A stretch of DNA of 64,000 nt from Actinomarinicola tropica (lineage in GTDB: Bacteria; Actinomycetota; Acidimicrobiia; Acidimicrobiales; SKKL01), in NCBI RefSeq assembly GCF_009650215.1, contig NZ_CP045851.1:1155189-1219188 (forward strand), read 5' to 3'. Positions 1-64,000 of the stretch are shown one piece after another (the stretch's first letter is position 1; every line of letters begins with the position of its first letter). Both the position numbers and the translations under genes were made by a program. Under the pieces are notes generated by a model. It was not told the origin of the DNA and ran no database searches. It worked only from the letters and a program-made list of their open reading frames with translations.

Positions 1-579
1 CACATGCTCCGCACCGACTGGTCCGACTGGTCGGCGGCGGCCGAGGCGGCGTACGAGGACCTCGCGGGTCGGTGCGAGTCCGTCGTCGTCGCCGGCCTGT
101 CGATGGGCGGCACGTTGACGTTGTGGCTCGCCGAGCGCCACCCCGAGATCGCCGGCCTCGTCGCCGTCAACCCCGCCTGCCCGCCCCCAGGGTCGTCCGC
201 CGAGGTCGTCGCCGGGCTGGAGGCGCTCCTCGAGTCCGGCCAGGAGACGATGGACGCCATCGGCGGCGACATCGCTGACCCCGACGCTCGCGAGCTCGCC
301 TACGAGCAGGTCCCGCTGCGCGGCCTCGTCAGCCTCATGCGCAACGCCGAGGACGTCGCCGCCGAGGTCGGGTCGATCCGCAGCCCCCTGCTGCTGATGA
401 CCAGTCCGGAGGACCACGTCGTCGACCCCGCGAACAGCGACCACCTCGCGGCCCACGTCGGTGGCGAGGTCGAACGGGTGACCCTCGAGCGCAGCTACCA
501 CGTCGCGACGCTCGACCACGACAAGGAGCTGGTGGAGGAGCAGGCGGTCGCCTTCGCCCGGAGGGTCACCGGCACCTGA
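1..579 (+). CDS. Alpha/beta hydrolase, carboxylesterase-like (5' end outside window)
   Basis: The frame is open from the first base, and the first methionine (base 4) is probably internal. The visible protein starts in the middle of an alpha/beta-hydrolase fold: the TDWSDW segment normally follows the first strands and the oxyanion-hole HG motif, which are missing here. The nucleophile elbow GLSMGG is clear, and the acid (in SPEDHVVD) and the histidine (in SYHVATLDHD) follow in the right order. This layout is typical of Est30-like carboxylesterases and monoacylglycerol lipases, which hydrolyse esters in the cytoplasm. The substrate cannot be told from sequence. The gene ends 17 bp before the MscS gene. 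Confidence 0.8.
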   Translation, partial: HMLRTDWSDWSAAAEAAYEDLAGRCESVVVAGLSMGGTLTLWLAERHPEIAGLVAVNPACPPPGSSAEVVAGLEALLESGQETMDAIGGDIADPDARELAYEQVPLRGLVSLMRNAEDVAAEVGSIRSPLLLMTSPEDHVVDPANSDHLAAHVGGEVERVTLERSYHVATLDHDKELVEEQAVAFARRVTGT

Positions 580-596
580 TCGGGTAGGGCCCGACG

Positions 597-1505
597 ATGG
601 AGCTCCAGGACGTCTGGGACCTGATCGTCGACAACCGGTCCCCGGGTGGCCGCCTGGCGACGAGCGCCGTCGTCGTGGCCGTCGGTGCGCTCGTGGCCGC
701 GGTGGCCGGTCGCGCCCTCGCCCGACGGGCCGACGACGTCTACAGCCGCTACTACGCCCGGAAGGTGACGCGCTACGTCGTCGCCCTGGTCGTCCTGCTG
801 GTGCTGGCGGTGGTGTGGCGCGCCTTCGCCGGTCGGGTCGGCGTCGTGCTCGGTCTGGCCACCGCGGGCCTGGCGTTCGCCATGCAGGAGGTCATCGGTG
901 CCGTGGCGGGCTGGTTCAACGTGCTGTCGGGGCGCATCTTCCGCGTCGGCGATCGCATCGAGATGGGAGGCGTCCGGGGCGACGTCATCGACATCACGCC
1001 GTTGCGCACCAAGGTGATGGAGATCGGCTCCGCCGACCAGAGCAGCACGCCGGTGAAGGGTCGCCAGTACACGGGCCGGATCGTGGCCATCTCCAACAAG
1101 GCCACGTTCACCGAGCCGGTCTACAACTACTCGGCGGCGTTCGAGTTCATCTGGGAGGAGCTGACGGTCCCGGTCGCGCACGGCGACGACTGGGAGCAGG
1201 CCGAGCGCATCCTCGAGGAGGAGGTCCGTCGGGTCTCGGCGTCCCGCGGGGCCCAGGACGCCATCCGCACCATGGCGCGCCGCTACCCGGTGCCCCGCGC
1301 CGAGGTCGAGCCCCGCGTGTTCCTCCGCGCCACCGACGACTACCTGGAGCTGTCGGCGCGCTTCGTCGTGCCGGTGCGGTCGGCGCGCTCGGTGAAGGAC
1401 GACCTCACTCGGCGCGTCATGGCCCGCCTCGGCGACGCCGGCATCGCCGTGGCCTCGACCACCCAGGACGTCACCGTGCACCGCCCCCACGGCGACGACG
1501 ACTGA
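597..1505 (+). CDS. Small-conductance mechanosensitive channel, MscS family
   Basis: This 302-aa protein has transmembrane segments at about residues 20-45 and 58-80. They are followed by the glycine/alanine-rich pore helix (GVVLGLATAGLAFAMQEVIGAVAGW) and the first strand of the MscS beta domain (FRVGDRIEMGGVRGDV). A soluble alpha/beta domain follows. MscS channels open under membrane tension to release solutes during osmotic downshock. A roughly 25-residue polar insert (about 143-167) sits within the beta domain where short MscS proteins have a tight turn. The start is the first ATG, 18 bp after the upstream stop, with no better candidate. Confidence 0.85.
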   Translation: MELQDVWDLIVDNRSPGGRLATSAVVVAVGALVAAVAGRALARRADDVYSRYYARKVTRYVVALVVLLVLAVVWRAFAGRVGVVLGLATAGLAFAMQEVIGAVAGWFNVLSGRIFRVGDRIEMGGVRGDVIDITPLRTKVMEIGSADQSSTPVKGRQYTGRIVAISNKATFTEPVYNYSAAFEFIWEELTVPVAHGDDWEQAERILEEEVRRVSASRGAQDAIRTMARRYPVPRAEVEPRVFLRATDDYLELSARFVVPVRSARSVKDDLTRRVMARLGDAGIAVASTTQDVTVHRPHGDDD

Positions 1506-1541
1506 CCGGCGACGCCGTCCCGGGGGCGCGGAGGTGCCCTC

Positions 1542-1547
1542 TAGGCT
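1542..1547 (+). promoter_or_regulatory. Likely -10 box of gatC (leaderless start)
   Basis: TAGGCT fits the actinobacterial TAnnnT box. It ends 7 nt before the gatC ATG at 1555, which would place the transcription start at or next to the start codon. No Shine-Dalgarno sequence is visible. Confidence 0.5.
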
Positions 1548-1554
1548 GCGTCGC

Positions 1555-1857
1555 ATGCCCGATCCGATCTCGCGCGACGACGTCGCGCACGTCGCCGACC
1601 TGGCGCGGCTCCGCCTCACCGACGACGAGCTCGACCACTTCACCGAGCAGCTCGCCGCGGTGCTCGACCACGCCCGCGACGTCGAGGGGCTCGACGTCGC
1701 CGACGTCCCACCCACCGCGCACCCCTACGAGCTCACGAACGTGCTGCGGCCCGACGAGGTCCGGCCCACGCTCGACCGCGACGAGGTCCTCGCCGAGGCA
1801 CCGGCGGCCGAAGCCGGCCAGTTCCGGGTGCCGCCCGTCCTCGGGGAGGCGCCGTGA
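1555..1857 (+). CDS. gatC: Asp-tRNA(Asn)/Glu-tRNA(Gln) amidotransferase subunit C
   Basis: The protein is 100 aa, the usual GatC length. It begins with the conserved [22 protein letters not shown] pattern and carries the C-terminal DEVRPTL segment. GatC is the small scaffold that wraps around GatA and GatB and steadies the complex that converts misacylated Glu-tRNA(Gln) to Gln-tRNA(Gln). An upstream in-frame start at 1534 was rejected because it adds seven basic residues not seen in the family and precedes the TAGGCT box. gatA starts inside its last codons (GTGA overlap at 1854), which implies translational coupling. Confidence 0.95.
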
Positions 1858-3272
1858 CCACCGCGGTCGAGATCGCCGCAGCCGTCCGGGCGGGGGAGCG
1901 CACGGCCCGGGAGGTCCTCGACGAGCACCTCGCCGCCATCGACGCCCGCGAGCCCGAGCTGCACGCCTTCAACCTGGTCACCGCCGACGAGGCGCGGGCC
2001 ACGGCCGACGCCGTCGACGCCGCTCGCGCTGCGGGGCACGACCTCGGTCCCCTCGCCGGCGTCCCCGTCGCGCTGAAGGACAACCTCTGCACCCGTGGCG
2101 TGCCGACGACCTGCTCGTCCCGCATCCTCGACGGGTGGCGGCCGCCGTACGACGCCACGGTGGTCGAGCGGCTCGCCGCGGCGGGTGCGGTCGTCGTCGG
2201 CAAGACGAACCTCGACGAGTTCGCCATGGGCAGCTCGACGGAGAACTCCGCGTTCGGCCCGACGCGCAACCCCCACGACCCCTCGCGGGTGCCCGGTGGG
2301 TCGAGCGGGGGCAGCGCCGCGGCGGTGGCGGCCGGCTTCGCCCCGCTGTCGCTCGGCTCCGACACCGGCGGCTCCATCCGCCAGCCCGCGGCGCTCTGCG
2401 GCGTCGTCGGCGTCAAGCCCACCTACGGCACGGTCTCGCGCTACGGCCTCGTGGCCTTCGCCTCGTCGCTCGACCAGATCGGGCCGTTCGCCACCACCGT
2501 CGAGGACGCGGCGCTGCTGCTCGAGGTCATCGGCGGCCACGACCCCCTCGACTCCACGTCCATCCCCCAGCCGGTGGGCGACCTGCGCGGTCAGCTCGGC
2601 CGCGGCGTCGAGGGCCTGCGGGTCGGCGTCGTGCGGGAGCTCACCGGTGAGGGCATCGCCCCCGACGTCGCCCGACGGGTCCGCGAGGCGGCGGACGCGC
2701 TGGCGGCGGCTGGTGCCCACGTCACCGAGTCGTCCGTGCCGGCCGCGGTCTACGGGCTGTCGGCGTACTACCTCATCGCGCCGGCCGAGGCGTCGAGCAA
2801 CCTCGCTCGCTACGACGGCGTCCGGTACGGCCTGCGGGTCGACGCCGGCAACACCCCGGACATGAACGAGGCCACGCGCACCGAGGGCTTCGGCGACGAG
2901 GTCAAGCGCCGCATCATGCTCGGCACCTACGCGCTCTCCGCCGGCTACTACGACGCCTACTACGGCAAGGCCCAACGGGTGCGCACGCTCATCATCCGCG
3001 ACTTCGCCGCCGCCTACGAGGACGTCGACGTGCTGCTCTCGCCCACGTCGCCGACGACGGCGTTCGCCTTCGGCGACAAGACCGCCGACCCCCTCACCAT
3101 GTACCTCAACGACGTCTGCACGATCCCGTCCAACCTGGCCGGCGATCCGGCGGTGTCGGTGCCGTTCGGCACCGGCGACGACGGGCTCCCGGTCGGCGTG
3201 CAGGTGATGGCACCTGCCCTCCAGGAGGGCACGATGCTGCGGGTCGCCGCGGCGCTGGAGGCGAGCCGATGA
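1854..3272 (+). CDS. gatA: Glu-tRNA(Gln) amidotransferase subunit A
   Basis: This 472-aa amidase-signature enzyme hydrolyses glutamine and passes the ammonia to GatB. The Lys-Ser(cis)-Ser triad is complete: K75 in ALKDN, S150 in PGGSSGGS and S174 in [10 protein letters not shown]. This is the same spacing as the characterised bacterial GatA proteins. The GTG start at 1854 overlaps the gatC stop by 4 bp, and the 3' end overlaps gatB by 4 bp, so the three subunits are made from one message in the order C-A-B. Confidence 0.97.
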
Positions 3273-4696
3273 GCGCCACCGAGTCCGGGCTCCCCGGCGA
3301 CTGGGAGATGGTCGTCGGCCTCGAGGTCCACTGCGAGCTCTCGACCGCCACCAAGCTGTTCTGCGGCTGCCCCAACCACTTCGGCTCGGAGCCGAACACC
3401 AACGTCTGCCCGGTGTGCCTCGGGCTCCCCGGGTCGCTGCCGGTGCTCAACGCCGCCGCGGTCACCTACGCCATGCGTCTCGGCCGGGCGCTGCACTGCG
3501 AGGTGCGGCCGTCGGTCTTCGCCCGGAAGAACTACTTCTACCCGGACATGCCGAAGGACTACCAGGTCAGCCAGTACGACCAGCCCACCAACGTCGACGG
3601 GTGGCTGGAGCTGCCCGACGGCACGCGCGTCGGCATCGAGCGGGCCCACATCGAGGAGGACACCGGCAAGTCGACCCACGTCGGCGGCGGCGGACGCATC
3701 CACGAGGCCGGCTACTCGCTCGTCGACTACAACCGGGCCGGGGTCCCGCTCGTCGAGATCGTCGGTCGCCCCGACCTCCGCACGTCCGAGCAGGCCCGCC
3801 AGTACGTGGCGGAGCTGCGGGCGATCATCCTCGCCGTCGACGTCTCCGACGCCAAGATGGAGGAGGGGTCGATGCGGGTCGACGCCAACGTGTCGGTCCG
3901 CCGACCCGGCGAGCCGTTCGGGACGCGCTGCGAGATCAAGAACCTCAACTCGCTGCGGTCGCTCGGGCGGGCGATCGACTACGAGGCCCGCCGTCAGATC
4001 GCGCTCCTCGAGGCCGGTGACCGCGTCGTCCAGCAGACCCGTCACTGGGACGAGGCCGACGGGCGCACCCACACGTTGCGCAGCAAGGAGGAAGCGGAGG
4101 ACTACCGGTACTTCGCCGAACCCGACCTCGTGCCGCTCGACCCCACCGCCGACGAGGTCGCGGCGATCGACGACGCGCTGCCGGCGCTCCCCGCCGAGCG
4201 TCGCCACCGCCTGGCCGAGGCGTCGGGCACCACGCCGGCCACCGCGGCCATCGCCGTCGAGCGCGGGCTCGACGTGTTGGCGCTCGCGGCCATCGACGCC
4301 GGAGGGCCGCCCGAGCGGGTCCTCACCCACGTCGAGCACAACCTCGGCGCCGAGGCCACCACCCTCGCACCCGCCGCGTTCGCCCGCCTCGTCCAGATGG
4401 AGACCGGCGGCGAGCTCACCGCCACCCAGGCCAAGCAGGTGCTGGCGGAGATGGTCGAGACCGGTGCCGCACCGGACGAGATCGCCGCCGCCCGGGGGTT
4501 CGAGGCCATGGACACCGGCGCTCTCGAGGCCCTCGTCGACGAGGCGATCGCCGCCGATCCGGCCGCCTGGGAGAAGTACCAGGCCGGCGACGACAAGGTC
4601 GCGGGGGCCTTCGTGGGCTACGCCATGAAGGCCACGCGGGGGCAGGCCGACGGCAAGGCGTTCACCGCCCTCCTGCGGGCCCGCGCCGGTCGCTGA
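3269..4696 (+). CDS. gatB: Asp/Glu-tRNA amidotransferase subunit B
   Basis: This 475-aa GatB binds the misacylated tRNA, phosphorylates the Glu (or Asp) side chain and accepts ammonia from GatA. It opens with the VGLEVHCEL signature. A four-cysteine zinc site follows (C32, C34, C47, C50). The middle carries the conserved blocks YPDMPKDYQ and RADVN-like [10 protein letters not shown], and the C-terminal YqeY/tail domain ends in a [10 protein letters not shown]-type motif. The protein is full length and is the last gene of gatCAB. gltX and tRNA-Gln lie elsewhere in this window, consistent with the indirect route to Gln-tRNA. Confidence 0.97.
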
Positions 4697-4740
4697 CCGC
4701 TCGGCCGGTAAGAATGGTCCTCCGAGCGAGGAGGCGGTCC

Positions 4741-5718
4741 ATGCCACATCGACTGGTCACCCTGATCCTCACGCTGTGCGTCATCGCCGCAGCGTGCGGT
4801 GACGACGGCGGCGACGATCCCGCGGCCGACCCCGCGGACGACACGACGACCAGCACCACCGAGGTCGAGGCCGACGGGGCGGAGGAGCCCCTCCCGGACA
4901 ACCTGGCCGACCTCGTGGGACCGAGCCCGGGACTCGATCCCGGGGCGGCTCAGCAGTGGTACCTCGACCGCGAGGTCGAGCGGCAGGAGGCCCTGGTGGC
5001 GTGCATGGACGAGGCCGGCTTCGAGTACGTGCCGGTCGACCCCGCCGAGCTGTCCGAGTCGCCGTGGGACGCCGACATCCCGTGGGAGTCCGACGAGTGG
5101 GTCGCGACCTACGGCTTCGGCGCCTCCACGCTGCGCTACCCGAGCTCGGTCCTCGGCCCCGACCTCGTCGGCTACGACGACCAGCCCGACGACGCCGAGC
5201 CGCATCCCAACCAGGTGTACGTGCAGGGCCTGCCCGAGGACGAGCAGGAGGCCTGGAGCGCCGCGCGCACCGACTGCGACGCCCGCGCCTGGCAGGACAG
5301 CCAGTCCGAGAACCTCGCCGCCGCGTTCAACGAGCGCTTCGCGGACGAGCTCGCCGCGATGTACGACGCCGTCCGTGACGACCCCCGCTACCAGCAGATC
5401 CTCGAGGACGTGCGGGCCTGCGTGCGGGAGACCGGCGTCGAGTACGTCGACCACGAGACGACCCTGAACGCCATCGAGGAGCGCCTCGCGCCGCTCGACC
5501 CCGTCATCGCCGACGGCACCCTCGACGAGGCGACCCGGGCCGAGCTGGCTGCCATCCAGCAGGAGGAGATCGCGGTGGCCACCGCCGTCGCCGACTGCGA
5601 CGGCCGCTTCCTCTCCGACAACCCCGACTACCAGGCCCTGCTCGCCGAGCACGAGGCCGAGTTCATCGCCGAGCACGAGGACCAGCTCCGCGACTTCCTG
5701 TCCCAGGCCGACGCCTGA
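4741..5718 (+). CDS. Secreted lipoprotein of unknown function
   Basis: This 325-aa protein has a classic lipoprotein signal: a basic start, the hydrophobic run LVTLILTLCVIAA, and a lipobox ending in AAC at about residue 19. An acidic Asp/Thr-rich linker follows. The mature part is helical and acidic, with paired cysteines (ACMDEAGF, TDCDARAW, VRACVRETG, VADCDGRF) that could form disulfides. The start is the ATG at 4741, which follows GAGGAGG by 5 nt; an upstream start at 4714 would add nine residues and spoil the signal. I recognise no enzymatic domain. The next gene is also a short acidic lipoprotein, so the two may be co-expressed. Confidence 0.7.
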   Translation: MPHRLVTLILTLCVIAAACGDDGGDDPAADPADDTTTSTTEVEADGAEEPLPDNLADLVGPSPGLDPGAAQQWYLDREVERQEALVACMDEAGFEYVPVDPAELSESPWDADIPWESDEWVATYGFGASTLRYPSSVLGPDLVGYDDQPDDAEPHPNQVYVQGLPEDEQEAWSAARTDCDARAWQDSQSENLAAAFNERFADELAAMYDAVRDDPRYQQILEDVRACVRETGVEYVDHETTLNAIEERLAPLDPVIADGTLDEATRAELAAIQQEEIAVATAVADCDGRFLSDNPDYQALLAEHEAEFIAEHEDQLRDFLSQADA

Positions 5719-5754
5719 GGCGGCTGCACCCCCCACCACGAGAGGACCCCCGAC

Positions 5755-6369
5755 ATGACCACCCGAGCCCTTCGACTCCTCGCGGCCGTGCTCGCCGCCG
5801 TGCTGCTCGCCGCGGCGTGCGGCGGCGACGACGACGGCGATGACGCCACCACCACGACCTCCGCCGAGGAGGCCGAGGAGGAGACGACGACCACCTCGGA
5901 GGCCGAGGAGGAGACGACGACCACCTCCGAGGAGACCACCGAGACCACCGAGGAGGCCGGCGGGACCACCGGCGGCACGCTCGACCTCGAGGCCCTCGCC
6001 GACGTCGACGACTTCTGCGAGCTCGAGTCGTTCGGCGACGACATCGACGACGCGATCTTCGACGACACCGCCGAGGAGCCTGCGACGCCCGAGCAGATGC
6101 AGGCCTCGTTCGACGCCATGTCCGCGTTCCTCACCCGGGCCAACCAGATCGCACCGGAGGAGATCCGCGCCGACTTCGCCCTGGTCTCCGAGGGCTTCCT
6201 CGAGCTCATCGGCCTGATGGCCGAGTACGACTACGACTTCATGGCCCTCGGGATGGCCGCCCAGCAGGACCCGGAGCTGGCCCAGCGCCTCGAGCTGCTC
6301 GAGTCGCCCGAGTACCAGCAGGCGTCCGAGAACGTCGACGCCTGGATCGACGCCAACTGCGGCGACTGA
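5755..6369 (+). CDS. Acidic lipoprotein with Thr/Glu-rich linker
   Basis: This 204-aa protein has a signal peptide (LRLLAAVLAAVLLAAAC) with the lipobox cysteine at about residue 22. A low-complexity linker of Glu and Thr (about residues 32-68) comes from a 30-bp tandem repeat. A helical domain of about 130 aa follows, with two cysteines (FCELESF near its start and NCGD at the very end) that may pair. The Thr-rich linker is typical of actinobacterial cell-wall-tethered lipoproteins. The function is unknown. AGAGGA at 5740-5745, 9 nt before the ATG, is a good ribosome-binding site. The gene ends base-to-base against the convergent ABC operon. Confidence 0.65.
   Translation: MTTRALRLLAAVLAAVLLAAACGGDDDGDDATTTTSAEEAEEETTTTSEAEEETTTTSEETTETTEEAGGTTGGTLDLEALADVDDFCELESFGDDIDDAIFDDTAEEPATPEQMQASFDAMSAFLTRANQIAPEEIRADFALVSEGFLELIGLMAEYDYDFMALGMAAQQDPELAQRLELLESPEYQQASENVDAWIDANCGD
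5871..5930 (+). repeat. 30-bp tandem repeat (two copies) in the lipoprotein linker
   Basis: The unit starting GGCCGAGGAGGAGACGACGA occurs at 5871 and again at 5901 with one late mismatch. It encodes alternating Glu- and Thr-rich decapeptides, so copy-number change would only lengthen the linker. Confidence 0.8.
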
Positions 6370-7089
6370 TCAGGCCACGTCGCGGCGGTGGAGGAACCGC
6401 GTAGTGAGGGCGATGCCGACCATCGCCACCAGCACCGGCACCACCACCGCCGCGATCGGGTCGATCGAGGCCAGGCGCAGCTCGACGTCGGCGGCCTCGG
6501 CGAGGATCGACCGGCCGTAGGCCTGGACCGACAGGCGGGCCGACCCGGTGCCGGCCCGGGCGACGAAGCCCTCCCAGATGAGCATGTAGGTGATGCCCCA
6601 GGCGAGGGCCCGCTTCACCCGCAGGCCGAGGGCGGTGAACAGACCCGAGTACGCGAGGCAGCAGACGGCCGCGGCCACGACGGTGCCGACGACCGCCCCG
6701 CCGTCGCCGCCGCTCGCGAGGGCCGCGGCGAGGCCGAGCGGGAGGGTCACGACCGGGAGCGAGACCGTCGCCGCGGCGAGGGTGGCCGCGGTGGCGATCG
6801 TCTCGCGTGGCACCGGCCGCAGCCACAGGTAGACGAGGGTGTTGTCCTCGGTCATGTCGCCGAGCGCCGCGGAGGCGAACACGAGCGAGACGACGGGGAC
6901 GAGCACCGACAGCCCGTAGCCGTTGACCATGTCGGCGGCGGACTGCACCCGGTCGAGTGGTTCGGAGGAGCCGATCGCCAGCCCGAGCAGGACGGCGATC
7001 GCGCCGAGCGCGACGAGCAGCGCCAGGCGTGCCTTGGTGGCGATGGCGCTCAGCACCACGCGGTAGATCGGTCCCAGTCCGTGCATCAC
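6370..7089 (-). CDS. ABC transporter permease (ABC-2 type)
   Basis: This 239-aa protein has about six hydrophobic segments. It contains the phrase FASAALGDMTEDNTLVYLWLRPVPRETIATA, typical of ABC-2-type permeases that pair with a separate ATPase. It is the last gene of a four-gene operon and overlaps the upstream ATPase gene by 4 bp, so it is probably that protein's membrane partner. The substrate is unknown. The gene's stop abuts the stop of the convergent lipoprotein gene. Confidence 0.75.
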   Translation of the reverse strand: MMHGLGPIYRVVLSAIATKARLALLVALGAIAVLLGLAIGSSEPLDRVQSAADMVNGYGLSVLVPVVSLVFASAALGDMTEDNTLVYLWLRPVPRETIATAATLAAATVSLPVVTLPLGLAAALASGGDGGAVVGTVVAAAVCCLAYSGLFTALGLRVKRALAWGITYMLIWEGFVARAGTGSARLSVQAYGRSILAEAADVELRLASIDPIAAVVVPVLVAMVGIALTTRFLHRRDVA

Positions 7090-8009
7090 CGTCGGCTCAC
7101 CAGGTAGCGGAAGACGCTCTCGAGGTCGTCGTCGAGCCCGTGCAGCTCCCGGAGGTGCGCACCGAGCTCCCGTGCGGTCGGCGCCACGGCCCGGCGGAAC
7201 GCAGCGATGTCGGTCGTGTCGACGAGCACGAGGTCGTCGCCCTCGACCCGCACGGCCATGGCGGTGCCCGCCGCGAGCAGCGCGCCGGCGAGCTCGCGGG
7301 GTCGGTCGGTGCGCAGCCGCAGCCGGTGGGGGCGGTCGTCCATGAGGGCCCGGATCTCACGGAAGTCGCCCTCGGCGGCCAGGCGACCGTGGGCGACGAC
7401 GAGCACCCGCGACCCGAAGCGCTCGACCTCCTCGAGGACGTGGCTCGACACGACGACGCAGCGGCCGGCGTCGCCGAGCTGGTGGAAGAGGGCCACCATG
7501 TGGAGGCGCTGGCGGGGATCGAGGCCGGTGAGGGGCTCGTCGAGGACGATGACGTGCGGGTCGTGGACGATCGCCTGGGCGATCTTCACCCGTTGGCGCA
7601 TGCCCTTCGAGTACGTGGCGACGTGGCGATGGTCGTCGGAGTCGAGCTCGACGGTGCCGAGGGCGCGGCGGGCGGCGCCGTCGGGATCGTCGAGGCCGTG
7701 CAGCTCGGCGGCGAGGCGCACGAACTCGAGCGCGGTGCGACCCTCGAACAGGCCGTCCTGCTGGGGGACGAGGCCGATGTGGCGCGACAGCGTGTGGTCC
7801 CGGCGGGGGTCGCGGCCGAGCACCCGGACGGTGCCGCGGGACGGGGCGGTGAGCCCGCACAGCATCCGCAGGACCGTGGACTTGCCGGCGCCGTTCGGGC
7901 CGAGCAGCGCCGTCACGCCGGGCCCGACGTGGAAGCTGACCTCGGAGACGGCGACGAGGTCGCCGAAGAACTTCGTCACGTCCTCGACGGCGATCATCGG
8001 TTCGCTCAT
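7086..8009 (-). CDS. ABC transporter ATP-binding protein
   Basis: This 307-aa ATPase has Walker A GPNGAGKST, Q-loop VPQQDGLF, signature YSKGMRQRVKIAQA, Walker B VIVLDEPLTGLDP and the switch histidine in SSHVLEEVE. A C-terminal domain of about 90 aa follows. This is the arrangement of DrrA/CcmA-like exporters. The start at 8009 (MSEPMIAVEDV) is chosen because it overlaps the upstream permease by 4 bp; the frame stays open further upstream, but that part is antisense to the permease frame and unlike any ATPase. Confidence 0.9.
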   Translation of the reverse strand: MSEPMIAVEDVTKFFGDLVAVSEVSFHVGPGVTALLGPNGAGKSTVLRMLCGLTAPSRGTVRVLGRDPRRDHTLSRHIGLVPQQDGLFEGRTALEFVRLAAELHGLDDPDGAARRALGTVELDSDDHRHVATYSKGMRQRVKIAQAIVHDPHVIVLDEPLTGLDPRQRLHMVALFHQLGDAGRCVVVSSHVLEEVERFGSRVLVVAHGRLAAEGDFREIRALMDDRPHRLRLRTDRPRELAGALLAAGTAMAVRVEGDDLVLVDTTDIAAFRRAVAPTARELGAHLRELHGLDDDLESVFRYLVSRR

Positions 8010-8872
8010 CGGGTGACCTCCAGGCGCCGGTAGCGCCACACGACGATGCCGAGGAACAGCGCGGTCCACGCCACGTTGGCGGCGACCAGGGTGCCGGTGG
8101 CGATCTCCGGGAAGTTCGGCGGCGCCGTGTCGTAGATGCGGAGCACCAGCTCGAGCGGGATGTTGAGCAGGTCGACCACCCGGAACGTCTCCGAGGCACC
8201 CGCCCCGTCGACGAGGGCGCTGGCGACGGCCCCGCTGAGGAACAGGGCCAGGATCACGGCGGCCGAGGCGAAGCCGTTGCGGTCGGTCAGCGAGGCGATC
8301 GCGAGCGAGAGGGACGTGTAGACGCCGGCGACGACGGTGCCCGACACCAGGATGCGCCACAGGATGGCGAGGACGTCGCCCACGCCGTCGGGGCCCGAGC
8401 CCTCGATGGTGAAGGCGAGGAGCATGAGCAGCGGCGGCCCGATCGTGACCACGGCGAGGGAGGCGACAACGGCGAGGGCCTTCGACGCCAGGTAGGTCAT
8501 GCGATCGAGCGGCGACGCGAAGTAGAGGCCGATCATCCGGGTGCGGCGGTCGGTGCAGAGGAGCTCGGGGGCGACGAAGGCCGCGAAGAGCCAGATCGCG
8601 GAGGAGATGAAGCCGTAGTACTCGCCGTAGTCGACGACGTCGTCGCCGAGCCCCTCGGGGAGCAGGGCCGCCATCCCGACGAACACCACCGCCGGCAGGC
8701 AGGAGATGACGATGATGGCGATCGGCAGCACCTTCGGCCAGAACCCGCGGCGGAGGCCGAGGACGCGCCCCAGGCTGAAGAGGGTGAGGGTGCGGACCGC
8801 GTGGCCGACGCCGCCGCGCTCCTCGGCGTAGGTGCGGTAGCCCTGGTCGAGGATCCGGGCCTGGTCGCTCAT
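8006..8872 (-). CDS. ABC transporter permease
   Basis: This 288-aa membrane protein has about six hydrophobic helices after a roughly 45-residue cytoplasmic N-terminus. The segment APELLCTDRRTRMIGLYFASPLDRMTYLASKA is characteristic of ABC-2 permeases of bacterial exporters. It overlaps both neighbours by 4 bp. In the operon ATPase-permease-ATPase-permease, it most likely works with the ATPase encoded immediately upstream (8869-9825). The transported compound cannot be inferred. Confidence 0.8.
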   Translation of the reverse strand: MSDQARILDQGYRTYAEERGGVGHAVRTLTLFSLGRVLGLRRGFWPKVLPIAIIVISCLPAVVFVGMAALLPEGLGDDVVDYGEYYGFISSAIWLFAAFVAPELLCTDRRTRMIGLYFASPLDRMTYLASKALAVVASLAVVTIGPPLLMLLAFTIEGSGPDGVGDVLAILWRILVSGTVVAGVYTSLSLAIASLTDRNGFASAAVILALFLSGAVASALVDGAGASETFRVVDLLNIPLELVLRIYDTAPPNFPEIATGTLVAANVAWTALFLGIVVWRYRRLEVTR

Positions 8873-9825
8873 CCGGCCTCCCGGAGGAAGATCTGCTCGA
8901 GGCTCACCCGGCGAGGGGCGAGCGACCGGAGGGGGGCGCCGACGTTGGCGATCGCGTCGCGCACGGCGTCGAGGGTGAGGTCGACGTCGCCGCGAACCTC
9001 GACGGCGATCTGGGTGCCCTCGACCTCGACGTCCCAACCGACGTCGCGCAGCTGCGCGGCGACGGCCTCGACGTCCGACTCGACCACCGCCACGACCCCG
9101 GTGCTGTCGCCCCGCAGCTCCTCCAACCGTCCGGAGGCCACGACCCGACCGCCGCCGAGGATGACGACGCCGTCGCAGATCCGCTCGACCTCCTCGAGGA
9201 GGTGCGAGGAGAGCACGACGTCGATGCCGAACTCGGTGCCGATGCGCCGGATGAGGGCCAGCATGTCGTCGCGCTGGACCGGGTCGAGGCCGTCGGTGGG
9301 CTCGTCGAGGAGGAGCAACGACGGGTCGTGGGCGAGCGCCTGGGCGAGCTTCACCCGCTGGCGCTGGCCGGTCGACATCGTGCCGATGGCCCGGAAGCGC
9401 TCCTCGCCGAGGCCGACCTGCCAGAGGGCGTCGCTCGCTCGGGTCGTGGCGGCGCGCTTCGGCAGCCCGTGGATCTCGGCGATGTGGCGCACGAGGTCGT
9501 GGGCCCGCATGTCGGGAGGGAGCATGTGGTGCTCGGGCGAGTAGCCGATCCGGGCCCGGATCTCCGGTCCGGCCGAGGCGGGGTCGAGGCCGAGGACCTC
9601 GAGGGTGCCGGCGTCGGCCCGGTGGAGGCCGAGGACCATGCCGAGCAGCGTCGTCTTGCCGGCGCCGTTCGAACCGAGGAGCCCGGTGACGCCGCGCCCG
9701 ATCGAGAACGTCGCGCCGTCGAGGGCGTGGGTCGTGCCCCACGTCTTCGTGATGCCGTGGCCACGGATCGCGACGGACCGTCCGGCCGTCGCCAGCGGCG
9801 GAGGTGGGGGAGGGGTGAGCGACAC
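8869..9825 (-). CDS. ABC transporter ATP-binding protein, first gene of exporter operon
   Basis: This 318-aa ATPase has a Pro-rich N-terminus, Walker A GSNGAGKTT, signature MSTGQRQRVKLAQA, Walker B LLLLDEPTDGLDP and switch SSHLLEEVE. A C-terminal accessory domain of about 100 aa follows. It is the promoter-proximal gene of the exporter operon and diverges from ilvD with only 46 bp between the start codons, so the two promoters must overlap or sit back to back. Confidence 0.9.
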   Translation of the reverse strand: MSLTPPPPPPLATAGRSVAIRGHGITKTWGTTHALDGATFSIGRGVTGLLGSNGAGKTTLLGMVLGLHRADAGTLEVLGLDPASAGPEIRARIGYSPEHHMLPPDMRAHDLVRHIAEIHGLPKRAATTRASDALWQVGLGEERFRAIGTMSTGQRQRVKLAQALAHDPSLLLLDEPTDGLDPVQRDDMLALIRRIGTEFGIDVVLSSHLLEEVERICDGVVILGGGRVVASGRLEELRGDSTGVVAVVESDVEAVAAQLRDVGWDVEVEGTQIAVEVRGDVDLTLDAVRDAIANVGAPLRSLAPRRVSLEQIFLREAG

Positions 9826-9859
9826 TGGATCGGAATGGTAGGTGGTCGCGCCGCGCTCT

Positions 9860-9865
9860 TAGTGT
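9860..9865 (+). promoter_or_regulatory. Likely -10 box of ilvD
   Basis: TAGTGT is a TAnnnT box that ends 6 nt before the ilvD ATG at 9872. It implies a leaderless or nearly leaderless transcript. Confidence 0.5.
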
Positions 9866-9871
9866 TGGCCC

Positions 9872-11551
9872 ATGACCGACCCGATGAAGCCGCGCTCCCA
9901 CGAGGTCACCGACGGGTACGAACGTGCCCCCGCTCGGGCCATGCTCCGGGCCGTCGGCATGACCGACGACGACTGGTCGAAGCCCCAGGTGGCGGTGGCG
10001 TCGTCGTGGAACGAGGTCACCCCCTGCAACCTCCCGCTCGACCGGCTGGCGAAGCGGGCGAAGGAGGGCGTGCGTGGCGCCGGGGGCTTCCCGCTCGAGT
10101 TCACGACGATCGCGGTGAGCGACGGCATCTCGATGGGCCACGAGGGGATGCGGGCGTCGCTCGTCTCCCGAGAGGTGATCGCCGACTCGGTGGAGACCGT
10201 GATGCACGCCGAGCGGCTCGACGCCATGGTGACCTTCGCGGGGTGCGACAAGTCGCTGCCCGGGATGTTGATGGCCTCGGCCCGGGTGAACCTGCCGTCG
10301 GTGTTCGTCTACGCGGGGTCGATCCTGCCCGGCCAGCACAACGGGAAGGCGCTCGACATCACGAGCGTCTTCGAGGCCGTGGGCGCCTACGCCGCCGGCA
10401 CGATGGACCAGGCCGAGCTCGACGCCATCGAGCGCAACGCGTGCCCCTCCGAGGGCGCGTGCGCGGGCATGTTCACCGCCAACACGATGGCGTCGGTGGG
10501 CGAGGCGCTCGGCATGTCGCTGCCGGGGTCGGCGTCGGCGGCCGCCGTCGACCGCCGTCGCGACGACTACGCCTACGCCAGCGGCACGGCCGTGCTCAAC
10601 CTGCTGAAGCTCGGCATCCGGCCGCGCGACATCATCACCAAGGGCTCGCTCGAGAACGCGATCGCCGTCGTCATGGCGCTCGGTGGCTCCACCAACGCCG
10701 TGCTGCACCTGCTCGCCATCGCCCACGAGGCCCGGGTCGAGCTGCAGCTCGAGGACTTCAACAAGGTGGCGGCTCGCGTGCCCCACCTGGCCGACACCAA
10801 GCCCCACGGCAAGTACCACATGTGGGACATCGACCGGATCGGCGGTGTCCCGGTCGTCATGCAGATGCTGCTCGAGGCGGGGGTGCTGCACGGCGACGAG
10901 ATCACGGTCACCGGCAAGACGGTCGCCGAGAACCTGGCGATGATCGACCCACCGGCGCCCGATGGCGAGGTCGTGCACCGCTGGGACGACCCGATCCACG
11001 ACATCGGCGGCATCGCGGTGCTCCGGGGCTCGCTCGCCCCTGAGGGGGCGGTCATCAAGGTCGCGGGCATCGACGTCGATCACTTCGAGGGTCGGGCGCG
11101 GGTGTTCGACGGCGAGGATGCGGCGATGGAGGCGGTGCTCGCCGGGCGGATCGAGGCCGGCGACATCGTGGTCATCCGCTACGAGGGGCCGAAGGGTGGG
11201 CCGGGCATGCGGGAGATGCTGGCCATCACCGGTGCCATGAAGGGGGTCGGGCGCGGCGCCGATGCGGCGCTCTTGACCGACGGCCGCTTCTCCGGCGGCA
11301 CGCACGGCTTCTGCATCGGCCACGTCGCGCCGGAGGCCGTGGACGGCGGGCCGATCGCCTTCGTCGAGGAGGGTGACCGCATCGTCGTCGACGTGCACAA
11401 CCACCGCATCGACCTGCTCGTCGACGAGGAGACCCTCGCGGCGCGGCGCGCCGACTGGAAGCTGCCCGAGCCCCGCTACACCAGCGGCGTGCTCGCCAAG
11501 TTCGCGAAGCTGGTCCAGGGCGCCGAGAAGGGCGCGGTGACCGAGCCCTAG
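9872..11551 (+). CDS. ilvD: Dihydroxy-acid dehydratase
   Basis: This 559-aa enzyme catalyses the shared dehydration step in Ile and Val synthesis. The three cluster-ligand cysteines are visible at C52 (TPCNLPLD), C125 ([11 protein letters not shown]) and C197 ([11 protein letters not shown]). Three conserved cysteines match the [2Fe-2S] IlvD type. The C-terminal block [20 protein letters not shown] is also intact. It stands alone upstream of the ilvBNC cluster, separated by an MFS gene on the other strand. The short acidic N-terminus and the 6-nt gap from the TAGTGT box support the start. Confidence 0.97.
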
Positions 11552-11676
11552 GAGCGGCCGTGACCCAGGAGCTCGGGGATCCCCGATTCGGCGCGCCGGC
11601 GATCGAGTGAGCCCGCGTCCTCGGCCACGACCACGTCGTCGACTGGCTCCACCCACCAACCCCCTCTGACCGCCCG

Positions 11677-11725
11677 GCGCCCGCTTGGCGGCGATTCGGC
11701 GTCGATTCGCCGCCTACCGGGCGCG
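11677..11725. repeat. Recurring ~48-bp intergenic palindrome, copy 1
   Basis: Outer arms GCGCCCG/CGGGCGC and inner arms TTGGCGGCGATTCG/CGATTCGCCGCCTA make a near-perfect dyad. Copies of the same layout lie at 18690-18738 and 24816-24862. Here the stop codon of the MFS gene lies inside the right arm, and the element sits between two convergent gene ends, so it may double as a bidirectional terminator. Confidence 0.7.
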
Positions 11726-12874
11726 AGGTTCTCGGACGGCGAGGAGCATGATCGTGCCGGCGAGGGCGACGCCGACCGCAGCTGCCACCCCCGTCCAGCC
11801 CATGCCGAGGCGGGCGTAGAGGAACGACCCGCCGAACGTGCCGATCGACCGGGCGACGGTGATGAGCGCCAGCGCCGTCCCGACCCCGGCCCCCCGAGCG
11901 TCCGGATCGATCTCGGTGATCAGCGGCAACCCGGCGACGAACGCCAGCTCGAAGGCCGTCACCACCGCGCCGAGCACGAGGATCGCCGTCAGCCCGCGGG
12001 CCCCGCTCGGGCCGAGCAGCGCCATCGTCGGGACGAGCCCGACGCATCCGATGAGCACGGTGCGGCGCTTGCCGATCCGATCGGCGAACCAGATCGCCCC
12101 TCCCGTGCCCGCCAGCTCGCCCACGCCGAGGAGGATCGAGGCCAGCCCGATCGTCGCCACGTCCCACCCGATGTCGTCCTCGAGCCAGAACCCGTAGGCG
12201 ACGAAGACCAGAGCGATGGCGAACGACAGCAGGCTCATCGCCGCGTAGATGCCGACGGCCCCGGGCAGGAGGCGCAGCCGCGGGGCCCGGGCGCCGCCCC
12301 CGTCGTCATCGGCCACCACGCCCTGCAGCACCGCGATCGCGGCCACCAGGTGCACCCCCGCCACGGCCCAGAACGCCGAGCGCCAGCCCCACGCGTCGAT
12401 GGCCAGCCCGAGCAGCGGCACCCCGACGAGGAGCGCGAGCGACCACGACACCTCGCCGATCCCGACGACCGTGCCCCGTCGCTGCCAGGGCACGTGGTGG
12501 CCGATCCAGGTCGACATCGCCGTGTCGTAGACGATCTTCGCCGCCCCGAACGCCGTCACCGCCACGGTGAAGGTCACGATCCCCGGCGCCCCGCCCGCCA
12601 CGGCGAGGAAGAGCGCGCTGAGCGCCAGGCCGGCGAGCATCCCAAGGCGCCGTCGCCCTCGATCGATGACCCCGCCGGCGAACGGGGCGACCAGTCCGGA
12701 CATCTCCCGGATGCTCATGGCGACGCCGGCCGTCTCCTGGCTGACGCCCAGGCCACGGGCGATCGCGGGCAGGAACGGGTACACGAAGCGGATGCCGGTG
12801 TTCCCGGCGAGCCGACCGCCGACCAGCGCCGGAAGGGCGCGACGGACGTGGGCGGGCAGGGGGGTCTCGGCCAT
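11714..12874 (-). CDS. Major facilitator superfamily transporter
   Basis: This 386-aa protein has about 12 hydrophobic segments. The loop 2-3 region carries the MFS-type SIREMSGLVAPFAGGVIDRGRRRLGMLAG, with a second copy, AIWFADRIGKRRTVLIG, in the second half, as expected from the internal duplication of the fold. It is probably a drug or metabolite exporter; the substrate is unknown. The start at 12874 (MAETPLPAHV) is preferred because the frame stays open upstream only across the ilvB leader region. Its TAG stop lies in a recurring palindrome. Confidence 0.8.
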   Translation of the reverse strand: MAETPLPAHVRRALPALVGGRLAGNTGIRFVYPFLPAIARGLGVSQETAGVAMSIREMSGLVAPFAGGVIDRGRRRLGMLAGLALSALFLAVAGGAPGIVTFTVAVTAFGAAKIVYDTAMSTWIGHHVPWQRRGTVVGIGEVSWSLALLVGVPLLGLAIDAWGWRSAFWAVAGVHLVAAIAVLQGVVADDDGGGARAPRLRLLPGAVGIYAAMSLLSFAIALVFVAYGFWLEDDIGWDVATIGLASILLGVGELAGTGGAIWFADRIGKRRTVLIGCVGLVPTMALLGPSGARGLTAILVLGAVVTAFELAFVAGLPLITEIDPDARGAGVGTALALITVARSIGTFGGSFLYARLGMGWTGVAAAVGVALAGTIMLLAVREPRAR

Positions 12875-12936
12875 CGGCGGCGATGCTCCCACAGACCACC
12901 TTGCGGTTCGGACCCGACCGCTGGCAGACTGCCCCC

Positions 12937-12972
12937 GTGACCTTCGCCCGCGACCTCCTCGTAGTGATCTAG
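12937..12972 (+). CDS. ilvBNC leader peptide (attenuator)
   Basis: A GTG-started 11-codon frame encodes [11 protein letters not shown] and stops. Five successive codons are for Leu, Leu, Val, Val and Ile, the products of the pathway. TTGCGG (12901) and CAGACT (12925), 18 bp apart, look like a promoter, with the GTG 6 nt after the -10. Just downstream are a pause-type hairpin and an intrinsic terminator, then ilvB. This is the layout of ribosome-mediated attenuation known for actinobacterial ilvB operons. Stalling at scarce Leu/Val/Ile codons would let transcription read on. Confidence 0.8.
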
Positions 12973-13004
12973 CGCACGCTTCGCCGATCACCCGTCGCGT
13001 GCGC
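12972..13004 (+). promoter_or_regulatory. Leader hairpin between the ilv leader peptide and the terminator
   Basis: GCGCACGC (12972-12979) and GCGTGCGC (12997-13004) form an 8-bp perfect stem with a 17-nt loop, starting at the leader stop codon. It is a candidate pause or alternative structure of the attenuator. Confidence 0.6.
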
Positions 13005-13009
13005 TCCTC

Positions 13010-13041
13010 GACCTCCCACGACGGGAGGTCGTCGTCGTTTT
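13010..13041 (+). terminator. ilvB: Attenuator terminator upstream of ilvB
   Basis: GACCTCCC and GGGAGGTC form an 8-bp perfect stem with the loop ACGAC, and TTTT follows 7 nt later. The 3' arm GGGAGGTC can also pair with CGACCTCC inside the Leu-Leu codons of the leader peptide (12950-12957), giving a mutually exclusive fold. Confidence 0.75.
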
Positions 13042-13090
13042 CCGCCCCTGTTCGCGCCCACCAACACCGACACGTAGGACCGAGGACCCC

Positions 13091-16391
<3,301 letters not shown>

Positions 16392-16398
16392 GCAATAC

Positions 16399-16420
16399 CC
16401 GACCTGTTCGGTCGGCTTTT
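16399..16420 (+). terminator. Intrinsic terminator after ilvC
   Basis: CCGACC and GGTCGG form a 6-bp stem with loop TGTTC, followed by CTTTT. It closes the ilvBNC unit. A TACCGT box (16423-16428), a likely promoter for metY, follows directly. Confidence 0.65.
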
Positions 16421-16461
16421 GGTACCGTGACCCGCCTGTCCACCACGACCGAGGAGTGCCG

Positions 16462-17781
16462 ATGACCGACCGCGCCCAGGGCTTCGAGACCCGCCAGATC
16501 CACGCCGGGCAGTCGCCCGACCCGGCGACGGGTGCCGTCGTCACGCCGATCTACCAGACGACGGCGTACCAGTTCGACGACAGCGAGCACGCGGCGCAGC
16601 TCTTCGCGCTGCAGGCGCCCGGCAACATCTACACCCGGATCATGAACCCCACCCAGATGGTGTTCGAGGCCCGGATGGCGGACCTCGAGGGCGGGATCGC
16701 CTCGACCGCAGCCGGGGTCCCCGGCGCCCTCGCGGTGGCGAGCGGTCAGGCGGCGGAGACCCTGGCGATCCTCAACCTGGCCGAGGCGGGCAGCCACATC
16801 GTCTCGTCGGCGTCGCTCTACGGCGGCACCTACAACCTGTTCCACTACACGCTGCCGAAGCTCGGCATCGAGGTCTCGTTCGTGGAGGACCCCGACGACC
16901 TCGACGCCTGGCGCAGCGCCGTGCGGGACAACACCAAGGCGTTCTACGGCGAGTCGATCGGCAACCCCCGCAACGACGTCTTCGACATCGAGGCCGTCGC
17001 TGCGATCGCCCACGAGAACGGCGTGCCGCTGATCATCGACAACACGGTGGCCACGCCCTACCTCATCCGCCCGATCGAGTGGGGCGCCGACATCGTCGTG
17101 CACTCGGCGACGAAGTTCCTCGGTGGCCACGGCAACGCCATCGGCGGCGTGATCGTCGACGGTGGCACGTTCGACTACGCCGCGAGCGGTCGCTTCCCGA
17201 ACTTCACCGAGCCCGACCCGAGCTACCACGGCCTGCAGTACTTCCCGATGCTCGGCCACGGCGCCTACATCGCGAAGGCGCGGGTCCAGCTGCTGCGGGA
17301 CATGGGGCCGGCGATCGCGCCCCAGAACGTGTTCCTGTTCCTCCAGGGCATCCAGACGTTGTCGCTGCGGATGGAGCGCCACGTGGAGAACGCCAAGGCC
17401 GTCGCCGCGTTCCTCGACGGGCACGACCAGGTGGAGTCGGTGAACTACGCCGGTCTGGCGTCGAGCCCGTGGTTCGAGAAGGGCCAGAAGTACGCCCCCA
17501 AGGGCACGGGCTCGGTGCCGTCGTTCATCATCAAGGGCGGGCGCGAGGCGGGGCGGCGCTTCGTCGAGGCGCTCGAGCTGCACCACCACGTCGCCAACCT
17601 CGGCGACACCCGCAGCCTGGTCATCCACCCGGCCTCGACCACGCACTCCCAGCTCACCGAGCAGGAGCAGCTCTTCTCCGGCGTCGAGCCGGGGCTCGTC
17701 CGACTGTCCGTCGGCATCGAGACGATCGAGGACATCCTGGCCGACCTCGAGAAGGGGTTCGCGGCCGCAGCTGGCGCCTGA
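16462..17781 (+). CDS. metY: O-acetylhomoserine sulfhydrylase (Cys/Met metabolism PLP enzyme)
   Basis: This 439-aa protein belongs to the Cys/Met gamma family of PLP enzymes. The catalytic lysine is K218 in HSATKFLGGHGNAIGG, and the N-terminal GFETRQIHAGQ...TPIYQTTAY signature is intact. At about 430-440 aa it is longer than MetB/MetC-type enzymes (about 380-400), which points to MetY: direct sulfhydrylation of O-acetylhomoserine to homocysteine. The ATG at 16462 follows GAGGAG by 5 nt. It is a single-gene unit between the ilvC terminator and an unclear minus-strand frame. Confidence 0.92.
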   Translation: MTDRAQGFETRQIHAGQSPDPATGAVVTPIYQTTAYQFDDSEHAAQLFALQAPGNIYTRIMNPTQMVFEARMADLEGGIASTAAGVPGALAVASGQAAETLAILNLAEAGSHIVSSASLYGGTYNLFHYTLPKLGIEVSFVEDPDDLDAWRSAVRDNTKAFYGESIGNPRNDVFDIEAVAAIAHENGVPLIIDNTVATPYLIRPIEWGADIVVHSATKFLGGHGNAIGGVIVDGGTFDYAASGRFPNFTEPDPSYHGLQYFPMLGHGAYIAKARVQLLRDMGPAIAPQNVFLFLQGIQTLSLRMERHVENAKAVAAFLDGHDQVESVNYAGLASSPWFEKGQKYAPKGTGSVPSFIIKGGREAGRRFVEALELHHHVANLGDTRSLVIHPASTTHSQLTEQEQLFSGVEPGLVRLSVGIETIEDILADLEKGFAAAAGA

Positions 17782-18477
17782 GGGCGTCGCGCTGCCCGGC
17801 GGCTCCACGCCGACCGGGTCCTCCCTGATCTCCACGTCCGGCGGCGGACCCGGCGAGGGGTCGGTGTGCGGGCGGGGATCGCGCCACGCGGTCGCCGCCT
17901 GCACACCTGACCCTGGGAGCGGGATCGACCCGTGGCGGCCCGGGCGTGGGCGGAACGAGCCGTGGAGGGCGTAGACGCCCCGGCGCACGCGCACGGCCCG
18001 CCCCTGGTCGACCTCGTAGCCCATGGCGTCGCCGAGCGCCTTCACCGCTGTGGGGCTGTCGATCTCGTAGCCGTACCGGTGGAGGAGGTCGTGGAGCTCC
18101 CGTAGGGACAGCGCACCGTGGCGGCGCAGGACGGCGAGGCAGGTGGAGCGGAGCCGGCGCCCCCACAGCGGCCGGGCGTCGGGGTGGAGGGGTGCGAGGG
18201 GCGCCTGGTCGTGGGCCGGCGGGCGTCGGCCGTGCGGATGGGGGGCGACGGGCCAGAGCTGCTCCCGCACCGTGCCGAGGTGGTCCAGGACGGCGATGCG
18301 CCGGTCCGTGAGCGCGACGAGGTGGGCGTCGATCTCGCTGAGGGCGTGGAGCGCGGCGTCCCGCTCGATCTGGAGGAGGCGACGCTCGCCGACCGAGAGC
18401 CCGGCGTGGCGTCGGTTGGGAGCGAGGCGACGGTGCGACTCCCCGGGGTGGGGGCGCGGTGCGTGCGGTGGCGTCAT
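17782..18477 (-). CDS. Hypothetical winged-helix-like protein, 3' end unresolved
   Basis: On the minus strand from 18477, a frame encodes a coiled N-terminal part (ERRLLQIERDAALHALSEIDAHLVALTDRRIAVLDHL). A plausible helix-turn-helix follows: LWGRRLRSTCLAVLRRHGALSLRELHDLLHRYGYEI, then PTAVKALGDAMGYEVDQGRAVRVRRGVYAL. This reads as a real protein of about 190-230 aa. However, the frame has no stop until 16156, deep in antisense metY, so the C-terminal end shown here is only where the opposite gene begins. A frameshift, a decayed gene or a sequencing error near the 3' end would explain it. Function unknown. Confidence 0.4.
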
Positions 18478-18689
18478 GGGGGCGGTCCTCGCGTCGGTGT
18501 CCCGGCGTGGGCCTGGGACGGCTCCGTCGTGGGACGCCCGCCGGGGGCGTCGACCGGTCGGGCGGCGAGCGCCGGCAGCGACAGGGACATCATGCCGAGC
18601 GGGTGTGACAGCGACGGCGGGGGCGCCCCGCTCGCTCGCTCCCGCCCAACCGGCCTGCCCTGCCGACCACCTCCGACCCTCACCAGCCA
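18478..18689. other. Gene-poor stretch between hypothetical gene and serC
   Basis: The region is GC-rich with no convincing frame on either strand. It leads into copy 2 of the recurring palindrome and a G-rich run just before the serC stop. I see no RNA gene here. Confidence 0.5.
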
Positions 18690-18738
18690 GCGCCCAGTTG
18701 GCGGGGATTCGACATCGATTCGCCGCCTAACGGGCGGC
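18690..18738. repeat. Recurring ~48-bp intergenic palindrome, copy 2
   Basis: It has outer arms GCGCCC/GGGCGGCG and inner TTGGCGGGGATTCG with CGATTCGCCGCCTA, in the same order and spacing as copies 1 and 3. It lies 42 bp downstream of the serC stop. Confidence 0.7.
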
Positions 18739-18779
18739 GCGTGGCGATGGGGGGTGGGGGGTGGGGGGGCTCCGCCCCG

Positions 18780-19925
18780 TCAGGCCAGGCGCTCGACCAC
18801 GAAGTCGATGCAGCGGGTCAGGGCCTCCACGTCGGCGGGGTCGATCGCCGGGAACAGCGCGATCCGCAGCTGGTTGCGGCCCAGCTTGCGGTACGAGAAC
18901 GTGTCGAGCACCCCGTTCTGCGCGAGCACCTTCGAGACCGTCGTCGCATCCACGGCGTCGTCGAGGTCGATCGTGGCCACGGTGTGCGACCGCGCGGCAG
19001 GATCGGCTACGAACGGCGTCGCGACCGACGACCGCTCCGCCCACCCGTAGATCGCCTCGGCCGACCGGTCGCAGCGCGACGCCGCCCACTCGAGCCCGCC
19101 GTTGCCGTTGATCCACTCGACCTGCTGCACGGTGAGGAACAGCGTGGCCAGCGCCGGCGTGTTGTAGGTCTGGTCCTTGCGGGAGTTGTCGAGCGCCGTC
19201 TTCAGGTCGATCGAGGTGGGGATCCACCGGTCGGACGCCGCGATCCGCTCGATCCGCTCGATGGCGGCGGGAGAGACCGCGGCGATCCACAGCCCGCCGT
19301 CCGACGCCAGCGCCTTCTGAGGGGCGAAGTAGTAGACGTCGACCTCGCGCGCGTCGAACCGCAGGCCGCCGGCCGCCGACGTGGCGTCGACCGCGACCAG
19401 CGCGTCGGACGAGGAGATCCCGGCGGGACGGGCCAGCGGCATCATCACGCCCGTCGACGTCTCGTTCTGGGTCAACGCGTACAGGTCGACCGACGGATCC
19501 GCGGCCAGCTCGGGGTGGGTGCCCGGCTCGGAGGAGATCACGATCGGGTCGTCGAGGAACGGGGCGGCGGCGGCGCCCGCTGCGAACTTGGACGAGAACT
19601 CGCCGAACGACAGGTGCTGGCTGCGACGCTCGATCAGGCCGAACAGCGCGGCATCCCAGAACACGGTGGTGCCGCCGTTGCCGAGGATGATCTCGTAGCC
19701 GTCGGGGAGGGCGAACATCTCCGCCAACCCGTTGCGCAGCGCCCCGACCACGAACTGGACCGCCGGCTGGCGGTGCGAGGTGCCGAGGTAGGTGGGAGCC
19801 GCCGCCGCCAGGGCGTCGACGGCCTCCTGACGCACGAGCGAGGGCCCGCTGCCGAACCGCCCGTCGGACGGTCGCAGGTCGGCCGGGATCTCGATCTGGG
19901 GGAGGGTCGCGCTCACGCGTGCCAC
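18780..19925 (-). CDS. serC: Phosphoserine aminotransferase, mycobacterial type
   Basis: This 381-aa PLP enzyme transfers an amino group from glutamate to 3-phosphohydroxypyruvate in serine synthesis. The N-terminal [22 protein letters not shown] is diagnostic of the actinobacterial SerC. The PLP lysine lies in [14 protein letters not shown] and the phosphate-binding residues in TSHRQPAV. A second GTG at 19916 ([10 protein letters not shown]) is equally plausible as a start. It diverges from aspC with 35 bp between, and serA lies about 3.3 kb away. Confidence 0.93.
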
Positions 19926-19960
19926 TATCGCGGGCGACGATCAGAGGAGCGAATCCGATC

Positions 19961-21163
19961 ATGTCCCCCCACCGCATCTCGGCGCGCGTCGCCGCCATCG
20001 CCCCGTCGGCCACCCTCGCCGTCGACGCCAAGGCCAAGGCCCTGAAGGCCGCGGGCGAGCCCGTCATCGGCTTCGGCGCCGGCGAACCCGACTTCTCCAC
20101 CCCCGCCTACGTGGTCGAGGCCGCCGCAGCCGCCTGCACCGACCCCGCCATGCACCGCTACACGCCGGCGGCCGGGCTGCCCCAGCTGCGCGAGGCCATC
20201 GCCACCAAGACCGCACGCGACTCCGGCTACCAGGTCGATCCGAGCCAGGTCGTCGTCACCAACGGCGGCAAGCACGCCGTGTACAACGCCTTCACCGTCC
20301 TGCTCGACCCCGGCGACGAGGTCCTCCTCCCCGCGCCGTACTGGACGACCTACCCCGAGCCGATCGCGCTCGCCGGTGCCTCCTCCGTCGTCGTGCCCAC
20401 CGACGCGGCGTCGGGATTCCGGGTCACCGTCGACCAGCTCGAGGCCGCTCGCACCGACCGCACCAAGGCCCTCGTCTTCGTGTCGCCGTCGAACCCGAGC
20501 GGCGCCGTCTACCCGGCGGAGGAGATCGAGGCCATCGGCCGTTGGGCAGCCGAGCACGACGTGTGGGTGGTCACCGACGAGATCTACGAGCACCTCACCT
20601 ACGGCGAGCACACCTTCGCCTCGATGCCGACGCTCGTCCCCGAGCTCGCCGATCGCTGCATCGTCCTCAACGGCGTCGCCAAGACCTACGCCATGACCGG
20701 CTGGCGGGTCGGCTGGCTCATCGCGCCGCCCGACGTCGCGGCGGCCGCCGCGAACCTCCAGTCCCACCAGACCTCGAACGTCGCCAACGTGAGCCAGGCC
20801 GCCGCGCTCGCCGCCGTGAGCGGCCCGCTCGACGCCGTCTCCGAGATGCGCGCGGCCTTCGAGCGACGGGGTCGGCGCATGGTCGAGATGCTGCGCGACA
20901 TCGACGGCGTGACGGTCCTCGATCCGCAGGGCGCGTTCTACGCCTACCCGTCGTTCGAGGGCGTCCTCGGCCGCACGATCGCCGGGCGGACCCCGTCGAA
21001 CACCCTCGAGCTCGCCGACCTCCTCCTCGAGGAGGCCAGGGTGGCGATCGTCCCCGGCGAGGCCTTCGGCACCCCGGGCTACGCCCGCCTGTCGTTCGCC
21101 CTCGGCGACGACGACCTCGCCGAGGGCATCCAGCGCATCGTCGACCTCCTCGCCGGGAGCTGA
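19961..21163 (+). CDS. aspC: Aspartate aminotransferase, class I (subgroup Ib-like)
   Basis: This 400-aa aminotransferase interconverts aspartate and glutamate with their oxo-acids. It has the [12 protein letters not shown] motif, the PYWTTYPE block, [10 protein letters not shown], and the PLP lysine K241 in [16 protein letters not shown], then the substrate-arginine region near [16 protein letters not shown] at 19942-19948 precedes the ATG at 19961. An in-frame start 42 nt upstream was rejected because it overlaps the serC start. The S9 peptidase begins 5 bp after its stop. Confidence 0.92.
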
Positions 21164-21168
21164 CCGCG

Positions 21169-23163
21169 GTGGCCGCCGGCGCCGCCCTCCCGTACGGCAC
21201 CTGGCCGTCCCCGATCAGCTCCGAGCTCGTCGTGCGGGCCGCCGCAGGGCTGTCGGACGTCCGGGTCGACCCCTCGACCGGCGCGGTCTGGTGGTCGGAG
21301 AGCCGTCCCGACGAGGGCGGACGCATCACCGTGGTCCGCCAGGACCCCGCCACGGGCGTCGCCCAGGAGCGCGTCCCGGCGACCCACTCCGCCCGCACCC
21401 GGGTGCACGAGTACGGCGGGGCCGCGTGGTGGGTCGCCGACGACACGTTGTGGTTCGCCAACTGGGACGACCAGCGCATCTGGCGGCGAGGCCCCGGGGA
21501 CGACGCCCCCGTCCCGGTCACGCCCGAACCGGCCCAGCGCCACGGCGAGAGGTTCGCCGACGGCGTGGTGAGCTCCGACGGCGGCTGGATCGTGTGCGTG
21601 CGGGAGAGCCACGTCGCCGCCGACGGGACGGCCCTCGACGAGGCCCGCAACGAGATCGTCGCCGTCCCCGCCCGTGCCGACGGCGGCGGCGAACCCGTCG
21701 TGCTCGTCGCCGGGACCGACTTCGTGTCGAGCCCCCGGCTCGATCCCACGGGCACCCGGCTCGCCTGGCTCGTCTGGGATCACCCGCGCATGCCGTGGGA
21801 CGGCACCGAGCTGTGGACGGCGGCCCTCGTCCTCGATGGCCCCCTGCCGCACGTCGTCGAGCCGTCGTTCCTGGCCGGTGGGCCCGACGAGGCGCTCGTC
21901 CAGCCGGAGTGGACCGAGGACGGGCACCTGCTCGTCGTCTCGGACCGGTCGGAGTGGTGGAACGTGCACCGGGTCGACGGCACCGGCGACCTCGAACCGC
22001 TCGGGCCCGTCGATGCCGAGGTCGCCACCCCGCCGTGGGTGTTCGGCCAGTCCCGCTACGTCGTCGACCCGGCGCGCGGGCGGATCATCGCCGCCCTCAC
22101 CCGCGCCGGCACCGACGCCCTCGCGGTCGTCGAGCAGGGTCGGGTGCGCGAGGTCCCGACGTCGTTCACCGCCTGGTCGGCCCTGCGCCTCGACGGCGAC
22201 GGGCGGGTCGTGGGGGTCGCCGCCGCGCCCGACGCCGAACCCGCCGTGGTGCGCGTCGACCTCGCCGACGCCGGGTCGCCGGGGATCGAGGTGCTCCGTC
22301 CGTCGCGCGACCTGGGTCTCGCCCCCGAGTGGTTCAGCCGACCGGAACCGATCGAGTTCCCGACCAGCGGCGGGCGCACCGCGCACGCCCTCCTGTACCG
22401 GCCCACGAACCCCGAGGTCACGGCGTCGACCGAGGAGCGGCCGCCGCTCATCGTCACGATCCACGGCGGTCCGACGAGCGCGGCGCGGCCCCAGCTCAGC
22501 CTGGCGACCCAGTTCTGGACCAGCCGCGGGTTCGCCGTGGTCGACGTCAACTACGGCGGCTCGACGGGCTACGGCCGCTCGTACCGGCGTCAGCTCGACG
22601 GGGCGTGGGGGATCGTCGACGTCGACGACTGCGAGGCCGCCGCACGGTTCCTCGCCGAGCGTGGTGACGTCGATGGCGACCGGCTCCTCATCCGGGGCGG
22701 TTCGGCCGGAGGGTTCACGACGCTCGCCGCCCTGGCGTTCCGCGACACGTTCGCCGCCGGCGCCAGCAGCTACGGGGTCGCCGATCTGGCGGCCCTCGCC
22801 GCCGACACCCACAAGTTCGAGTCCCGCTACCTCGACGGTCTGGTCGGGCCGTACCCCGAGTCGTCCGACGTCTACGCCGAGCGCTCGCCGATCCACCACC
22901 TCGACGGCTTCGACCGTCCGCTCATCGTGTTCCAGGGGCTGGAGGACGAGATCGTGCCGCCGAACCAGTCCGAGGCGATCGTCGCGGCGCTGGAGGAGCG
23001 GGGCGTGCCCGTCGCCTACGTCGCCTTCGAGGGCGAGCAGCACGGCTTCCGTCGGGCGGAGAACATCCGGCGGGTGCTCGAGGCCGAGCTCTGGTTCTAC
23101 GGCCACGTGCTGGGGTTCGAGCCCGCCGATCGGATCGACCCGGTCGAGCTGCGGGGCGCCTGA
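21169..23163 (+). CDS. S9 family prolyl-oligopeptidase-like serine peptidase
   Basis: This 664-aa protein has an N-terminal beta-propeller-like region (about residues 20-370) and a C-terminal alpha/beta-hydrolase domain. The nucleophile is S512 in RGGSAGGF, with D593 (GLEDEIVPP) and H625 (GEQHGFR). The HGGP oxyanion segment and the GSTGYGRSYRR loop are typical of S9C acylaminoacyl/dipeptidyl peptidases, which cut oligopeptides. No signal peptide is visible, so it is probably cytoplasmic. The GTG start at 21169 is 5 bp after aspC, suggesting co-transcription. The frame stays open further upstream over antisense-like sequence, which I rejected. Confidence 0.9.
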   Translation: MAAGAALPYGTWPSPISSELVVRAAAGLSDVRVDPSTGAVWWSESRPDEGGRITVVRQDPATGVAQERVPATHSARTRVHEYGGAAWWVADDTLWFANWDDQRIWRRGPGDDAPVPVTPEPAQRHGERFADGVVSSDGGWIVCVRESHVAADGTALDEARNEIVAVPARADGGGEPVVLVAGTDFVSSPRLDPTGTRLAWLVWDHPRMPWDGTELWTAALVLDGPLPHVVEPSFLAGGPDEALVQPEWTEDGHLLVVSDRSEWWNVHRVDGTGDLEPLGPVDAEVATPPWVFGQSRYVVDPARGRIIAALTRAGTDALAVVEQGRVREVPTSFTAWSALRLDGDGRVVGVAAAPDAEPAVVRVDLADAGSPGIEVLRPSRDLGLAPEWFSRPEPIEFPTSGGRTAHALLYRPTNPEVTASTEERPPLIVTIHGGPTSAARPQLSLATQFWTSRGFAVVDVNYGGSTGYGRSYRRQLDGAWGIVDVDDCEAAARFLAERGDVDGDRLLIRGGSAGGFTTLAALAFRDTFAAGASSYGVADLAALAADTHKFESRYLDGLVGPYPESSDVYAERSPIHHLDGFDRPLIVFQGLEDEIVPPNQSEAIVAALEERGVPVAYVAFEGEQHGFRRAENIRRVLEAELWFYGHVLGFEPADRIDPVELRGA

Positions 23164-23232
23164 GCGGCTCGTCCCGGCGGCGTCCGCATCGGTTTGGCGA
23201 CTCCCGGCGACGAGGCCCCATGATGGGCGGAT

Positions 23233-24804
23233 ATGGCGCGCATCCTGGTCACCGAGAAGATCGCCGACTCCGGTCTCGACCGGCTCCGTGAGGCGGGGCA
23301 CGACGTCGACGTCCAGCTCGGGCTCTCGCCCGAGCAGCTCCTCGAGGCGGTGGCCGGGGCGCAGGCGCTGATCATCCGGTCGGCCACCAAGGTGACGGCC
23401 GAAGTGCTGGAGGCCGGGACGGACCTCGTCGTCGTCGGTCGGGCGGGCCTCGGCGTCGACAACGTCGACGTCCAGGCGGCGACGACCCGTGGCGTGATGG
23501 TCGCCAACGCACCCGGCTCGAACAGCCTGTCGACGGCCGAGCACACGATGGCGATGCTCCTGGCCCAGGCCCGCAACATCCCCCAGGCGCACGGTGCGCT
23601 CCGCGACGGCCGGTGGGAGAAGTCGAAGTGGGAGGGCACCGAGCTGCACGGCAAGACGCTCGGCGTGCTCGGGCTCGGCCGCATCGGCACGCTGGTCGCC
23701 CAGCGGGCGCTGTCGTTCGGGATGCGCCTCGTGGCGTGGGACCCGTGGGTGTCGGTCGAGCGGGGTCGCCAGCTCGGGATCGAGATGATGGAGATCGACC
23801 GGCTCTTCGCCGAGTCGGACTTCGTGACCATCCACCTGCTGAAGACGAAGGAGAGCACCGGGCTCGTCGGCGAGGAGCTCCTGGCGTCGGCCAAGCCCGG
23901 CCTGCGGATCGTCAACGTGGCCCGTGGCGGCATCATCGACGAGGCCGCGCTGGCCCGGGCCATCGAGTCCGGCCACGTCGGGGGCGCGGCGCTCGACGTC
24001 TTCGCCGAGGAGCCGATGACCGAGTCGCCGCTGTTCGCGCTCGACAGCGTCGTCGCCACGCCGCACCTCGGGGCGAGCACCACCGAGGCGCAGGACAAGG
24101 CGGGCGTGATCGTCGCCGAGCAGGTGGCGCTGGCGCTCGCCGGCGACTTCGTGCCCTTCGCCGTGAACATCCAGGCGAGCGAGGCGGCCGAGGAGATCCA
24201 GCCGTTCCTGCCGCTCGCCGAGCGGCTCGGGACGCTCTTCTTCGGGCTGACCGATGGGATGCCCGAGACGGTCGAGATCGAGTACCAGGGGAACCTGGCG
24301 GAGTACGACACCCGGATCATGACCCTGTCGGTGCTGCGAGGCCTGCTGTCGAACCTCACCGAGGAGCCGGTCACCTACGTGAACGCTCCGCAGCTCGCCG
24401 AGTCGCGTGGCCTGAAGATCCGGGAGGTCAAGACCGAGTCGAGCCAGGAGTTCGTCAACCTCGTGACGCTGCGGGCGGGCGACCACTCGATCGCCGGGAC
24501 GTTGGCCGGACCCCGGGGGGAGGCCCGCATCGTGATGGTGGACGACCACGCGGTCGACGTGCCACCGGCGGCCCACATGGTGTTCATCCGCAACGACGAC
24601 CGGCCGGGCGTGATCGGCAAGGTGGGCACGATCCTCGGCGACGCCGGCGTGAACATCGCCGACATGGGTGTGGGGCAGTCGCCGGCCGGCGAATCGGCGC
24701 TGATGGTGATCGCGACGAGCCAGCCGGTGCCGGGCGAGGTCGTGGAGACGTTGGCCGCAGCCGACGGCATCACGTCGGTGCACGCCGCCAGCCGCACCCC
24801 CTAG
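23233..24804 (+). CDS. serA: D-3-phosphoglycerate dehydrogenase
   Basis: This 523-aa enzyme is of the long type seen in actinobacteria. An N-terminal substrate domain and NAD domain (LGLGRIGTLVAQRA; catalytic R in NVARGGIIDEA; catalytic H in VATPHLGAST) are followed by an allosteric substrate-binding domain and a C-terminal ACT domain (HMVFIRNDDRPGVIGKVGTILGDAGVNIADMGV). It catalyses the first committed step of serine synthesis and is expected to be serine-inhibited. SerC, the next enzyme, is encoded upstream on the other strand. Confidence 0.97.
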   Translation: MARILVTEKIADSGLDRLREAGHDVDVQLGLSPEQLLEAVAGAQALIIRSATKVTAEVLEAGTDLVVVGRAGLGVDNVDVQAATTRGVMVANAPGSNSLSTAEHTMAMLLAQARNIPQAHGALRDGRWEKSKWEGTELHGKTLGVLGLGRIGTLVAQRALSFGMRLVAWDPWVSVERGRQLGIEMMEIDRLFAESDFVTIHLLKTKESTGLVGEELLASAKPGLRIVNVARGGIIDEAALARAIESGHVGGAALDVFAEEPMTESPLFALDSVVATPHLGASTTEAQDKAGVIVAEQVALALAGDFVPFAVNIQASEAAEEIQPFLPLAERLGTLFFGLTDGMPETVEIEYQGNLAEYDTRIMTLSVLRGLLSNLTEEPVTYVNAPQLAESRGLKIREVKTESSQEFVNLVTLRAGDHSIAGTLAGPRGEARIVMVDDHAVDVPPAAHMVFIRNDDRPGVIGKVGTILGDAGVNIADMGVGQSPAGESALMVIATSQPVPGEVVETLAAADGITSVHAASRTP

Positions 24805-24815
24805 CTCACCTCCGC

Positions 24816-24862
24816 CGCACGTTGGCGGCGAATCGACGCCGAATCGCCGCCAAACGGGCGGG
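24816..24862. repeat. Recurring ~48-bp intergenic palindrome, copy 3
   Basis: GTTGGCGGCGAATCG and CGAATCGCCGCCAAAC with outer CGCACG/CGGGCGG match copies 1 and 2. It lies between the convergent ends of serA and leuD, 12 bp after the serA stop. Confidence 0.7.
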
Positions 24863-24887
24863 GCGGCGGGTCAAGCGGTGACGGCGG

Positions 24888-25484
24888 TCAGTCGGTGACG
24901 GAGACGGCCCAGGAGGGGCGGCGGGCCTCGAAGTCGGTGATGTCGTCGGCGTAGCGCAGCGTGATGCCGATGTCGTCGAGCCCCTCGAGGAAGCGCTCGC
25001 GGGTGGCGTCGTCGAGCGGGAACGGCTCCTCGACGCCGATCGCCGGCGCGGCCACCACCCGGCGGTCCACGTCGATCGTGATCTCGAGCGTCGGGTCCTC
25101 CTCGACCGCCCGCATCAGCCGCTCGCCGACCTCGGCCGACACCTGCACGGGCACGAGCCCGTTCTTCGTCGAGTTGTTGCGGAAGATGTCGCCGAAGCGG
25201 GGCGAGATCACGGCCTGGAACCCGTAGTCCATGATCGCCCACACGGCGTGCTCCCGGGAGGAGCCGGTCCCGAAGTTCGGGCCGCCGATGAGGATCGACG
25301 CACCGGCGTACTGGGGCTGGTTGAGCACGAAGTCTCGGTCGTCGCGCCACTCCGAGAACAGGCCGACGCCGAACCCGGTGCGCTCGACGCGCTTCAGCCA
25401 GTCGGACGGGATGATCTGGTCGGTGTCGACGTCGGAGCGGTCGAGCGGGACCGCGGTGCCGGAGACGATGCGGACGGCGTCCAT
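24888..25484 (-). CDS. leuD: 3-isopropylmalate dehydratase small subunit
   Basis: This 198-aa swivelling-domain subunit has DTDQIIPSDWLKR near the start and the conserved GGPNFGTGSSREHAVWAI loop that closes the active site of LeuC. With LeuC it isomerises 2-isopropylmalate to 3-isopropylmalate. The same pair also handles citramalate in the citramalate route to Ile, which is relevant because cimA is present at 36672. leuD follows leuC by 31 bp. Confidence 0.96.
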   Translation of the reverse strand: MDAVRIVSGTAVPLDRSDVDTDQIIPSDWLKRVERTGFGVGLFSEWRDDRDFVLNQPQYAGASILIGGPNFGTGSSREHAVWAIMDYGFQAVISPRFGDIFRNNSTKNGLVPVQVSAEVGERLMRAVEEDPTLEITIDVDRRVVAAPAIGVEEPFPLDDATRERFLEGLDDIGITLRYADDITDFEARRPSWAVSVTD

Positions 25485-25515
25485 GGGGTGCGGGTGGTCC
25501 TTCCGGGAGATCGGG

Positions 25516-26925
25516 TCAGTCGAGGTCGTCGGGCGTGGCGAACCGCCCGGCGATGGCGGTGGCGGCAGCGACGGCGGGGGAGACGAGGTGGGTGCGCCCG
25601 CCCCGTCCCTGCCGGCCCTCGAAGTTGCGGTTGCTGGTCGACGCGCAGCGCTCGCCAGGGGCGAGCTTGTCGGGGTTCATCGCCAGGCACATGGAGCAGC
25701 CCGGCTCGCGCCAGTCGAACCCGGCGGCGCGGAACACCTCGTCCAGCCCCTCGGCCTCGGCCTGGTGCTTGACCGCGAACGAGCCGGGGACGACGAGGGT
25801 CCGCACGCCGTCGCGCACCCGGCGGCCCCGGGCCACGTCGGCGGCAGCCCGCAGGTCCTCGATGCGGCTGTTCGTGCACGAGCCGATGAACACCGTGTCG
25901 ACCGCCACGTCGCGGAACGGCGTGCCGGCCTCGAGGCCCATGTAGTCGAGCGCCCGCTGGGCGGCTTCCCGCGCCGAGGCCTCGGCGAACGACGCCGGGT
26001 CGGGCACGGCGGCGTCGAGCGGTGCGACCTGCGAGGGGTTCGTGCCCCACGAGACGTGCGGCCGGATCTCCGCAGCGTCGAGCACGACCTCCTTGTCGAA
26101 GACCGCGCCCTCGTCGGTGACGAGCGTGCGCCAGTCGGCGACCGCAGCGTCCCAGTCGGCACCGGTCGGCGCGTGGGTCCGCCCCTCCAGGTACTCGAAG
26201 GTGACCTCGTCGGGTGCGATGAGCCCGGCCTTGGCCCCGGCCTCGATCGACATGTTGCAGACGGTCATGCGCCCTTCCATCGACAGGGCGCGGATCGCCT
26301 CCCCCCGGTACTCGATGATCGAGCCGATGCCGCCGCCCGTGCCGATGCGGCCGATGACGGCGAGGATCAGGTCCTTGGCGGTCGTGCCCGCCGGCGGCGT
26401 GCCCTCGATGGTGACCGCCATCGTCCCCGGCCGCTGCTGGGGGAGCGTCTGGGTGGCGAGCACGTGCTCGACCTCGCTCGTGCCGATGCCGAACGCCAGC
26501 GCGCCGAACGCGCCGTGGGTCGAGGTGTGCGAGTCGCCGCACACGATGGTCATGCCCGGCTGGGTGAGGCCCTGCTCGGGCCCGATGACGTGGACGATGC
26601 CCTGGCCCGGGGTGCCCATCGGGTGCAGCGTGACGCCGAACTCGGCGGCGTTGCGACGCAGCGTCTCGACCTGGGTGCGCGAGATCGGATCCGCGATCGG
26701 CTGGTCGATGTCGGCGGTGGGCACGTTGTGGTCCTCGGTGGCGACCGTGAGATCGGGCCGTCGGACCGTGCGCCCGTTCATCCGGAGGCCGTCGAAGGCC
26801 TGGGGCGAGGTCACCTCGTGCACGAGGTGGAGATCGATGTAGAGCAGGTCCGGCTCGCCGTCGCCCCGGTGGACGACGTGGCGGTCCCAGATCTTCTCGG
26901 CCAGGGTCCTCGGCCGCTCGCTCAT
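25516..26925 (-). CDS. leuC: 3-isopropylmalate dehydratase large subunit
   Basis: This 469-aa aconitase-family subunit carries the [4Fe-4S] ligand cysteines in [13 protein letters not shown] and [11 protein letters not shown], and the substrate motifs [30 protein letters not shown]. It is the first gene of leuCD. Its start is 73 bp from the divergent ndgR start, and the shared region holds a palindrome that may be the NdgR operator. Confidence 0.97.
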
Positions 26926-26951
26926 GTTGCGTTCACTTTCGACGTGCGGTG

Positions 26952-26968
26952 CCTTCGACTTGCGAAGG
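26952..26968. promoter_or_regulatory. Candidate NdgR operator between leuC and ndgR
   Basis: CCTTCG-ACTTG-CGAAGG is a perfect 6-5-6 palindrome, 27 bp upstream of the leuC start and 30 bp upstream of the ndgR start. IclR proteins bind such dyads as dimers. Its position would block both promoters. Confidence 0.5.
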
Positions 26969-26984
26969 TCTCATGATGTGGGAC

Positions 26985-26990
26985 TAAGCT
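26985..26990 (+). promoter_or_regulatory. Likely -10 box of ndgR
   Basis: TAAGCT ends 8 nt before the GTG start at 26999. TTGCGA (26960-26965) overlaps the palindrome and may be the -35, with a long 19-bp spacer. Confidence 0.4.
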
Positions 26991-26998
26991 CCCGTCCC

Positions 26999-27664
26999 GT
27001 GGAACCTACGGTAACCGGCGTCGGTGTCATCGACAAGGCGGCTCGGATCCTCGCCGCCGTCGAGGAACGTCCGCTCGACCTCACCTCCCTCATCGTCGAG
27101 ACCGGTCTGCCCCGCGCCACCGCGCACCGCCTCGCCGTCGCGCTGGAGGGCCACGGGCTCCTCCGTCGCGACGCCGACGGCCGCTTCGCGCCCGGGCTCC
27201 GCCTCGTCGCGCTGGGCCGTGCCGCGGCGCAGGCCCTCCAGCTGCCCGATGCCGCCCGCCCTGCGCTCGAGGAGCTGCGGGACCGCACCGGCGAGAGCGC
27301 CCAGCTCTACGTCCGCGACGGCGACGTGCGCGTGTGCGTCGTCTCCCTCGAGTCCCCCCACGGGCTCCGCACGATCGTGCCCGTCGGCGCCGCCCTGCCC
27401 CTCGACGCCGGGTCCGCCGGCCACGTGCTCTCCGGCGACACCGGCGACGGGACGGGGTGGATCGACAGCGTCGGTGAGCGGGAGGCCGGCGTGGCATCGG
27501 TCAGCGCCCCCGTGATCTCGCCGGACGGCCAGGTCATCGCCGCGGTGAGCGTGTCCGGGCCGATCGACCGCATCGGCCGGGAGCCGGGTGCCCGCCACGG
27601 CGACGCCGTCGTCGCCGCCGCCCACGCGGTCGAGGGTGCCCTCGGGCGGGTCGCCCCCGGCTGA
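26999..27664 (+). CDS. ndgR: IclR-family regulator of leucine biosynthesis (NdgR/LtbR type)
   Basis: This 221-aa protein has an N-terminal winged helix (GVGVIDKAARILAAVEERPLDLTSLIVETGLPRATAHRLAVALE) and a C-terminal IclR effector domain (ESAQLYVRDGDVRVCVVSLESPHGLR...GEREAGVASVSAPV...AAVSVSGPIDR). The wording of these blocks and the divergent position next to leuCD match Streptomyces NdgR and Corynebacterium LtbR, which control leuCD. It is shorter than the usual ~238 aa: about 17-20 residues are missing between the AGHVL and GEREAGVASVS segments. The GTG start at 26999 is chosen because the open frame upstream runs into the leuC promoter. Confidence 0.88.
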   Translation: MEPTVTGVGVIDKAARILAAVEERPLDLTSLIVETGLPRATAHRLAVALEGHGLLRRDADGRFAPGLRLVALGRAAAQALQLPDAARPALEELRDRTGESAQLYVRDGDVRVCVVSLESPHGLRTIVPVGAALPLDAGSAGHVLSGDTGDGTGWIDSVGEREAGVASVSAPVISPDGQVIAAVSVSGPIDRIGREPGARHGDAVVAAAHAVEGALGRVAPG

Positions 27665-27671
27665 GCGCCGG

Positions 27672-29102
27672 TCACCGAGCGGGCGGGCTCGACGCGAAGC
27701 CGCGCCGCTCCATCGCCCCCCACTCGCGCGCCGTCCCCCGTAGCGAGGACCACGCCCCCTGGAGCCGCCACCAGCAGTGCAGCTGCCGGTAGCCGACGTT
27801 CTCGATGACGGCGGCCACCAGAGCGGGGAGCAGGTCGCGCCACCGGTCGTAGCGGTGGAACGACAGCTGGTCGGTGGTGATCGACACCACCGACAGGAGC
27901 AGGCCGTACCCGAAGGCCACGCCGATGAAGAGGGCGCCGAACTCCGGCGAGAGCACACCGAGCGACAGCCCGAGCACGAGGGTCAGGAGCCCGACCAGCT
28001 CGACGGCGGGGCCGATGAGCTCGAACACCACGAAGTACGGCAGGGCCGCGACACCTACCGGCCCGTAGCGCGGTCGGCCGATCATGCGTCGGTTGCGCGA
28101 CAGCGTGTCCGCGAGCCCGTGGCTCCAGCGGCGGCGCTGGCGGGCGAGGATCGTGAGCGTCTCGGGGACCTCCGTCCAGCACACGGGTTCGGGGACGAAC
28201 CGGATCCGGTAGTCCTGGCCCCGCTCGCGGCAGTGGCGATGGAGCCGTGTCACGAGGTCGGCGTCCTCGCCGATCGAGTCGTCGTCGTAGCCGCCGATGG
28301 CGACCACCTCCTCCCGCCGGAACCCGCCGAACGCGCCGGAGATGATGAGCAGCGCCGACAGCCGCGACCACCCGGACCGTCCGAAGAGGAACGCTCGGAG
28401 GTACTCGACGACCTGGACGCGGGCGATCCAGCGGCGCGGCAGCCGCGGCTCCACGAGGTGCCCCTGCACGACGACCGAGTCGTTCACGGCACGCACGGCG
28501 CCGCCGGTCGCGACCACGCGCGGGTCCTCGATGAACGGCGTCATCACGCGCAGGAGCGCATCGGGATCGAGGACGGCGTCGGCGTCCACCATGCAGAGGA
28601 GAGGGTGCCGCGAGGCGTTGATGCCCACGTTCAGCGCGTCGGTCTTGCGGCCCATCCCGACCTTCCGCACGACGGTCACCGGCGCGCCGTCCCGTGGGAC
28701 GTGGACGCTGCGCACCTCGCCACGCGTGGGGACGGTGTCGGGGATGACGCGCGGGACCTCGACGAGGTCGAGCGCCTCGTGGAGGCGGGAGAAGGTGGCA
28801 TCGGTGGAGCCGTCGTCCACCACGACGACCTCGAACGTCGGGTACCGCTGGGCCTGCAGGGCGGTGACGCTCTGGACGATGCCGGCCTCCTCGTTGAAGG
28901 CCGGCACGATGATCGACGCCGCCGGTGTCAGGGGGCTCTCGAACAGCGCGAGATCGGAGACGACGTCCCGTCGCCGCACGTAGGCCACCACGTCGCCGGC
29001 CGCGAGCACCAGCAGGCCGAGGTAGGTGCTGTTCAGCGCCACGAAGTACACGAGCACGAACCACTGGAAGCCGAGCAGCGCATCGGCGGCGACCGCGGTC
29101 AT
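27672..29102 (-). CDS. Processive family-2 glycosyltransferase (membrane)
   Basis: This 476-aa protein has an N-terminal membrane helix (about 12-36), a GT-A catalytic domain and three to four C-terminal membrane segments (about 340-410). The motifs are those of cellulose, hyaluronan and poly-GlcNAc synthases: VDDGS with D96/D97, MVDADA with D173/D175, the catalytic GED (E279-D280), and QRRRW (Q322-W326) that holds the growing chain. It probably makes and exports a polysaccharide. The sugar cannot be told. Its start overlaps the HEAT-repeat gene by 4 bp, so it is the last gene of the two-component operon. Confidence 0.88.
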   Translation of the reverse strand: MTAVAADALLGFQWFVLVYFVALNSTYLGLLVLAAGDVVAYVRRRDVVSDLALFESPLTPAASIIVPAFNEEAGIVQSVTALQAQRYPTFEVVVVDDGSTDATFSRLHEALDLVEVPRVIPDTVPTRGEVRSVHVPRDGAPVTVVRKVGMGRKTDALNVGINASRHPLLCMVDADAVLDPDALLRVMTPFIEDPRVVATGGAVRAVNDSVVVQGHLVEPRLPRRWIARVQVVEYLRAFLFGRSGWSRLSALLIISGAFGGFRREEVVAIGGYDDDSIGEDADLVTRLHRHCRERGQDYRIRFVPEPVCWTEVPETLTILARQRRRWSHGLADTLSRNRRMIGRPRYGPVGVAALPYFVVFELIGPAVELVGLLTLVLGLSLGVLSPEFGALFIGVAFGYGLLLSVVSITTDQLSFHRYDRWRDLLPALVAAVIENVGYRQLHCWWRLQGAWSSLRGTAREWGAMERRGFASSPPAR

Positions 29103-30160
29103 CGGGTGCCGGCCCCCGCACGCCGCAGCTCGGCGAGCGCGGCCTGGGCGTAGCGGCCGGGGCGAGTCGCTGCGGTCGCGGCGAGGCTCTCCAGCGCCGC
29201 CGGCCCAGCCTCGCCCACGCGGGTGAGCGCGGCTGCCGCGCTCGATGCCACCTCGTGGTGGGGATGGCCGACCGCGTCCCGCAGGACCGGCACGGCGCGC
29301 GTGTCGCCGACGTCGCCGAGGGCGCTGAGCGCTGCGGCGCGCACCTCGGGCGACGGGTCGTGCAGCGATGCCTCCACTAGAGCGTCGACCGATCGGGGCG
29401 ACCCGATGCGACCGAGCGCGCCGGCCGCGGCCCGGCGCACACCCGGCTCGGCGTCGTGGGCGAGCCGGTCGACCAGCGCCGTTCGGGCGCTCTGCGCGTG
29501 CGTGGCGCCGAGCACCTGCGCGGCGACGGTGCGGGCGATGGGGGGCCCGTCGTGCAGGCAGCTGACGAGCGCAGCGCCCGAACGCGTCCCGTGGCCCGCG
29601 AGTGCGGCGCCGACGAGGCCCGCCGGGTAGCGATCGGGCGCCGAGAGGCAGGCGACGAGGGCGTCGACCGCCTGGGCGCTGGAGAGTTGGCCGAGCGCCC
29701 TCACGGCGGCGATCCTCACCTCGGGGTGCCGGTCGGACAGGGCTCCGACCACCTCGTTGGTGGCGGTGTCAATGCCGAGCGCGCCGATCACGAGCACGGC
29801 CCGCGCCCGCCCGACCGGCCCGGGGCGACGCAGCCGGCGGCGCGCGTCGTCGGCCAGGCCGCGCGCCACGAGGAGATCGACGAGCTGGCTCCGTCCTCGG
29901 CCGCGCACCTTCGGCAGCACGTCGAGCGCCACCTGCTCCAGGGTCGCGAGGTCGTGGTGGGTGAGCCCAGGGGGCAGGGTGGGCGGGAGGTCGTCGTCGG
30001 CAGCTGCGAGCTGGGCGACGAGCGGACGGAGGCGCTGCACCCGGCCGTGGCGGCGGCGTGCCGCGACGAGTCGGACCGTGCGCGCACCTGCGGTGAGGAG
30101 GAGGAGGGCGACGATCGTCGCCGTCAGGACCGCAAGTGTCGCGACGAGGACGTCGCTCAC
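29099..30160 (-). CDS. Membrane-anchored HEAT-repeat protein
   Basis: This 353-aa protein has one N-terminal membrane helix (VATLAVLTATIVALLLLTAGA). About seven tandem helical HEAT/PBS-lyase-type repeats follow (about residues 110-345), each built on a pattern like DRHPEVRIAAVRALGQLSSAQAVDALVACL. HEAT repeats form solenoids for protein contacts. The GTG start at 30160 overlaps the response-regulator stop (GTGA), and the gene's end overlaps the glycosyltransferase. It may link the regulator to the glycosyltransferase, but that is inference. Confidence 0.78.
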   Translation of the reverse strand: MSDVLVATLAVLTATIVALLLLTAGARTVRLVAARRRHGRVQRLRPLVAQLAAADDDLPPTLPPGLTHHDLATLEQVALDVLPKVRGRGRSQLVDLLVARGLADDARRRLRRPGPVGRARAVLVIGALGIDTATNEVVGALSDRHPEVRIAAVRALGQLSSAQAVDALVACLSAPDRYPAGLVGAALAGHGTRSGAALVSCLHDGPPIARTVAAQVLGATHAQSARTALVDRLAHDAEPGVRRAAAGALGRIGSPRSVDALVEASLHDPSPEVRAAALSALGDVGDTRAVPVLRDAVGHPHHEVASSAAAALTRVGEAGPAALESLAATAATRPGRYAQAALAELRRAGAGTR

Positions 30161-30534
30161 GCGGTGTCGCCCCGTCCGATCAGCGCCCTCACCCGGGTGA
30201 GCAGCTCCCGCGGGCTGAAGGGCTTGATGAGGTAGTCGTCGGCACCGACGCCGAAGCCGCGCTCGACATCGACCTCCTGGGACCGGGCCGTCAGCAGCAT
30301 CACGGGGACGCCCGCCGTGGCCGGCGTGGACTTCAGCGAGCGACACACCTCGATGCCCGAGAGGCGCGGCATCATCACGTCGAGCACGGCGAGGGCCGGC
30401 GGATCGGCGAGGGCGGCGTCGAGCGCCGACTGGCCGTCCGATGTCGCGACCACCTCCAGCCCCGCGGTCTCGAGCTTGAACCTCACGAGCTCGAGGATGT
30501 CGGGATCGTCGTCCGCGATGAGCACGGTGGTCAC
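30157..30534 (-). CDS. Single-domain response regulator (CheY-like)
   Basis: This 125-aa receiver domain has no output domain. The acidic pocket D8/D9, phospho-acceptor D52 (LAVLDVMMP), T82 and K104 (YLIKPFSP) are all present. It overlaps the kinase gene upstream by 4 bp, so the kinase is the obvious phosphodonor. Having no DNA-binding part, it probably acts by protein contact; the HEAT protein encoded next is a candidate partner. Confidence 0.93.
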   Translation of the reverse strand: MTTVLIADDDPDILELVRFKLETAGLEVVATSDGQSALDAALADPPALAVLDVMMPRLSGIEVCRSLKSTPATAGVPVMLLTARSQEVDVERGFGVGADDYLIKPFSPRELLTRVRALIGRGDTA

Positions 30535-32564
30535 GAGTCCTCCTGTCGGTGGGCGGTGGGGGCCGGGTGGCGAGGCAGGCGCACGGTGAACGTGGTGCCC
30601 TCGCCCTCGGTCGATCGGACCTCGACGGTCCCGTCATGGGCCTCGACGATGGTGCGCACGATCGCGAGGCCGAGGCCCGTGCCCTGCACGGCGCGCCGGC
30701 GTGAGATCGACGAGCGAGCGAACCGCTCGAAGATGGTCGCCTGCTCGGCTTCGGGGATGCCGAGGCCGGTGTCGGCGACCTCGATCGCGACGCCGTCGCC
30801 GTCGGGTCGGGCCGTGACCCTCACCGATCCGTCGTCGGGGGTGAACTTGATGGCGTTGCTGAGCAGGTTGAGCACGACCCGCTCGAGGTGACGGGCGTCG
30901 CCGGTGATGGTCGGGAGGTCGGGAGCGTTCTCCATGGTGAGGGCCAGCGCTCGGCGGCGGCTCGTGGCGTCGACGGAGTCGACGGCCGCCTCGATGACCC
31001 GGACGACATCGACGGGGCCGACCTCGAGCTCGAAGCGCCCGGCCTCGATCCGAGCCACGATGAGGAGGTCCTCGACCAGTGACAGGAGCCGCCGGGCGTT
31101 GCGCTCGACGGCGTCGAGCATGCTGCGTTGCGGGGGTGCCACCTCTCCGGCGTCGCCGTCGAGCAGCATCTCGGTGTAGCCGATGATGCTGGCGAGCGGT
31201 GTCCGGAGCTCGTGCGACACCGAGCTGACGAACTCGGACCGGGCGGCGTCGAGGGCGTGGAGGTCGGCGACGACCTCCCGCTCCTCCTCGAGCAGCCGTG
31301 CGTGCTCGATGGCGGCGCCGACCTCGCGCCCTGCCACCTGCAGGAGCTGGAGGTCGTAGGAGTCCCAGGCGCGAGCGGATGCGTCGGCGACGACGATCGC
31401 TCCGACACGCCGGTCGCCCAGGAGCACGGCGCTCGCTGCCCACGCCGGGGCGTCCGTGTCACCCACCTCGTGCACGACCCCAGCCTCTTCGAGGTCGCGG
31501 ACGAGTGCCGGCTCGAGACCCGCCGCCCATCCGTGCTCCTCGGTCAGAGGATCGGGCCAGCGAACCCGGCGAGCCGGGGTGACGGCATCGAGGACGACGT
31601 CGACGGCAGCGGCGTCGAGGAGCTCGCAGACCTCCCGGGCCGCGATGCGGCAGATCTCGTCGGTGTCGAGCGTGGCGCGCACGGCACCGCTGAGGCGGTT
31701 GGTCCGACGGTGGTGGGCTTCACGATGGCCGGCCTCGACGGCCGCGGTGCCGGCCGCCCGTGCGACCTCGTCGACGGCGTCGGCCAGGGCGCGCAGCTCC
31801 CGTGGCCCGCGCCGGGCGACCACGATCTCGTGGTCGCCGTCGCGGATGCGCTCGAGCGCCCGGTTGAGCTCGTCGAGCGGCTCGACGACCTGGCGGTGGC
31901 CGAACGCTGCCAGGGCGAACGCAGCCACGACCCCCATGCCGATCGTGCCGAGCGTCGCCATCCGGACACGGCGCTCGGTGCGGTCGATGCGGTCGAGGGC
32001 GGCGGTCCTCTCGCCGACGAGGTGGGCCTCGACGGCGTCGTTGGCGATCCGCAGTGCGATGAACCGACGCCGGCCCTCGCCCGTGGCGGCACGACGGGAC
32101 GCCGCGACCCGATCGTCGCGGGCGGTGGCGATGACCTCCTCGGCGAACTCCTCGATCCAGACGTTGCGCGCGTCCTCCTGGGCGTCGAGCAGCTGGTCGA
32201 GCTCGGCGTCGTCCACCGCGGCCGCCCGCAGCGCCTGATCGAGGTCCGGCAGGTCGGCGAGCGCGTCGTCGTAGGCCTCGAGGAACCGCTCGTCGCCCGT
32301 GGCGATGAAGCCTCGCTCGCCCGACTCGGCGTCGGTCATGGTCTGGAGGAGGGCGGCGTTGGCGTCGAGGGTGGGCTCGATCGACTGCGTGACCTCGTCG
32401 ATGCCGTCGGAGGTCGCACCGAGGGCGACCACAGCGCCGACGGCGACCAGCGCCACGAGGGCGACGGCACCGACGACGGCGACGCGGAGGACGGTCGCCA
32501 CGGACCTCGGCTCGGCCCGTTGCGCCGGGCGCGCGCGTCCCGGCCGCTGGGTCCCCGAGTCCAT
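30531..32564 (-). CDS. Sensor histidine kinase with CHASE3, HAMP and GAF domains
   Basis: This 677-aa membrane kinase has, in order: a first helix (about 28-50); an extracellular CHASE3-like helical domain (about 55-200, with the typical TMTDAESGERGFIATGDERFLEAYDDA); a second helix (about 203-222); HAMP (about 223-275); GAF (about 290-422); HisKA with phospho-histidine H451 in SSVSHELRTPLASIIGY; and a HATPase with the N-box NLLSNAIKF, DTGLGIPE and GTGLGLAIV. All motifs are intact. It is the first gene of a four-gene operon with overlapping ends. The ligand is unknown. Confidence 0.93.
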   Translation of the reverse strand: MDSGTQRPGRARPAQRAEPRSVATVLRVAVVGAVALVALVAVGAVVALGATSDGIDEVTQSIEPTLDANAALLQTMTDAESGERGFIATGDERFLEAYDDALADLPDLDQALRAAAVDDAELDQLLDAQEDARNVWIEEFAEEVIATARDDRVAASRRAATGEGRRRFIALRIANDAVEAHLVGERTAALDRIDRTERRVRMATLGTIGMGVVAAFALAAFGHRQVVEPLDELNRALERIRDGDHEIVVARRGPRELRALADAVDEVARAAGTAAVEAGHREAHHRRTNRLSGAVRATLDTDEICRIAAREVCELLDAAAVDVVLDAVTPARRVRWPDPLTEEHGWAAGLEPALVRDLEEAGVVHEVGDTDAPAWAASAVLLGDRRVGAIVVADASARAWDSYDLQLLQVAGREVGAAIEHARLLEEEREVVADLHALDAARSEFVSSVSHELRTPLASIIGYTEMLLDGDAGEVAPPQRSMLDAVERNARRLLSLVEDLLIVARIEAGRFELEVGPVDVVRVIEAAVDSVDATSRRRALALTMENAPDLPTITGDARHLERVVLNLLSNAIKFTPDDGSVRVTARPDGDGVAIEVADTGLGIPEAEQATIFERFARSSISRRRAVQGTGLGLAIVRTIVEAHDGTVEVRSTEGEGTTFTVRLPRHPAPTAHRQEDS

Positions 32565-32634
32565 CTCCCGAGGCTAGTTGACCACCACCCGTGCGCTCAG
32601 GGGCACGGCGCGTGGTCTGGCGGCGCCGACGGGG

Positions 32635-33339
32635 TCAGCGGCGTTCGCCCCGCGTCCTGAGCCGGGCGACGACCGACGCCAGGGCGTCCCGCAGCACGGG
32701 GGCGAACAGGTGGGGCTCGGTCGCGACCACCGTGTGCTGCCCCGGGACCCGGTGCACGGTCGTCCCCGGGATCGCGGCCGCCAGCTTCAGCTGGCGCGAC
32801 GGCGGCACGACCTGGTCGTACTCGGTCACGACGACGGCGGTCGGCACGTCGACCTCGCCGATCCACTCGTGGGAGGTGAACCGACCGATCGCCCCGCCCG
32901 CCTCGGCCAGCGCGACAGGGTCGTGCAGGAGCATCTCCGACTGGAACCACTCGGTGGCACCCGCGTTGCGCCGGGCGAGCAGCCGCTCGAACGCCGCCGC
33001 CCGGATGGACTCGGGCACGACCCGGCCGGCCAGAGCGACCGGGGGGAACAGCGAGAACGTGGCCTTCGCCGTCGGGCTGCCGGCGAAGTTGCGGCTCGTG
33101 GCGCACAGGACCAGGCCCTCCACGCGCTCACGGTGCCGGCGCCACAGGAGCTGGGCGACCGGTCCACCCATGGAGTAGCCGACGACGATCGCCGGTGGCA
33201 CGTCGAGCACCTCGAGCAGGGCCGCGGCGTCGTCGGCGCAGTCCTCCAGGCGGAAGCGAGCGGACGAGCGGATGCCGCGGCCGTGCCCCCGGTGGTCCAT
33301 CGCCAGCACGTGGTACCGGCCCGCCAGCTCCGGGAACAT
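32635..33339 (-). CDS. Alpha/beta hydrolase, true start uncertain
   Basis: From the first ATG (33339) the protein is 234 aa, with nucleophile motif VVGYSMGGP, acid in TEYDQVVPP and histidine in VPGQHTVVA. The same frame upstream also reads like the family: RELDGPRDAP, then LLLLHGWTATADLNFYA, which contains the oxyanion-hole HGW. The real protein must therefore start further upstream, but there is no ATG, GTG or TTG in frame between the greA end and 33339, only CTG codons (for example before PGRG or in the LLLL run). A rare start codon or a frameshift is likely. It is an esterase or haloalkane-dehalogenase-like enzyme of unknown substrate. Confidence 0.7.
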   Translation of the reverse strand: MFPELAGRYHVLAMDHRGHGRGIRSSARFRLEDCADDAAALLEVLDVPPAIVVGYSMGGPVAQLLWRRHRERVEGLVLCATSRNFAGSPTAKATFSLFPPVALAGRVVPESIRAAAFERLLARRNAGATEWFQSEMLLHDPVALAEAGGAIGRFTSHEWIGEVDVPTAVVVTEYDQVVPPSRQLKLAAAIPGTTVHRVPGQHTVVATEPHLFAPVLRDALASVVARLRTRGERR

Positions 33340-33521
33340 GGCGTAGAAGTTGAGGTCGGCCGTGGCGGTCCAGCCGTGGAGGAGCAGGAGCGGCGGTGCG
33401 TCGCGCGGGCCGTCGAGCTCGCGGACGAACGTCGTTCCCCGCCCGGGCAGCTCGACGTGGCGTCCCGGCGGCAGGGGGAGCGGTGCGTGCTCGTCGATCG
33501 ACGGGTCCGTGGCCGACTCCG

Positions 33522-33995
33522 CTAGTTGTCGATCTCGTGGATCGTGACGGTGAGGGTGGCGCCGGTCGGGGTCTCGTACTGCACCTCGTCGCCGACCTTG
33601 CGGCCGAGCAGCGCCTCGCCGAGGGGGGACCCGAGCGAGATGACGTCGAGCTCGCCGCCCTGCTCCTCGATCGAACCGATCAGGTAGCGCTCGGGGGTGT
33701 CGTCACCCTCGTAGGCGAGGGCCACGACCGACCCCGGGTGGACCTCCTCGGCACCGGCCGGGGTCTCGACGATCTCGGCGTTCTCGATCATCGACGCCAG
33801 GTGGGCGATGCGCCCCTCCATGTGGCCCTGCTCCTCCTTGGCGGCGTGGTAGTCGCCGTTCTCGGAGAGGTCACCGAGCTCCCGCGCCGTCTCGATCTTG
33901 CGTGCGATCTCGATGCGGCCGCGGGTGGTCAGGTCGTCGTACTCGGCCTTCAGCCGGTCGAACGCCGTCTGGGAGAGATGGTGCGTCGTAGCCAC
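33522..33995 (-). CDS. greA: Transcription elongation factor GreA
   Basis: This 157-aa protein has the N-terminal coiled coil that enters the RNA polymerase channel, with the acidic tip in ARELGDLSENGDYHAAKEEQ (DxxE-type residues), and the C-terminal FKBP-like domain (ISLGSPLGEALLGRKVGDEV). It stimulates transcript cleavage in backtracked polymerase. The start chosen is the GTG at 33995 (ATTHHLSQTAFDRL), 7 nt after a minus-strand TACCCT box (34003-34008). A longer version from 34055 adds an unlikely leader. Confidence 0.94.
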   Translation of the reverse strand: MATTHHLSQTAFDRLKAEYDDLTTRGRIEIARKIETARELGDLSENGDYHAAKEEQGHMEGRIAHLASMIENAEIVETPAGAEEVHPGSVVALAYEGDDTPERYLIGSIEEQGGELDVISLGSPLGEALLGRKVGDEVQYETPTGATLTVTIHEIDN

Positions 33996-34091
33996 GGGGG
34001 AGAGGGTAACGGCCCGCACCGCTGACAGAACGGTCACAGGGCGACCGCTACCCATGGGACGGTCAGACCCCTACGCGAAAGTCGAGACCCG

Positions 34092-34661
34092 ATGCGCCGT
34101 TCCCTGATCGCCCTCATCGCGCTGAGCCTCCTCACCTCCGTCGCCGCCGCGTGCGGTGACGACGACGGTGACGCCGACGCGCCGGTGTCCGAGGAGGGCG
34201 GCGGCGCCTCGTCCGACGTCGACGAGCTGGCCGAGGACCTCGGCGTCGACGACATGGTGGAGTCCCAGGAGGCCGCCCAGGAGGCCCAGGGCGGCGGCCA
34301 CGCCACGATCACGATCGGCGACCAGACCTGGGAGTTCGACAGCGTCCTGTGCAACGTCGGACCGTCCGAGACCGGGCGCGACGACACCGAGTTCGTGCTG
34401 TCGAGCATCCAGGACGGCCTCCAGCTCGACGCCACGATCAACACCGAGTTCGGTCACTCGATCTCGCTCAACGACATCGAGGACCTCGCGAACCCGAGCG
34501 TCTCCTACGGCTTCACCGACATCGGGGCCGTGACCGGCGGCGAGATCACCGAGGTCATCCAGGTCGACGGCAAGGACGTGTACGCCGAGGCCGCGTTCTA
34601 CGACGACACCTCGGAGAGCTTCGAGGAGATCCCCGGCGAGCTGACGGCGACCTGCCCCTGA
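34092..34661 (+). CDS. Secreted lipoprotein of unknown function
   Basis: This 189-aa protein has a signal peptide RRSLIALIALSLLTSVAAAC, with the lipobox cysteine near residue 21. An acidic linker follows, then a beta-rich domain of about 110 aa with two cysteines (VLCNVGP and the final TCP) that could pair. The pattern TITIGDQTWEFDSVLC resembles small mycobacterial surface lipoproteins of the LpqH type, but I cannot assign a family with confidence. It is divergent from greA and upstream of leuB. Confidence 0.65.
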   Translation: MRRSLIALIALSLLTSVAAACGDDDGDADAPVSEEGGGASSDVDELAEDLGVDDMVESQEAAQEAQGGGHATITIGDQTWEFDSVLCNVGPSETGRDDTEFVLSSIQDGLQLDATINTEFGHSISLNDIEDLANPSVSYGFTDIGAVTGGEITEVIQVDGKDVYAEAAFYDDTSESFEEIPGELTATCP

Positions 34662-34765
34662 GCGGTCCTCGACCGGCGGGCGGGGCGCGCCGACGAGCTT
34701 GACGCTCCCCGCCCGTCGAGCGGACACTTCTGCGTCCGCGCGCCGTCGAGTCGAGAGGTCTGAAC
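34662..34765 (+). promoter_or_regulatory. leuB upstream region with GC-rich hairpin
   Basis: GGGCGGGG and CCCCGCCC form an 8-bp stem with a long loop containing TTGACG. It could end the lipoprotein transcript or hold the leuB promoter. No branched-chain leader peptide is visible here. Confidence 0.35.
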
Positions 34766-35761
34766 GTGGCAGAGCAGGGCCGTCCCCACCGGATCGGTGT
34801 CATCGGCGGCGACGGCATCGGGCCCGAGGTGGTCGCCGAGGGCCTGAAGGCGGTCGAGGCCGCCGGCGTGCGCCTCGACACCGTCGAGTACGACCTCGGC
34901 GGCGCCCGGTACCTGCGTGATGGGACGATCCTGCCCGACTCGGTGCTCGACGAGTGGCGCCAGCTCGACGCGCTGTACCTCGGCGCCGTGGGCGCCCCCG
35001 GCGTCCCGCCCGGCGTCATCGAGCGGGGCCTGCTGCTGAAGATGCGCTTCGACCTCGACCTCTACGTCAACCAGCGGCCGTTCCTCCTCCCGCCCGACGT
35101 CGACATGGTCGTCATCCGCGAGAACACCGAGGGCACCTACGCCGGCGAGGGCGGCTTCCTCCGCAAGGGCACGCCCCACGAGATCGCGACCCAGGGCTCG
35201 GTCAACACCCGCATGGGGGTCGAGCGCTGCATCCGCTACGCCTTCGACCTGGCCGAGCGGCGTCCGCAGAAGCACCTCACGCTGGTGCACAAGACCAACG
35301 TGCTGACGTTCGCCGGCGACCTGTGGGAGCGCACCTTCCACGAGGTCGCCGCCGAGCACCCCGACGTCGAGACCGCGTACAACCACGTGGACGCGGCCTG
35401 CATCTACTTCGTCGAGGACCCGCAGCGCTACGACGTCATCGTCACGGACAACCTGTTCGGCGACATCCTCACCGACCTCGGTGGTGCCGTGTCGGGCGGC
35501 ATCGGCGTCGCGTCGTCCGCCAACCTCAACCCCGATCGCACCGGGCCGTCGATGTTCGAGCCGGTCCACGGATCGGCTCCCGACATCGCGGGCCAGAACC
35601 GCGCGAACCCCGTCGCGGCCATCCTCTCGGCTGCGATGATGCTGGACTTCCTCGGCGACACCGACGCCGCCGAGCGGATCCGCGCCGCGTGCACCGATGC
35701 CCCGGCCGGGTCCACCACCGAGATCGGCGACGCCATCGCCGCCCGCCTGCAGGGAGACTGA
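34766..35761 (+). CDS. leuB: 3-isopropylmalate dehydrogenase
   Basis: This 331-aa NAD-dependent beta-decarboxylating dehydrogenase is of the short actinobacterial form. Motifs are [13 protein letters not shown] at the N-terminus, [15 protein letters not shown], the catalytic Y/K region ([14 protein letters not shown]), the metal-binding aspartates of [15 protein letters not shown], and the nucleotide loop [14 protein letters not shown]. Besides leucine synthesis, LeuB can oxidise 3-methylmalate in the citramalate route, which fits its operon with cimA. The GTG start lies 104 bp after the lipoprotein gene; ilvE follows after 3 bp. Confidence 0.96.
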
Positions 35762-35764
35762 CCC

Positions 35765-36685
35765 ATGCCGCTCGAGACCGTCGAGAAGATCTGGATGGAC
35801 GGGGAGCTGGTGGACTGGGCCGACGCCAAGGTCCACGTGCTCACCCACGCCCTCCACTACGGCAGCGGCGTGTTCGAGGGCATCCGCGCCTACGCCACCG
35901 ACAGGGGCCCGGCGATCTTCCGCCTCGACGACCACATCCGGCGCCTGTTCGACAGCGCCAAGATCTACATGATCGAGGTGCCGTTCACCTACGACGAGCT
36001 GGTGGCCGCCACGATCGAGACCGTCCGGGTGAACGAGGTCGAGTCGTGCTACATCCGGCCGCTCGTCTACCTGGGCTACGGCGAGATGGGCCTCAACCCG
36101 CTGCCGTGCCCCGTGAACGTGTCGATCGCCGTGTGGCCGTGGGGCAGCTACCTCGGCGACGACGGCATCCGCAACGGCGTGCGCATGAAGGTCAGCTCGT
36201 GGAAGCGCCACGACCCGAACATCATGCCGCCGGCGGCCAAGGGCACGGGCATGTACGTCAACTCCTCGATGGCCAAGGTCGAGGCGATCAAGTCCGGCTA
36301 CGACGAGGCGATCATGCTCTCGCCGCAGGGCTTCGTGTCGGAGTGCACCGGCGAGAACATCTTCGTCGTCAAGGACGGCCGCATCGTGACCCCGCCGACG
36401 AGCGCCGGCGCGCTCGAGGGCATCACCCAGAGCTCGGTGCGGCGCATCGCCGAGGACCTCGACATCCCCTACGAGGTCGGCAACATCCTGCGCTCGGACC
36501 TCTACACCGCCGACGAAGGCTTCCTCTCGGGCACCGCCGCCGAGGTCGTGCCGATCCGGTCGGTCGACGATCGAGAGATCGGCGAGCCCGGCCCGATCAC
36601 CCGCCAGATCCAGGAGCGCTACTTCGCCGCGGTCAAGGGCGAGGACGAGCGCTACAAGGACTGGCTGACCCATGTCCGGGACTGA
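35765..36685 (+). CDS. ilvE: Branched-chain amino-acid aminotransferase
   Basis: This 306-aa fold-type IV PLP enzyme has the N-terminal HALHYGSGVFEGIRAY block, catalytic K159 in PPAAKGTGMYVNSSMAK, and the cofactor-phosphate region GFVSECTGENIFVVKDG. It performs the last step in Leu, Ile and Val synthesis. The gene is 3 bp after leuB and overlaps the start of cimA by 14 bp, giving a tight leuB-ilvE-cimA operon. Confidence 0.95.
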   Translation: MPLETVEKIWMDGELVDWADAKVHVLTHALHYGSGVFEGIRAYATDRGPAIFRLDDHIRRLFDSAKIYMIEVPFTYDELVAATIETVRVNEVESCYIRPLVYLGYGEMGLNPLPCPVNVSIAVWPWGSYLGDDGIRNGVRMKVSSWKRHDPNIMPPAAKGTGMYVNSSMAKVEAIKSGYDEAIMLSPQGFVSECTGENIFVVKDGRIVTPPTSAGALEGITQSSVRRIAEDLDIPYEVGNILRSDLYTADEGFLSGTAAEVVPIRSVDDREIGEPGPITRQIQERYFAAVKGEDERYKDWLTHVRD

Positions 36686-38300
36686 CCCGGAACCGAGCGT
36701 CGCCCGCCAGCCGCCGGTGCGGGACCCGGCCTGGCCCGCCGCGGTCGAGATCTTCGATACGACGTTGCGCGACGGCGTCCAGTTCGAGGGGATCTCGGTC
36801 ACCGTCGACGACAAGCTCCGCATCGCCGAGCAGCTGGACCGCCTGGGCGTCCACTGGATCGAGGGCGGCTACCCGGGGGCCAACCCCCGCGACGCCGAGT
36901 TCTTCCGCCGGGCCGCCCAGGAGCTCGAGCTCGAGACGGCGACGCTCGTCGCCTTCGGGTCGACCCGGCGGGCCCGCGGGCGCGTCGACGAGGATCCGAC
37001 GTTGCGCAACCTCGTCGCCGCCGGCACGTCCACGGTCTGCATCGTGGGCAAGTCGTGGGACTACCACGTCACCGAGGCACTGCGGACCACGCTCGACGAG
37101 GGCGTGGCGATGGTGCAGGACTCCGTCGAGTACCTCACCGCCCAGGGCCTCCGGGTCTTCTTCGACGCCGAGCACTTCTTCGACGGCTACAAGCGCAACC
37201 CCGAGTTCGCGCTGCGGGTCCTCGAGGGTGCGGTGGTCGCCGGCGTCGACACGCTCGTGCTGTGCGACACCAACGGCGGCTCGCTGCCCCACGAGGTCGA
37301 GCGGATCGTCGCCGACGTGGTGCGCCACTTCGGCGGTGTCACGATCGGGATGCACACCCAGAACGACACCGGGTGCGCCACCGCCAACGCCATCGCCGGT
37401 GTCGTCGCCGGCGCCACCCACGTGCAGGGAACGATCAACGGCTACGGCGAGCGCACCGGCAACTGCGACCTCACCCAGCTGGTGCCGAACCTCACCCTGA
37501 AGATGGGCATCGCCACCCTCCCCGAGGGCCGGATCGAGCGGCTGACGTCGGTCTCGCACCACGTCGCCGAGCTGGTCAACCTGCCGCTCCTGCCCCAGAT
37601 GCCCTACGTCGGCCAGTCGGCCTTCGCCCACAAGGCCGGCCTGCACACCAGCGCCATCGCCCGCCGCCCCGACAGCTACGAGCACGTCGACCCGGCCGCG
37701 GTCGGCAACGGCACCCGGTTCCTCGTCTCGGACCTGTCCGGTCGGGCCACGATCGAGCTGAAGGCCGAGGAGCTCGGCGTCGAGCTCGACGGGGCGCAGG
37801 TCGGTCAGGTCGTCGAGGAGCTGAAGGAGCTGGAGCACAAGGGCTACCACTTCGAGGTCGCCGACGGGTCGCTCGAGCTCCTGATGCGCCGCGCCACGGG
37901 GTGGGAGCAGACGTTCTTCGAGCTGGAGTCGTTCCGCGTCATCGTCGACCACCAGGGCGGCGGCAGCGTCGACACCGAGGCCACGATCAAGGTCCGGGTG
38001 GGCGAGGAGCGCATCATCGCGACGGGCGAGGGCAACGGCCCCGTCAACGCCCTCGACGCCGCGCTGCGGGCCGCCATCGGCGGCGCGTACCCCGAGCTCG
38101 ACGACATCCACCTCGTCGACTTCAAGGTCCGGGTCATCGACACCGGGGCGGGCACGGGGGCGATCACCCGGGTCCTGCTCGACTCCGCCGACGCCGACGA
38201 CACCTGGTCGACGATCGGGGTCTCGGAGAACGTCATCGAGGCGTCCTGGCAGGCGTTGCTCGACTCCCTCGTCTTCGGCCTGCTGCGGCGCCGGGGGTAA
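36672..38300 (+). CDS. cimA: (R)-citramalate synthase
   Basis: This 542-aa protein has a TIM-barrel HMG-CoA-lyase-like domain (IFDTTLRDGVQFEGIS; metal-binding HTQNDTGCATANAIAG; GYGERTGNCDL) and a C-terminal LeuA dimer/regulatory domain. The wording LRDGVQFEGISV, the HVQGTINGYGERTGN block and the length match the citramalate synthase subgroup rather than 2-isopropylmalate synthase. It condenses pyruvate with acetyl-CoA, which gives 2-oxobutyrate after LeuCD and LeuB act, and so isoleucine without threonine deaminase. Its start overlaps ilvE by 14 bp. Confidence 0.9.
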   Translation: MSGTDPEPSVARQPPVRDPAWPAAVEIFDTTLRDGVQFEGISVTVDDKLRIAEQLDRLGVHWIEGGYPGANPRDAEFFRRAAQELELETATLVAFGSTRRARGRVDEDPTLRNLVAAGTSTVCIVGKSWDYHVTEALRTTLDEGVAMVQDSVEYLTAQGLRVFFDAEHFFDGYKRNPEFALRVLEGAVVAGVDTLVLCDTNGGSLPHEVERIVADVVRHFGGVTIGMHTQNDTGCATANAIAGVVAGATHVQGTINGYGERTGNCDLTQLVPNLTLKMGIATLPEGRIERLTSVSHHVAELVNLPLLPQMPYVGQSAFAHKAGLHTSAIARRPDSYEHVDPAAVGNGTRFLVSDLSGRATIELKAEELGVELDGAQVGQVVEELKELEHKGYHFEVADGSLELLMRRATGWEQTFFELESFRVIVDHQGGGSVDTEATIKVRVGEERIIATGEGNGPVNALDAALRAAIGGAYPELDDIHLVDFKVRVIDTGAGTGAITRVLLDSADADDTWSTIGVSENVIEASWQALLDSLVFGLLRRRG

Positions 38301-38309
38301 CCTCCGGTC

Positions 38310-38834
38310 GTGGCCGCTCCCGAGTACGTCCCCGTCGACACCACCCTGAAGCCCCGCACCTACACGTCGCCGCCGCGCCGCACCGAGCCGTGGCGTGCCG
38401 ACCGCCCGGGCGAGGTCGTCGACCGCGGCCAGCCCTCGGGCCCGATGCTCGGCAACCAGGGCCCCGACATCGGCTACGCCCTGCGTCTGGCCGAGACCGT
38501 TCGCGACGACCTGGTGCTGGCCGAGGGCGAGCACGCCGACGACGTGCTCGCCGGCGTCGTCGAGGTGGCGATGAAGCGCGCGGCCCTGTTCGGTCGGGCC
38601 CCGGTGATCCACGACCTCACCTACGCGCTGACGATCTTCGGCTTCCTCGCCGAGGCCGACGAGGACCTCGTCGCGTTCCGCCGGCCCCTCTTCGCGGAGA
38701 TTTCCCACCACCACCACTACGCAGAGCGACGCCGGATCGCCGACATGGTCGACGGGGACCTCCTCCGCCGTCCGCTCGACCGGATCCGCTCCGCGGGTTG
38801 GCGCCGGAACCTGGGCGTCGACGTCTCGGCGTGA
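38310..38834 (+). CDS. Conserved hypothetical protein, 174 aa
   Basis: The N-terminal ~50 residues are Pro/Arg-rich and probably disordered (LKPRTYTSPPRRTEPWRADRPGEVVDRGQPSGPMLGNQGPDIGYAL). A compact helical domain follows (LAETVRDDLVLAEGEHADDVLAGVVEVAMKRAALFGRAPVIHDLTYALTIFGFLAE) with a HHHH stretch. I do not recognise a named family. A TAACCT box that overlaps the cimA stop ends 6 nt before the GTG at 38310, so it may have its own leaderless promoter. It lies between cimA and gltX on the same strand. Confidence 0.7.
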   Translation: MAAPEYVPVDTTLKPRTYTSPPRRTEPWRADRPGEVVDRGQPSGPMLGNQGPDIGYALRLAETVRDDLVLAEGEHADDVLAGVVEVAMKRAALFGRAPVIHDLTYALTIFGFLAEADEDLVAFRRPLFAEISHHHHYAERRRIADMVDGDLLRRPLDRIRSAGWRRNLGVDVSA

Positions 38835-38848
38835 GCCGCGGTCGGGCC

Positions 38849-38854
38849 TAGTCT
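38849..38854 (+). promoter_or_regulatory. Likely -10 box of gltX
   Basis: TAGTCT ends 6 nt before the gltX GTG at 38861, which fits a leaderless transcript. Confidence 0.5.
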
Positions 38855-38860
38855 CGGCGG

Positions 38861-40303
38861 GTGACCACTCCGACCTCCGACCCCTCTGCGACCCGCGTCC
38901 GGTTCTCCCCGGCGCCCACCGGCTACCTGCACGTCGGATCGGCCCGCTCGGCGCTGTTCAACTGGCTCTACGCCCGCCACACGGGCGGCACGTTCATCGT
39001 GCGGGTGGAGGACACCGACACCGACCGCAGCACGCCCGAGCTCACCGAGGCGATCTTCGACGCCCTCCGGACCCTCGGCCTCGACTGGGACGAGACCTAC
39101 CACCAGTCGGACCGCTTCGACGTGTACCGGCAGGCCGCCGAGCGGTTCCTCGCCGAGGGGCGCGCCTACCGGTGCGACTGCACGCAGGAGGCGGTCAAGG
39201 CCCGCGCCGAGGCGCGCGGGGGCCCGCCCGGCTACGACGGGCACTGCCGGGACCGCGACGTGCAGCCGGGGGAGGGCGTCGTCATCCGCTTCCGCACGCC
39301 GGACGAGGGCGTCGTCGGGTGGGACGACGTGATCCGCGACCGGGTCGAGTTCGAGAACGCCCACCTCGAGGACTTCGTCATCGTCCGCTCGAACGGCGTG
39401 CCGATGTTCCTGCTCGCGAACGCCATCGACGACATCGAGATGGGCATCACCCACGTCGTGCGGGGCGAGGACCTCGTCAACACCACGCCGAAGGTGCTCC
39501 TGCTGCGCGAGGCGCTCGGCGCCACCGTCCACCCCGTCTACGCCCACCTGCCGCTCATCGTCAACGAGCAGCGCAAGAAGCTGTCCAAGCGGCGCGACGA
39601 CGTCAACGTCGCCGACTACCTGTCGCGGGGGATCCTGCCCGAGGCGATGCTCAACTACCTGGCCACGCTGGGCTGGGGCGCCCCCGACGGCGTCGAGATC
39701 CGGCCGCTCACCGAGGTCGTCGAGCTCTTCGATCTGGCCGACATCGGCAAGAGCCCGGCGATGTTCGACGTGAAGAAGCTCAGCCACTTCAACGGCGAGT
39801 ACATCCGTGCCCTCCCGGTGGAGGAGTTCGTGCGGCGCGCCGAGCCGTGGACCTCGGGTGCTGACGTGCCGTGGCCCCCCGAGCGCTTCGACCCGGCTGC
39901 GTTCGCGTCGCTCGCACCCCTCGTCCAGGAGCGCGTCGTCACCCTCGACGAGGTGCCGGCGCTCGTCGACTGGCTCTTCTGCCCCGACACCCCCGAGGAC
40001 GAGGCGAGCTGGTCGAAGGAGATGGGCAAGGCCCACGCGGCAGCGGTCCTCGACAGCGCGCTCGTCGGCGTCGACGGGGCGGGGGAGTGGGACGCCGACG
40101 CCGTCCGGGCGATCGTCGAGCAGGCGGCGCGCGACGCCGGTCTGGTCGGTGCCGAGGGCAACCCGCAGCTCGCCAAGGCCCAGGCGCCGGTGCGGGTGGC
40201 CACGCTCGGCCGGTCGAAGGGCCTGCCGCTGTTCGAGTCGCTCGAGCTGCTCGGCCGCGACGAGACCCGTCGCCGGCTCGCGGCGGCGCGCGGTCGTCTC
40301 TGA
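38861..40303 (+). CDS. gltX: Glutamate--tRNA ligase
   Basis: This 480-aa class I synthetase has FSPAPTGYLHVGSAR (HIGH-type H24-S27), the four-residue anchor DTDTDR, and KLSKR (residues 240-244). It charges tRNA-Glu. gatCAB is in this window and no glutaminyl-tRNA synthetase is seen, so it is likely non-discriminating and also charges tRNA-Gln with Glu for GatCAB to amidate. tRNA-Gln and tRNA-Glu genes lie 0.6 and 1.6 kb downstream. The YdcF gene follows after 5 bp. Confidence 0.96.
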   Translation: MTTPTSDPSATRVRFSPAPTGYLHVGSARSALFNWLYARHTGGTFIVRVEDTDTDRSTPELTEAIFDALRTLGLDWDETYHQSDRFDVYRQAAERFLAEGRAYRCDCTQEAVKARAEARGGPPGYDGHCRDRDVQPGEGVVIRFRTPDEGVVGWDDVIRDRVEFENAHLEDFVIVRSNGVPMFLLANAIDDIEMGITHVVRGEDLVNTTPKVLLLREALGATVHPVYAHLPLIVNEQRKKLSKRRDDVNVADYLSRGILPEAMLNYLATLGWGAPDGVEIRPLTEVVELFDLADIGKSPAMFDVKKLSHFNGEYIRALPVEEFVRRAEPWTSGADVPWPPERFDPAAFASLAPLVQERVVTLDEVPALVDWLFCPDTPEDEASWSKEMGKAHAAAVLDSALVGVDGAGEWDADAVRAIVEQAARDAGLVGAEGNPQLAKAQAPVRVATLGRSKGLPLFESLELLGRDETRRRLAAARGRL

Positions 40304-40308
40304 CCGTC

Positions 40309-40917
40309 GTGCGGCGCACGCTGCGGTGGGGGCGCCGCCTGACCATCCTCGCGGTCGGGCTCCTCGCCCTCGGCCTCGTCTACGTCGCCGTCACGTTCGT
40401 CCACGTGTGGTCGACGGCCCGCTCCGACCAGGCGGGTCCGGCGGACGCCATCGTCGTGCTCGGTGCCGCGCAGTACGACGGTGAGCCGTCGCCCGTCCTG
40501 CGGGCCCGGCTCGACCACGCCGCCGAGCTGTACGACGCCGGCCACGCCCCCCTCGTCGTGGTCACCGGCGGCAAGCAGGAGGGCGATCGGGTCACCCAGG
40601 CGGCCGCGGGGTTCACCTACCTGCGCCGCCAGGGCATCCCCGAGGACGCCATCCTGCTGGAGGTGGACGGCACGAGCACCTACTCGGAGCTGGCCGCGAC
40701 GGCCCGGATCCTCGAGGACCGGGGCCTCTCCCGGGTCCTGATGGTCTCCGACGGCTACCACTCGGCCCGGCTGCTGGCCATCGCCGACGAGGTGGGCCTC
40801 GACGGGGCGGTGTCCCCGACCGACACCGGCTACGGGACGGGGGCGCTCCTCCGTGAGACGGCGGCCCTGTCCGTGGGGCGCATCGTGGGATTCCGGCGCC
40901 TCGACGCGCTCGGCTAA
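40309..40917 (+). CDS. YdcF-like membrane protein (DUF218)
   Basis: This 202-aa protein has one N-terminal membrane helix (about 12-33) and a DUF218/YdcF domain with the family blocks DAIVVLGAAQYDGEPSPVLRARLDHAAELY, LVVVTGGK, TSTYSELAATARIL and VLMVSDGYHSARLL. Related proteins (SanA, ElyC, YdcF) act in envelope integrity, though their biochemistry is poorly known. The GTG at 40309 starts 5 bp after gltX. Its stop is 17 bp before tRNA-Gln. Confidence 0.85.
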   Translation: MRRTLRWGRRLTILAVGLLALGLVYVAVTFVHVWSTARSDQAGPADAIVVLGAAQYDGEPSPVLRARLDHAAELYDAGHAPLVVVTGGKQEGDRVTQAAAGFTYLRRQGIPEDAILLEVDGTSTYSELAATARILEDRGLSRVLMVSDGYHSARLLAIADEVGLDGAVSPTDTGYGTGALLRETAALSVGRIVGFRRLDALG

Positions 40918-40934
40918 GCTGGCGGTCCACCCGT

Positions 40935-41006
40935 TCGGGGGTGGTGTAATTGGCAACACTGCTGGTTCTGGTCCAGTCATTGGGGGTTCGAGTCCTCCCC
41001 CCCGAG
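40935..41006 (+). tRNA. tRNA-Gln (CTG anticodon)
   Basis: The 72-nt cloverleaf has acceptor TCGGGGG (40935-40941) pairing with CCCCCGA (40999-41005) and discriminator G. The anticodon loop TTCTGGT has anticodon CTG, and the T-arm contains GTTCGAGT. No CCA is encoded. A terminator follows within 10 bp. Confidence 0.95.
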
Positions 41007-41014
41007 CTTCGTCG

Positions 41015-41044
41015 AGAGCCCCGGTCCACGGCCGGGGCTCTTGC
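41015..41044 (+). terminator. Intrinsic terminator after tRNA-Gln
   Basis: AGAGCCCCGG and CCGGGGCTCT form a 10-bp perfect stem with a 7-nt loop, followed by a short T run. Confidence 0.75.
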
Positions 41045-41085
41045 GCGCCCCCGAGCGGCCCGCTGCTCTGTAGCCTGATCGCACC

Positions 41086-41862
41086 ATGCGAACCATGAAC
41101 CCCGCCCTCAACGACTCGACCTTCGAGAAGGCCGCAGCGGATTGGGCTCCTCCCTCCGGGCAGCCGCACCTCGTCGACGACAGCGAGCGGATGACCTTCA
41201 GCGGCACGCTGACGGCCACCGCCGTGTGCCTCACCGTCCTCGCCGCCGGCGCGGTGGTCGGCTGGATGTCCGTGGAGCAGGACGCCGCCGGCAACACGTC
41301 GCTGCCCGGCTGGCTCTTCATCGCCCTGCTCGGCGGGCTCGGCATCGCCATCCTCACCATCGTGAAGCCGCCGTTCGCCCGGTTCACCGCCCCGCTCTAC
41401 TCCGGGGTGCAGGGCCTCGTCGTCGGTGCGATCTCGGCGGTCTACAACATCCAGTACGAGGGGATCGTCCTCCAGGCGGTCGGCCTCACCGCCGCCGTCG
41501 CCGCGGTGATGGTGTTCCTCTACGCCACCCGGATCATCGAGGTCACCCAGAAGCTGCGGATGATGATCGTGGCCGCCACGGCTGGCATCGCCTTGTTCTA
41601 CCTGGTCGGGATGGTCATCCGCCTCTTCGGCGGCGACATCCCGCTCGTCCACGACACCGGCACCCTCGGCATCCTGTTCAGCCTGTTCGTGGTCGGCGTG
41701 GCGGCGTTCAACCTGCTGCTCGACTTCGACCTGATCGAGAACGGCGTGAAGGCCGGTGCGCCGCCGTACATGGAGTGGTACGCGGCGTTCGGCCTCGTCG
41801 TCACCCTCGTGTGGCTCTACCTCGAGATGCTGCGCCTCCTCGCCAAGCTGCGGGAGCGCTGA
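41086..41862 (+). CDS. Bax inhibitor-1/YccA family membrane protein
   Basis: This 258-aa protein has seven hydrophobic segments after a roughly 35-residue cytoplasmic N-terminus (MNPALNDSTFEK, MTFSGTLTATAVCL). The IVKPPFARFTAPLYSGVQGLVVGAIS block and the C-terminal NLLLDFDLIENGVKAGAPPYMEWYAAFGLVVTLVWLYLEMLRLL are diagnostic of the actinobacterial Bax1-I family. These proteins are suggested calcium-leak channels; the role in bacteria is uncertain. A TAGCCT box (41071-41076) lies 9 nt before the ATG. Confidence 0.9.
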   Translation: MRTMNPALNDSTFEKAAADWAPPSGQPHLVDDSERMTFSGTLTATAVCLTVLAAGAVVGWMSVEQDAAGNTSLPGWLFIALLGGLGIAILTIVKPPFARFTAPLYSGVQGLVVGAISAVYNIQYEGIVLQAVGLTAAVAAVMVFLYATRIIEVTQKLRMMIVAATAGIALFYLVGMVIRLFGGDIPLVHDTGTLGILFSLFVVGVAAFNLLLDFDLIENGVKAGAPPYMEWYAAFGLVVTLVWLYLEMLRLLAKLRER

Positions 41863-41937
41863 GACGCACGTCTCCTTCGCTCCGTTGGGAGCGCCGCCAG
41901 CACCGCGCTAGAGTGCTGCGGCTCCCCGGAGCAACCA

Positions 41938-42010
41938 GCCCCCATCGTCTAGCGGCCTAGGACACCACCCTCTCAAGGTGGCGGCACGGGTTCGAATCCC
42001 GTTGGGGGTG
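41938..42010 (+). tRNA. tRNA-Glu (CTC anticodon), island insertion site
   Basis: The 73-nt cloverleaf has acceptor GCCCCCA (41938-41944) pairing with TGGGGGT (42003-42009), including one G-T wobble, and discriminator G. The anticodon stem is CCACC/GGTGG with loop CTCTCAA (anticodon CTC). No CCA is encoded. Its 3' half from the anticodon loop onward is repeated at 60476-60520, so the copy here has been rebuilt by the inserted element. Confidence 0.95.
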
Positions 42011-42012
42011 CT
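41968..42012 (+). repeat. attL: 45-bp direct repeat in the tRNA-Glu 3' half
   Basis: The 45 bp from CCCTCTCAAGG to GGGGGTGCT are identical to 60476-60520. The repeat starts in the anticodon stem-loop, the usual crossover region for tyrosine integrases that target tRNA genes. Confidence 0.92.
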
Positions 42013-42022
42013 TCGATCGAAG

Positions 42023-42064
42023 CCCCTGGTCGGCGCACTGGAGACAGTGCCTGACCAGGGGTTT
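42023..42064 (+). terminator. Terminator carried by the island after tRNA-Glu
   Basis: CCCCTGGTC (42023-42031) pairs with GACCAGGGG (42053-42061), with an inner stem GCACTG/CAGTGC, followed by TTT. It lies 12 bp after the tRNA and replaces the native terminator that now sits beyond attR at 60525. Confidence 0.75.
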
Positions 42065-42552
42065 CGTCGTTCTCGGGGTCGTTCGAGTGACCCATCCTGT
42101 ACCGCTCGGTACCAGCCCGACACCGCCCGTATCGCCGCGTTTGTGCCCACTTTGTGCCCAGCCCGACCGGAAAGCCGATCGTGGATCGTGCTCCGCGGAG
42201 AGTGCCACGCCCGTGTGTGGAGGATAGGGACGAATGGGCTCACGCGAACCGCGTGGACGAGTTCCACTCGGCGGCAGAGGCCGATTCTTTGGACGCCGAT
42301 TGCGCCTGAGCTGTGGCTCGTCGACGTGGTGACCTCTCCGCGTCGCAGGCGGGTTGGCGTAACCGATGGCCAGGCGATACACCCACAGACGGTTCCATGT
42401 GACTGGCACGCCTTTCCGAGGTTCACACCGTCTGGGGCCAAGTTCCTCCGTCCCGAAGCCGTAAGGTCAAGGTGCGAGCCCACTGGGGGCCGCAGCCAAG
42501 TGAGGGGGCAGAGACCTGCTCGGGGTGGGGATCTGCGGTGGGTGGTGCGCCG
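42065..42552. other. Left-end control region of the island, no gene seen
   Basis: About 490 bp without a convincing gene on either strand. It holds the two TTGTGCCC boxes at 42141-42159. The rest has mixed composition and no strong hairpin beyond the terminator. The nuclease promoter must lie in its right part. Confidence 0.5.
42141..42159 (+). promoter_or_regulatory. Candidate integrase arm-type sites, left
   Basis: TTGTGCCC occurs at 42141-42148 and 42152-42159, 11 bp apart, starting 129 bp from the attL core. The same pair with the same spacing lies 132 bp from the attR core at 60326-60344. Confidence 0.65.
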
Positions 42553-43623
42553 ATGCCCGAGGTTGACGAACTACGCCAGGAGGCTCGACGCAACACGCGC
42601 GGGCGATTCGAGCAGTGGGCGAAGAACCCGACCTGCCCGGCGAACACGCTGTCGGCGGTGCACAACGTGCGGCTCGACGCGGCAGCCCGCGCCGCAGGGC
42701 TGACGCCGAGCTTCGGTCAATCCCCCTTCGCGATTGCTCGCGGGAACCGGTTCGAAGCCGGCCTTTTCCACGACGACGCTGCTCGGCTGCGGAGCGCGCT
42801 CGAGCGGAAGCGCTGCCTCCCGGACGGATCCACGGGCTTTCTCGACCTGCGATTACGTATGAACGGCGGCACGAAGATCAAGTCGGTCGACGAAGCCCTG
42901 CAGAAGACCGAGGCGTGGCTGAGGGACTTGGCCTCGGGCCAGACGGACGTCGACTCGGTCGTTGCGGCGCCGATGATCCGGATCCCGAAGGGCGTCATCC
43001 TCCCGGAGGCACTGCTCATCATCGACGTCGTCACGGTGCGGGTCGATGGTGGCGGCATCCGTTTGCAGGTCGGGGAGATCAAGGTGTTCCCCGATCGGGG
43101 AGGCCACACGGACCCGCACCAGCTGGCGACCGCTCGTGCGCAGGCCGGCGTGTACCAGCACGCGCTCGTGCTCGCGATCGACTCGCTCGGCTTGGCCGAG
43201 GCCATCGAGATCTCGCCGGAAGGCTTGCTCGTGTTCACCTGGCCGGGATCGAACTCGCCGGCAATACGTCCGAACGAGGACCTGACCTACCAGGCAATCC
43301 GTGCGGAGCGCGGCTTCCAGCGGCTCGAGGAGGTGGCGGAGTCGCTCGTCCACGACGACGACTGGTCTGCGGACAACCCGACCCTCGTTCAGCGGGTTCT
43401 CGAGTCAGACACCGATTACTCCGAGGCGTGCTTGTCGTTCTGCGACCTGGCGCCTCGGTGTCACGAGCGGGCGGTGCTCGCCGACGACCCGATCATCCTC
43501 GGAGCGGACGTCAAGCGAGTGCTCGGCGACATGACCTTGAGCCGCGCCCTCGAACTGCTCGACGGCGCCGAGCCTGCGGATGATCGCGAGGCCGATCTTC
43601 AGCGCTCGTTGGCAGAGTCATGA
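42553..43623 (+). CDS. Cas4/RecB-like PD-(D/E)XK nuclease with Fe-S cysteines
   Basis: This 356-aa protein shows the full nuclease set: RGNRFEAG (63-70, like the Cas4 entry motif), D158 in LLIIDVV, E175-x-K177 in VGEIKVF, and Q197-x3-Y201 in AQAGVYQ. C28 plus C293-x3-C297-x5-C303 match the one-plus-three cysteine pattern that staples an Fe-S cluster in Cas4, AddB and Dna2 nucleases. It probably cuts single-stranded DNA ends. It is the first of three genes with 4-bp overlaps. The start at 42553 (MPEVDELRQEA) is preferred to 42472, which adds a low-complexity leader. Confidence 0.8.
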   Translation: MPEVDELRQEARRNTRGRFEQWAKNPTCPANTLSAVHNVRLDAAARAAGLTPSFGQSPFAIARGNRFEAGLFHDDAARLRSALERKRCLPDGSTGFLDLRLRMNGGTKIKSVDEALQKTEAWLRDLASGQTDVDSVVAAPMIRIPKGVILPEALLIIDVVTVRVDGGGIRLQVGEIKVFPDRGGHTDPHQLATARAQAGVYQHALVLAIDSLGLAEAIEISPEGLLVFTWPGSNSPAIRPNEDLTYQAIRAERGFQRLEEVAESLVHDDDWSADNPTLVQRVLESDTDYSEACLSFCDLAPRCHERAVLADDPIILGADVKRVLGDMTLSRALELLDGAEPADDREADLQRSLAES

Positions 43624-45182
43624 CCACGAGAGACGTCGTCCGTAAGCTCCGGGCCTGGCAGTCCGGCGCGCCGCTCGCACGCTTCGACACCCTGCACCAT
43701 GCAGTCGTCTCGCCGTCGCAGGCGATGGTCGCTGCCTTCGTCCGCATGGCGGGGGAGTCACGCCCGTGGGGCATCGCATGGGGGAAGGTTGGCACGGACC
43801 CGAAGATCGTTTCCGTGCCCGATGGCCGCGTCCGAGATGACGTGGCGGTCCTGTGCGCAGACTTCGCCGAGGATCTGCTGGCGCACATGCGGGTCCACAA
43901 CTGGACGTACGACCCCGTGGGGCAGACGGCAGCGCTCGACGAGTTGCGCCAGCTGTGGCTTCCCAACGGCCAACACCTCGCGATGCTCCACCAGCTGAAC
44001 TACACCTACTCGCAGACGAAGTTCGGCGGTGCCAACCAGGACATCTTGCAGGCCGTGGGCCGACTTGCGGGATGGATGTTCCGCGACTGCAGCCGAACCG
44101 GCCACCAACACGTCGTCGTCGCCAGCCAGGCGCTCGCACACGCCTACGCCTTCCCGGCGCAGGATGCCCGCACCGCTCACCTCGGATACCAGCTGGCCTG
44201 GCTGACAGCCAGCGGCGATCGGGTCGAGCGGATGGCCGCCGCCGCTGACGCAGAGCAACTGACGGTGTCCCCGACGATGGATCCCTCGCTCGAGCGCGAC
44301 GAGCTCTCCGGCCTCCTCGAGAAGTGGCAGGCCGGGCGCCGTGAGGGCGCCCCGCCCGCCGAGGTTGAAGCGGCGATCGCCGGCACCTTGTCCACCGAGC
44401 TCGACCGAAGGTGGCGACTCACCGAGCAGGCCTACCTCCTTCTCGCCGACGGCTCGCTACCGGTCAACCCCGGCGTAGACGCCCTGGTCGCCCAGGCGCA
44501 CAACGAGTTCTGGTTCCAGCACCAACGGATCGAGCTCCGGCAGAGCGACCCGAGTCAGGGTCCGGCTTTCATCGCCCACCCCGAGACCGACTTCCACGGC
44601 TCCTCCGCTGCGTCCCGATACCTGACCCATGCCTCCTACGACGAGGGGCACGACGGGCATCTGGTGCACCACGACGCCGAGTTGCTGCGCGACGCGCTCG
44701 CCGAAGGCCGCGCCCTTCGCGCAACCGTGACTGCAGTGGCCAATCATGGAAGCGGCCGGTCGACCATCCCGGTGTGGACCATCCGCGTCGATACCGACTC
44801 TCCCCATCGGCTCCGCGAGAATGGGCGGCTCGTGCCCTATGGCTCCCGCGGCCACGAGGCGACCGTCACGTCGGTCACGATCGACGAGGACGGAATCGAG
44901 CTCGACCTCGAGTGGACGACCCGCAAGACGATGAACCTCGCCTGCGGGATCGCGGGGAAGCCCGTCGATCCCGCTTGGATCGGCGAGTCCGTCCAGTTCG
45001 TCATCGCCGACGCTGCCGACCTCACCAGGCGCCGGAGTCAACGAGTGTGGGCAGCCAAGGATGGCCCTGGCGCGTGGCTCACCCACGGCAAGGCGCCCGC
45101 ACCGGTGCAGATCACCGACGATGACGGGGCCACCGACCTGCTCGTCGACGATGTCACCCAGATCACCGGAGCGACATCGTGA
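43620..45182 (+). CDS. Unrecognised 520-aa protein between nuclease and helicase
   Basis: I do not recognise a family. The N-terminal ~350 residues look mainly helical, with conserved-looking aromatic/basic patches (LHQLNYTYSQTKFGGANQDILQAVGRLAGWMFRDC). Residues ~360-490 look beta-rich (IPVWTIRVDTDSPHRLRENGRLVPYGSRGHEATVTSVTIDEDGIELDLEW). Its start overlaps the nuclease stop (ATGA) and its end overlaps the helicase start (GTGA), so all three products are probably made in step and act together. A beta-barrel placed between nuclease and SF1B helicase is what eukaryotic Dna2 has, so the C-terminal part may be that barrel; this is inference. Confidence 0.7.
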   Translation: MTTRDVVRKLRAWQSGAPLARFDTLHHAVVSPSQAMVAAFVRMAGESRPWGIAWGKVGTDPKIVSVPDGRVRDDVAVLCADFAEDLLAHMRVHNWTYDPVGQTAALDELRQLWLPNGQHLAMLHQLNYTYSQTKFGGANQDILQAVGRLAGWMFRDCSRTGHQHVVVASQALAHAYAFPAQDARTAHLGYQLAWLTASGDRVERMAAAADAEQLTVSPTMDPSLERDELSGLLEKWQAGRREGAPPAEVEAAIAGTLSTELDRRWRLTEQAYLLLADGSLPVNPGVDALVAQAHNEFWFQHQRIELRQSDPSQGPAFIAHPETDFHGSSAASRYLTHASYDEGHDGHLVHHDAELLRDALAEGRALRATVTAVANHGSGRSTIPVWTIRVDTDSPHRLRENGRLVPYGSRGHEATVTSVTIDEDGIELDLEWTTRKTMNLACGIAGKPVDPAWIGESVQFVIADAADLTRRRSQRVWAAKDGPGAWLTHGKAPAPVQITDDDGATDLLVDDVTQITGATS

Positions 45183-46492
45183 GCGAGGAGATCGACCAGC
45201 AGTACGTCGACCTACGCGCAGGGCTGGTCGCGCACCTGACCGGCGCCGGACGCCTCGCCGTCGTCAAAGCGCCGCCGGGTTCCGGCAAGACGCACACCCT
45301 GATCGAGGTGCTGTCGACCCTCGTCGGCGCGGGTCAACGGGTGGCGGTCGCCGCGCAGACGAACAGCCAGGCAGACGACATCTGCCTTCGGTTCGCCGCC
45401 GACCATCCCGAAGTACCAGCGTCGCGTTTCGCGAGCAAGGGATCGCTGCCGCCTGCGAACTTCCCCGTTTCGGTGCAGTGGCTCACGGCGACTGCTGAGC
45501 TTCCGACTTCGCCGGGCGTCACCGTTGCGACGACGGCGAAGTGGTCGCTCACCGACGTGGGTTCGCCCTTCGACCTCCTTGCCGTCGACGAGGCCTGGCA
45601 GATGAGCTGGGCCGACCTGATGCAGTGCGCACTCCTCAGCGAACGTTTCCTCATGATCGGCGACCCGGGCCAGATCCCACCCATCGTCACCATCGACGTG
45701 CGGCGATGGGAAACGTCACCACGTGCGCCTCATGAGGCTGCGCCTGAGGTCGTGCTCGCCGAACCCTCGCTCGCAGGGGAGATGTTCGTCGGGTCGCTCC
45801 CGGCATGCCGCCGCCTGCCCCACGAGTCGGTCGAGTTCGTGCTGCCCTTCTACGACTTCGACTTCGATGCCTTCGTCGAGCCCGGAGCTCGTGGCATCGA
45901 TCTTCCCGATGGGCACCAGCTCGCTGATCTGTCCGACGGCCGCCCGCTGGTGCTCACCGTGCCGACTCCAGATCACGGCCCGCCCCTGGAGGTCGACCCC
46001 GCCATCGCGGGGACCGCCGCCGCCGTGGTGGAGCAACTCCTCACCGCTGGCGCAACCGTTCGAGTTGGTGCTGTCGGGGAAGCCGGTCGTCCCATCAGCG
46101 CCGCCGACATCGGGGTGGCGAGCAGCCATCGAGTGATGAATGCGGCCATCGCCAAGGTCCTGGCCCCGCTGGGCGGAGCGATCCGGGTCGACACGCCGGA
46201 GCGCTGGCAAGGTCTAGAACGCCCGGTGATGATCGTGGTGCATCCGCTGTCTGGTGTGACCGATCCATCGGCGTTCGACCTGGAGACCGGCCGGCTCTGT
46301 GTGATGGCATCGCGTCACCAGTCGGCGCTAGTGATTCTGGCGAGGGATCACATCGGCTCGACGCTTGCCGACTTCGTCCCCAGCGCCGGGCAGGCCCCCG
46401 GACGACCGGACACGGTCGGTCGAGGTCACGATGCCCACATTCGGTTCTGGAGCGCTCTGGGGAGCCAGGAGCGGATCCGGCCCTTCATCTGA
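45179..46492 (+). CDS. Compact SF1 helicase, Upf1/Dna2-like
   Basis: This 437-aa protein has Walker A APPGSGKT (K37), a DEAW-type Walker B (D137-E138 in LLAVDEAWQMSWADL), motif III GDPGQIPPI (161-168), the CRRLPHESVEF motif-IV-like block, motif V in ERWQGLERPVMIVV, and a degenerate motif VI GRLCVMASRHQSALVI. This order is that of SF1B Upf1/Dna2 helicases, but with almost no accessory domain. The GTG start overlaps the upstream gene by 4 bp. Its end overlaps the convergent UvrD-like gene by 8 bp. Confidence 0.83.
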   Translation: MSEEIDQQYVDLRAGLVAHLTGAGRLAVVKAPPGSGKTHTLIEVLSTLVGAGQRVAVAAQTNSQADDICLRFAADHPEVPASRFASKGSLPPANFPVSVQWLTATAELPTSPGVTVATTAKWSLTDVGSPFDLLAVDEAWQMSWADLMQCALLSERFLMIGDPGQIPPIVTIDVRRWETSPRAPHEAAPEVVLAEPSLAGEMFVGSLPACRRLPHESVEFVLPFYDFDFDAFVEPGARGIDLPDGHQLADLSDGRPLVLTVPTPDHGPPLEVDPAIAGTAAAVVEQLLTAGATVRVGAVGEAGRPISAADIGVASSHRVMNAAIAKVLAPLGGAIRVDTPERWQGLERPVMIVVHPLSGVTDPSAFDLETGRLCVMASRHQSALVILARDHIGSTLADFVPSAGQAPGRPDTVGRGHDAHIRFWSALGSQERIRPFI

Positions 46493-49229
46493 CTGCGGCC
46501 TTGCAGACGTGGCGCACGTCGCAGCCACCGCACTTCGATTTCTCAGGTGCGGGGGTGAAGTCTCGTGCTCGCAGTGACTCTGCCGCTTCGAGAACGGTCG
46601 TCTCGGCGGCGCTGATGGCGGTGTCGGTGACGTCCACGGTGTGGCGTTGGGTCGTGGCCATGTCGTGGACGAATGCACCCTGCACATTGAGGCCTTCTCG
46701 GCGGCCGGCGTCGGCGTACACCTGGAGCTGGAGCGGTTCGATCGAACCTCCGGTGGAGGTCTTGTAGTCGACGATCACGAGGTTCTCGGGGTGTGTGCCG
46801 TCGCCGTCGTAGATCACGTCAGCTCGGCCGCTGACAACCGCGCCGGGCAGGTAGAGCTCGAAGGGCCGCTCCGTGGCCCACGTCCGGAGCAGGTCGGGTT
46901 GGTGGTCGTTCACGTACTTGAAGACCAGCTTGCGGGCGTTCTCCCGCATCTGCTTGTGCGCCGGCTTGTTGGCGAAGGGCAGGAAGAACTCGAAGGTGAG
47001 GAGGTCGTTGATCTGTCGCGGCGTCGGGATCGTGCCGGTGACCTTCGTCTGCTCGGCGATCATCCGCATGATGTGGTGGACGGCGTTGCCGTAGCCGACC
47101 TCGCCGCGAATCGGAGCCTGGAAGCCGAGCTGATTCCGCAACAGGTAGCTCTGCGGACACTCCAGGTACGCAGCAAGCTCGCTGTACGTCACGGCAAGGT
47201 CCGGGGTGTCGATTCCCTTCGGCTCGACTCCGGTTGGATAACCGCCACTCGCCGCGAAGGCGGCGCACTCAGTGAGGTACGGCGAAGGACGTCGACCCTG
47301 CTTGTTCACCTTCAGGTGCGACGACAGCGCGACCCAGTCCCTCGCTCGCGTGAGCGCAACGTAGAAGAGGCGACGCTCGTCAGCATCCGATCCCTCGTAT
47401 CGGGCGGCGTCGAAGCTGTGAGCCGGGAGCAGCCACGTCTGGGCTTGACCGGTGCGGCTCGACGGGAATCGACCATCGGTGAGGGAGGGGAGGAACACCA
47501 CTGGCCACTCCAAGCCCTTCGCCCCGTGGATGGTTCCGAGCGCGACGGCGTCGGCGTCGAGGTCTTCCTCCCCGTCGAAGTCGTCGTAGCCTCCGATGGC
47601 GTAGTTGACGAGCAGGAGCGCGAGGTTCCGGTAGAACCACTCGCTGCCGATCGCCCCGCCGACCTGTTCGCCCGGGTTCGCCGCATCACGCCGCGACCGA
47701 CGGGCGACCGCCTCGTAGTCACCGAGCACGGTGGCGAAGCGGGCGATCGTCCCGAGCCGGTTCCGGGTCAGCTCGTCGTCGGTGTCCCAGTCTCGGACGC
47801 CCAGCAACCCGAGGAACTCGTAGAAGTCACCGACGAGGCTGACGTCGAAGTCCTCGACCAGGGTCTGCGGCTTCCACGCTTCAAGGTGATCGCGAATCGT
47901 GCCGACTGCCGCGCTGTCGAGGTCGAACTGGTCGCAAAGGCTGTCGACCAGATCGTCGAGCTCGACGGTCTCGCGCTTCGTCCAGCGCCGCGCCGACCAG
48001 TCGACGTCGGCGAGCCACGCGTAGGTCGCGCCGAACACGGCCGCCTCGGCCTGCTCGAAGAGTCCCGATCGACCACCTGGCTGCACCGGGACGCCGAAGG
48101 TCTCGAGTGCGTCGAGGATGCAGGGGTAGGCCACCTTGCCCCGCACGAGGATGGCGATGTCCCGGTACGGGACACCCTGATCGTGCAGGCTCACGATGTC
48201 GACCGCGAGCGCGTCCGCCTCCGTCTGCTCGTCGAAGTGGCCGGCGGCGATCGAGATCGCAGGCCCATCCGGCTCCCGATGGGTGAGCATCTGCTTCGCG
48301 AGTCGCCCCGGGATGGACTGGGCGAAGTGGTTCGCCAGTTCCACGATCGGCGCACGGGAGCGGCGGTTGGCGAGCAGGCGGAACTGCTCGACGCCTTGGT
48401 ACCGGTCGGCAAAGGTGACGATGTTGCTGACGTTGGACCCGCGCCACTGGTAGATGGCCTGGTCGTCATCGCCGACCACCACGAGGTCAGCCGATCCGTT
48501 GGGCTTGGCCAGCAGCGAGATCAGCCGCTCCTGCGCGGGGTTCACGTCTTGGTACTCGTCGACGATGAGGTGACGCAGCTCCGAGGTGACCTGCTGGTGG
48601 ACCGTGGGATCGCCCAACGCCTCCACGGCCCGGACGATTTGGGTGCCGAACGACATGAAGCGGTACGCATCCAGCCGGTCGTAGTAGTCGACGAGCGTCG
48701 TCTTGAACTCGCCCTCCGGAATGTCGTTCAGGTCGATCAGCTCGTTCTCGACCACGTCGACGTTACGCAGGAAGGCATCGATCCCCTGGAAGAGCTTGCC
48801 GCCGCCGAAGCGCTGCTTCAGCTTGAGCTGCGTTCCCTCCCGGTAGAGGAAGTTGACGAGCTGGTTGGCGTCCAGCGGGGTGTACGTCTCGTACCTCGGT
48901 ACGTGCGACTGCAGGAGCCGGAAGCAGTACCCGTGGATGGTGCCGACGTAGAGGCGTCCGAGCTGGTCCGTCGCACCCTCGCCCAACTTGGCGGTGACTC
49001 GTTGGCGAATGCGCTCCTTCAACTCCTCTGCGGCCTTGTCGGTGAAGGTGAAGGCAACAATGCTCTCGGGTGGCTCGGTCTCGAGGAGCGACGCGATCCG
49101 CTGCGAGACGACCTCGGTCTTTCCGGCTCCGGCCGCCGCGATGATCTGGATGTGCGAGCCCCGGTGCGCGACAGCGTCCGCTGCCTCGCCCTCCAGCACA
49201 GGGATTCCATCGATCGGTGCTTCCGTCAC
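46485..49229 (-). CDS. UvrD/AdnA-like helicase fused to RecB-type Fe-S nuclease
   Basis: This ~914-aa protein starts with SF1A motifs: QIIAAAGAGKTEVV (Walker A), IVAFTFTDKAAEEL (Ia), LIVDEYQDVNPAQ (II), VVGDDDQAIYQWRG (III), GTIHGAKGLEWPVVFLP (V) and RRLFYVALTRARDW (VI). At the C-terminus is a PD-(D/E)XK nuclease: SGRADVI, IVDYKTS, QLQVYA. A cysteine in LECPQSYLL plus CGGCDVRHVC near the end form an Fe-S staple as in AddB/AdnA. It should unwind and degrade DNA ends. The start could be the GTG at 49229 (6 nt after a TACGGT box, preferred) or ATGs at 49250/49262. Confidence 0.85.
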   Translation of the reverse strand: MTEAPIDGIPVLEGEAADAVAHRGSHIQIIAAAGAGKTEVVSQRIASLLETEPPESIVAFTFTDKAAEELKERIRQRVTAKLGEGATDQLGRLYVGTIHGYCFRLLQSHVPRYETYTPLDANQLVNFLYREGTQLKLKQRFGGGKLFQGIDAFLRNVDVVENELIDLNDIPEGEFKTTLVDYYDRLDAYRFMSFGTQIVRAVEALGDPTVHQQVTSELRHLIVDEYQDVNPAQERLISLLAKPNGSADLVVVGDDDQAIYQWRGSNVSNIVTFADRYQGVEQFRLLANRRSRAPIVELANHFAQSIPGRLAKQMLTHREPDGPAISIAAGHFDEQTEADALAVDIVSLHDQGVPYRDIAILVRGKVAYPCILDALETFGVPVQPGGRSGLFEQAEAAVFGATYAWLADVDWSARRWTKRETVELDDLVDSLCDQFDLDSAAVGTIRDHLEAWKPQTLVEDFDVSLVGDFYEFLGLLGVRDWDTDDELTRNRLGTIARFATVLGDYEAVARRSRRDAANPGEQVGGAIGSEWFYRNLALLLVNYAIGGYDDFDGEEDLDADAVALGTIHGAKGLEWPVVFLPSLTDGRFPSSRTGQAQTWLLPAHSFDAARYEGSDADERRLFYVALTRARDWVALSSHLKVNKQGRRPSPYLTECAAFAASGGYPTGVEPKGIDTPDLAVTYSELAAYLECPQSYLLRNQLGFQAPIRGEVGYGNAVHHIMRMIAEQTKVTGTIPTPRQINDLLTFEFFLPFANKPAHKQMRENARKLVFKYVNDHQPDLLRTWATERPFELYLPGAVVSGRADVIYDGDGTHPENLVIVDYKTSTGGSIEPLQLQVYADAGRREGLNVQGAFVHDMATTQRHTVDVTDTAISAAETTVLEAAESLRARDFTPAPEKSKCGGCDVRHVCKAAVR

Positions 49230-49304
49230 GGCACAACCGTACAGAGGCATGTCACCTCGCATACGTTGGTGGAGCCGTGCCCAGCCCGAGCCGAAAGACG
49301 AACG

Positions 49305-51227
49305 ATGACCGAACAGCCCGAGAAGGTCGACCTGTCGACACCCGACCTGGCCGCTGCCAACCGTGACGCGCTGGCGGCGCTGTTCCCGGGTGTGCTCGCC
49401 GACGGGATCCTCGACGCGACCCGCCTCGGCGAGCTGCTCGACATGCCGGTCACGACCCCTGCCGATGGTCGGGAGCGGTTCGGGCTCATGTGGGCAGGCA
49501 AGCAGGAGGCCGTCCGGTCCCTTCTCACGCCGAGCCGTGGAACCCTGATACCCGACATGGAGCGTTCGGTCGACTTCGACAACGCGAAGAACGTCTTCAT
49601 TGAAGGCGACAACCTCGAGGTCCTCAAGCTGCTCCAGAAGGCCTACAACGACAAGGTCGATATTATGTACATCGACCCGCCGTACAACACCGGAAATGAC
49701 TTCATCTATGATGATGACTTCGCAGACGGGCTCACGGCATACCTCCGTTACTCCGGCCAGCTCGACGAAGCTGGTAATCGCCTTGCAGCGAGCAGTGACA
49801 CATCAGGAAGACTGCACAGCCGTTGGCTATCATTTATGTATCCGCGTCTGGTTCTTGCTCGAAATCTTCTGCGCCAGGACGGGGTATTGTTCGTGTCGAT
49901 CGACGACAACGAGATCCACAGCCTCAGAGCTGTTCTCGATGAGATCTTCGGGGAAGAGAACCTCATCGCCATTCTCGCAGTCGAGATGTCTAAGACGCAG
50001 GGCATGAAGGTGGCGGCGGCACAGAACGGAAGGCTGGTCAAGAACCACGAGTATGTGCTCGTGTACTCCAGGAACGTCGAGCTTGCTGCCGAGAATCGGA
50101 AACCCCTTTATGACGCTAGCGAGCGGTACGACGATCACTACGACATCGTATGGGACGGTGAGGGCGAAGCACGGACGCTCACGAAGGCGCTCGAGGCAGA
50201 CTCTCGCTTTCGGGAGTGGGCCCAGAAGTACTCCACTCCGCTATCGAAGGCTGGCCTCCGGAAGCTACTATCGCTCGAGGCCGAAATCTACGACTACTTC
50301 GTGACGGAATTCGCTAAGCGACTCTATCGTGAGAGCCCGATCTCACTTGACCGCGTGCAGGCGCTTGATCTTCCGCAAGGAGTCATTCAGCGATACGAGA
50401 AGTATCTTCTTCGAAAGAACTCGAAGGGAACAGTTGTTCAGCTTCAATCGTTCGCTGACGGCCTACGCGACACAGACGACTACGCCCCAATTCGCAGTAG
50501 AGCGACAATCCGCGGGGCGCTTTGGAAGGGCTTCCACTCCGACATGATGAACGTTGGCAAGGAAGGAGGTGTCGAGTTCAAGAACGGAAAGAAGCCAGTA
50601 CGCCTGATCAAGCAGCTGATCAAGTGGGCGAACCGCCCAGATGGTCTCGTATTGGACTTCTTCGCAGGCTCCGGGACAACTGGCCACGCTGTCGCTGCCA
50701 TGAATGCTGAGGACATGGGCACCCGCAGGTTCCTGCTTGTTCAGTTGCCGGAGCCCCTCAACGGCAAGTCCGATTCGCTGGTTTCCGACTTGACCTGGAA
50801 GCGCCTCTCGAACGTCCATAGCGAGTTCCCGTCATGGGGGGGTGTGCGTTCGTACCGGCTGGGAACGAGCGCCTTTCGTGGAGCGGGTGACTCTCACGGC
50901 GGCGAGCTGTTCGACTTGAGCGAGAGCACGCTCTCTTCTATCGATCGCGGGGAGGACGCTCTAGCGTGCGAGATCCTCCTAGCGGAGGGCGTCTCGCTCG
51001 AGTCCGATTGGTTGAGATCGACAGTCGGTGACCACATGCTGATCATCGGCAGCGGAGTCGCAGTCTTACCCAGTGTCGCTCTCGATGAGAATCTCGTTCT
51101 GTCCACCCTGACGTCGGCCGCGTCCGTTGTCATCTTCCTCGAGGATGGGTTCGCCGGTCAGGACACGCTCAAGGCAAACGCCTTCACCCGGTCCCGTGAG
51201 CTCGGCATCACGATGAAGACGGTCTGA
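49305..51227 (+). CDS. mod: Type III restriction-modification DNA methyltransferase (Mod)
   Basis: This 640-aa beta-class N6-adenine methyltransferase has the catalytic motif IV DPPYNTG at 124-130 and the AdoMet motif I LDFFAGSGTTG at 450-460. A long target-recognition region (about 210-420) lies between them. This order (IV before I, large central insert) is typical of type III Mod. It modifies one strand of an asymmetric site and guides Res. The central part has a visibly lower GC content (52-60% in sampled lines) than its neighbours. The ATG at 49305 starts the conserved text; the frame is open far upstream only by antisense chance. The stop overlaps res by 1 nt. Confidence 0.93.
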   Translation: MTEQPEKVDLSTPDLAAANRDALAALFPGVLADGILDATRLGELLDMPVTTPADGRERFGLMWAGKQEAVRSLLTPSRGTLIPDMERSVDFDNAKNVFIEGDNLEVLKLLQKAYNDKVDIMYIDPPYNTGNDFIYDDDFADGLTAYLRYSGQLDEAGNRLAASSDTSGRLHSRWLSFMYPRLVLARNLLRQDGVLFVSIDDNEIHSLRAVLDEIFGEENLIAILAVEMSKTQGMKVAAAQNGRLVKNHEYVLVYSRNVELAAENRKPLYDASERYDDHYDIVWDGEGEARTLTKALEADSRFREWAQKYSTPLSKAGLRKLLSLEAEIYDYFVTEFAKRLYRESPISLDRVQALDLPQGVIQRYEKYLLRKNSKGTVVQLQSFADGLRDTDDYAPIRSRATIRGALWKGFHSDMMNVGKEGGVEFKNGKKPVRLIKQLIKWANRPDGLVLDFFAGSGTTGHAVAAMNAEDMGTRRFLLVQLPEPLNGKSDSLVSDLTWKRLSNVHSEFPSWGGVRSYRLGTSAFRGAGDSHGGELFDLSESTLSSIDRGEDALACEILLAEGVSLESDWLRSTVGDHMLIIGSGVAVLPSVALDENLVLSTLTSAASVVIFLEDGFAGQDTLKANAFTRSRELGITMKTV

Positions 51228-54200
51228 TGACGGTCGAGATCCGGTTCGATCCGAACCAGGCGTATCAGCGGGAGGCCATTGACTCGGTCGTCGAGCTCTT
51301 CGCAGGCCAGGAGGCGCTCGAGCAGGGCCTCGGGATGCCAAGCCTCTCGGAGGACGGATCACTCTTCGAGGAGCTCGTGTTCGGCAACTCCTTGGAACTG
51401 AGCGCCGAGACCGCTCGCAAGAACCTCCGACGCGTACAGGACCGCCCCATTCTACTCGACGATGGTACGGAATTGCCCGCAGTCGGCGAGTCATCGCGTC
51501 GAGCGCTTCAAGACGGCGAGATGCCGGCGCACTTCAACATCGAGATGGAGACCGGCACGGGCAAGACGTACGTCTACCTGCGGACCATTGTCGAGCTCCA
51601 CCTCAAGTACGGGTTCCGCAAGTTCGTGATCGTGGTTCCCAGCGTTGCCATCCGGGAGGGTGTCCTCAACAGCCTGGCGCTGCTCCGCGACCACATCCGC
51701 GACCTCTACGACGGGCTCCAGTACGACCACCACGTCTACGACGGTGGGGCACCGGGCCGAGTTCGTCAGTTCGCAACCGCCTCCCACCTGCAGATCATGG
51801 TGATCAACATCGCCGCGATGACCGGCGACGCGAACACCCGGCTCATCCACCGGCGTACCGACGCCCTGAACGGCTACGCCCCGATCGAGTTCCTGCGCGC
51901 CTGTAGGCCGATTGTGGTCATGGACGAGCCGCAGAGCCTCGACGGCCCCACCCAGGTTCCGGCCATCGACGCCCTCCATCCACTGTTCCGGGTCGGGTAT
52001 TCCGCGACACCGCCGGTCGGAGCACACCTGCTGTACCGGCTGACCCCGGTCGACGCGTACAACCAGCGCCTCGTCAAACGGATCGGCGTGTTCTCCCTCA
52101 CCAAGGACGACGACCTCAACGAGGCCTACGTCGAGGTGAAGAAGATCAATGCGACGAAAGGTTCGGTGACCGCGACTGCCGTCATCCACACCGCCACCAA
52201 GCAAGGCACGAAGCCCACCCAGAAAACCCTTCGCAAAGACGACGATCTCTTCGACCTCAGTGGCCAACGTGACGTCTACGCCGGCTGGGTCGTCGAGGAC
52301 ATCCTCGCAGACAAGGGCGTCGTCCAGTTCGCCAACGGCCGCAGCATCGCCGCGGGCTCGACGAGCTCGGACACCGATGATCAGCAGCAGCGGCTGATGC
52401 TGCGCCAGGCGATCGTGAGCCACTTCGAGAAGGAGCTCCAGCTGTTCCTGCTCGGCAAGCGTGGCCAGCTCGCAGCGACGTTGAAACCGCTCACGCTGTT
52501 CTTCATCGAGAGGGTCGCCGACTACCACCCAGCCGACGCGAAACTTCGGACCTGGTTCGTCGAGGAGTACGAGTCGGTCCGCAGCGACGCCCGGTTTCGT
52601 GCTATCGCTCCGCAGATGCCGGCGGTCGACGATGTGCACGACGGCTACTTCGCAGAGACCAAGGGCGTGCCGAAGGACGCGAGGGCGGACTCGAAGGATG
52701 CTGCGGATGCGTTCGAGCGCATCATGCGGCGCAAGGAGGATCTGCTCGGATTCGACGAGCCGCTCCGGTTCATCTTCAGCCACTCCGCTCTCGCAGAGGG
52801 ATGGGACAACCCGAACGTCTTTACGATCTGCAACCTGCAGAAAGGCAAGTCGGTGATGCGCAAGCGGCAGCAGGTCGGCCGCGGCCTGCGACTGCCCGTG
52901 ATGACCAACGGGGACCGCTGCCACCTCGAGGACGTGAACCTCCTCACCGTGGTGGCCAAGGAGTCGTTCTCGTCCTTCGCCGACAAGCTCCAGAAGGAGA
53001 TCGAGGAGGAGACCGGCGTCGCCTTCACGGGTCGCATCGTCAACGTGCGCGACAAGAAGCCGGTGAAGCTGAAGGAGGACGTGCTCGAGTCGCCTGAGTT
53101 CGGCGAGCTGTGGCAGCGGATCTCCCGGCTCACCTCCTATCGCCTGACCTTCGACACCGATGTCGTTGTCGCGAACGCCATCGAGCGAATCGACGGCATG
53201 CCGGCAGTCGAGAAGGCGAAGTTCCACCTCTCCAAGAACGAGGTGACAGTCGGTGCTGGGGGCGTGGGTGGCGATGGTGGAATCGACCTCGGCGCGGTGG
53301 AGTCCGAAGCAGCGATCAAGGTGCCGGACGTCGTGCGTGAGTTGTGCCGCCGGTTGCCGTTGAGCCGGGCGACGATCGTGCGCATCCTGAAGGGATGCAG
53401 CCGCCTCGACGACGTGAAGGCGAACCCGGCGGTGTTCATCGACCAGATCGCCGACTGCATGAACCGCGCTCTCTACGGCGAGCTCAGCGAGACCATCGAG
53501 TACACGCCGTCTGGCGAGTCATGGCCGGCGTCGATGTTCCGCGACCGGCACCAGGACGAGACGGTCGCTCCGAGAGTGGTTCCCGTGAACCGGAGCATCG
53601 TCGACATGGTCGTCTGCGACTCCGAGGTCGAGGAGAAGTTCGCTGTCTACCTCGATGGGCGCAACGACGTGCCGCTCTTCGTGAAGCTGCCCGAGTGGTA
53701 CAAGATCCCGACGCCGCTCGGGAACTACAACCCGGACTGGGCGCTCGTGCGGGACCGGGAGAGCGACCGCCGCTACTACCTCGTGCGGGAGACCAAGGGT
53801 GGCTCCGACATCGAGAGGCTGCGCTGGGAGTCGGAGGGATGGAAGATCCGGTGCGGCGAAGCGCACTTCGACGCGATCGACGTGGACTACGCGTTTGGGC
53901 ACGATCCGGTAAAGCTGATCGAACCGTCCGATATCGCCCCGGTGGTGCCAATCCGTGTGCCGCGGCTCGTGGACGACGCGGACCCCTCCGATCGGTTCGT
54001 GACGCATCTGCCCGTGTACTCGCTCGAGGCAGCTGCTGGCTACTTCGGCGACGGCCACGATGTCGAGCTCGATGGCTGGGTTGACGTCGGCGACCAGCTG
54101 GCTCGGATCGACGACTCCATGTTCGTCAGCCAGGTGGTGGGTCGCTCGATGGAGCCGTTGATCCCCGACGCGTCCTACTGCATCTTCCGACGCATCCCTG

Positions 54201-54436
54201 CAGGTTCCCGCCAGGGAAAGGTCGTCCTGGCACAGCACCACTCCATCGACGACGTCGAGACCGGTGGTTCGTACACGGTCAAGCGGTACGAGAGCCACAA
54301 GCAGGAGACGGACGGCGAGGTCGTCGGCAGTATCGAGCTGCGCCCCGTAAACCCGGAGTTCGAGCCGATCGTGCTCGAGCCGGGAGACGAGGCCGAGGTC
54401 CAGGTCATCGCTGAGCTGGTGACGGTCCTCGGCTGA
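51227..54436 (+). CDS. res: Type III restriction endonuclease (Res) fused to LexA-like S24 peptidase domain
   Basis: This 1069-aa protein has SF2 helicase motifs METGTGKT (107-114, K113), DEPQ (233-236), GYSATPP (257-263) and QQVGRGLR (548-555). The endonuclease is in P836-D837 (YNPDWAL) and E855-T-K857 (RETKGG). After residue ~925 there is an extra ~140-aa domain: LPVYSLEAAAGYF, GRSMEPLIPDAS with S974, and GSYTVKRY with K1019. This is the Ser-Lys dyad layout of S24 peptidases (LexA, UmuD, phage repressors), and AAAG could be a self-cleavage site. Ordinary type III Res proteins end after the nuclease. Translation is coupled to mod. Confidence 0.88.
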   Translation: MTVEIRFDPNQAYQREAIDSVVELFAGQEALEQGLGMPSLSEDGSLFEELVFGNSLELSAETARKNLRRVQDRPILLDDGTELPAVGESSRRALQDGEMPAHFNIEMETGTGKTYVYLRTIVELHLKYGFRKFVIVVPSVAIREGVLNSLALLRDHIRDLYDGLQYDHHVYDGGAPGRVRQFATASHLQIMVINIAAMTGDANTRLIHRRTDALNGYAPIEFLRACRPIVVMDEPQSLDGPTQVPAIDALHPLFRVGYSATPPVGAHLLYRLTPVDAYNQRLVKRIGVFSLTKDDDLNEAYVEVKKINATKGSVTATAVIHTATKQGTKPTQKTLRKDDDLFDLSGQRDVYAGWVVEDILADKGVVQFANGRSIAAGSTSSDTDDQQQRLMLRQAIVSHFEKELQLFLLGKRGQLAATLKPLTLFFIERVADYHPADAKLRTWFVEEYESVRSDARFRAIAPQMPAVDDVHDGYFAETKGVPKDARADSKDAADAFERIMRRKEDLLGFDEPLRFIFSHSALAEGWDNPNVFTICNLQKGKSVMRKRQQVGRGLRLPVMTNGDRCHLEDVNLLTVVAKESFSSFADKLQKEIEEETGVAFTGRIVNVRDKKPVKLKEDVLESPEFGELWQRISRLTSYRLTFDTDVVVANAIERIDGMPAVEKAKFHLSKNEVTVGAGGVGGDGGIDLGAVESEAAIKVPDVVRELCRRLPLSRATIVRILKGCSRLDDVKANPAVFIDQIADCMNRALYGELSETIEYTPSGESWPASMFRDRHQDETVAPRVVPVNRSIVDMVVCDSEVEEKFAVYLDGRNDVPLFVKLPEWYKIPTPLGNYNPDWALVRDRESDRRYYLVRETKGGSDIERLRWESEGWKIRCGEAHFDAIDVDYAFGHDPVKLIEPSDIAPVVPIRVPRLVDDADPSDRFVTHLPVYSLEAAAGYFGDGHDVELDGWVDVGDQLARIDDSMFVSQVVGRSMEPLIPDASYCIFRRIPAGSRQGKVVLAQHHSIDDVETGGSYTVKRYESHKQETDGEVVGSIELRPVNPEFEPIVLEPGDEAEVQVIAELVTVLG

Positions 54437-54757
54437 ACTGGCGGCAGCATCCGGCGCACGTCACCGGACTTGAGATGGATCGTGCACGTGTCGGGGAGGC
54501 GCTCGGCTCGGGCATCGTCCCCGGCCGGTGGCAGCCAGTTCTCCCCGACCGCTCCGGGCTCGCCGCCCGCGAGAGCCGGCGCCTTATGAGCGACACCCTC
54601 GCGTCCTCGAGTAACTGGAGGTCTCGCTGAAGGTCCTCGCCCCCTGGCCCCCACCCGGCACCCACGCTTCCTCGGCGGAGCTGTTAGCGCAGAACGCCCG
54701 CTCCAACGCCTCATAGGCCTGCGCCGAGGGGCCCGACACGCCTGGGAGACTCTCAGG
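54437..54757. other. Gene-free stretch after res
   Basis: About 320 bp with no supported gene and no clear terminator with a T run. GGGAG before 54758 serves the next gene. Confidence 0.5.
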
Positions 54758-56044
54758 ATGCTCGTGGTGCGTGGAACGAAGAAGCTCCGGGATCGGGTGA
54801 AGGGCCCGGCTGTCGGCGAAGACGACGTGTCGACCGGCGTGCTGGGCGACTGGTTCGCCACTGCGCTGTTCTGGAAGCCCCAGGTGGCGCTGGCGGTCAA
54901 CGCCCGCACGTTCCTGCCAGTGTTCATGCCGTTGGCGCCAGCCGCGAAGCTGGTCGACCGGCTCCCCGATGAGATCGCCCGGATCCTGACGCTGCACGGT
55001 GTCGAGCCAGGGGTGATCGGGGCCGAGCGGGAAGCCATGGCCGAGGTGCGCATCGCTCCCACCAACGATCGCAGCGTGGTCGGGGTGATGACCGAGTTCG
55101 CGTTCCTGGGCGAGCACTGGTTCGACGGCGACCTCACCGCCCTGTCCCTGCGCATGGCCGGTACCCCAGTCGGCCCCCTGCGCTCGGGCGACGGCTTCCC
55201 CGACCAGGCGCTCGCCGCGCTGGTCGGCGACATCGCTCCAAGTGCCGGCGGCCTGGCCGAGGTGATCCCGTTCCCCGGGACGGACGTTCCCGCGGCCACG
55301 TCGCCTGCGCCGAGCAAGTCCAGAGGTGCCGTGAGCCCCGCGATCGAAGGCATTGACCCGCCGAGCGGTGCCCCATCGGTTTTCCAGCTCAAGGTCACCC
55401 TGCTCAACACGAAGCCGCCGATCTGGCGGCGGATCCTCGTCGACGGCTCGATGACCCTCGCCGAGCTGCACGAGGTCATCCAGGCCGCGTTCGGGTGGTG
55501 GAACTGCCACCTCCACGAGTTCGAGATCGGCCGCGCCCGCTACGGGACCCCCGACCCGGACTGGGACTTCGGACCGCCGACGAACGATGAGCGCACCACT
55601 CGCCTCGACGCCGTCGCCAGCGAGGGCGTCTCGTTCCACTACACCTACGACTTCGGTGACGACTGGCGCCACAAGGTCACCGTCGAGAAGGTCGGCGCTG
55701 TGGAGCCGGGCACGGCCGTTCCTGACTGCATCGGTGGCCGCCGGGCGTGCCCGCCCGAGGACTGCGGCGGGCCGTGGGGCTACCACGACCTCCTCGAGAA
55801 GGTCGGCGCTGTGGAGCCGGGCACGGCCGTTCCTGACTGCATCGGTGGCCGCCGGGCGTGCCCGCCCGAGGACTGCGGCGGGCCGTGGGGCTACCACGAC
55901 CTCCTCGAGTCGCTCGACGGTCGTCCCGGGGCGTCCGATGCTCGGCTCGACTACGTCGGCGCCGACTTCGACCCGGCAGCCTTCGACCCGAGCAACTTCG
56001 CGCTGAACCTGGCCAACATCCGGAACACCAGCTTCGACATCTGA
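54758..56044 (+). CDS. DUF6933 / pRiA4b ORF-3-like protein with internal duplication
   Basis: This 428-aa protein has an N-terminal DUF6933-like domain (about 1-130: MLVVRGTKKLRDRV, VLGDWFATALFWKPQVALAVNARTFLPVFMPLAP). A Pro/Ala linker follows, then a C-terminal pRiA4b ORF-3 domain (about 208-428: FQLKVTLLNTKPPIWRRILVDGSMTLAELHEVIQAAFGWWNCHLHEFEIG). The CIGGRRACPPEDCGGPWGY block occurs twice because 111 bp are duplicated exactly. Neither domain has a firm function; pRiA4b-type proteins are common on plasmids and islands. GGGAG lies 11 nt before the ATG. Confidence 0.82.
   Translation: MLVVRGTKKLRDRVKGPAVGEDDVSTGVLGDWFATALFWKPQVALAVNARTFLPVFMPLAPAAKLVDRLPDEIARILTLHGVEPGVIGAEREAMAEVRIAPTNDRSVVGVMTEFAFLGEHWFDGDLTALSLRMAGTPVGPLRSGDGFPDQALAALVGDIAPSAGGLAEVIPFPGTDVPAATSPAPSKSRGAVSPAIEGIDPPSGAPSVFQLKVTLLNTKPPIWRRILVDGSMTLAELHEVIQAAFGWWNCHLHEFEIGRARYGTPDPDWDFGPPTNDERTTRLDAVASEGVSFHYTYDFGDDWRHKVTVEKVGAVEPGTAVPDCIGGRRACPPEDCGGPWGYHDLLEKVGAVEPGTAVPDCIGGRRACPPEDCGGPWGYHDLLESLDGRPGASDARLDYVGADFDPAAFDPSNFALNLANIRNTSFDI
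55685..55906 (+). repeat. Exact 111-bp in-frame tandem duplication
   Basis: Bases 55685-55795 and 55796-55906 are identical and encode the same 37 residues (EKVGAVEPG through YHDLL). There are no differences, including third positions, so the duplication is very recent or is an assembly error. Confidence 0.95.
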
Positions 56045-56160
56045 ACGGCCGCGCCCAGCGCTCTCCGTGGCCGCTACCAGCGGCCTGCGAACCCGGCTCA
56101 GGCCGCCGGGCCCACCCGGAACACCGAGCGGTGGCCCGGCCATCGAGTGCCTTCCGAAGG

Positions 56161-56388
56161 GCAGGTCTGGCGCGCACACGTTTGCAGGTTCCCCTACGGG
56201 CAACCTGCTGGGTATCCGGTTGGGCCGCCGACCGCCGGGAGCGCTGCTGCCGGCGTGGCCGCTCTGCGGCCGGCTCGTGTCGTCCCGTCCACCACGGACC
56301 GTGGGGGTGAGACGGGACGAGACGGCCAGCGGGATGGGCAACAGGTTCCCCCAAGGGGAACCTGTCAATGTGTGCGCGCCAGACCTGC
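56161..56388. repeat. 19-bp inverted repeat, each arm flanked by a hairpin
   Basis: GCAGGTCTGGCGCGCACAC at 56161-56179 is perfectly repeated in inverted form at 56370-56388. Just inside the left arm is a GCAGGTT/AACCTGC hairpin (56184-56208). Just inside the right arm is an 11-bp perfect hairpin ACAGGTTCCCC/GGGGAACCTGT with loop CAA (56341-56365). The two hairpins are themselves related (CAGGTTCCCC in both). Confidence 0.85.
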
Positions 56389-56494
56389 TGGATCACCCGG
56401 TCACCGACCGTGTCGATCATCGGGTTCACGGCAGGCGGCCGCTCCAGAACCGGAACGGCCATCACGCTGGCGGGTGGCTGTGGACCAGATCCTG

Positions 56495-56523
56495 CGCAGG
56501 CACGCAGGCACGCAGGCACGCAG
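56495..56523 (+). repeat. 8-bp tandem repeat, 3.6 copies
   Basis: CGCAGGCA is repeated three times exactly, then CGCAG. It is a simple repeat in non-coding sequence. Confidence 0.8.
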
Positions 56524-56679
56524 ACGAGCGATGGTCGGTCGAGGCACGAGACGCGCGCGCACGACACACGCACGCCACCTCCGGCCCCCACCCGCTCGAG
56601 GCCCGCTGGCGCCTGAGCCTCGACCCTGTCCGGCCCCCATCCGACCGACCTGGCGAGGTCACCCAACCTTGCCCCGGGG

Positions 56680-56727
56680 TATCCCGCTACCTATCCCGCT
56701 GGGTATCCGGTTGGCTATCCCGTTCGC
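56680..56727 (+). repeat. 12-bp tandem array, four units (iteron-like)
   Basis: TATCCC or TATCCG recurs at 56680, 56692, 56704 and 56716, exactly 12 bp apart. Units are TATCCCGCTACC, TATCCCGCTGGG, TATCCGGTTGGC and TATCCCGTTCGC. A lone extra unit TATCCGGTTGGG lies at 56213. The array ends 51 bp beyond the integrase stop. Confidence 0.75.
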
Positions 56728-56777
56728 CGACTCTTCCCTGGTCAGAGCGTTGCTAGGGACCCGGTACAGCTCGATTC

Positions 56778-57962
56778 TCACCAGTCGTCCGTCGCAGCGG
56801 TGACCGTGGTGCTGAGGTCGCCTCGGACGCCGACGTAGCGGGAGAGCGTGAAGGCGGCGTTGGCGTGGCCGAGCAGGGTGGCGACCACCGCGGGGTCGAG
56901 GTGGACGTCGAACAGGAGCCAGCACGCGGCGACGTGGCGCAGGTCGTGGGGATGCCAGACCGCAGCGGTATTGCGCTTCATCGGCCAGCCGGCGTCACGG
57001 GCGGCGCGAGCCCAGGTCCGCTGGAAGGTGCGTCGGTTGGCGAAGCCGCCGTCGGATCCGGGGAACAGCAGGCCCTCGCGCCCGCGGGCGCGCTCGACCT
57101 GGTTTGTCCAGTCATGGAGCGGTTCGACGAGGCTGGCCGGGAACGTCGACACCCGGTGTTGGCGGTTCTTGGTGCCCTTGATCGCCAACCCCTGGCGGGA
57201 CTGTTCGACGGCTCGCTGCACCCGGACCACCCGTTGCGGCTCGAAGTCGAGGTCGATCGGGCGGAGCGCGATCAGCTCCCCCCATCGGAGTCCCGACCGG
57301 TGCTTGAGCTGCATGGCGAGGGCCCAGGTGGGTTGGCCTGCCGCGTCGAGGGCCTTGAACAGCCGTTTGCACTCCCCGTCGGTGGGCAGCGACGACCGGG
57401 GGATGAACCCGATCGCCTGACCGTGGACCTCAGCGGTCGGGCTGTAGCGGACCAGCCACATGGGGTCCGCCTCTCGCGGGATCCACCGGTTCTTGAACGC
57501 GAAGGTCACCAGTGCCCGCATGGCCGAGCCGACGTTCTGCACCGTCGACGGAGCGAGGGTGCGCCGGGCCCGATCGAGCACGGCCTCGGAGTCCGAGGGT
57601 GTCCAGGCCGAGAGCTCGTGATCGCCGAGCACGGGGCGGACCCACATGCGCAGCAGGTACTCCTGGCGCTCGGCGTAGCGGGTCGACCGAGACGACAGGC
57701 TCACCAGGTAACGGTCGATCAACCCACCAACGGTCGTGGGCGCGCTCGCTCGCCCGGGCAGCAGCACCGACGACGCGAGGCGGCTCTCGATCTCGCGGGC
57801 TCGGTGGCGGGCCGCCTCCTCGCTGGAGAACTTGGCGAACACCCGTTGGCCGTCTGCGTCGGTGGCGACGACCCGGTAGCGGGGCTCGCCCTCGGATGGT
57901 GCGTAGATGCGGGTGCCGTACTCGAACGACACGAGTGGCTTGCGGCGGCGGTAGCCGGCCAC
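56778..57962 (-). CDS. int: Tyrosine recombinase (site-specific integrase)
   Basis: This 394-aa integrase has an N-terminal arm-binding-type region (RYRVVATDADGQRVFAKFSSEEAARHRA), a core-binding SAM-like domain (about 75-175) and the catalytic domain. Active-site residues are R226 (SGLRWGEL), K262/K265 (KGTKN), H339 and R342 (HPHDLRH), H366 (LLGHAN) and Y376 (LSRYVG). All are present, so it should be active. The GTG start at 57962 follows AGGAGGA by 8 nt. It most likely inserted the island at tRNA-Glu. No excisionase gene is adjacent. Confidence 0.95.
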   Translation of the reverse strand: MAGYRRRKPLVSFEYGTRIYAPSEGEPRYRVVATDADGQRVFAKFSSEEAARHRAREIESRLASSVLLPGRASAPTTVGGLIDRYLVSLSSRSTRYAERQEYLLRMWVRPVLGDHELSAWTPSDSEAVLDRARRTLAPSTVQNVGSAMRALVTFAFKNRWIPREADPMWLVRYSPTAEVHGQAIGFIPRSSLPTDGECKRLFKALDAAGQPTWALAMQLKHRSGLRWGELIALRPIDLDFEPQRVVRVQRAVEQSRQGLAIKGTKNRQHRVSTFPASLVEPLHDWTNQVERARGREGLLFPGSDGGFANRRTFQRTWARAARDAGWPMKRNTAAVWHPHDLRHVAACWLLFDVHLDPAVVATLLGHANAAFTLSRYVGVRGDLSTTVTAATDDW

Positions 57963-58202
57963 GGGAACTTCCTCCTGGCGCGCCGAGCGCGCCCTCTCAC
58001 GGGAGGAAGCCCATCTCCGCCAGGAACCTGGGGCCTCGAGCAGGTTGTTCCCAGAGTGTGCTCAGGCGGCCGCGTATCGTCAACGACCCGACACTGCCAG
58101 CCGGCAGGGACACCCACCCATGCGCTTCTCGCGGCGGTCGCTACGCTACGCCAGACGGCGGGGGCGCGACTCGCTGCGAAGTCGAACCTGGGGAGGCCAC
58201 GC
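57963..58202. other. Integrase upstream region
   Basis: About 240 bp between the divergent integrase and the next gene. It contains the strong integrase ribosome-binding site and GGGGAGG (58190-58196) for the gene at 58203. I see no small excisionase frame. Confidence 0.5.
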
Positions 58203-59471
58203 GTGGAGGACATGGATCACGACGGCGTCGACGACAGCATCGAGTTGTTCAGCGACGGCGATGGCCTGGCGGTGATCGGCAGCGCTGTCGCCGTGGAACA
58301 GTTCATGGCTTCGTCCGGACTCGTACCCACAGACGAGGAAGGGCGCGACCTCGCCCGCGCCTTCTCGGTCTCCTCTGGGGCCGCTGATGCAGCGGCGAAG
58401 TTCGCCGAGAACTCCGGGCGTTGGCTCAAGATGACCAAGGAGTCGGCGGCCAAGGTCAAGGAAGCGGGCCTGATCCCAACGAAGACACCGGGGATCTCGC
58501 ACGCCATGTTGGGTCGGCACGGGGCCTCCACGAGTTGGATCAAGGTCGTTCAGGGGCCCGGCACAGCCTTGACCAGCCCGGCGGCACTGGCCGGGCTCGG
58601 CGGTGTCATGTCCCAGATGGCGATGCAACAGCAGTTGGACGCCATCAACGACTACCTCGAGAAGATCGACGCGAAGCTCGACGACCTGCTCCGTGCTCAG
58701 ATGAACCAGGTGCTGGCGCGGGTCGACGCCGTCGGGCTCGCGATCGCTGAGGCGATGACCGTTCGCGAGGCCGTCGGTCGAGTGTCCGACGTGTCATGGT
58801 CAAAGGTGCAGAACCAGCCAACTGCGATTCTCGAAACTCAGGCGTTCGCACTCCGCCAGCTCGCGGACCTGGAGGCCAAGTTCGCTCGCAAGAGCACCGT
58901 CGCCGACCTCGTCACGGTCTGCCAGGAGGTCGAGAGCGAGATCGTCAAGTGGCTGTCGATACTCGCACGATGCTTCCAGCTGCACGAGGCGCACGCGATC
59001 CTCGAGCTGGATCGGGTGATGGACGCTTCGCCTGAGGAGCTCGATCGCCACCGGCTCGGACTCGATGCGGCTCGGCGTGAACGGACGGAGCTGTTCGAGC
59101 GCGCCACCCTGCAGATCCTCGGGCGACTGAACGATGCGGCAGAGACGGCGAACAAGAAGGTGCTGTTCAATCCGAAGCAGACGCCCGAGGTCGTCGAAGC
59201 ACGGAACCACGTGGCGATCGAGGTCGGTGACTTCCACGAGGTGATGGGCATCGAGGCCGACGCCGAGTCGGCCGAGGCTCGCCGTTGGCGTGAGGCGGCA
59301 GCCGACAAGCTCGACCGAGCGCGTGACACCGGCTCTCAGGGCATAGAGGGCGCGAAGCGACTCGGAAGCGAGACCCGGCAACGGGCGTCCTCCGTCCGAG
59401 GACGGATCTCGGAGGGCCTCGCTGAGCGACGCCAGCGCCAGGGGCCCGCAGAGCCGCCTCCCCCCTTCTAG
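58203..59471 (+). CDS. Unrecognised 422-aa helical protein
   Basis: No family recognised. An acidic start (VEDMDHDGVDDSIELFSDGDGLAVIG) is followed by a helical region, a short hydrophobic Gly/Ala stretch (SPAALAGLGGVMSQMAMQQQ, about 120-140), then long amphipathic helices likely to form coiled coils (LDAINDYLEKIDAKLDDLLRAQMNQVLARVDAVG). The C-terminus is charged and Pro-ended. The GTG at 58203 is chosen because GGGGAGG precedes it by 6 nt; an ATG lies three codons later. The frame is open upstream only as antisense to the integrase. It may be membrane-associated or a pore-type effector, but nothing shows this directly. Confidence 0.7.
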   Translation: MEDMDHDGVDDSIELFSDGDGLAVIGSAVAVEQFMASSGLVPTDEEGRDLARAFSVSSGAADAAAKFAENSGRWLKMTKESAAKVKEAGLIPTKTPGISHAMLGRHGASTSWIKVVQGPGTALTSPAALAGLGGVMSQMAMQQQLDAINDYLEKIDAKLDDLLRAQMNQVLARVDAVGLAIAEAMTVREAVGRVSDVSWSKVQNQPTAILETQAFALRQLADLEAKFARKSTVADLVTVCQEVESEIVKWLSILARCFQLHEAHAILELDRVMDASPEELDRHRLGLDAARRERTELFERATLQILGRLNDAAETANKKVLFNPKQTPEVVEARNHVAIEVGDFHEVMGIEADAESAEARRWREAAADKLDRARDTGSQGIEGAKRLGSETRQRASSVRGRISEGLAERRQRQGPAEPPPPF

Positions 59472-59523
59472 GGCGCGCTCGGCAGGCTCCGCCGCTCCCA
59501 CGAGCAGATGCCAAACTGCATGC

Positions 59524-60252
59524 GTGGTGTGGCAGCTCGACGACGGTGTACTCGACCAGCTGCAGCACCTGTGGCGCCTCGCTCCACCAGGAACGCCCGT
59601 ACGAGGGCTCACACAGCCTCTGGCGAACGTCCTGGTGGGAGCGACCGGTCCAGCCGACGCTGCGGAACGGGCGACCGACGTCCTGGGCGACGTCGAAACG
59701 GCCTACCTGGCCACCCTGGCGCTGAAGGTACTGGCCGGCGAGGTCGACGTAATGCTCCACGCCGTCGGCATCGCCGCCTCACTCCCGCACGTGCTCGCAG
59801 ATGGCGAGCAGGTGATCAGCGTGTCCGTCGACCACGACGGCGGCGGAACAGCAGGGTCAGCCGGGCTCGGCGTCGGCGACCTGGTCACTGATCGCCAGAT
59901 CGCTGAGTTCACCTTCATCCGATGGGCGGAGCGGGGCGGGAACGGCCAGCGGGAGGTGAAGCTCCTCCGGGACCTGATCAAACTCGACCTGCTCGAGGAC
60001 ACGGCCGCGTCGGGTCGGCGACGGATCCTCTACGTCACAGGCGGTGCCCCCGCCCTGAAGTTCCTCACGAGCGGCCAGACCATCGGCAAGAAGCTCGGAC
60101 GCAACGCCGACGTCCTCGCGCGGTTCGCGGACCGACACGGTGGCCGATTCAGTCGCATCGGTGACTACTGGGCGCATCTCCAGAGCACCGGTCGGGTGGA
60201 GCTGGTCGACCTTCATGTGGTCGCGCCTGAACTCCGCCCGCCCGCCACTTGA
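59524..60252 (+). CDS. Unrecognised 242-aa protein at the right end of the island
   Basis: No family recognised. It is mostly helical in the first half (LDDGVLDQLQHLWRLAP, AYLATLALKVLAGEVDVMLHAVG). The second half is mixed (ISVSVDHDGGG, FTFIRWAERGGNGQREVKLLRDLIKLDLL, RILYVTGGAPALKFLTSGQTIGKKLGRN) and looks like a nucleotide- or DNA-binding fold, without a clear motif. It starts with GTG at 59524, 52 bp after the previous gene, and ends 223 bp before attR. It may form a pair with the gene at 58203. Confidence 0.6.
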   Translation: MVWQLDDGVLDQLQHLWRLAPPGTPVRGLTQPLANVLVGATGPADAAERATDVLGDVETAYLATLALKVLAGEVDVMLHAVGIAASLPHVLADGEQVISVSVDHDGGGTAGSAGLGVGDLVTDRQIAEFTFIRWAERGGNGQREVKLLRDLIKLDLLEDTAASGRRRILYVTGGAPALKFLTSGQTIGKKLGRNADVLARFADRHGGRFSRIGDYWAHLQSTGRVELVDLHVVAPELRPPAT

Positions 60253-60325
60253 CATCTATCCGCCTCTCCGGGCGCGGCGACGTGGGACCCGCACCGCACG
60301 TTCGCCGCTCAGACGGGCGGAGAAG

Positions 60326-60344
60326 TTGTGCCCAAGTTGTGCCC
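60326..60344 (+). promoter_or_regulatory. Candidate integrase arm-type sites, right
   Basis: TTGTGCCC at 60326-60333 and 60337-60344, 11 bp apart, in the same orientation and spacing as at the left end. They end 131 bp before the attR core. No gene lies between 60253 and 60475. Confidence 0.65.
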
Positions 60345-60475
60345 GTTGCGGCTGCCGATCGCCGCCGCCCCAACGGCCCTAACGGCGCACGACACCCCCT
60401 ATGAACTGGGCAAACGCCGCCGTCGAGCCAACGTCTGTCGATCGGTCACGCAGGCGTGGAACCCAGCTTGCCGCT

Positions 60476-60520
60476 CCCTCTCAAGGTGGCGGCACGGGTT
60501 CGAATCCCGTTGGGGGTGCT
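60476..60520 (+). repeat. attR: 45-bp direct repeat of tRNA-Glu 3' half
   Basis: Identical to 41968-42012. The 5' half of the tRNA is missing here, so it is not a functional tRNA. It marks the right boundary of the island. Confidence 0.92.
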
Positions 60521-60524
60521 GGAA

Positions 60525-60562
60525 CGACGCCCCCGGTCTCCACGACCGGGGGCGTCGTCGTT
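60525..60562 (+). terminator. Native tRNA-Glu terminator, displaced by the island
   Basis: CGACGCCCCCGGTC and GACCGGGGGCGTCG form a 14-bp perfect stem with loop TCCAC, followed by a T-containing tail. It begins 5 bp after attR, which is where the chromosomal tRNA terminator would be. Confidence 0.75.
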
Positions 60563-60710
60563 CTCGGCTTCATGCCCGTGCCGGTGGCGACCTCGGCCGT
60601 TCTCGGTACGTCTCGCGACGCGCGATGTCGCAGGCGGTACCAAGAAGGGTCCGCGGTCGCAGCCTGACCGCCACCTGCGGGTTCTGTCCACGGATCGCGT
60701 CGGATCGTGC

Positions 60711-62098
60711 CCCGTGGAGTGGTGGAAGTAGGTCTGTGAGCCTTGGCTTCGCCAGCCTGAGGTTACGCGGCTGGCAGCGCAGGGTTCGTCGTGGTCACCT
60801 CCGTGGGGTCGGGATCGATGGCGGCCATGCTCTCTTCGGAGAGGTAGCGGCGTTCGGAGATGGCCCAGTCGTCGTGTTGGTCGAGCAGGACGGCGCCGAC
60901 GAGGCGGATGACCGAGGCGTCGTCGGGGAAGATCCCGACGACGTTGCTGCGGCGCTTGATCTCTTTGTTGATCCGCTCGAGGGGGTTCGTGGAGGCGATC
61001 TTGCGCCAATGCGCCCGGGGGAACGCGGTGTGGGCCAACACGTCCGCTTCGGCGCCCTCCAAGATCGCGGCGGCCTTGGGGAACTGACCCTCGAGGACCC
61101 CGACGACCTCATGCAGCTGGGCCCGGCACCCCTCTGCGGAGGGCTGGGCGAAGATCGTGCGGACCGTCGCGGCGACCATGTCTTTGGACGCGGAGGGCAC
61201 GGTGCCCAAGATGTTGCGCATCAGATGCACCTTGCAGCGCTGCCAGGACGCGCCGGCGAGCACTCGTGGGATCGACGCCTTCAGCCCGGCGTGGGCGTCG
61301 GAGATGACGAGGCGCACTCCGCTGAGGCCTCGGTCCTTGAGGCCGCGGAGGAACGCGGTCCAGAACACCTCGTCTTCGCTGTCGCCGACGTCGACACCGA
61401 GGACCTCGCGGTCACCATTGGCGGTGACACCGGTGGCGACCACGACGGCCCGGGAGATGATCCGGTGGTTGATGCGGGCCTTGATGTAGGTGGCGTCGAG
61501 GTACAGGTAGGGGAACTCGACGTGGTCCAGGCGTCGGGTGCGGAACACGGCGACCTCTTCGTCGATCCCCGCGCAGATCCGCGACACCGTCGACTTCGAC
61601 ACCCCCGACTCACACCCCAGCGCCTGGACCAGATCGTCGACCTTCCGGGTCGAGGTGCCGGTGGTGTAGGCGGTCATGATCACACCCCACAGCGCCTTGT
61701 CGACCCGCCGGCGCGGCTCGAGCAGCGACGGGAAGAACGACCCGACCCGCACCTTGGGGATCCGCAGCTCCACATCACCCGCCGGCGTGGACAGCAGTCG
61801 GCTCCGAGAGCCGTTGCGCTGGTTGGTGCGGCTGTCGGTTCGCTCGTGGGGGCCGGCACCGATCGCGGCGGTGAGCTCGGCGTCGATCAACTCCTGCATC
61901 CCCGCCTCGAGCAGCCGGCGGAACAGCTCCTTGCTGTCACCATCGCCCAGACGCGCCAGCAGGTCAGCAACTCGGGCATCATCGTCATGGGTCATCGCGT
62001 GAGTTCCTTCCAGTGAGTGCTTTCGCAGGTCTCACCAAGGCTCACGCGATGGCCCAACCCATGGGGGGACCGTCTCGCTACCTACACCACCTCACGGG
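60711..62098 (-). mobile_element. IS256-family insertion sequence
   Basis: About 1.39 kb bounded by imperfect 22-bp inverted repeats: CCCGTGGAGTGGTGGAAGTA at 60711 and, inverted, CCCGTGAGGTGGTGTAGGTA ending at 62098. A second short inverted pair GTGAGCCTTGG (60736-60746 and inverted 62035-62045) lies just inside. Length and gene content fit IS256. I could not see a target-site duplication. Confidence 0.75.
60763..61995 (-). CDS. IS256-family transposase
   Basis: This 410-aa DDE transposase has D167 (YLYLDATYIKAR), D233 (LVISDAHAGLK) and E340 (ASTNPLERINKEIKRR), with the CKVHLMRNIL region between. This is the Mutator/IS256 signature, including the C/H-rich spacer. It is full length with no stop or frameshift, so it is probably active. 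It fills almost the whole insertion sequence. Confidence 0.95.
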   Translation of the reverse strand: MTHDDDARVADLLARLGDGDSKELFRRLLEAGMQELIDAELTAAIGAGPHERTDSRTNQRNGSRSRLLSTPAGDVELRIPKVRVGSFFPSLLEPRRRVDKALWGVIMTAYTTGTSTRKVDDLVQALGCESGVSKSTVSRICAGIDEEVAVFRTRRLDHVEFPYLYLDATYIKARINHRIISRAVVVATGVTANGDREVLGVDVGDSEDEVFWTAFLRGLKDRGLSGVRLVISDAHAGLKASIPRVLAGASWQRCKVHLMRNILGTVPSASKDMVAATVRTIFAQPSAEGCRAQLHEVVGVLEGQFPKAAAILEGAEADVLAHTAFPRAHWRKIASTNPLERINKEIKRRSNVVGIFPDDASVIRLVGAVLLDQHDDWAISERRYLSEESMAAIDPDPTEVTTTNPALPAA

Positions 62099-62190
62099 AC
62101 GCCAACTCGCGTCGTCCAGCGACGGGATCGGTGGTCGGAAACCGGTGAGCCGGGCGGGCACCATGGAGGTCCGCCCACTTGAGGAGACGC

Positions 62191-64000
62191 ATGACCATCG
62201 GCCAGGACCCCGACGTCGCCGCGCTCGCCGAGTTCGCCGACGACCGCATCCGACCCCAGGACGACCTGTTCGGGCACGTCAACGGCCGCTGGCTCGAGAC
62301 CGTGTCCATCCCGCCCGACCTGTCCCGCGTCGGCGGCTTCATCGACCTGGTGCTCGACGCCGAGGCCGAGGTCGGCGCCATCCTCCACGCGGCCCGAGGC
62401 GAGGTCGAGGCGGGCACGGCCGTCCCCGGCACCGATCGCCACAAGATCGGCAGCCTGTTCGCCAGCTTCCTCGACGAGGAGCGCGTCGAGTCGCTCGGTG
62501 CGGCGCCGCTGGCCGACGTCCTCGCCGAGGTCGACGCCATCACCGACGTGGCCGAGCTGGGCCCGCTGCTCGGGCGCTTCGGTCGCGAGGGGATCTTCGG
62601 CGTGGTCGGCGCCTACGTCGACACCGACGACCGCCGGTCCGACCGCTACCTGCTCAACGTCGTCCAGGGCGGCATCGGCCTGCCCGACGAGGCGTACTAC
62701 CGCGAGGACGGCTTCGCCCCCATCCGCGACGCCTACGGGGCCCACGTGGCCGCCACGTTCCGCCTCCTCGGCTGGGACGACGACCGAGCGACCACGGCGG
62801 CCGAGCGGGTGCTGGCGCTCGAGACCCGGCTGGCCGCCGGCCACTGGGACAAGGTGCGGTGCCGCGACGTCATCGCCACCTACAACCTCCTGCCGCTCGA
62901 CGAGGTGCGCACCGCCGCGCCGGCCTTCGACTGGGACGGCTGGCTCGACGCCATGGCCGCCGGCCGGGACGTCCCGCTCGACGAGGTCCTCGTCCGCCAA
63001 CCGAGCTACCTCGACACCCTCTCCACGGCGTTGGAGGAGGTGGCCGTCGCGGACTGGAGGGCGTGGCTGACCTTCCGCATCGCGTCGAGCGCGTCGCCGT
63101 ACCTGTCGAGCGCGTTCGTCGAGGAGCACTTCGACTTCTACCGGCGCACGCTCACCGGCACCGAGCAGAACCGGGAGCGCTGGAAGCGCGGTGCCGACCT
63201 GTGCAACGCGCTGCTCGGCGAGGCGGTGGGCGCCGAGTTCGTCGCCCGTCGCTTCCCGCCCGAGGCCAAGGCCGAGATGCAGCAGCTCGTCGACAACCTG
63301 GTCGAGGCGTACCGGGTCAGCATCGGCCGGCTGCCGTGGATGACGGGGGCGACGCGGGCCCGGGCGCTCGAGAAGCTCGAGCACTTCCGTCCGAAGATCG
63401 GGTACCCGGACCGGTGGCGTGACTACTCCGCGCTGGAGATCGACGCCGGCGACCTCTTCGGCAACCTGCGGCGCGGCCGGGCGTTCGAGACCGACCGCCA
63501 GATCGCGAAGCTCGGCGGCCCCGTCGACCGTGACGAGTGGTTCATGACGCCCCAGACGGTGAACGCCTACTACAACCCCGGCACGAACGAGATCTGCTTC
63601 CCGGCCGCCATCCTCCAGCCGCCGTTCTTCGACCCGATCGCCGATCCCGCGCTCAACTACGGGGGCATCGGGGCGGTGATCGGCCACGAGATCGGTCACG
63701 GCTTCGACGACCAGGGCTCCCAGTACGACGGCGAGGGCAACCTCCTCGACTGGTGGACCGACGAGGACCGGGCCCGCTTCCGGCAGCTCGCCGACGCGCT
63801 CATCGCCCAGTACGACGGCTTCGAACCCCGTGACCTGCCCGGACGCCGGGTGAACGGGTCGCTCACCGTCGGCGAGAACATCGGCGACCTCGGGGGCCTG
63901 ACCATCGCGCTCCTCGCCTACGAGATCAGCCTGGGCGAGGCGCCGGCACCGGTGATCGGCGGCATGTCCGGCCGCGAGCGGGTGCTGCGCAACTGGGCCC
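62191..64000 (+). CDS. M13-family zinc metallopeptidase (3' end outside window)
   Basis: The visible 603 residues are a neprilysin/PepO-like M13 peptidase. It begins with DDLFGHVNGRWLETVSIPPD, as in the actinobacterial members. NAYYNPGTNEICFPAAILQPPFFD leads to the zinc site HEIGH (499-503) and the third ligand in VGENIGDLGG (about residue 558). It cleaves oligopeptides. No signal peptide is seen, so it is probably cytoplasmic or exported by another path. The ATG at 62191 follows GAGGAG. The insertion sequence ends about 90 bp upstream and may have altered its promoter. Confidence 0.93.
   Translation, partial: MTIGQDPDVAALAEFADDRIRPQDDLFGHVNGRWLETVSIPPDLSRVGGFIDLVLDAEAEVGAILHAARGEVEAGTAVPGTDRHKIGSLFASFLDEERVESLGAAPLADVLAEVDAITDVAELGPLLGRFGREGIFGVVGAYVDTDDRRSDRYLLNVVQGGIGLPDEAYYREDGFAPIRDAYGAHVAATFRLLGWDDDRATTAAERVLALETRLAAGHWDKVRCRDVIATYNLLPLDEVRTAAPAFDWDGWLDAMAAGRDVPLDEVLVRQPSYLDTLSTALEEVAVADWRAWLTFRIASSASPYLSSAFVEEHFDFYRRTLTGTEQNRERWKRGADLCNALLGEAVGAEFVARRFPPEAKAEMQQLVDNLVEAYRVSIGRLPWMTGATRARALEKLEHFRPKIGYPDRWRDYSALEIDAGDLFGNLRRGRAFETDRQIAKLGGPVDRDEWFMTPQTVNAYYNPGTNEICFPAAILQPPFFDPIADPALNYGGIGAVIGHEIGHGFDDQGSQYDGEGNLLDWWTDEDRARFRQLADALIAQYDGFEPRDLPGRRVNGSLTVGENIGDLGGLTIALLAYEISLGEAPAPVIGGMSGRERVLRNWA

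Follow-up and report, generated by a model that had tools for sequence, protein, structure and literature searches.

Organization of the locus

The window, meaning the whole stretch of 64,000 nucleotides of contig NZ_CP045851.1 from Actinomarinicola tropica that was analysed, contains an 18.5-kb island at a tRNA-Glu gene, which bears a trio of genes, A, B and C, together with genes D, E and F (Table 1). Each junction within the trio is a 4-bp gene overlap, ATGA between A and B (43620-43623) and GTGA between B and C (45179-45182), as the original prediction had stated. The perfect 45-bp tRNA-Glu repeats, the tyrosine integrase and the type III Mod/Res pair likewise bear out its placing of the trio on a mobile island beside restriction genes. 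In a check for an empty site, the right-flank gene of the island was not found in same-genus and same-family genomes.

Table 1. Features of the island and its integration site, in window coordinates.
Feature	Position	Strand	Basis or remark
tRNA-Glu (ctc)	41938..42011	+	Integration site of the island; ARAGORN
attL, 45-bp repeat of the tRNA-Glu 3' end	41968..42012	+	Perfect direct repeat
Gene A, predicted Fe-S PD-(D/E)XK (Cas4/RecB-like) nuclease, 356 aa	42553..43623	+	ATG start, TGA stop; conserved Cys and catalytic residues
Gene B, 520 aa, without family model	43620..45182	+	Kept between A and C
B residues 353-466, predicted beta-barrel resembling 1B of Upf1-like SF1B helicases	44676..45017	+	AF2 model and fold matches
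Gene C, predicted minimal SF1B (DNA2/Upf1-type) helicase, 437 aa	45179..46492	+	GTG start; Pfam, profile, motifs
Gene D, fusion of UvrD helicase and PDDEXK_1/Cas4-like nuclease, 925 aa	46485..49262	-	Pfam, NCBIfam
Gene E, predicted type III Mod methyltransferase, 640 aa	49305..51227	+	PADLOC MTase_III, E 7.8e-129
Gene F, predicted type III Res with C-terminal S24 peptidase domain	51227..54436	+	PADLOC REase_III, E 9.2e-218; Pfam
Island tyrosine integrase	56778..57962	-	Pfam Phage_integrase, 5e-20; PHROG integrase
attR, 45-bp repeat of the tRNA-Glu 3' end	60476..60520	+	Perfect direct repeat

Features of the three proteins

Judged by its motifs, A is predicted to be a RecB-family nuclease with a four-cysteine iron staple spanning the domain. 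The residues named for a Cas4-type Fe-S nuclease (C28, C293, C297, C303, D158, E175 and K177) were found at those positions. Over 33 loci, all four cysteines, the aspartate D158 of the motif and Q197 do not vary, while Y201 is kept in 32 and E/D175 and K177 in 30 each. Most A homologues read PD...EIK, that is, a PD-(D/E)XK motif, and 2 of 16 homologues give a weak match to Pfam PDDEXK_1. The window A itself has no match in Pfam, NCBIfam, PADLOC or PHROGs, and its profile showed no convincing similarity to the nuclease domains of D, TM0106 or PprPDDEXK. Searches of PDB sequences with the A and B profiles returned chance matches only (among them a spurious hit at 4e-11 to a designed repeat protein, which added up nine sub-threshold pieces). 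A fold search with the low-confidence A model did not confirm the nuclease fold, reaching human EXO5, an Fe-S RecB-like nuclease, at Z 3.0 only. In three related loci, A has lost the glutamate and the lysine of the motif (E to L, K to R) and retained the cysteines; at these loci, and at no other locus inspected, the trio has a distinct PprPDDEXK nuclease next to it, as if to stand in for the lost activity. This pairing of active-site loss with a second nuclease counts as one evolutionary event, not three.

Gene C, on the evidence of its motifs and profile, is assigned as the putative SF1B helicase core of the Upf1/DNA2 group, in agreement with the minimal helicase first proposed. It matches Pfam AAA_11/AAA_30 and carries a complete SF1 motif set (I PPGSGKT, Ia, II DEAWQM, III GDPGQ, V and VI), nearly invariant in 22 sequences. 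Mouse DNA2 is the best PDB match of its profile (E 2.9e-15), and after DNA2 and SMUBP-2 the next PDB relative is 9KWF, a 434-aa helicase from a structure of 2025, for which the available part of the record gives no operon or partner. Walker A lies about 30 residues from the start of the protein, leaving no room for a 1B domain.

The profile searches suggested for the 520-aa B yielded no convincing PDB match. The window B has zero matches in Pfam, NCBIfam, PADLOC, PHROGs and PDB sequences, and not one match to a helicase, so that A and B are both undescribed in the protein-family libraries searched (Pfam, NCBIfam, PADLOC and PHROGs). Structure prediction, also suggested originally, was run on A and B singly, and both AF2 models were poor (pLDDT 45.5 for A and 42.6 for B), except for a C-terminal barrel of B, its sole well-modelled part, whose 10-residue blocks lie mostly at pLDDT 60-83. 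The beta-rich C-terminal half attributed to B is thereby narrowed to residues 365-462, the remainder being mostly helical and modelled at low confidence. In a structure search with the barrel, the 1B barrels of SETX, Sen1 and IGHMBP2 took ranks 1-7 (Z 9.0-10.0), a small margin over unrelated, riboflavin-synthase-like barrels at Z 8.5. As modelled, the barrel looks like a helicase's own 1B domain. Because it matches the Sen1/IGHMBP2 type and C has no 1B, the helicase seems to be split between B and C.

Linkage and distribution

Profiles of A and B match the same 16 of 396 Actinomycetota genomes at the same 18 loci, and C adjoins A-B in 17 of these, which answers the original question of whether the three genes travel together with a near-invariable linkage. 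Since the same gene order recurs at every A locus but one, the linkage is not due to chance; a merely fortuitous "Dna2-like" resemblance was rejected in view of linkage and residue conservation. At 24 of the 25 loci tested, B has kept its place between A and C, and the three correlate with one another in pairwise distance (Spearman 0.88-0.93). No fusion of the three into one chain occurs among the B-profile matches in the 396 genomes, and the genes are separate at all loci read. Additionally, some plasmid operons without A encode a B-like protein immediately upstream of a C-like helicase, as expected if B and C form a motor; on large actinobacterial plasmids such pairs belong to a MoxR-VWA operon of fixed make-up.

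Nearly all Streptomyces species carry B (99 of 101), for the most part at a conserved position in the chromosome, which points to a cellular function in addition to defence or in its place; the trio is therefore not only a defence module. Downstream genes are common to 10 of 11 Streptomyces loci of the chromosomal clade (Prim-Pol in 9). The trio is absent from most other Actinomycetota sampled. No relatives of C were found in 50,697 phage records, and on viral contigs the single-sequence and A1/A2 scans for relatives of A, B and C returned nothing, while the A3 scan gave one locus, L067; a repeat with the B of L067 gave the same contig only.

Genomic neighbourhoods

The genomic contexts of trios map onto clades. 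The six-gene set, comprising A-B-C, the UvrD-Cas4 gene D and the type III genes E and F, occurs in all five close loci (the window, L004, L005, L006 and L010), and the trio keeps the same three partners in relatives from Acidimicrobiia to Cellulosimicrobium. Taking the island unit as three genes was thus too narrow: it has six, of which D-E-F match a defence neighbourhood already described (PMC5704561). Pfam, NCBIfam and the neighbourhood identify D-E-F as a UvrD helicase with a C-terminal Cas4-like nuclease beside Mod/Res, and by sequence E and F are predicted to be the Mod and Res subunits of a type III restriction-modification system. Two genomes have D but not the trio.

More distant trios adjoin SbcCD, Wadjet, Dcm/Vsr (as in L067) or another nuclease. 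SbcCD, the homologue of Mre11-Rad50, forms SbcCD-X-A-B-C modules at linear Streptomyces chromosome ends and near the end of one linear plasmid, and a separate trio, at locus L096, is a second case with type III Mod/Res close by. Among the anti-phage models of PADLOC 2.0.0, there were zero matches to A, no significant match to B (one partial, E 0.0077, in L067) and only weak, partial matches to C, the best being MkoA and MkoC.

Proposed mechanism and alternative readings

A, B and C probably constitute a 5'-3' helicase-nuclease of three subunits, which degrades DNA ends and is coupled here to restriction. In the mechanism that we infer, which extends to the identity of the barrel, the physical complex, its polarity, its substrate and its role in defence, the three proteins would assemble into a single ATP-driven nuclease-helicase that follows the bacterial DNA2-like plan in split form, and the 4-bp overlaps would couple their translation. 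C would contribute both RecA-like domains to a 5'-to-3' SF1B motor whose 1B beta-barrel would come from the C-terminus of B, as the low-confidence model suggests, while the N-terminal ~350 residues of B would be a scaffold joining the motor to A, the iron-sulphur PD-(D/E)XK nuclease, which would cut the strand pulled through. On the island, the trio would be paired with the 3'-to-5' UvrD-Cas4 protein D and with Mod/Res: Mod would shield the host, Res would break unmodified incoming DNA, and the 5'-3' trio and 3'-5' D would then unwind and destroy the ends, like the two opposed motors of RecBCD. Against this, Mod/Res and D may defend on their own. The defence nuclease-helicase originally envisaged cannot be the full account, since most members found belong to a conserved chromosomal Streptomyces operon.

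That operon invites a housekeeping reading, which we regard as rather unlikely, in which the trio is mainly a processor of DNA ends or replication intermediates, a bacterial Dna2 counterpart universal in Streptomyces, whose mobile copies repair or tidy their own restriction or Wadjet breaks and do not attack invaders. The near-universal presence of B in that genus is in its favour, as are the shared downstream genes of the chromosomal clade, which indicate vertical inheritance, and the mobile copies beside SbcCD, which echo the Mre11/Dna2 partnership acting in eukaryotic resection (PMC2625443). What speaks against it is that, in several clades, trios on mobile elements are repeatedly found with restriction and anti-plasmid systems, and that the trio, being absent from most other Actinomycetota sampled, is not generally needed for repair.

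The split helicase could also be illusory, with A, B and C linked in function but separate enzymes and B an unrelated DNA-binding adaptor that resembles 1B by accident. Although the small barrel margin and the lack of any helicase match to the B sequence agree with this, it is improbable: every one of the seven top-ranking structures is a 1B barrel from the very helicase group of C, which has no 1B of its own, and even where A is missing, B-like proteins stand ahead of C-like helicases. Very improbable is a role confined to maintenance of a mobile or linear replicon (end processing, replication start, transfer), with restriction genes as mere co-residents of variable DNA. The SbcCD modules at linear ends and the plasmid pairs in the MoxR-VWA operon would suit such a role, whereas the island that bears the window copy is chromosomal and has an integrase and att sites of its own, and the same three partner genes are kept from Acidimicrobiia to Cellulosimicrobium.

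Beyond the island, it is possible, though still doubtful, that the trios make up an undescribed three-subunit DNA2-like family, core in Streptomyces, that serves as end-processing partner of any system creating or holding DNA ends, be it SbcCD (Mre11-Rad50), Wadjet, type III restriction or Dcm/Vsr. If true, this would give bacteria an equivalent of the Mre11-Dna2 resection pair in which the helicase is split inside its first domain. A DNA2-like enzyme would then be present in practically every Streptomyces species, which are genetically tractable hosts, and its recurrent partners would suggest end processing for both repair and defence. The three-gene form would let motor, scaffold and nuclease be removed singly, which a single-chain enzyme does not permit, and the loci with a dead A and a second nuclease offer a natural test of subunit exchange.

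Comparison with known systems

Bacterial DNA2-like enzymes are regarded as rare and sporadic, with role unknown (PMC7430649). The nearest described relative of the trio is one of these, the single-chain Bad of Geobacillus stearothermophilus, rather than eukaryotic Dna2. Bad is a monomeric 5'-3' helicase-nuclease in which an iron-staple RecB-family nuclease, a large central region of unknown structure and an SF1B helicase follow one another; its gene lies beside a type III Mod-like methyltransferase, and the same study raised the possibility that it belongs to a novel restriction enzyme (PMC7430649). The trio shares its domain order, similar lengths (D150 and Walker K815 in Bad, D158 and a Walker lysine at ~913 with the three chains end to end) and, on the window island, the type III Mod neighbour; B would correspond to the central region of Bad. 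It differs in having three genes where Bad has one monomeric chain, and although it would work like a Bad or Dna2 protein it is not filed as one.

Eukaryotic Dna2 (PDB 5eaw) also has an Fe-S nuclease followed by an SF1B helicase and is the best PDB relative of C by profile, but it is a single essential protein, and A and B have no detectable sequence similarity to it. The proposal of a Dna2 domain order split over three genes accordingly stands for the order of nuclease, barrel-bearing protein and SF1B helicase and is revised in two respects: Bad is the nearer relative, and the split runs through the helicase.

The TM0106/TIGR03491 family resembles the trio in its Cas4-like nuclease, and in one plasmid-borne member the chain also includes a C-related helicase. 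At one locus (L009) a TM0106-like gene follows the trio; its product differs in having an RNase_H_2 domain. At the curated cut-off, TIGR03491 matched none of A, B and C and nothing anywhere in the window's genome. The fusion of UvrD and Cas4 with type III Mod/Res (PMC5704561) corresponds to D, E and F of the window, and the available part of that source does not mention the trio. RecBCD and AdnAB have no subunit homology with the trio past the superfamily; by inference, the likeness would lie in motors of both polarities acting with a RecB-type nuclease on DNA ends.

Gene order and the integrated island

In the window, the trio, comprising A (356 amino acids, candidate Fe-S nuclease), B (520 amino acids) and C (437 amino acids, SF1B helicase), lies exactly where the original prediction placed it, with the claimed overlaps at both junctions, ATGA (A/B) and GTGA (B/C). 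The genes belong to an island of 18.5 kb inserted at tRNA-Glu, whose predicted mobility and restriction genes are borne out by perfect 45-bp repeats, a tyrosine integrase and a type III Mod/Res pair (E and F) near the trio. Adjoining the trio is D, in which a UvrD helicase is followed by a PDDEXK/Cas4-like nuclease at the C-terminus.

The Res protein ends in an S24 (LexA/UmuD-like) peptidase domain (residues 929-1064) with plausible Ser (GRSMEP) and Lys (YTVKRY) residues; present also in the Res of locus L005 and absent from those of L006 and L010, it could link restriction to DNA damage. Another island gene fuses DUF6933 to a pRiA4b ORF-3-like domain, and a Mutator-family transposase lies just outside attR.

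Coordinates of the trio, its island and related loci
Feature	Sequence	Position	Strand	Remark
A	window	42553-43623	+	trio gene 1
B	window	43620-45182	+	trio gene 2
C	window	45179-46492	+	trio gene 3
tRNA-Glu 3' end, 45-bp perfect repeat	window	41968-42012 and 60476-60520
F (Res)	window	51227-54436
DUF6933 fusion gene	window	54758-56044
Internal 111-bp tandem duplication	window	55644-55865		within DUF6933 fusion gene
Tyrosine integrase	window	56778-57962		of island
Mutator-family transposase	window	60763-61995
X	L013	8074-8916		homologues in L014, L015, L034, L036, L037, L090-L097
Terminal SbcCD-X-A-B-C module	L091	84-9625
Terminal SbcCD-X-A-B-C modules	G492:C1	21507 and 10654192		B matches
Terminal SbcCD-X-A-B-C module	L013
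B	L004	1304-2860		two in-frame stops
D	L004	4175-6946		two in-frame stops

The helicase motor and its candidate barrel

C, which matches Pfam AAA_11 and AAA_30, contains a full SF1 motor and belongs to the Upf1/DNA2 group of helicases; its profile retrieves mouse DNA2 as the best PDB match (E 2.9e-15), followed by SMUBP-2 (IGHMBP2), in agreement with the predicted Upf1/Dna2-type SF1B identity. Since its Walker A begins about 30 residues after the protein start, the N-terminal 1B beta-barrel typical of this group cannot fit.

Searches of family libraries and PDB sequences found no relatives of B outside its family. Its AF2 model reaches moderate confidence at residues 353-466 alone, a beta-barrel; of the claimed beta-rich C-terminal half, this portion stands, while the rest is mainly helical and modelled at low confidence. 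Among 1000 aligned PDB chains, the top seven are barrels of SETX, Sen1 and IGHMBP2 (Z 9.0-10.0), segments that we take, from established knowledge of these helicases, to be domain 1B; Upf1 scores Z 7.7, and unrelated barrels appear from Z 8.5 downward. The margin over unrelated barrels is small, but the modelled barrel may be the piece missing from C, and it is rightly placed ahead of the motor.

A B relative of about 395 amino acids (profile comparison probability 87%, E 4e-6) lies directly 5' of a C-like helicase, with A absent, on large plasmids of Rhodococcus, Mycobacterium and Xylanimonas; this arrangement favours B-C being the motor and A an added nuclease. A B-like member in Euzebya was matched in a six-sequence search (E 3.4e-8). 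The plasmid pair closes a conserved operon (L061-L065) of MoxR ATPase, VWA protein, small protein, B-like protein and C-like helicase, complete on these plasmids; Euzebya has its last three genes only, beside a cytosine methyltransferase.

The putative nuclease

None of the family libraries searched named a family for the window's A, and Pfam PDDEXK_1 was weakly matched by two of 16 homologues. Across 33 loci, the motif Asp and the four cysteines (C28; C293-x3-C297-x5-C303) never vary, Q197 is kept in all and Y201 in 32, and the majority of homologues carry PD...EIK. The AF2 model (pLDDT 45) follows the helix-strands-helix-strand order expected of a nuclease fold, which a fold search with this low-confidence model did not confirm. 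Of the predicted Cas4-type identity, the residue pattern held, and on sequence grounds A is taken as a Cas4/RecB-type Fe-S nuclease. Among the A sequences examined, loss of catalytic residues (E to L and K to R, VVLIRSF) is limited to L037, L095 and L096, counted as one event; all four cysteines are kept, and a separate PprPDDEXK nuclease gene adjoins the trio. It looks as though another nuclease has replaced the active site there, A being retained as a structural part.

Co-inheritance and neighbourhoods

In 396 Actinomycetota genomes, separate searches with the A and B profiles converged on an identical set of 16 genomes and 18 loci. The question of joint travel, raised with the prediction, was answered favourably: C adjoins A/B at 17 of the 18 and lies about 30 kb off at the other. 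Distances among A, B and C correlate (0.88-0.93). An IMG/VR contig (L067) carries all three genes with 4-bp overlaps, with integrase genes at one flank and Vsr/Dcm at the opposite flank, from which the trio may also occur beyond Actinomycetota. The stops in the L004 MAG reflect either a decaying copy or assembly errors.

Neighbourhood type tracks clade. D, E and F are present throughout the window clade (the window, L004, L005, L006 and L010; Acidimicrobiia, Cellulosimicrobium and one further actinobacterium), and in the sister L009 a TM0106-type gene takes their place. Several groups carry X upstream of A: many loci lie opposite SbcD/SbcC, three of these with Wadjet downstream; others have the PprPDDEXK nuclease, one with type III Mod/Res nearby. 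The remaining group is a chromosomal Streptomyces operon, whose downstream genes, one a Prim-Pol, are common to most loci.

Non-core actinobacterial clades conserve X as a fourth gene immediately 5' of A; its product (about 256-291 amino acids) has no Pfam or NCBIfam match. Linear Streptomyces chromosomes carry SbcCD-X-A-B-C modules at their extreme ends, and a linear plasmid carries one close to its end; the modules are possibly tied to linear-end processing.

Proposed mechanism and comparison with known systems

In a split DNA2-like enzyme, C and the B barrel would form a 5'-3' motor, B would act as the bridge and A as the nuclease. On the island, type III Mod/Res would mark self and break foreign DNA, while D and the trio would enter DNA ends and degrade both strands. 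Judged from helicase family membership, D, as a UvrD-type protein, is expected to run 3'-5' and the trio 5'-3'. B is present in 99 of 101 Streptomyces species, and this near-universality makes it a serious alternative that the trio is a repair enzyme first.

An earlier study (PMC5704561) presents UvrD-Cas4 with type III Mod/Res as a defence neighbourhood. We found no description of the three-gene form in the open-access literature, and one elsewhere is possible. The closest comparison is the bacterial enzyme Bad, described as rare, a single chain of nuclease, unknown central domain and SF1B helicase, whose gene adjoins a type III Mod-like gene and which was suggested to be part of a novel restriction enzyme (PMC7430649). 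Of the claimed Dna2-type plan, the closeness of C to DNA2 in the PDB holds. The trio is not counted as a member of Bad/Dna2, because those are single chains whereas the trio is three genes, and because homology between B and the Bad central domain is no more than a possibility. The trio is thus best regarded as a variant form set apart from Bad and Dna2.
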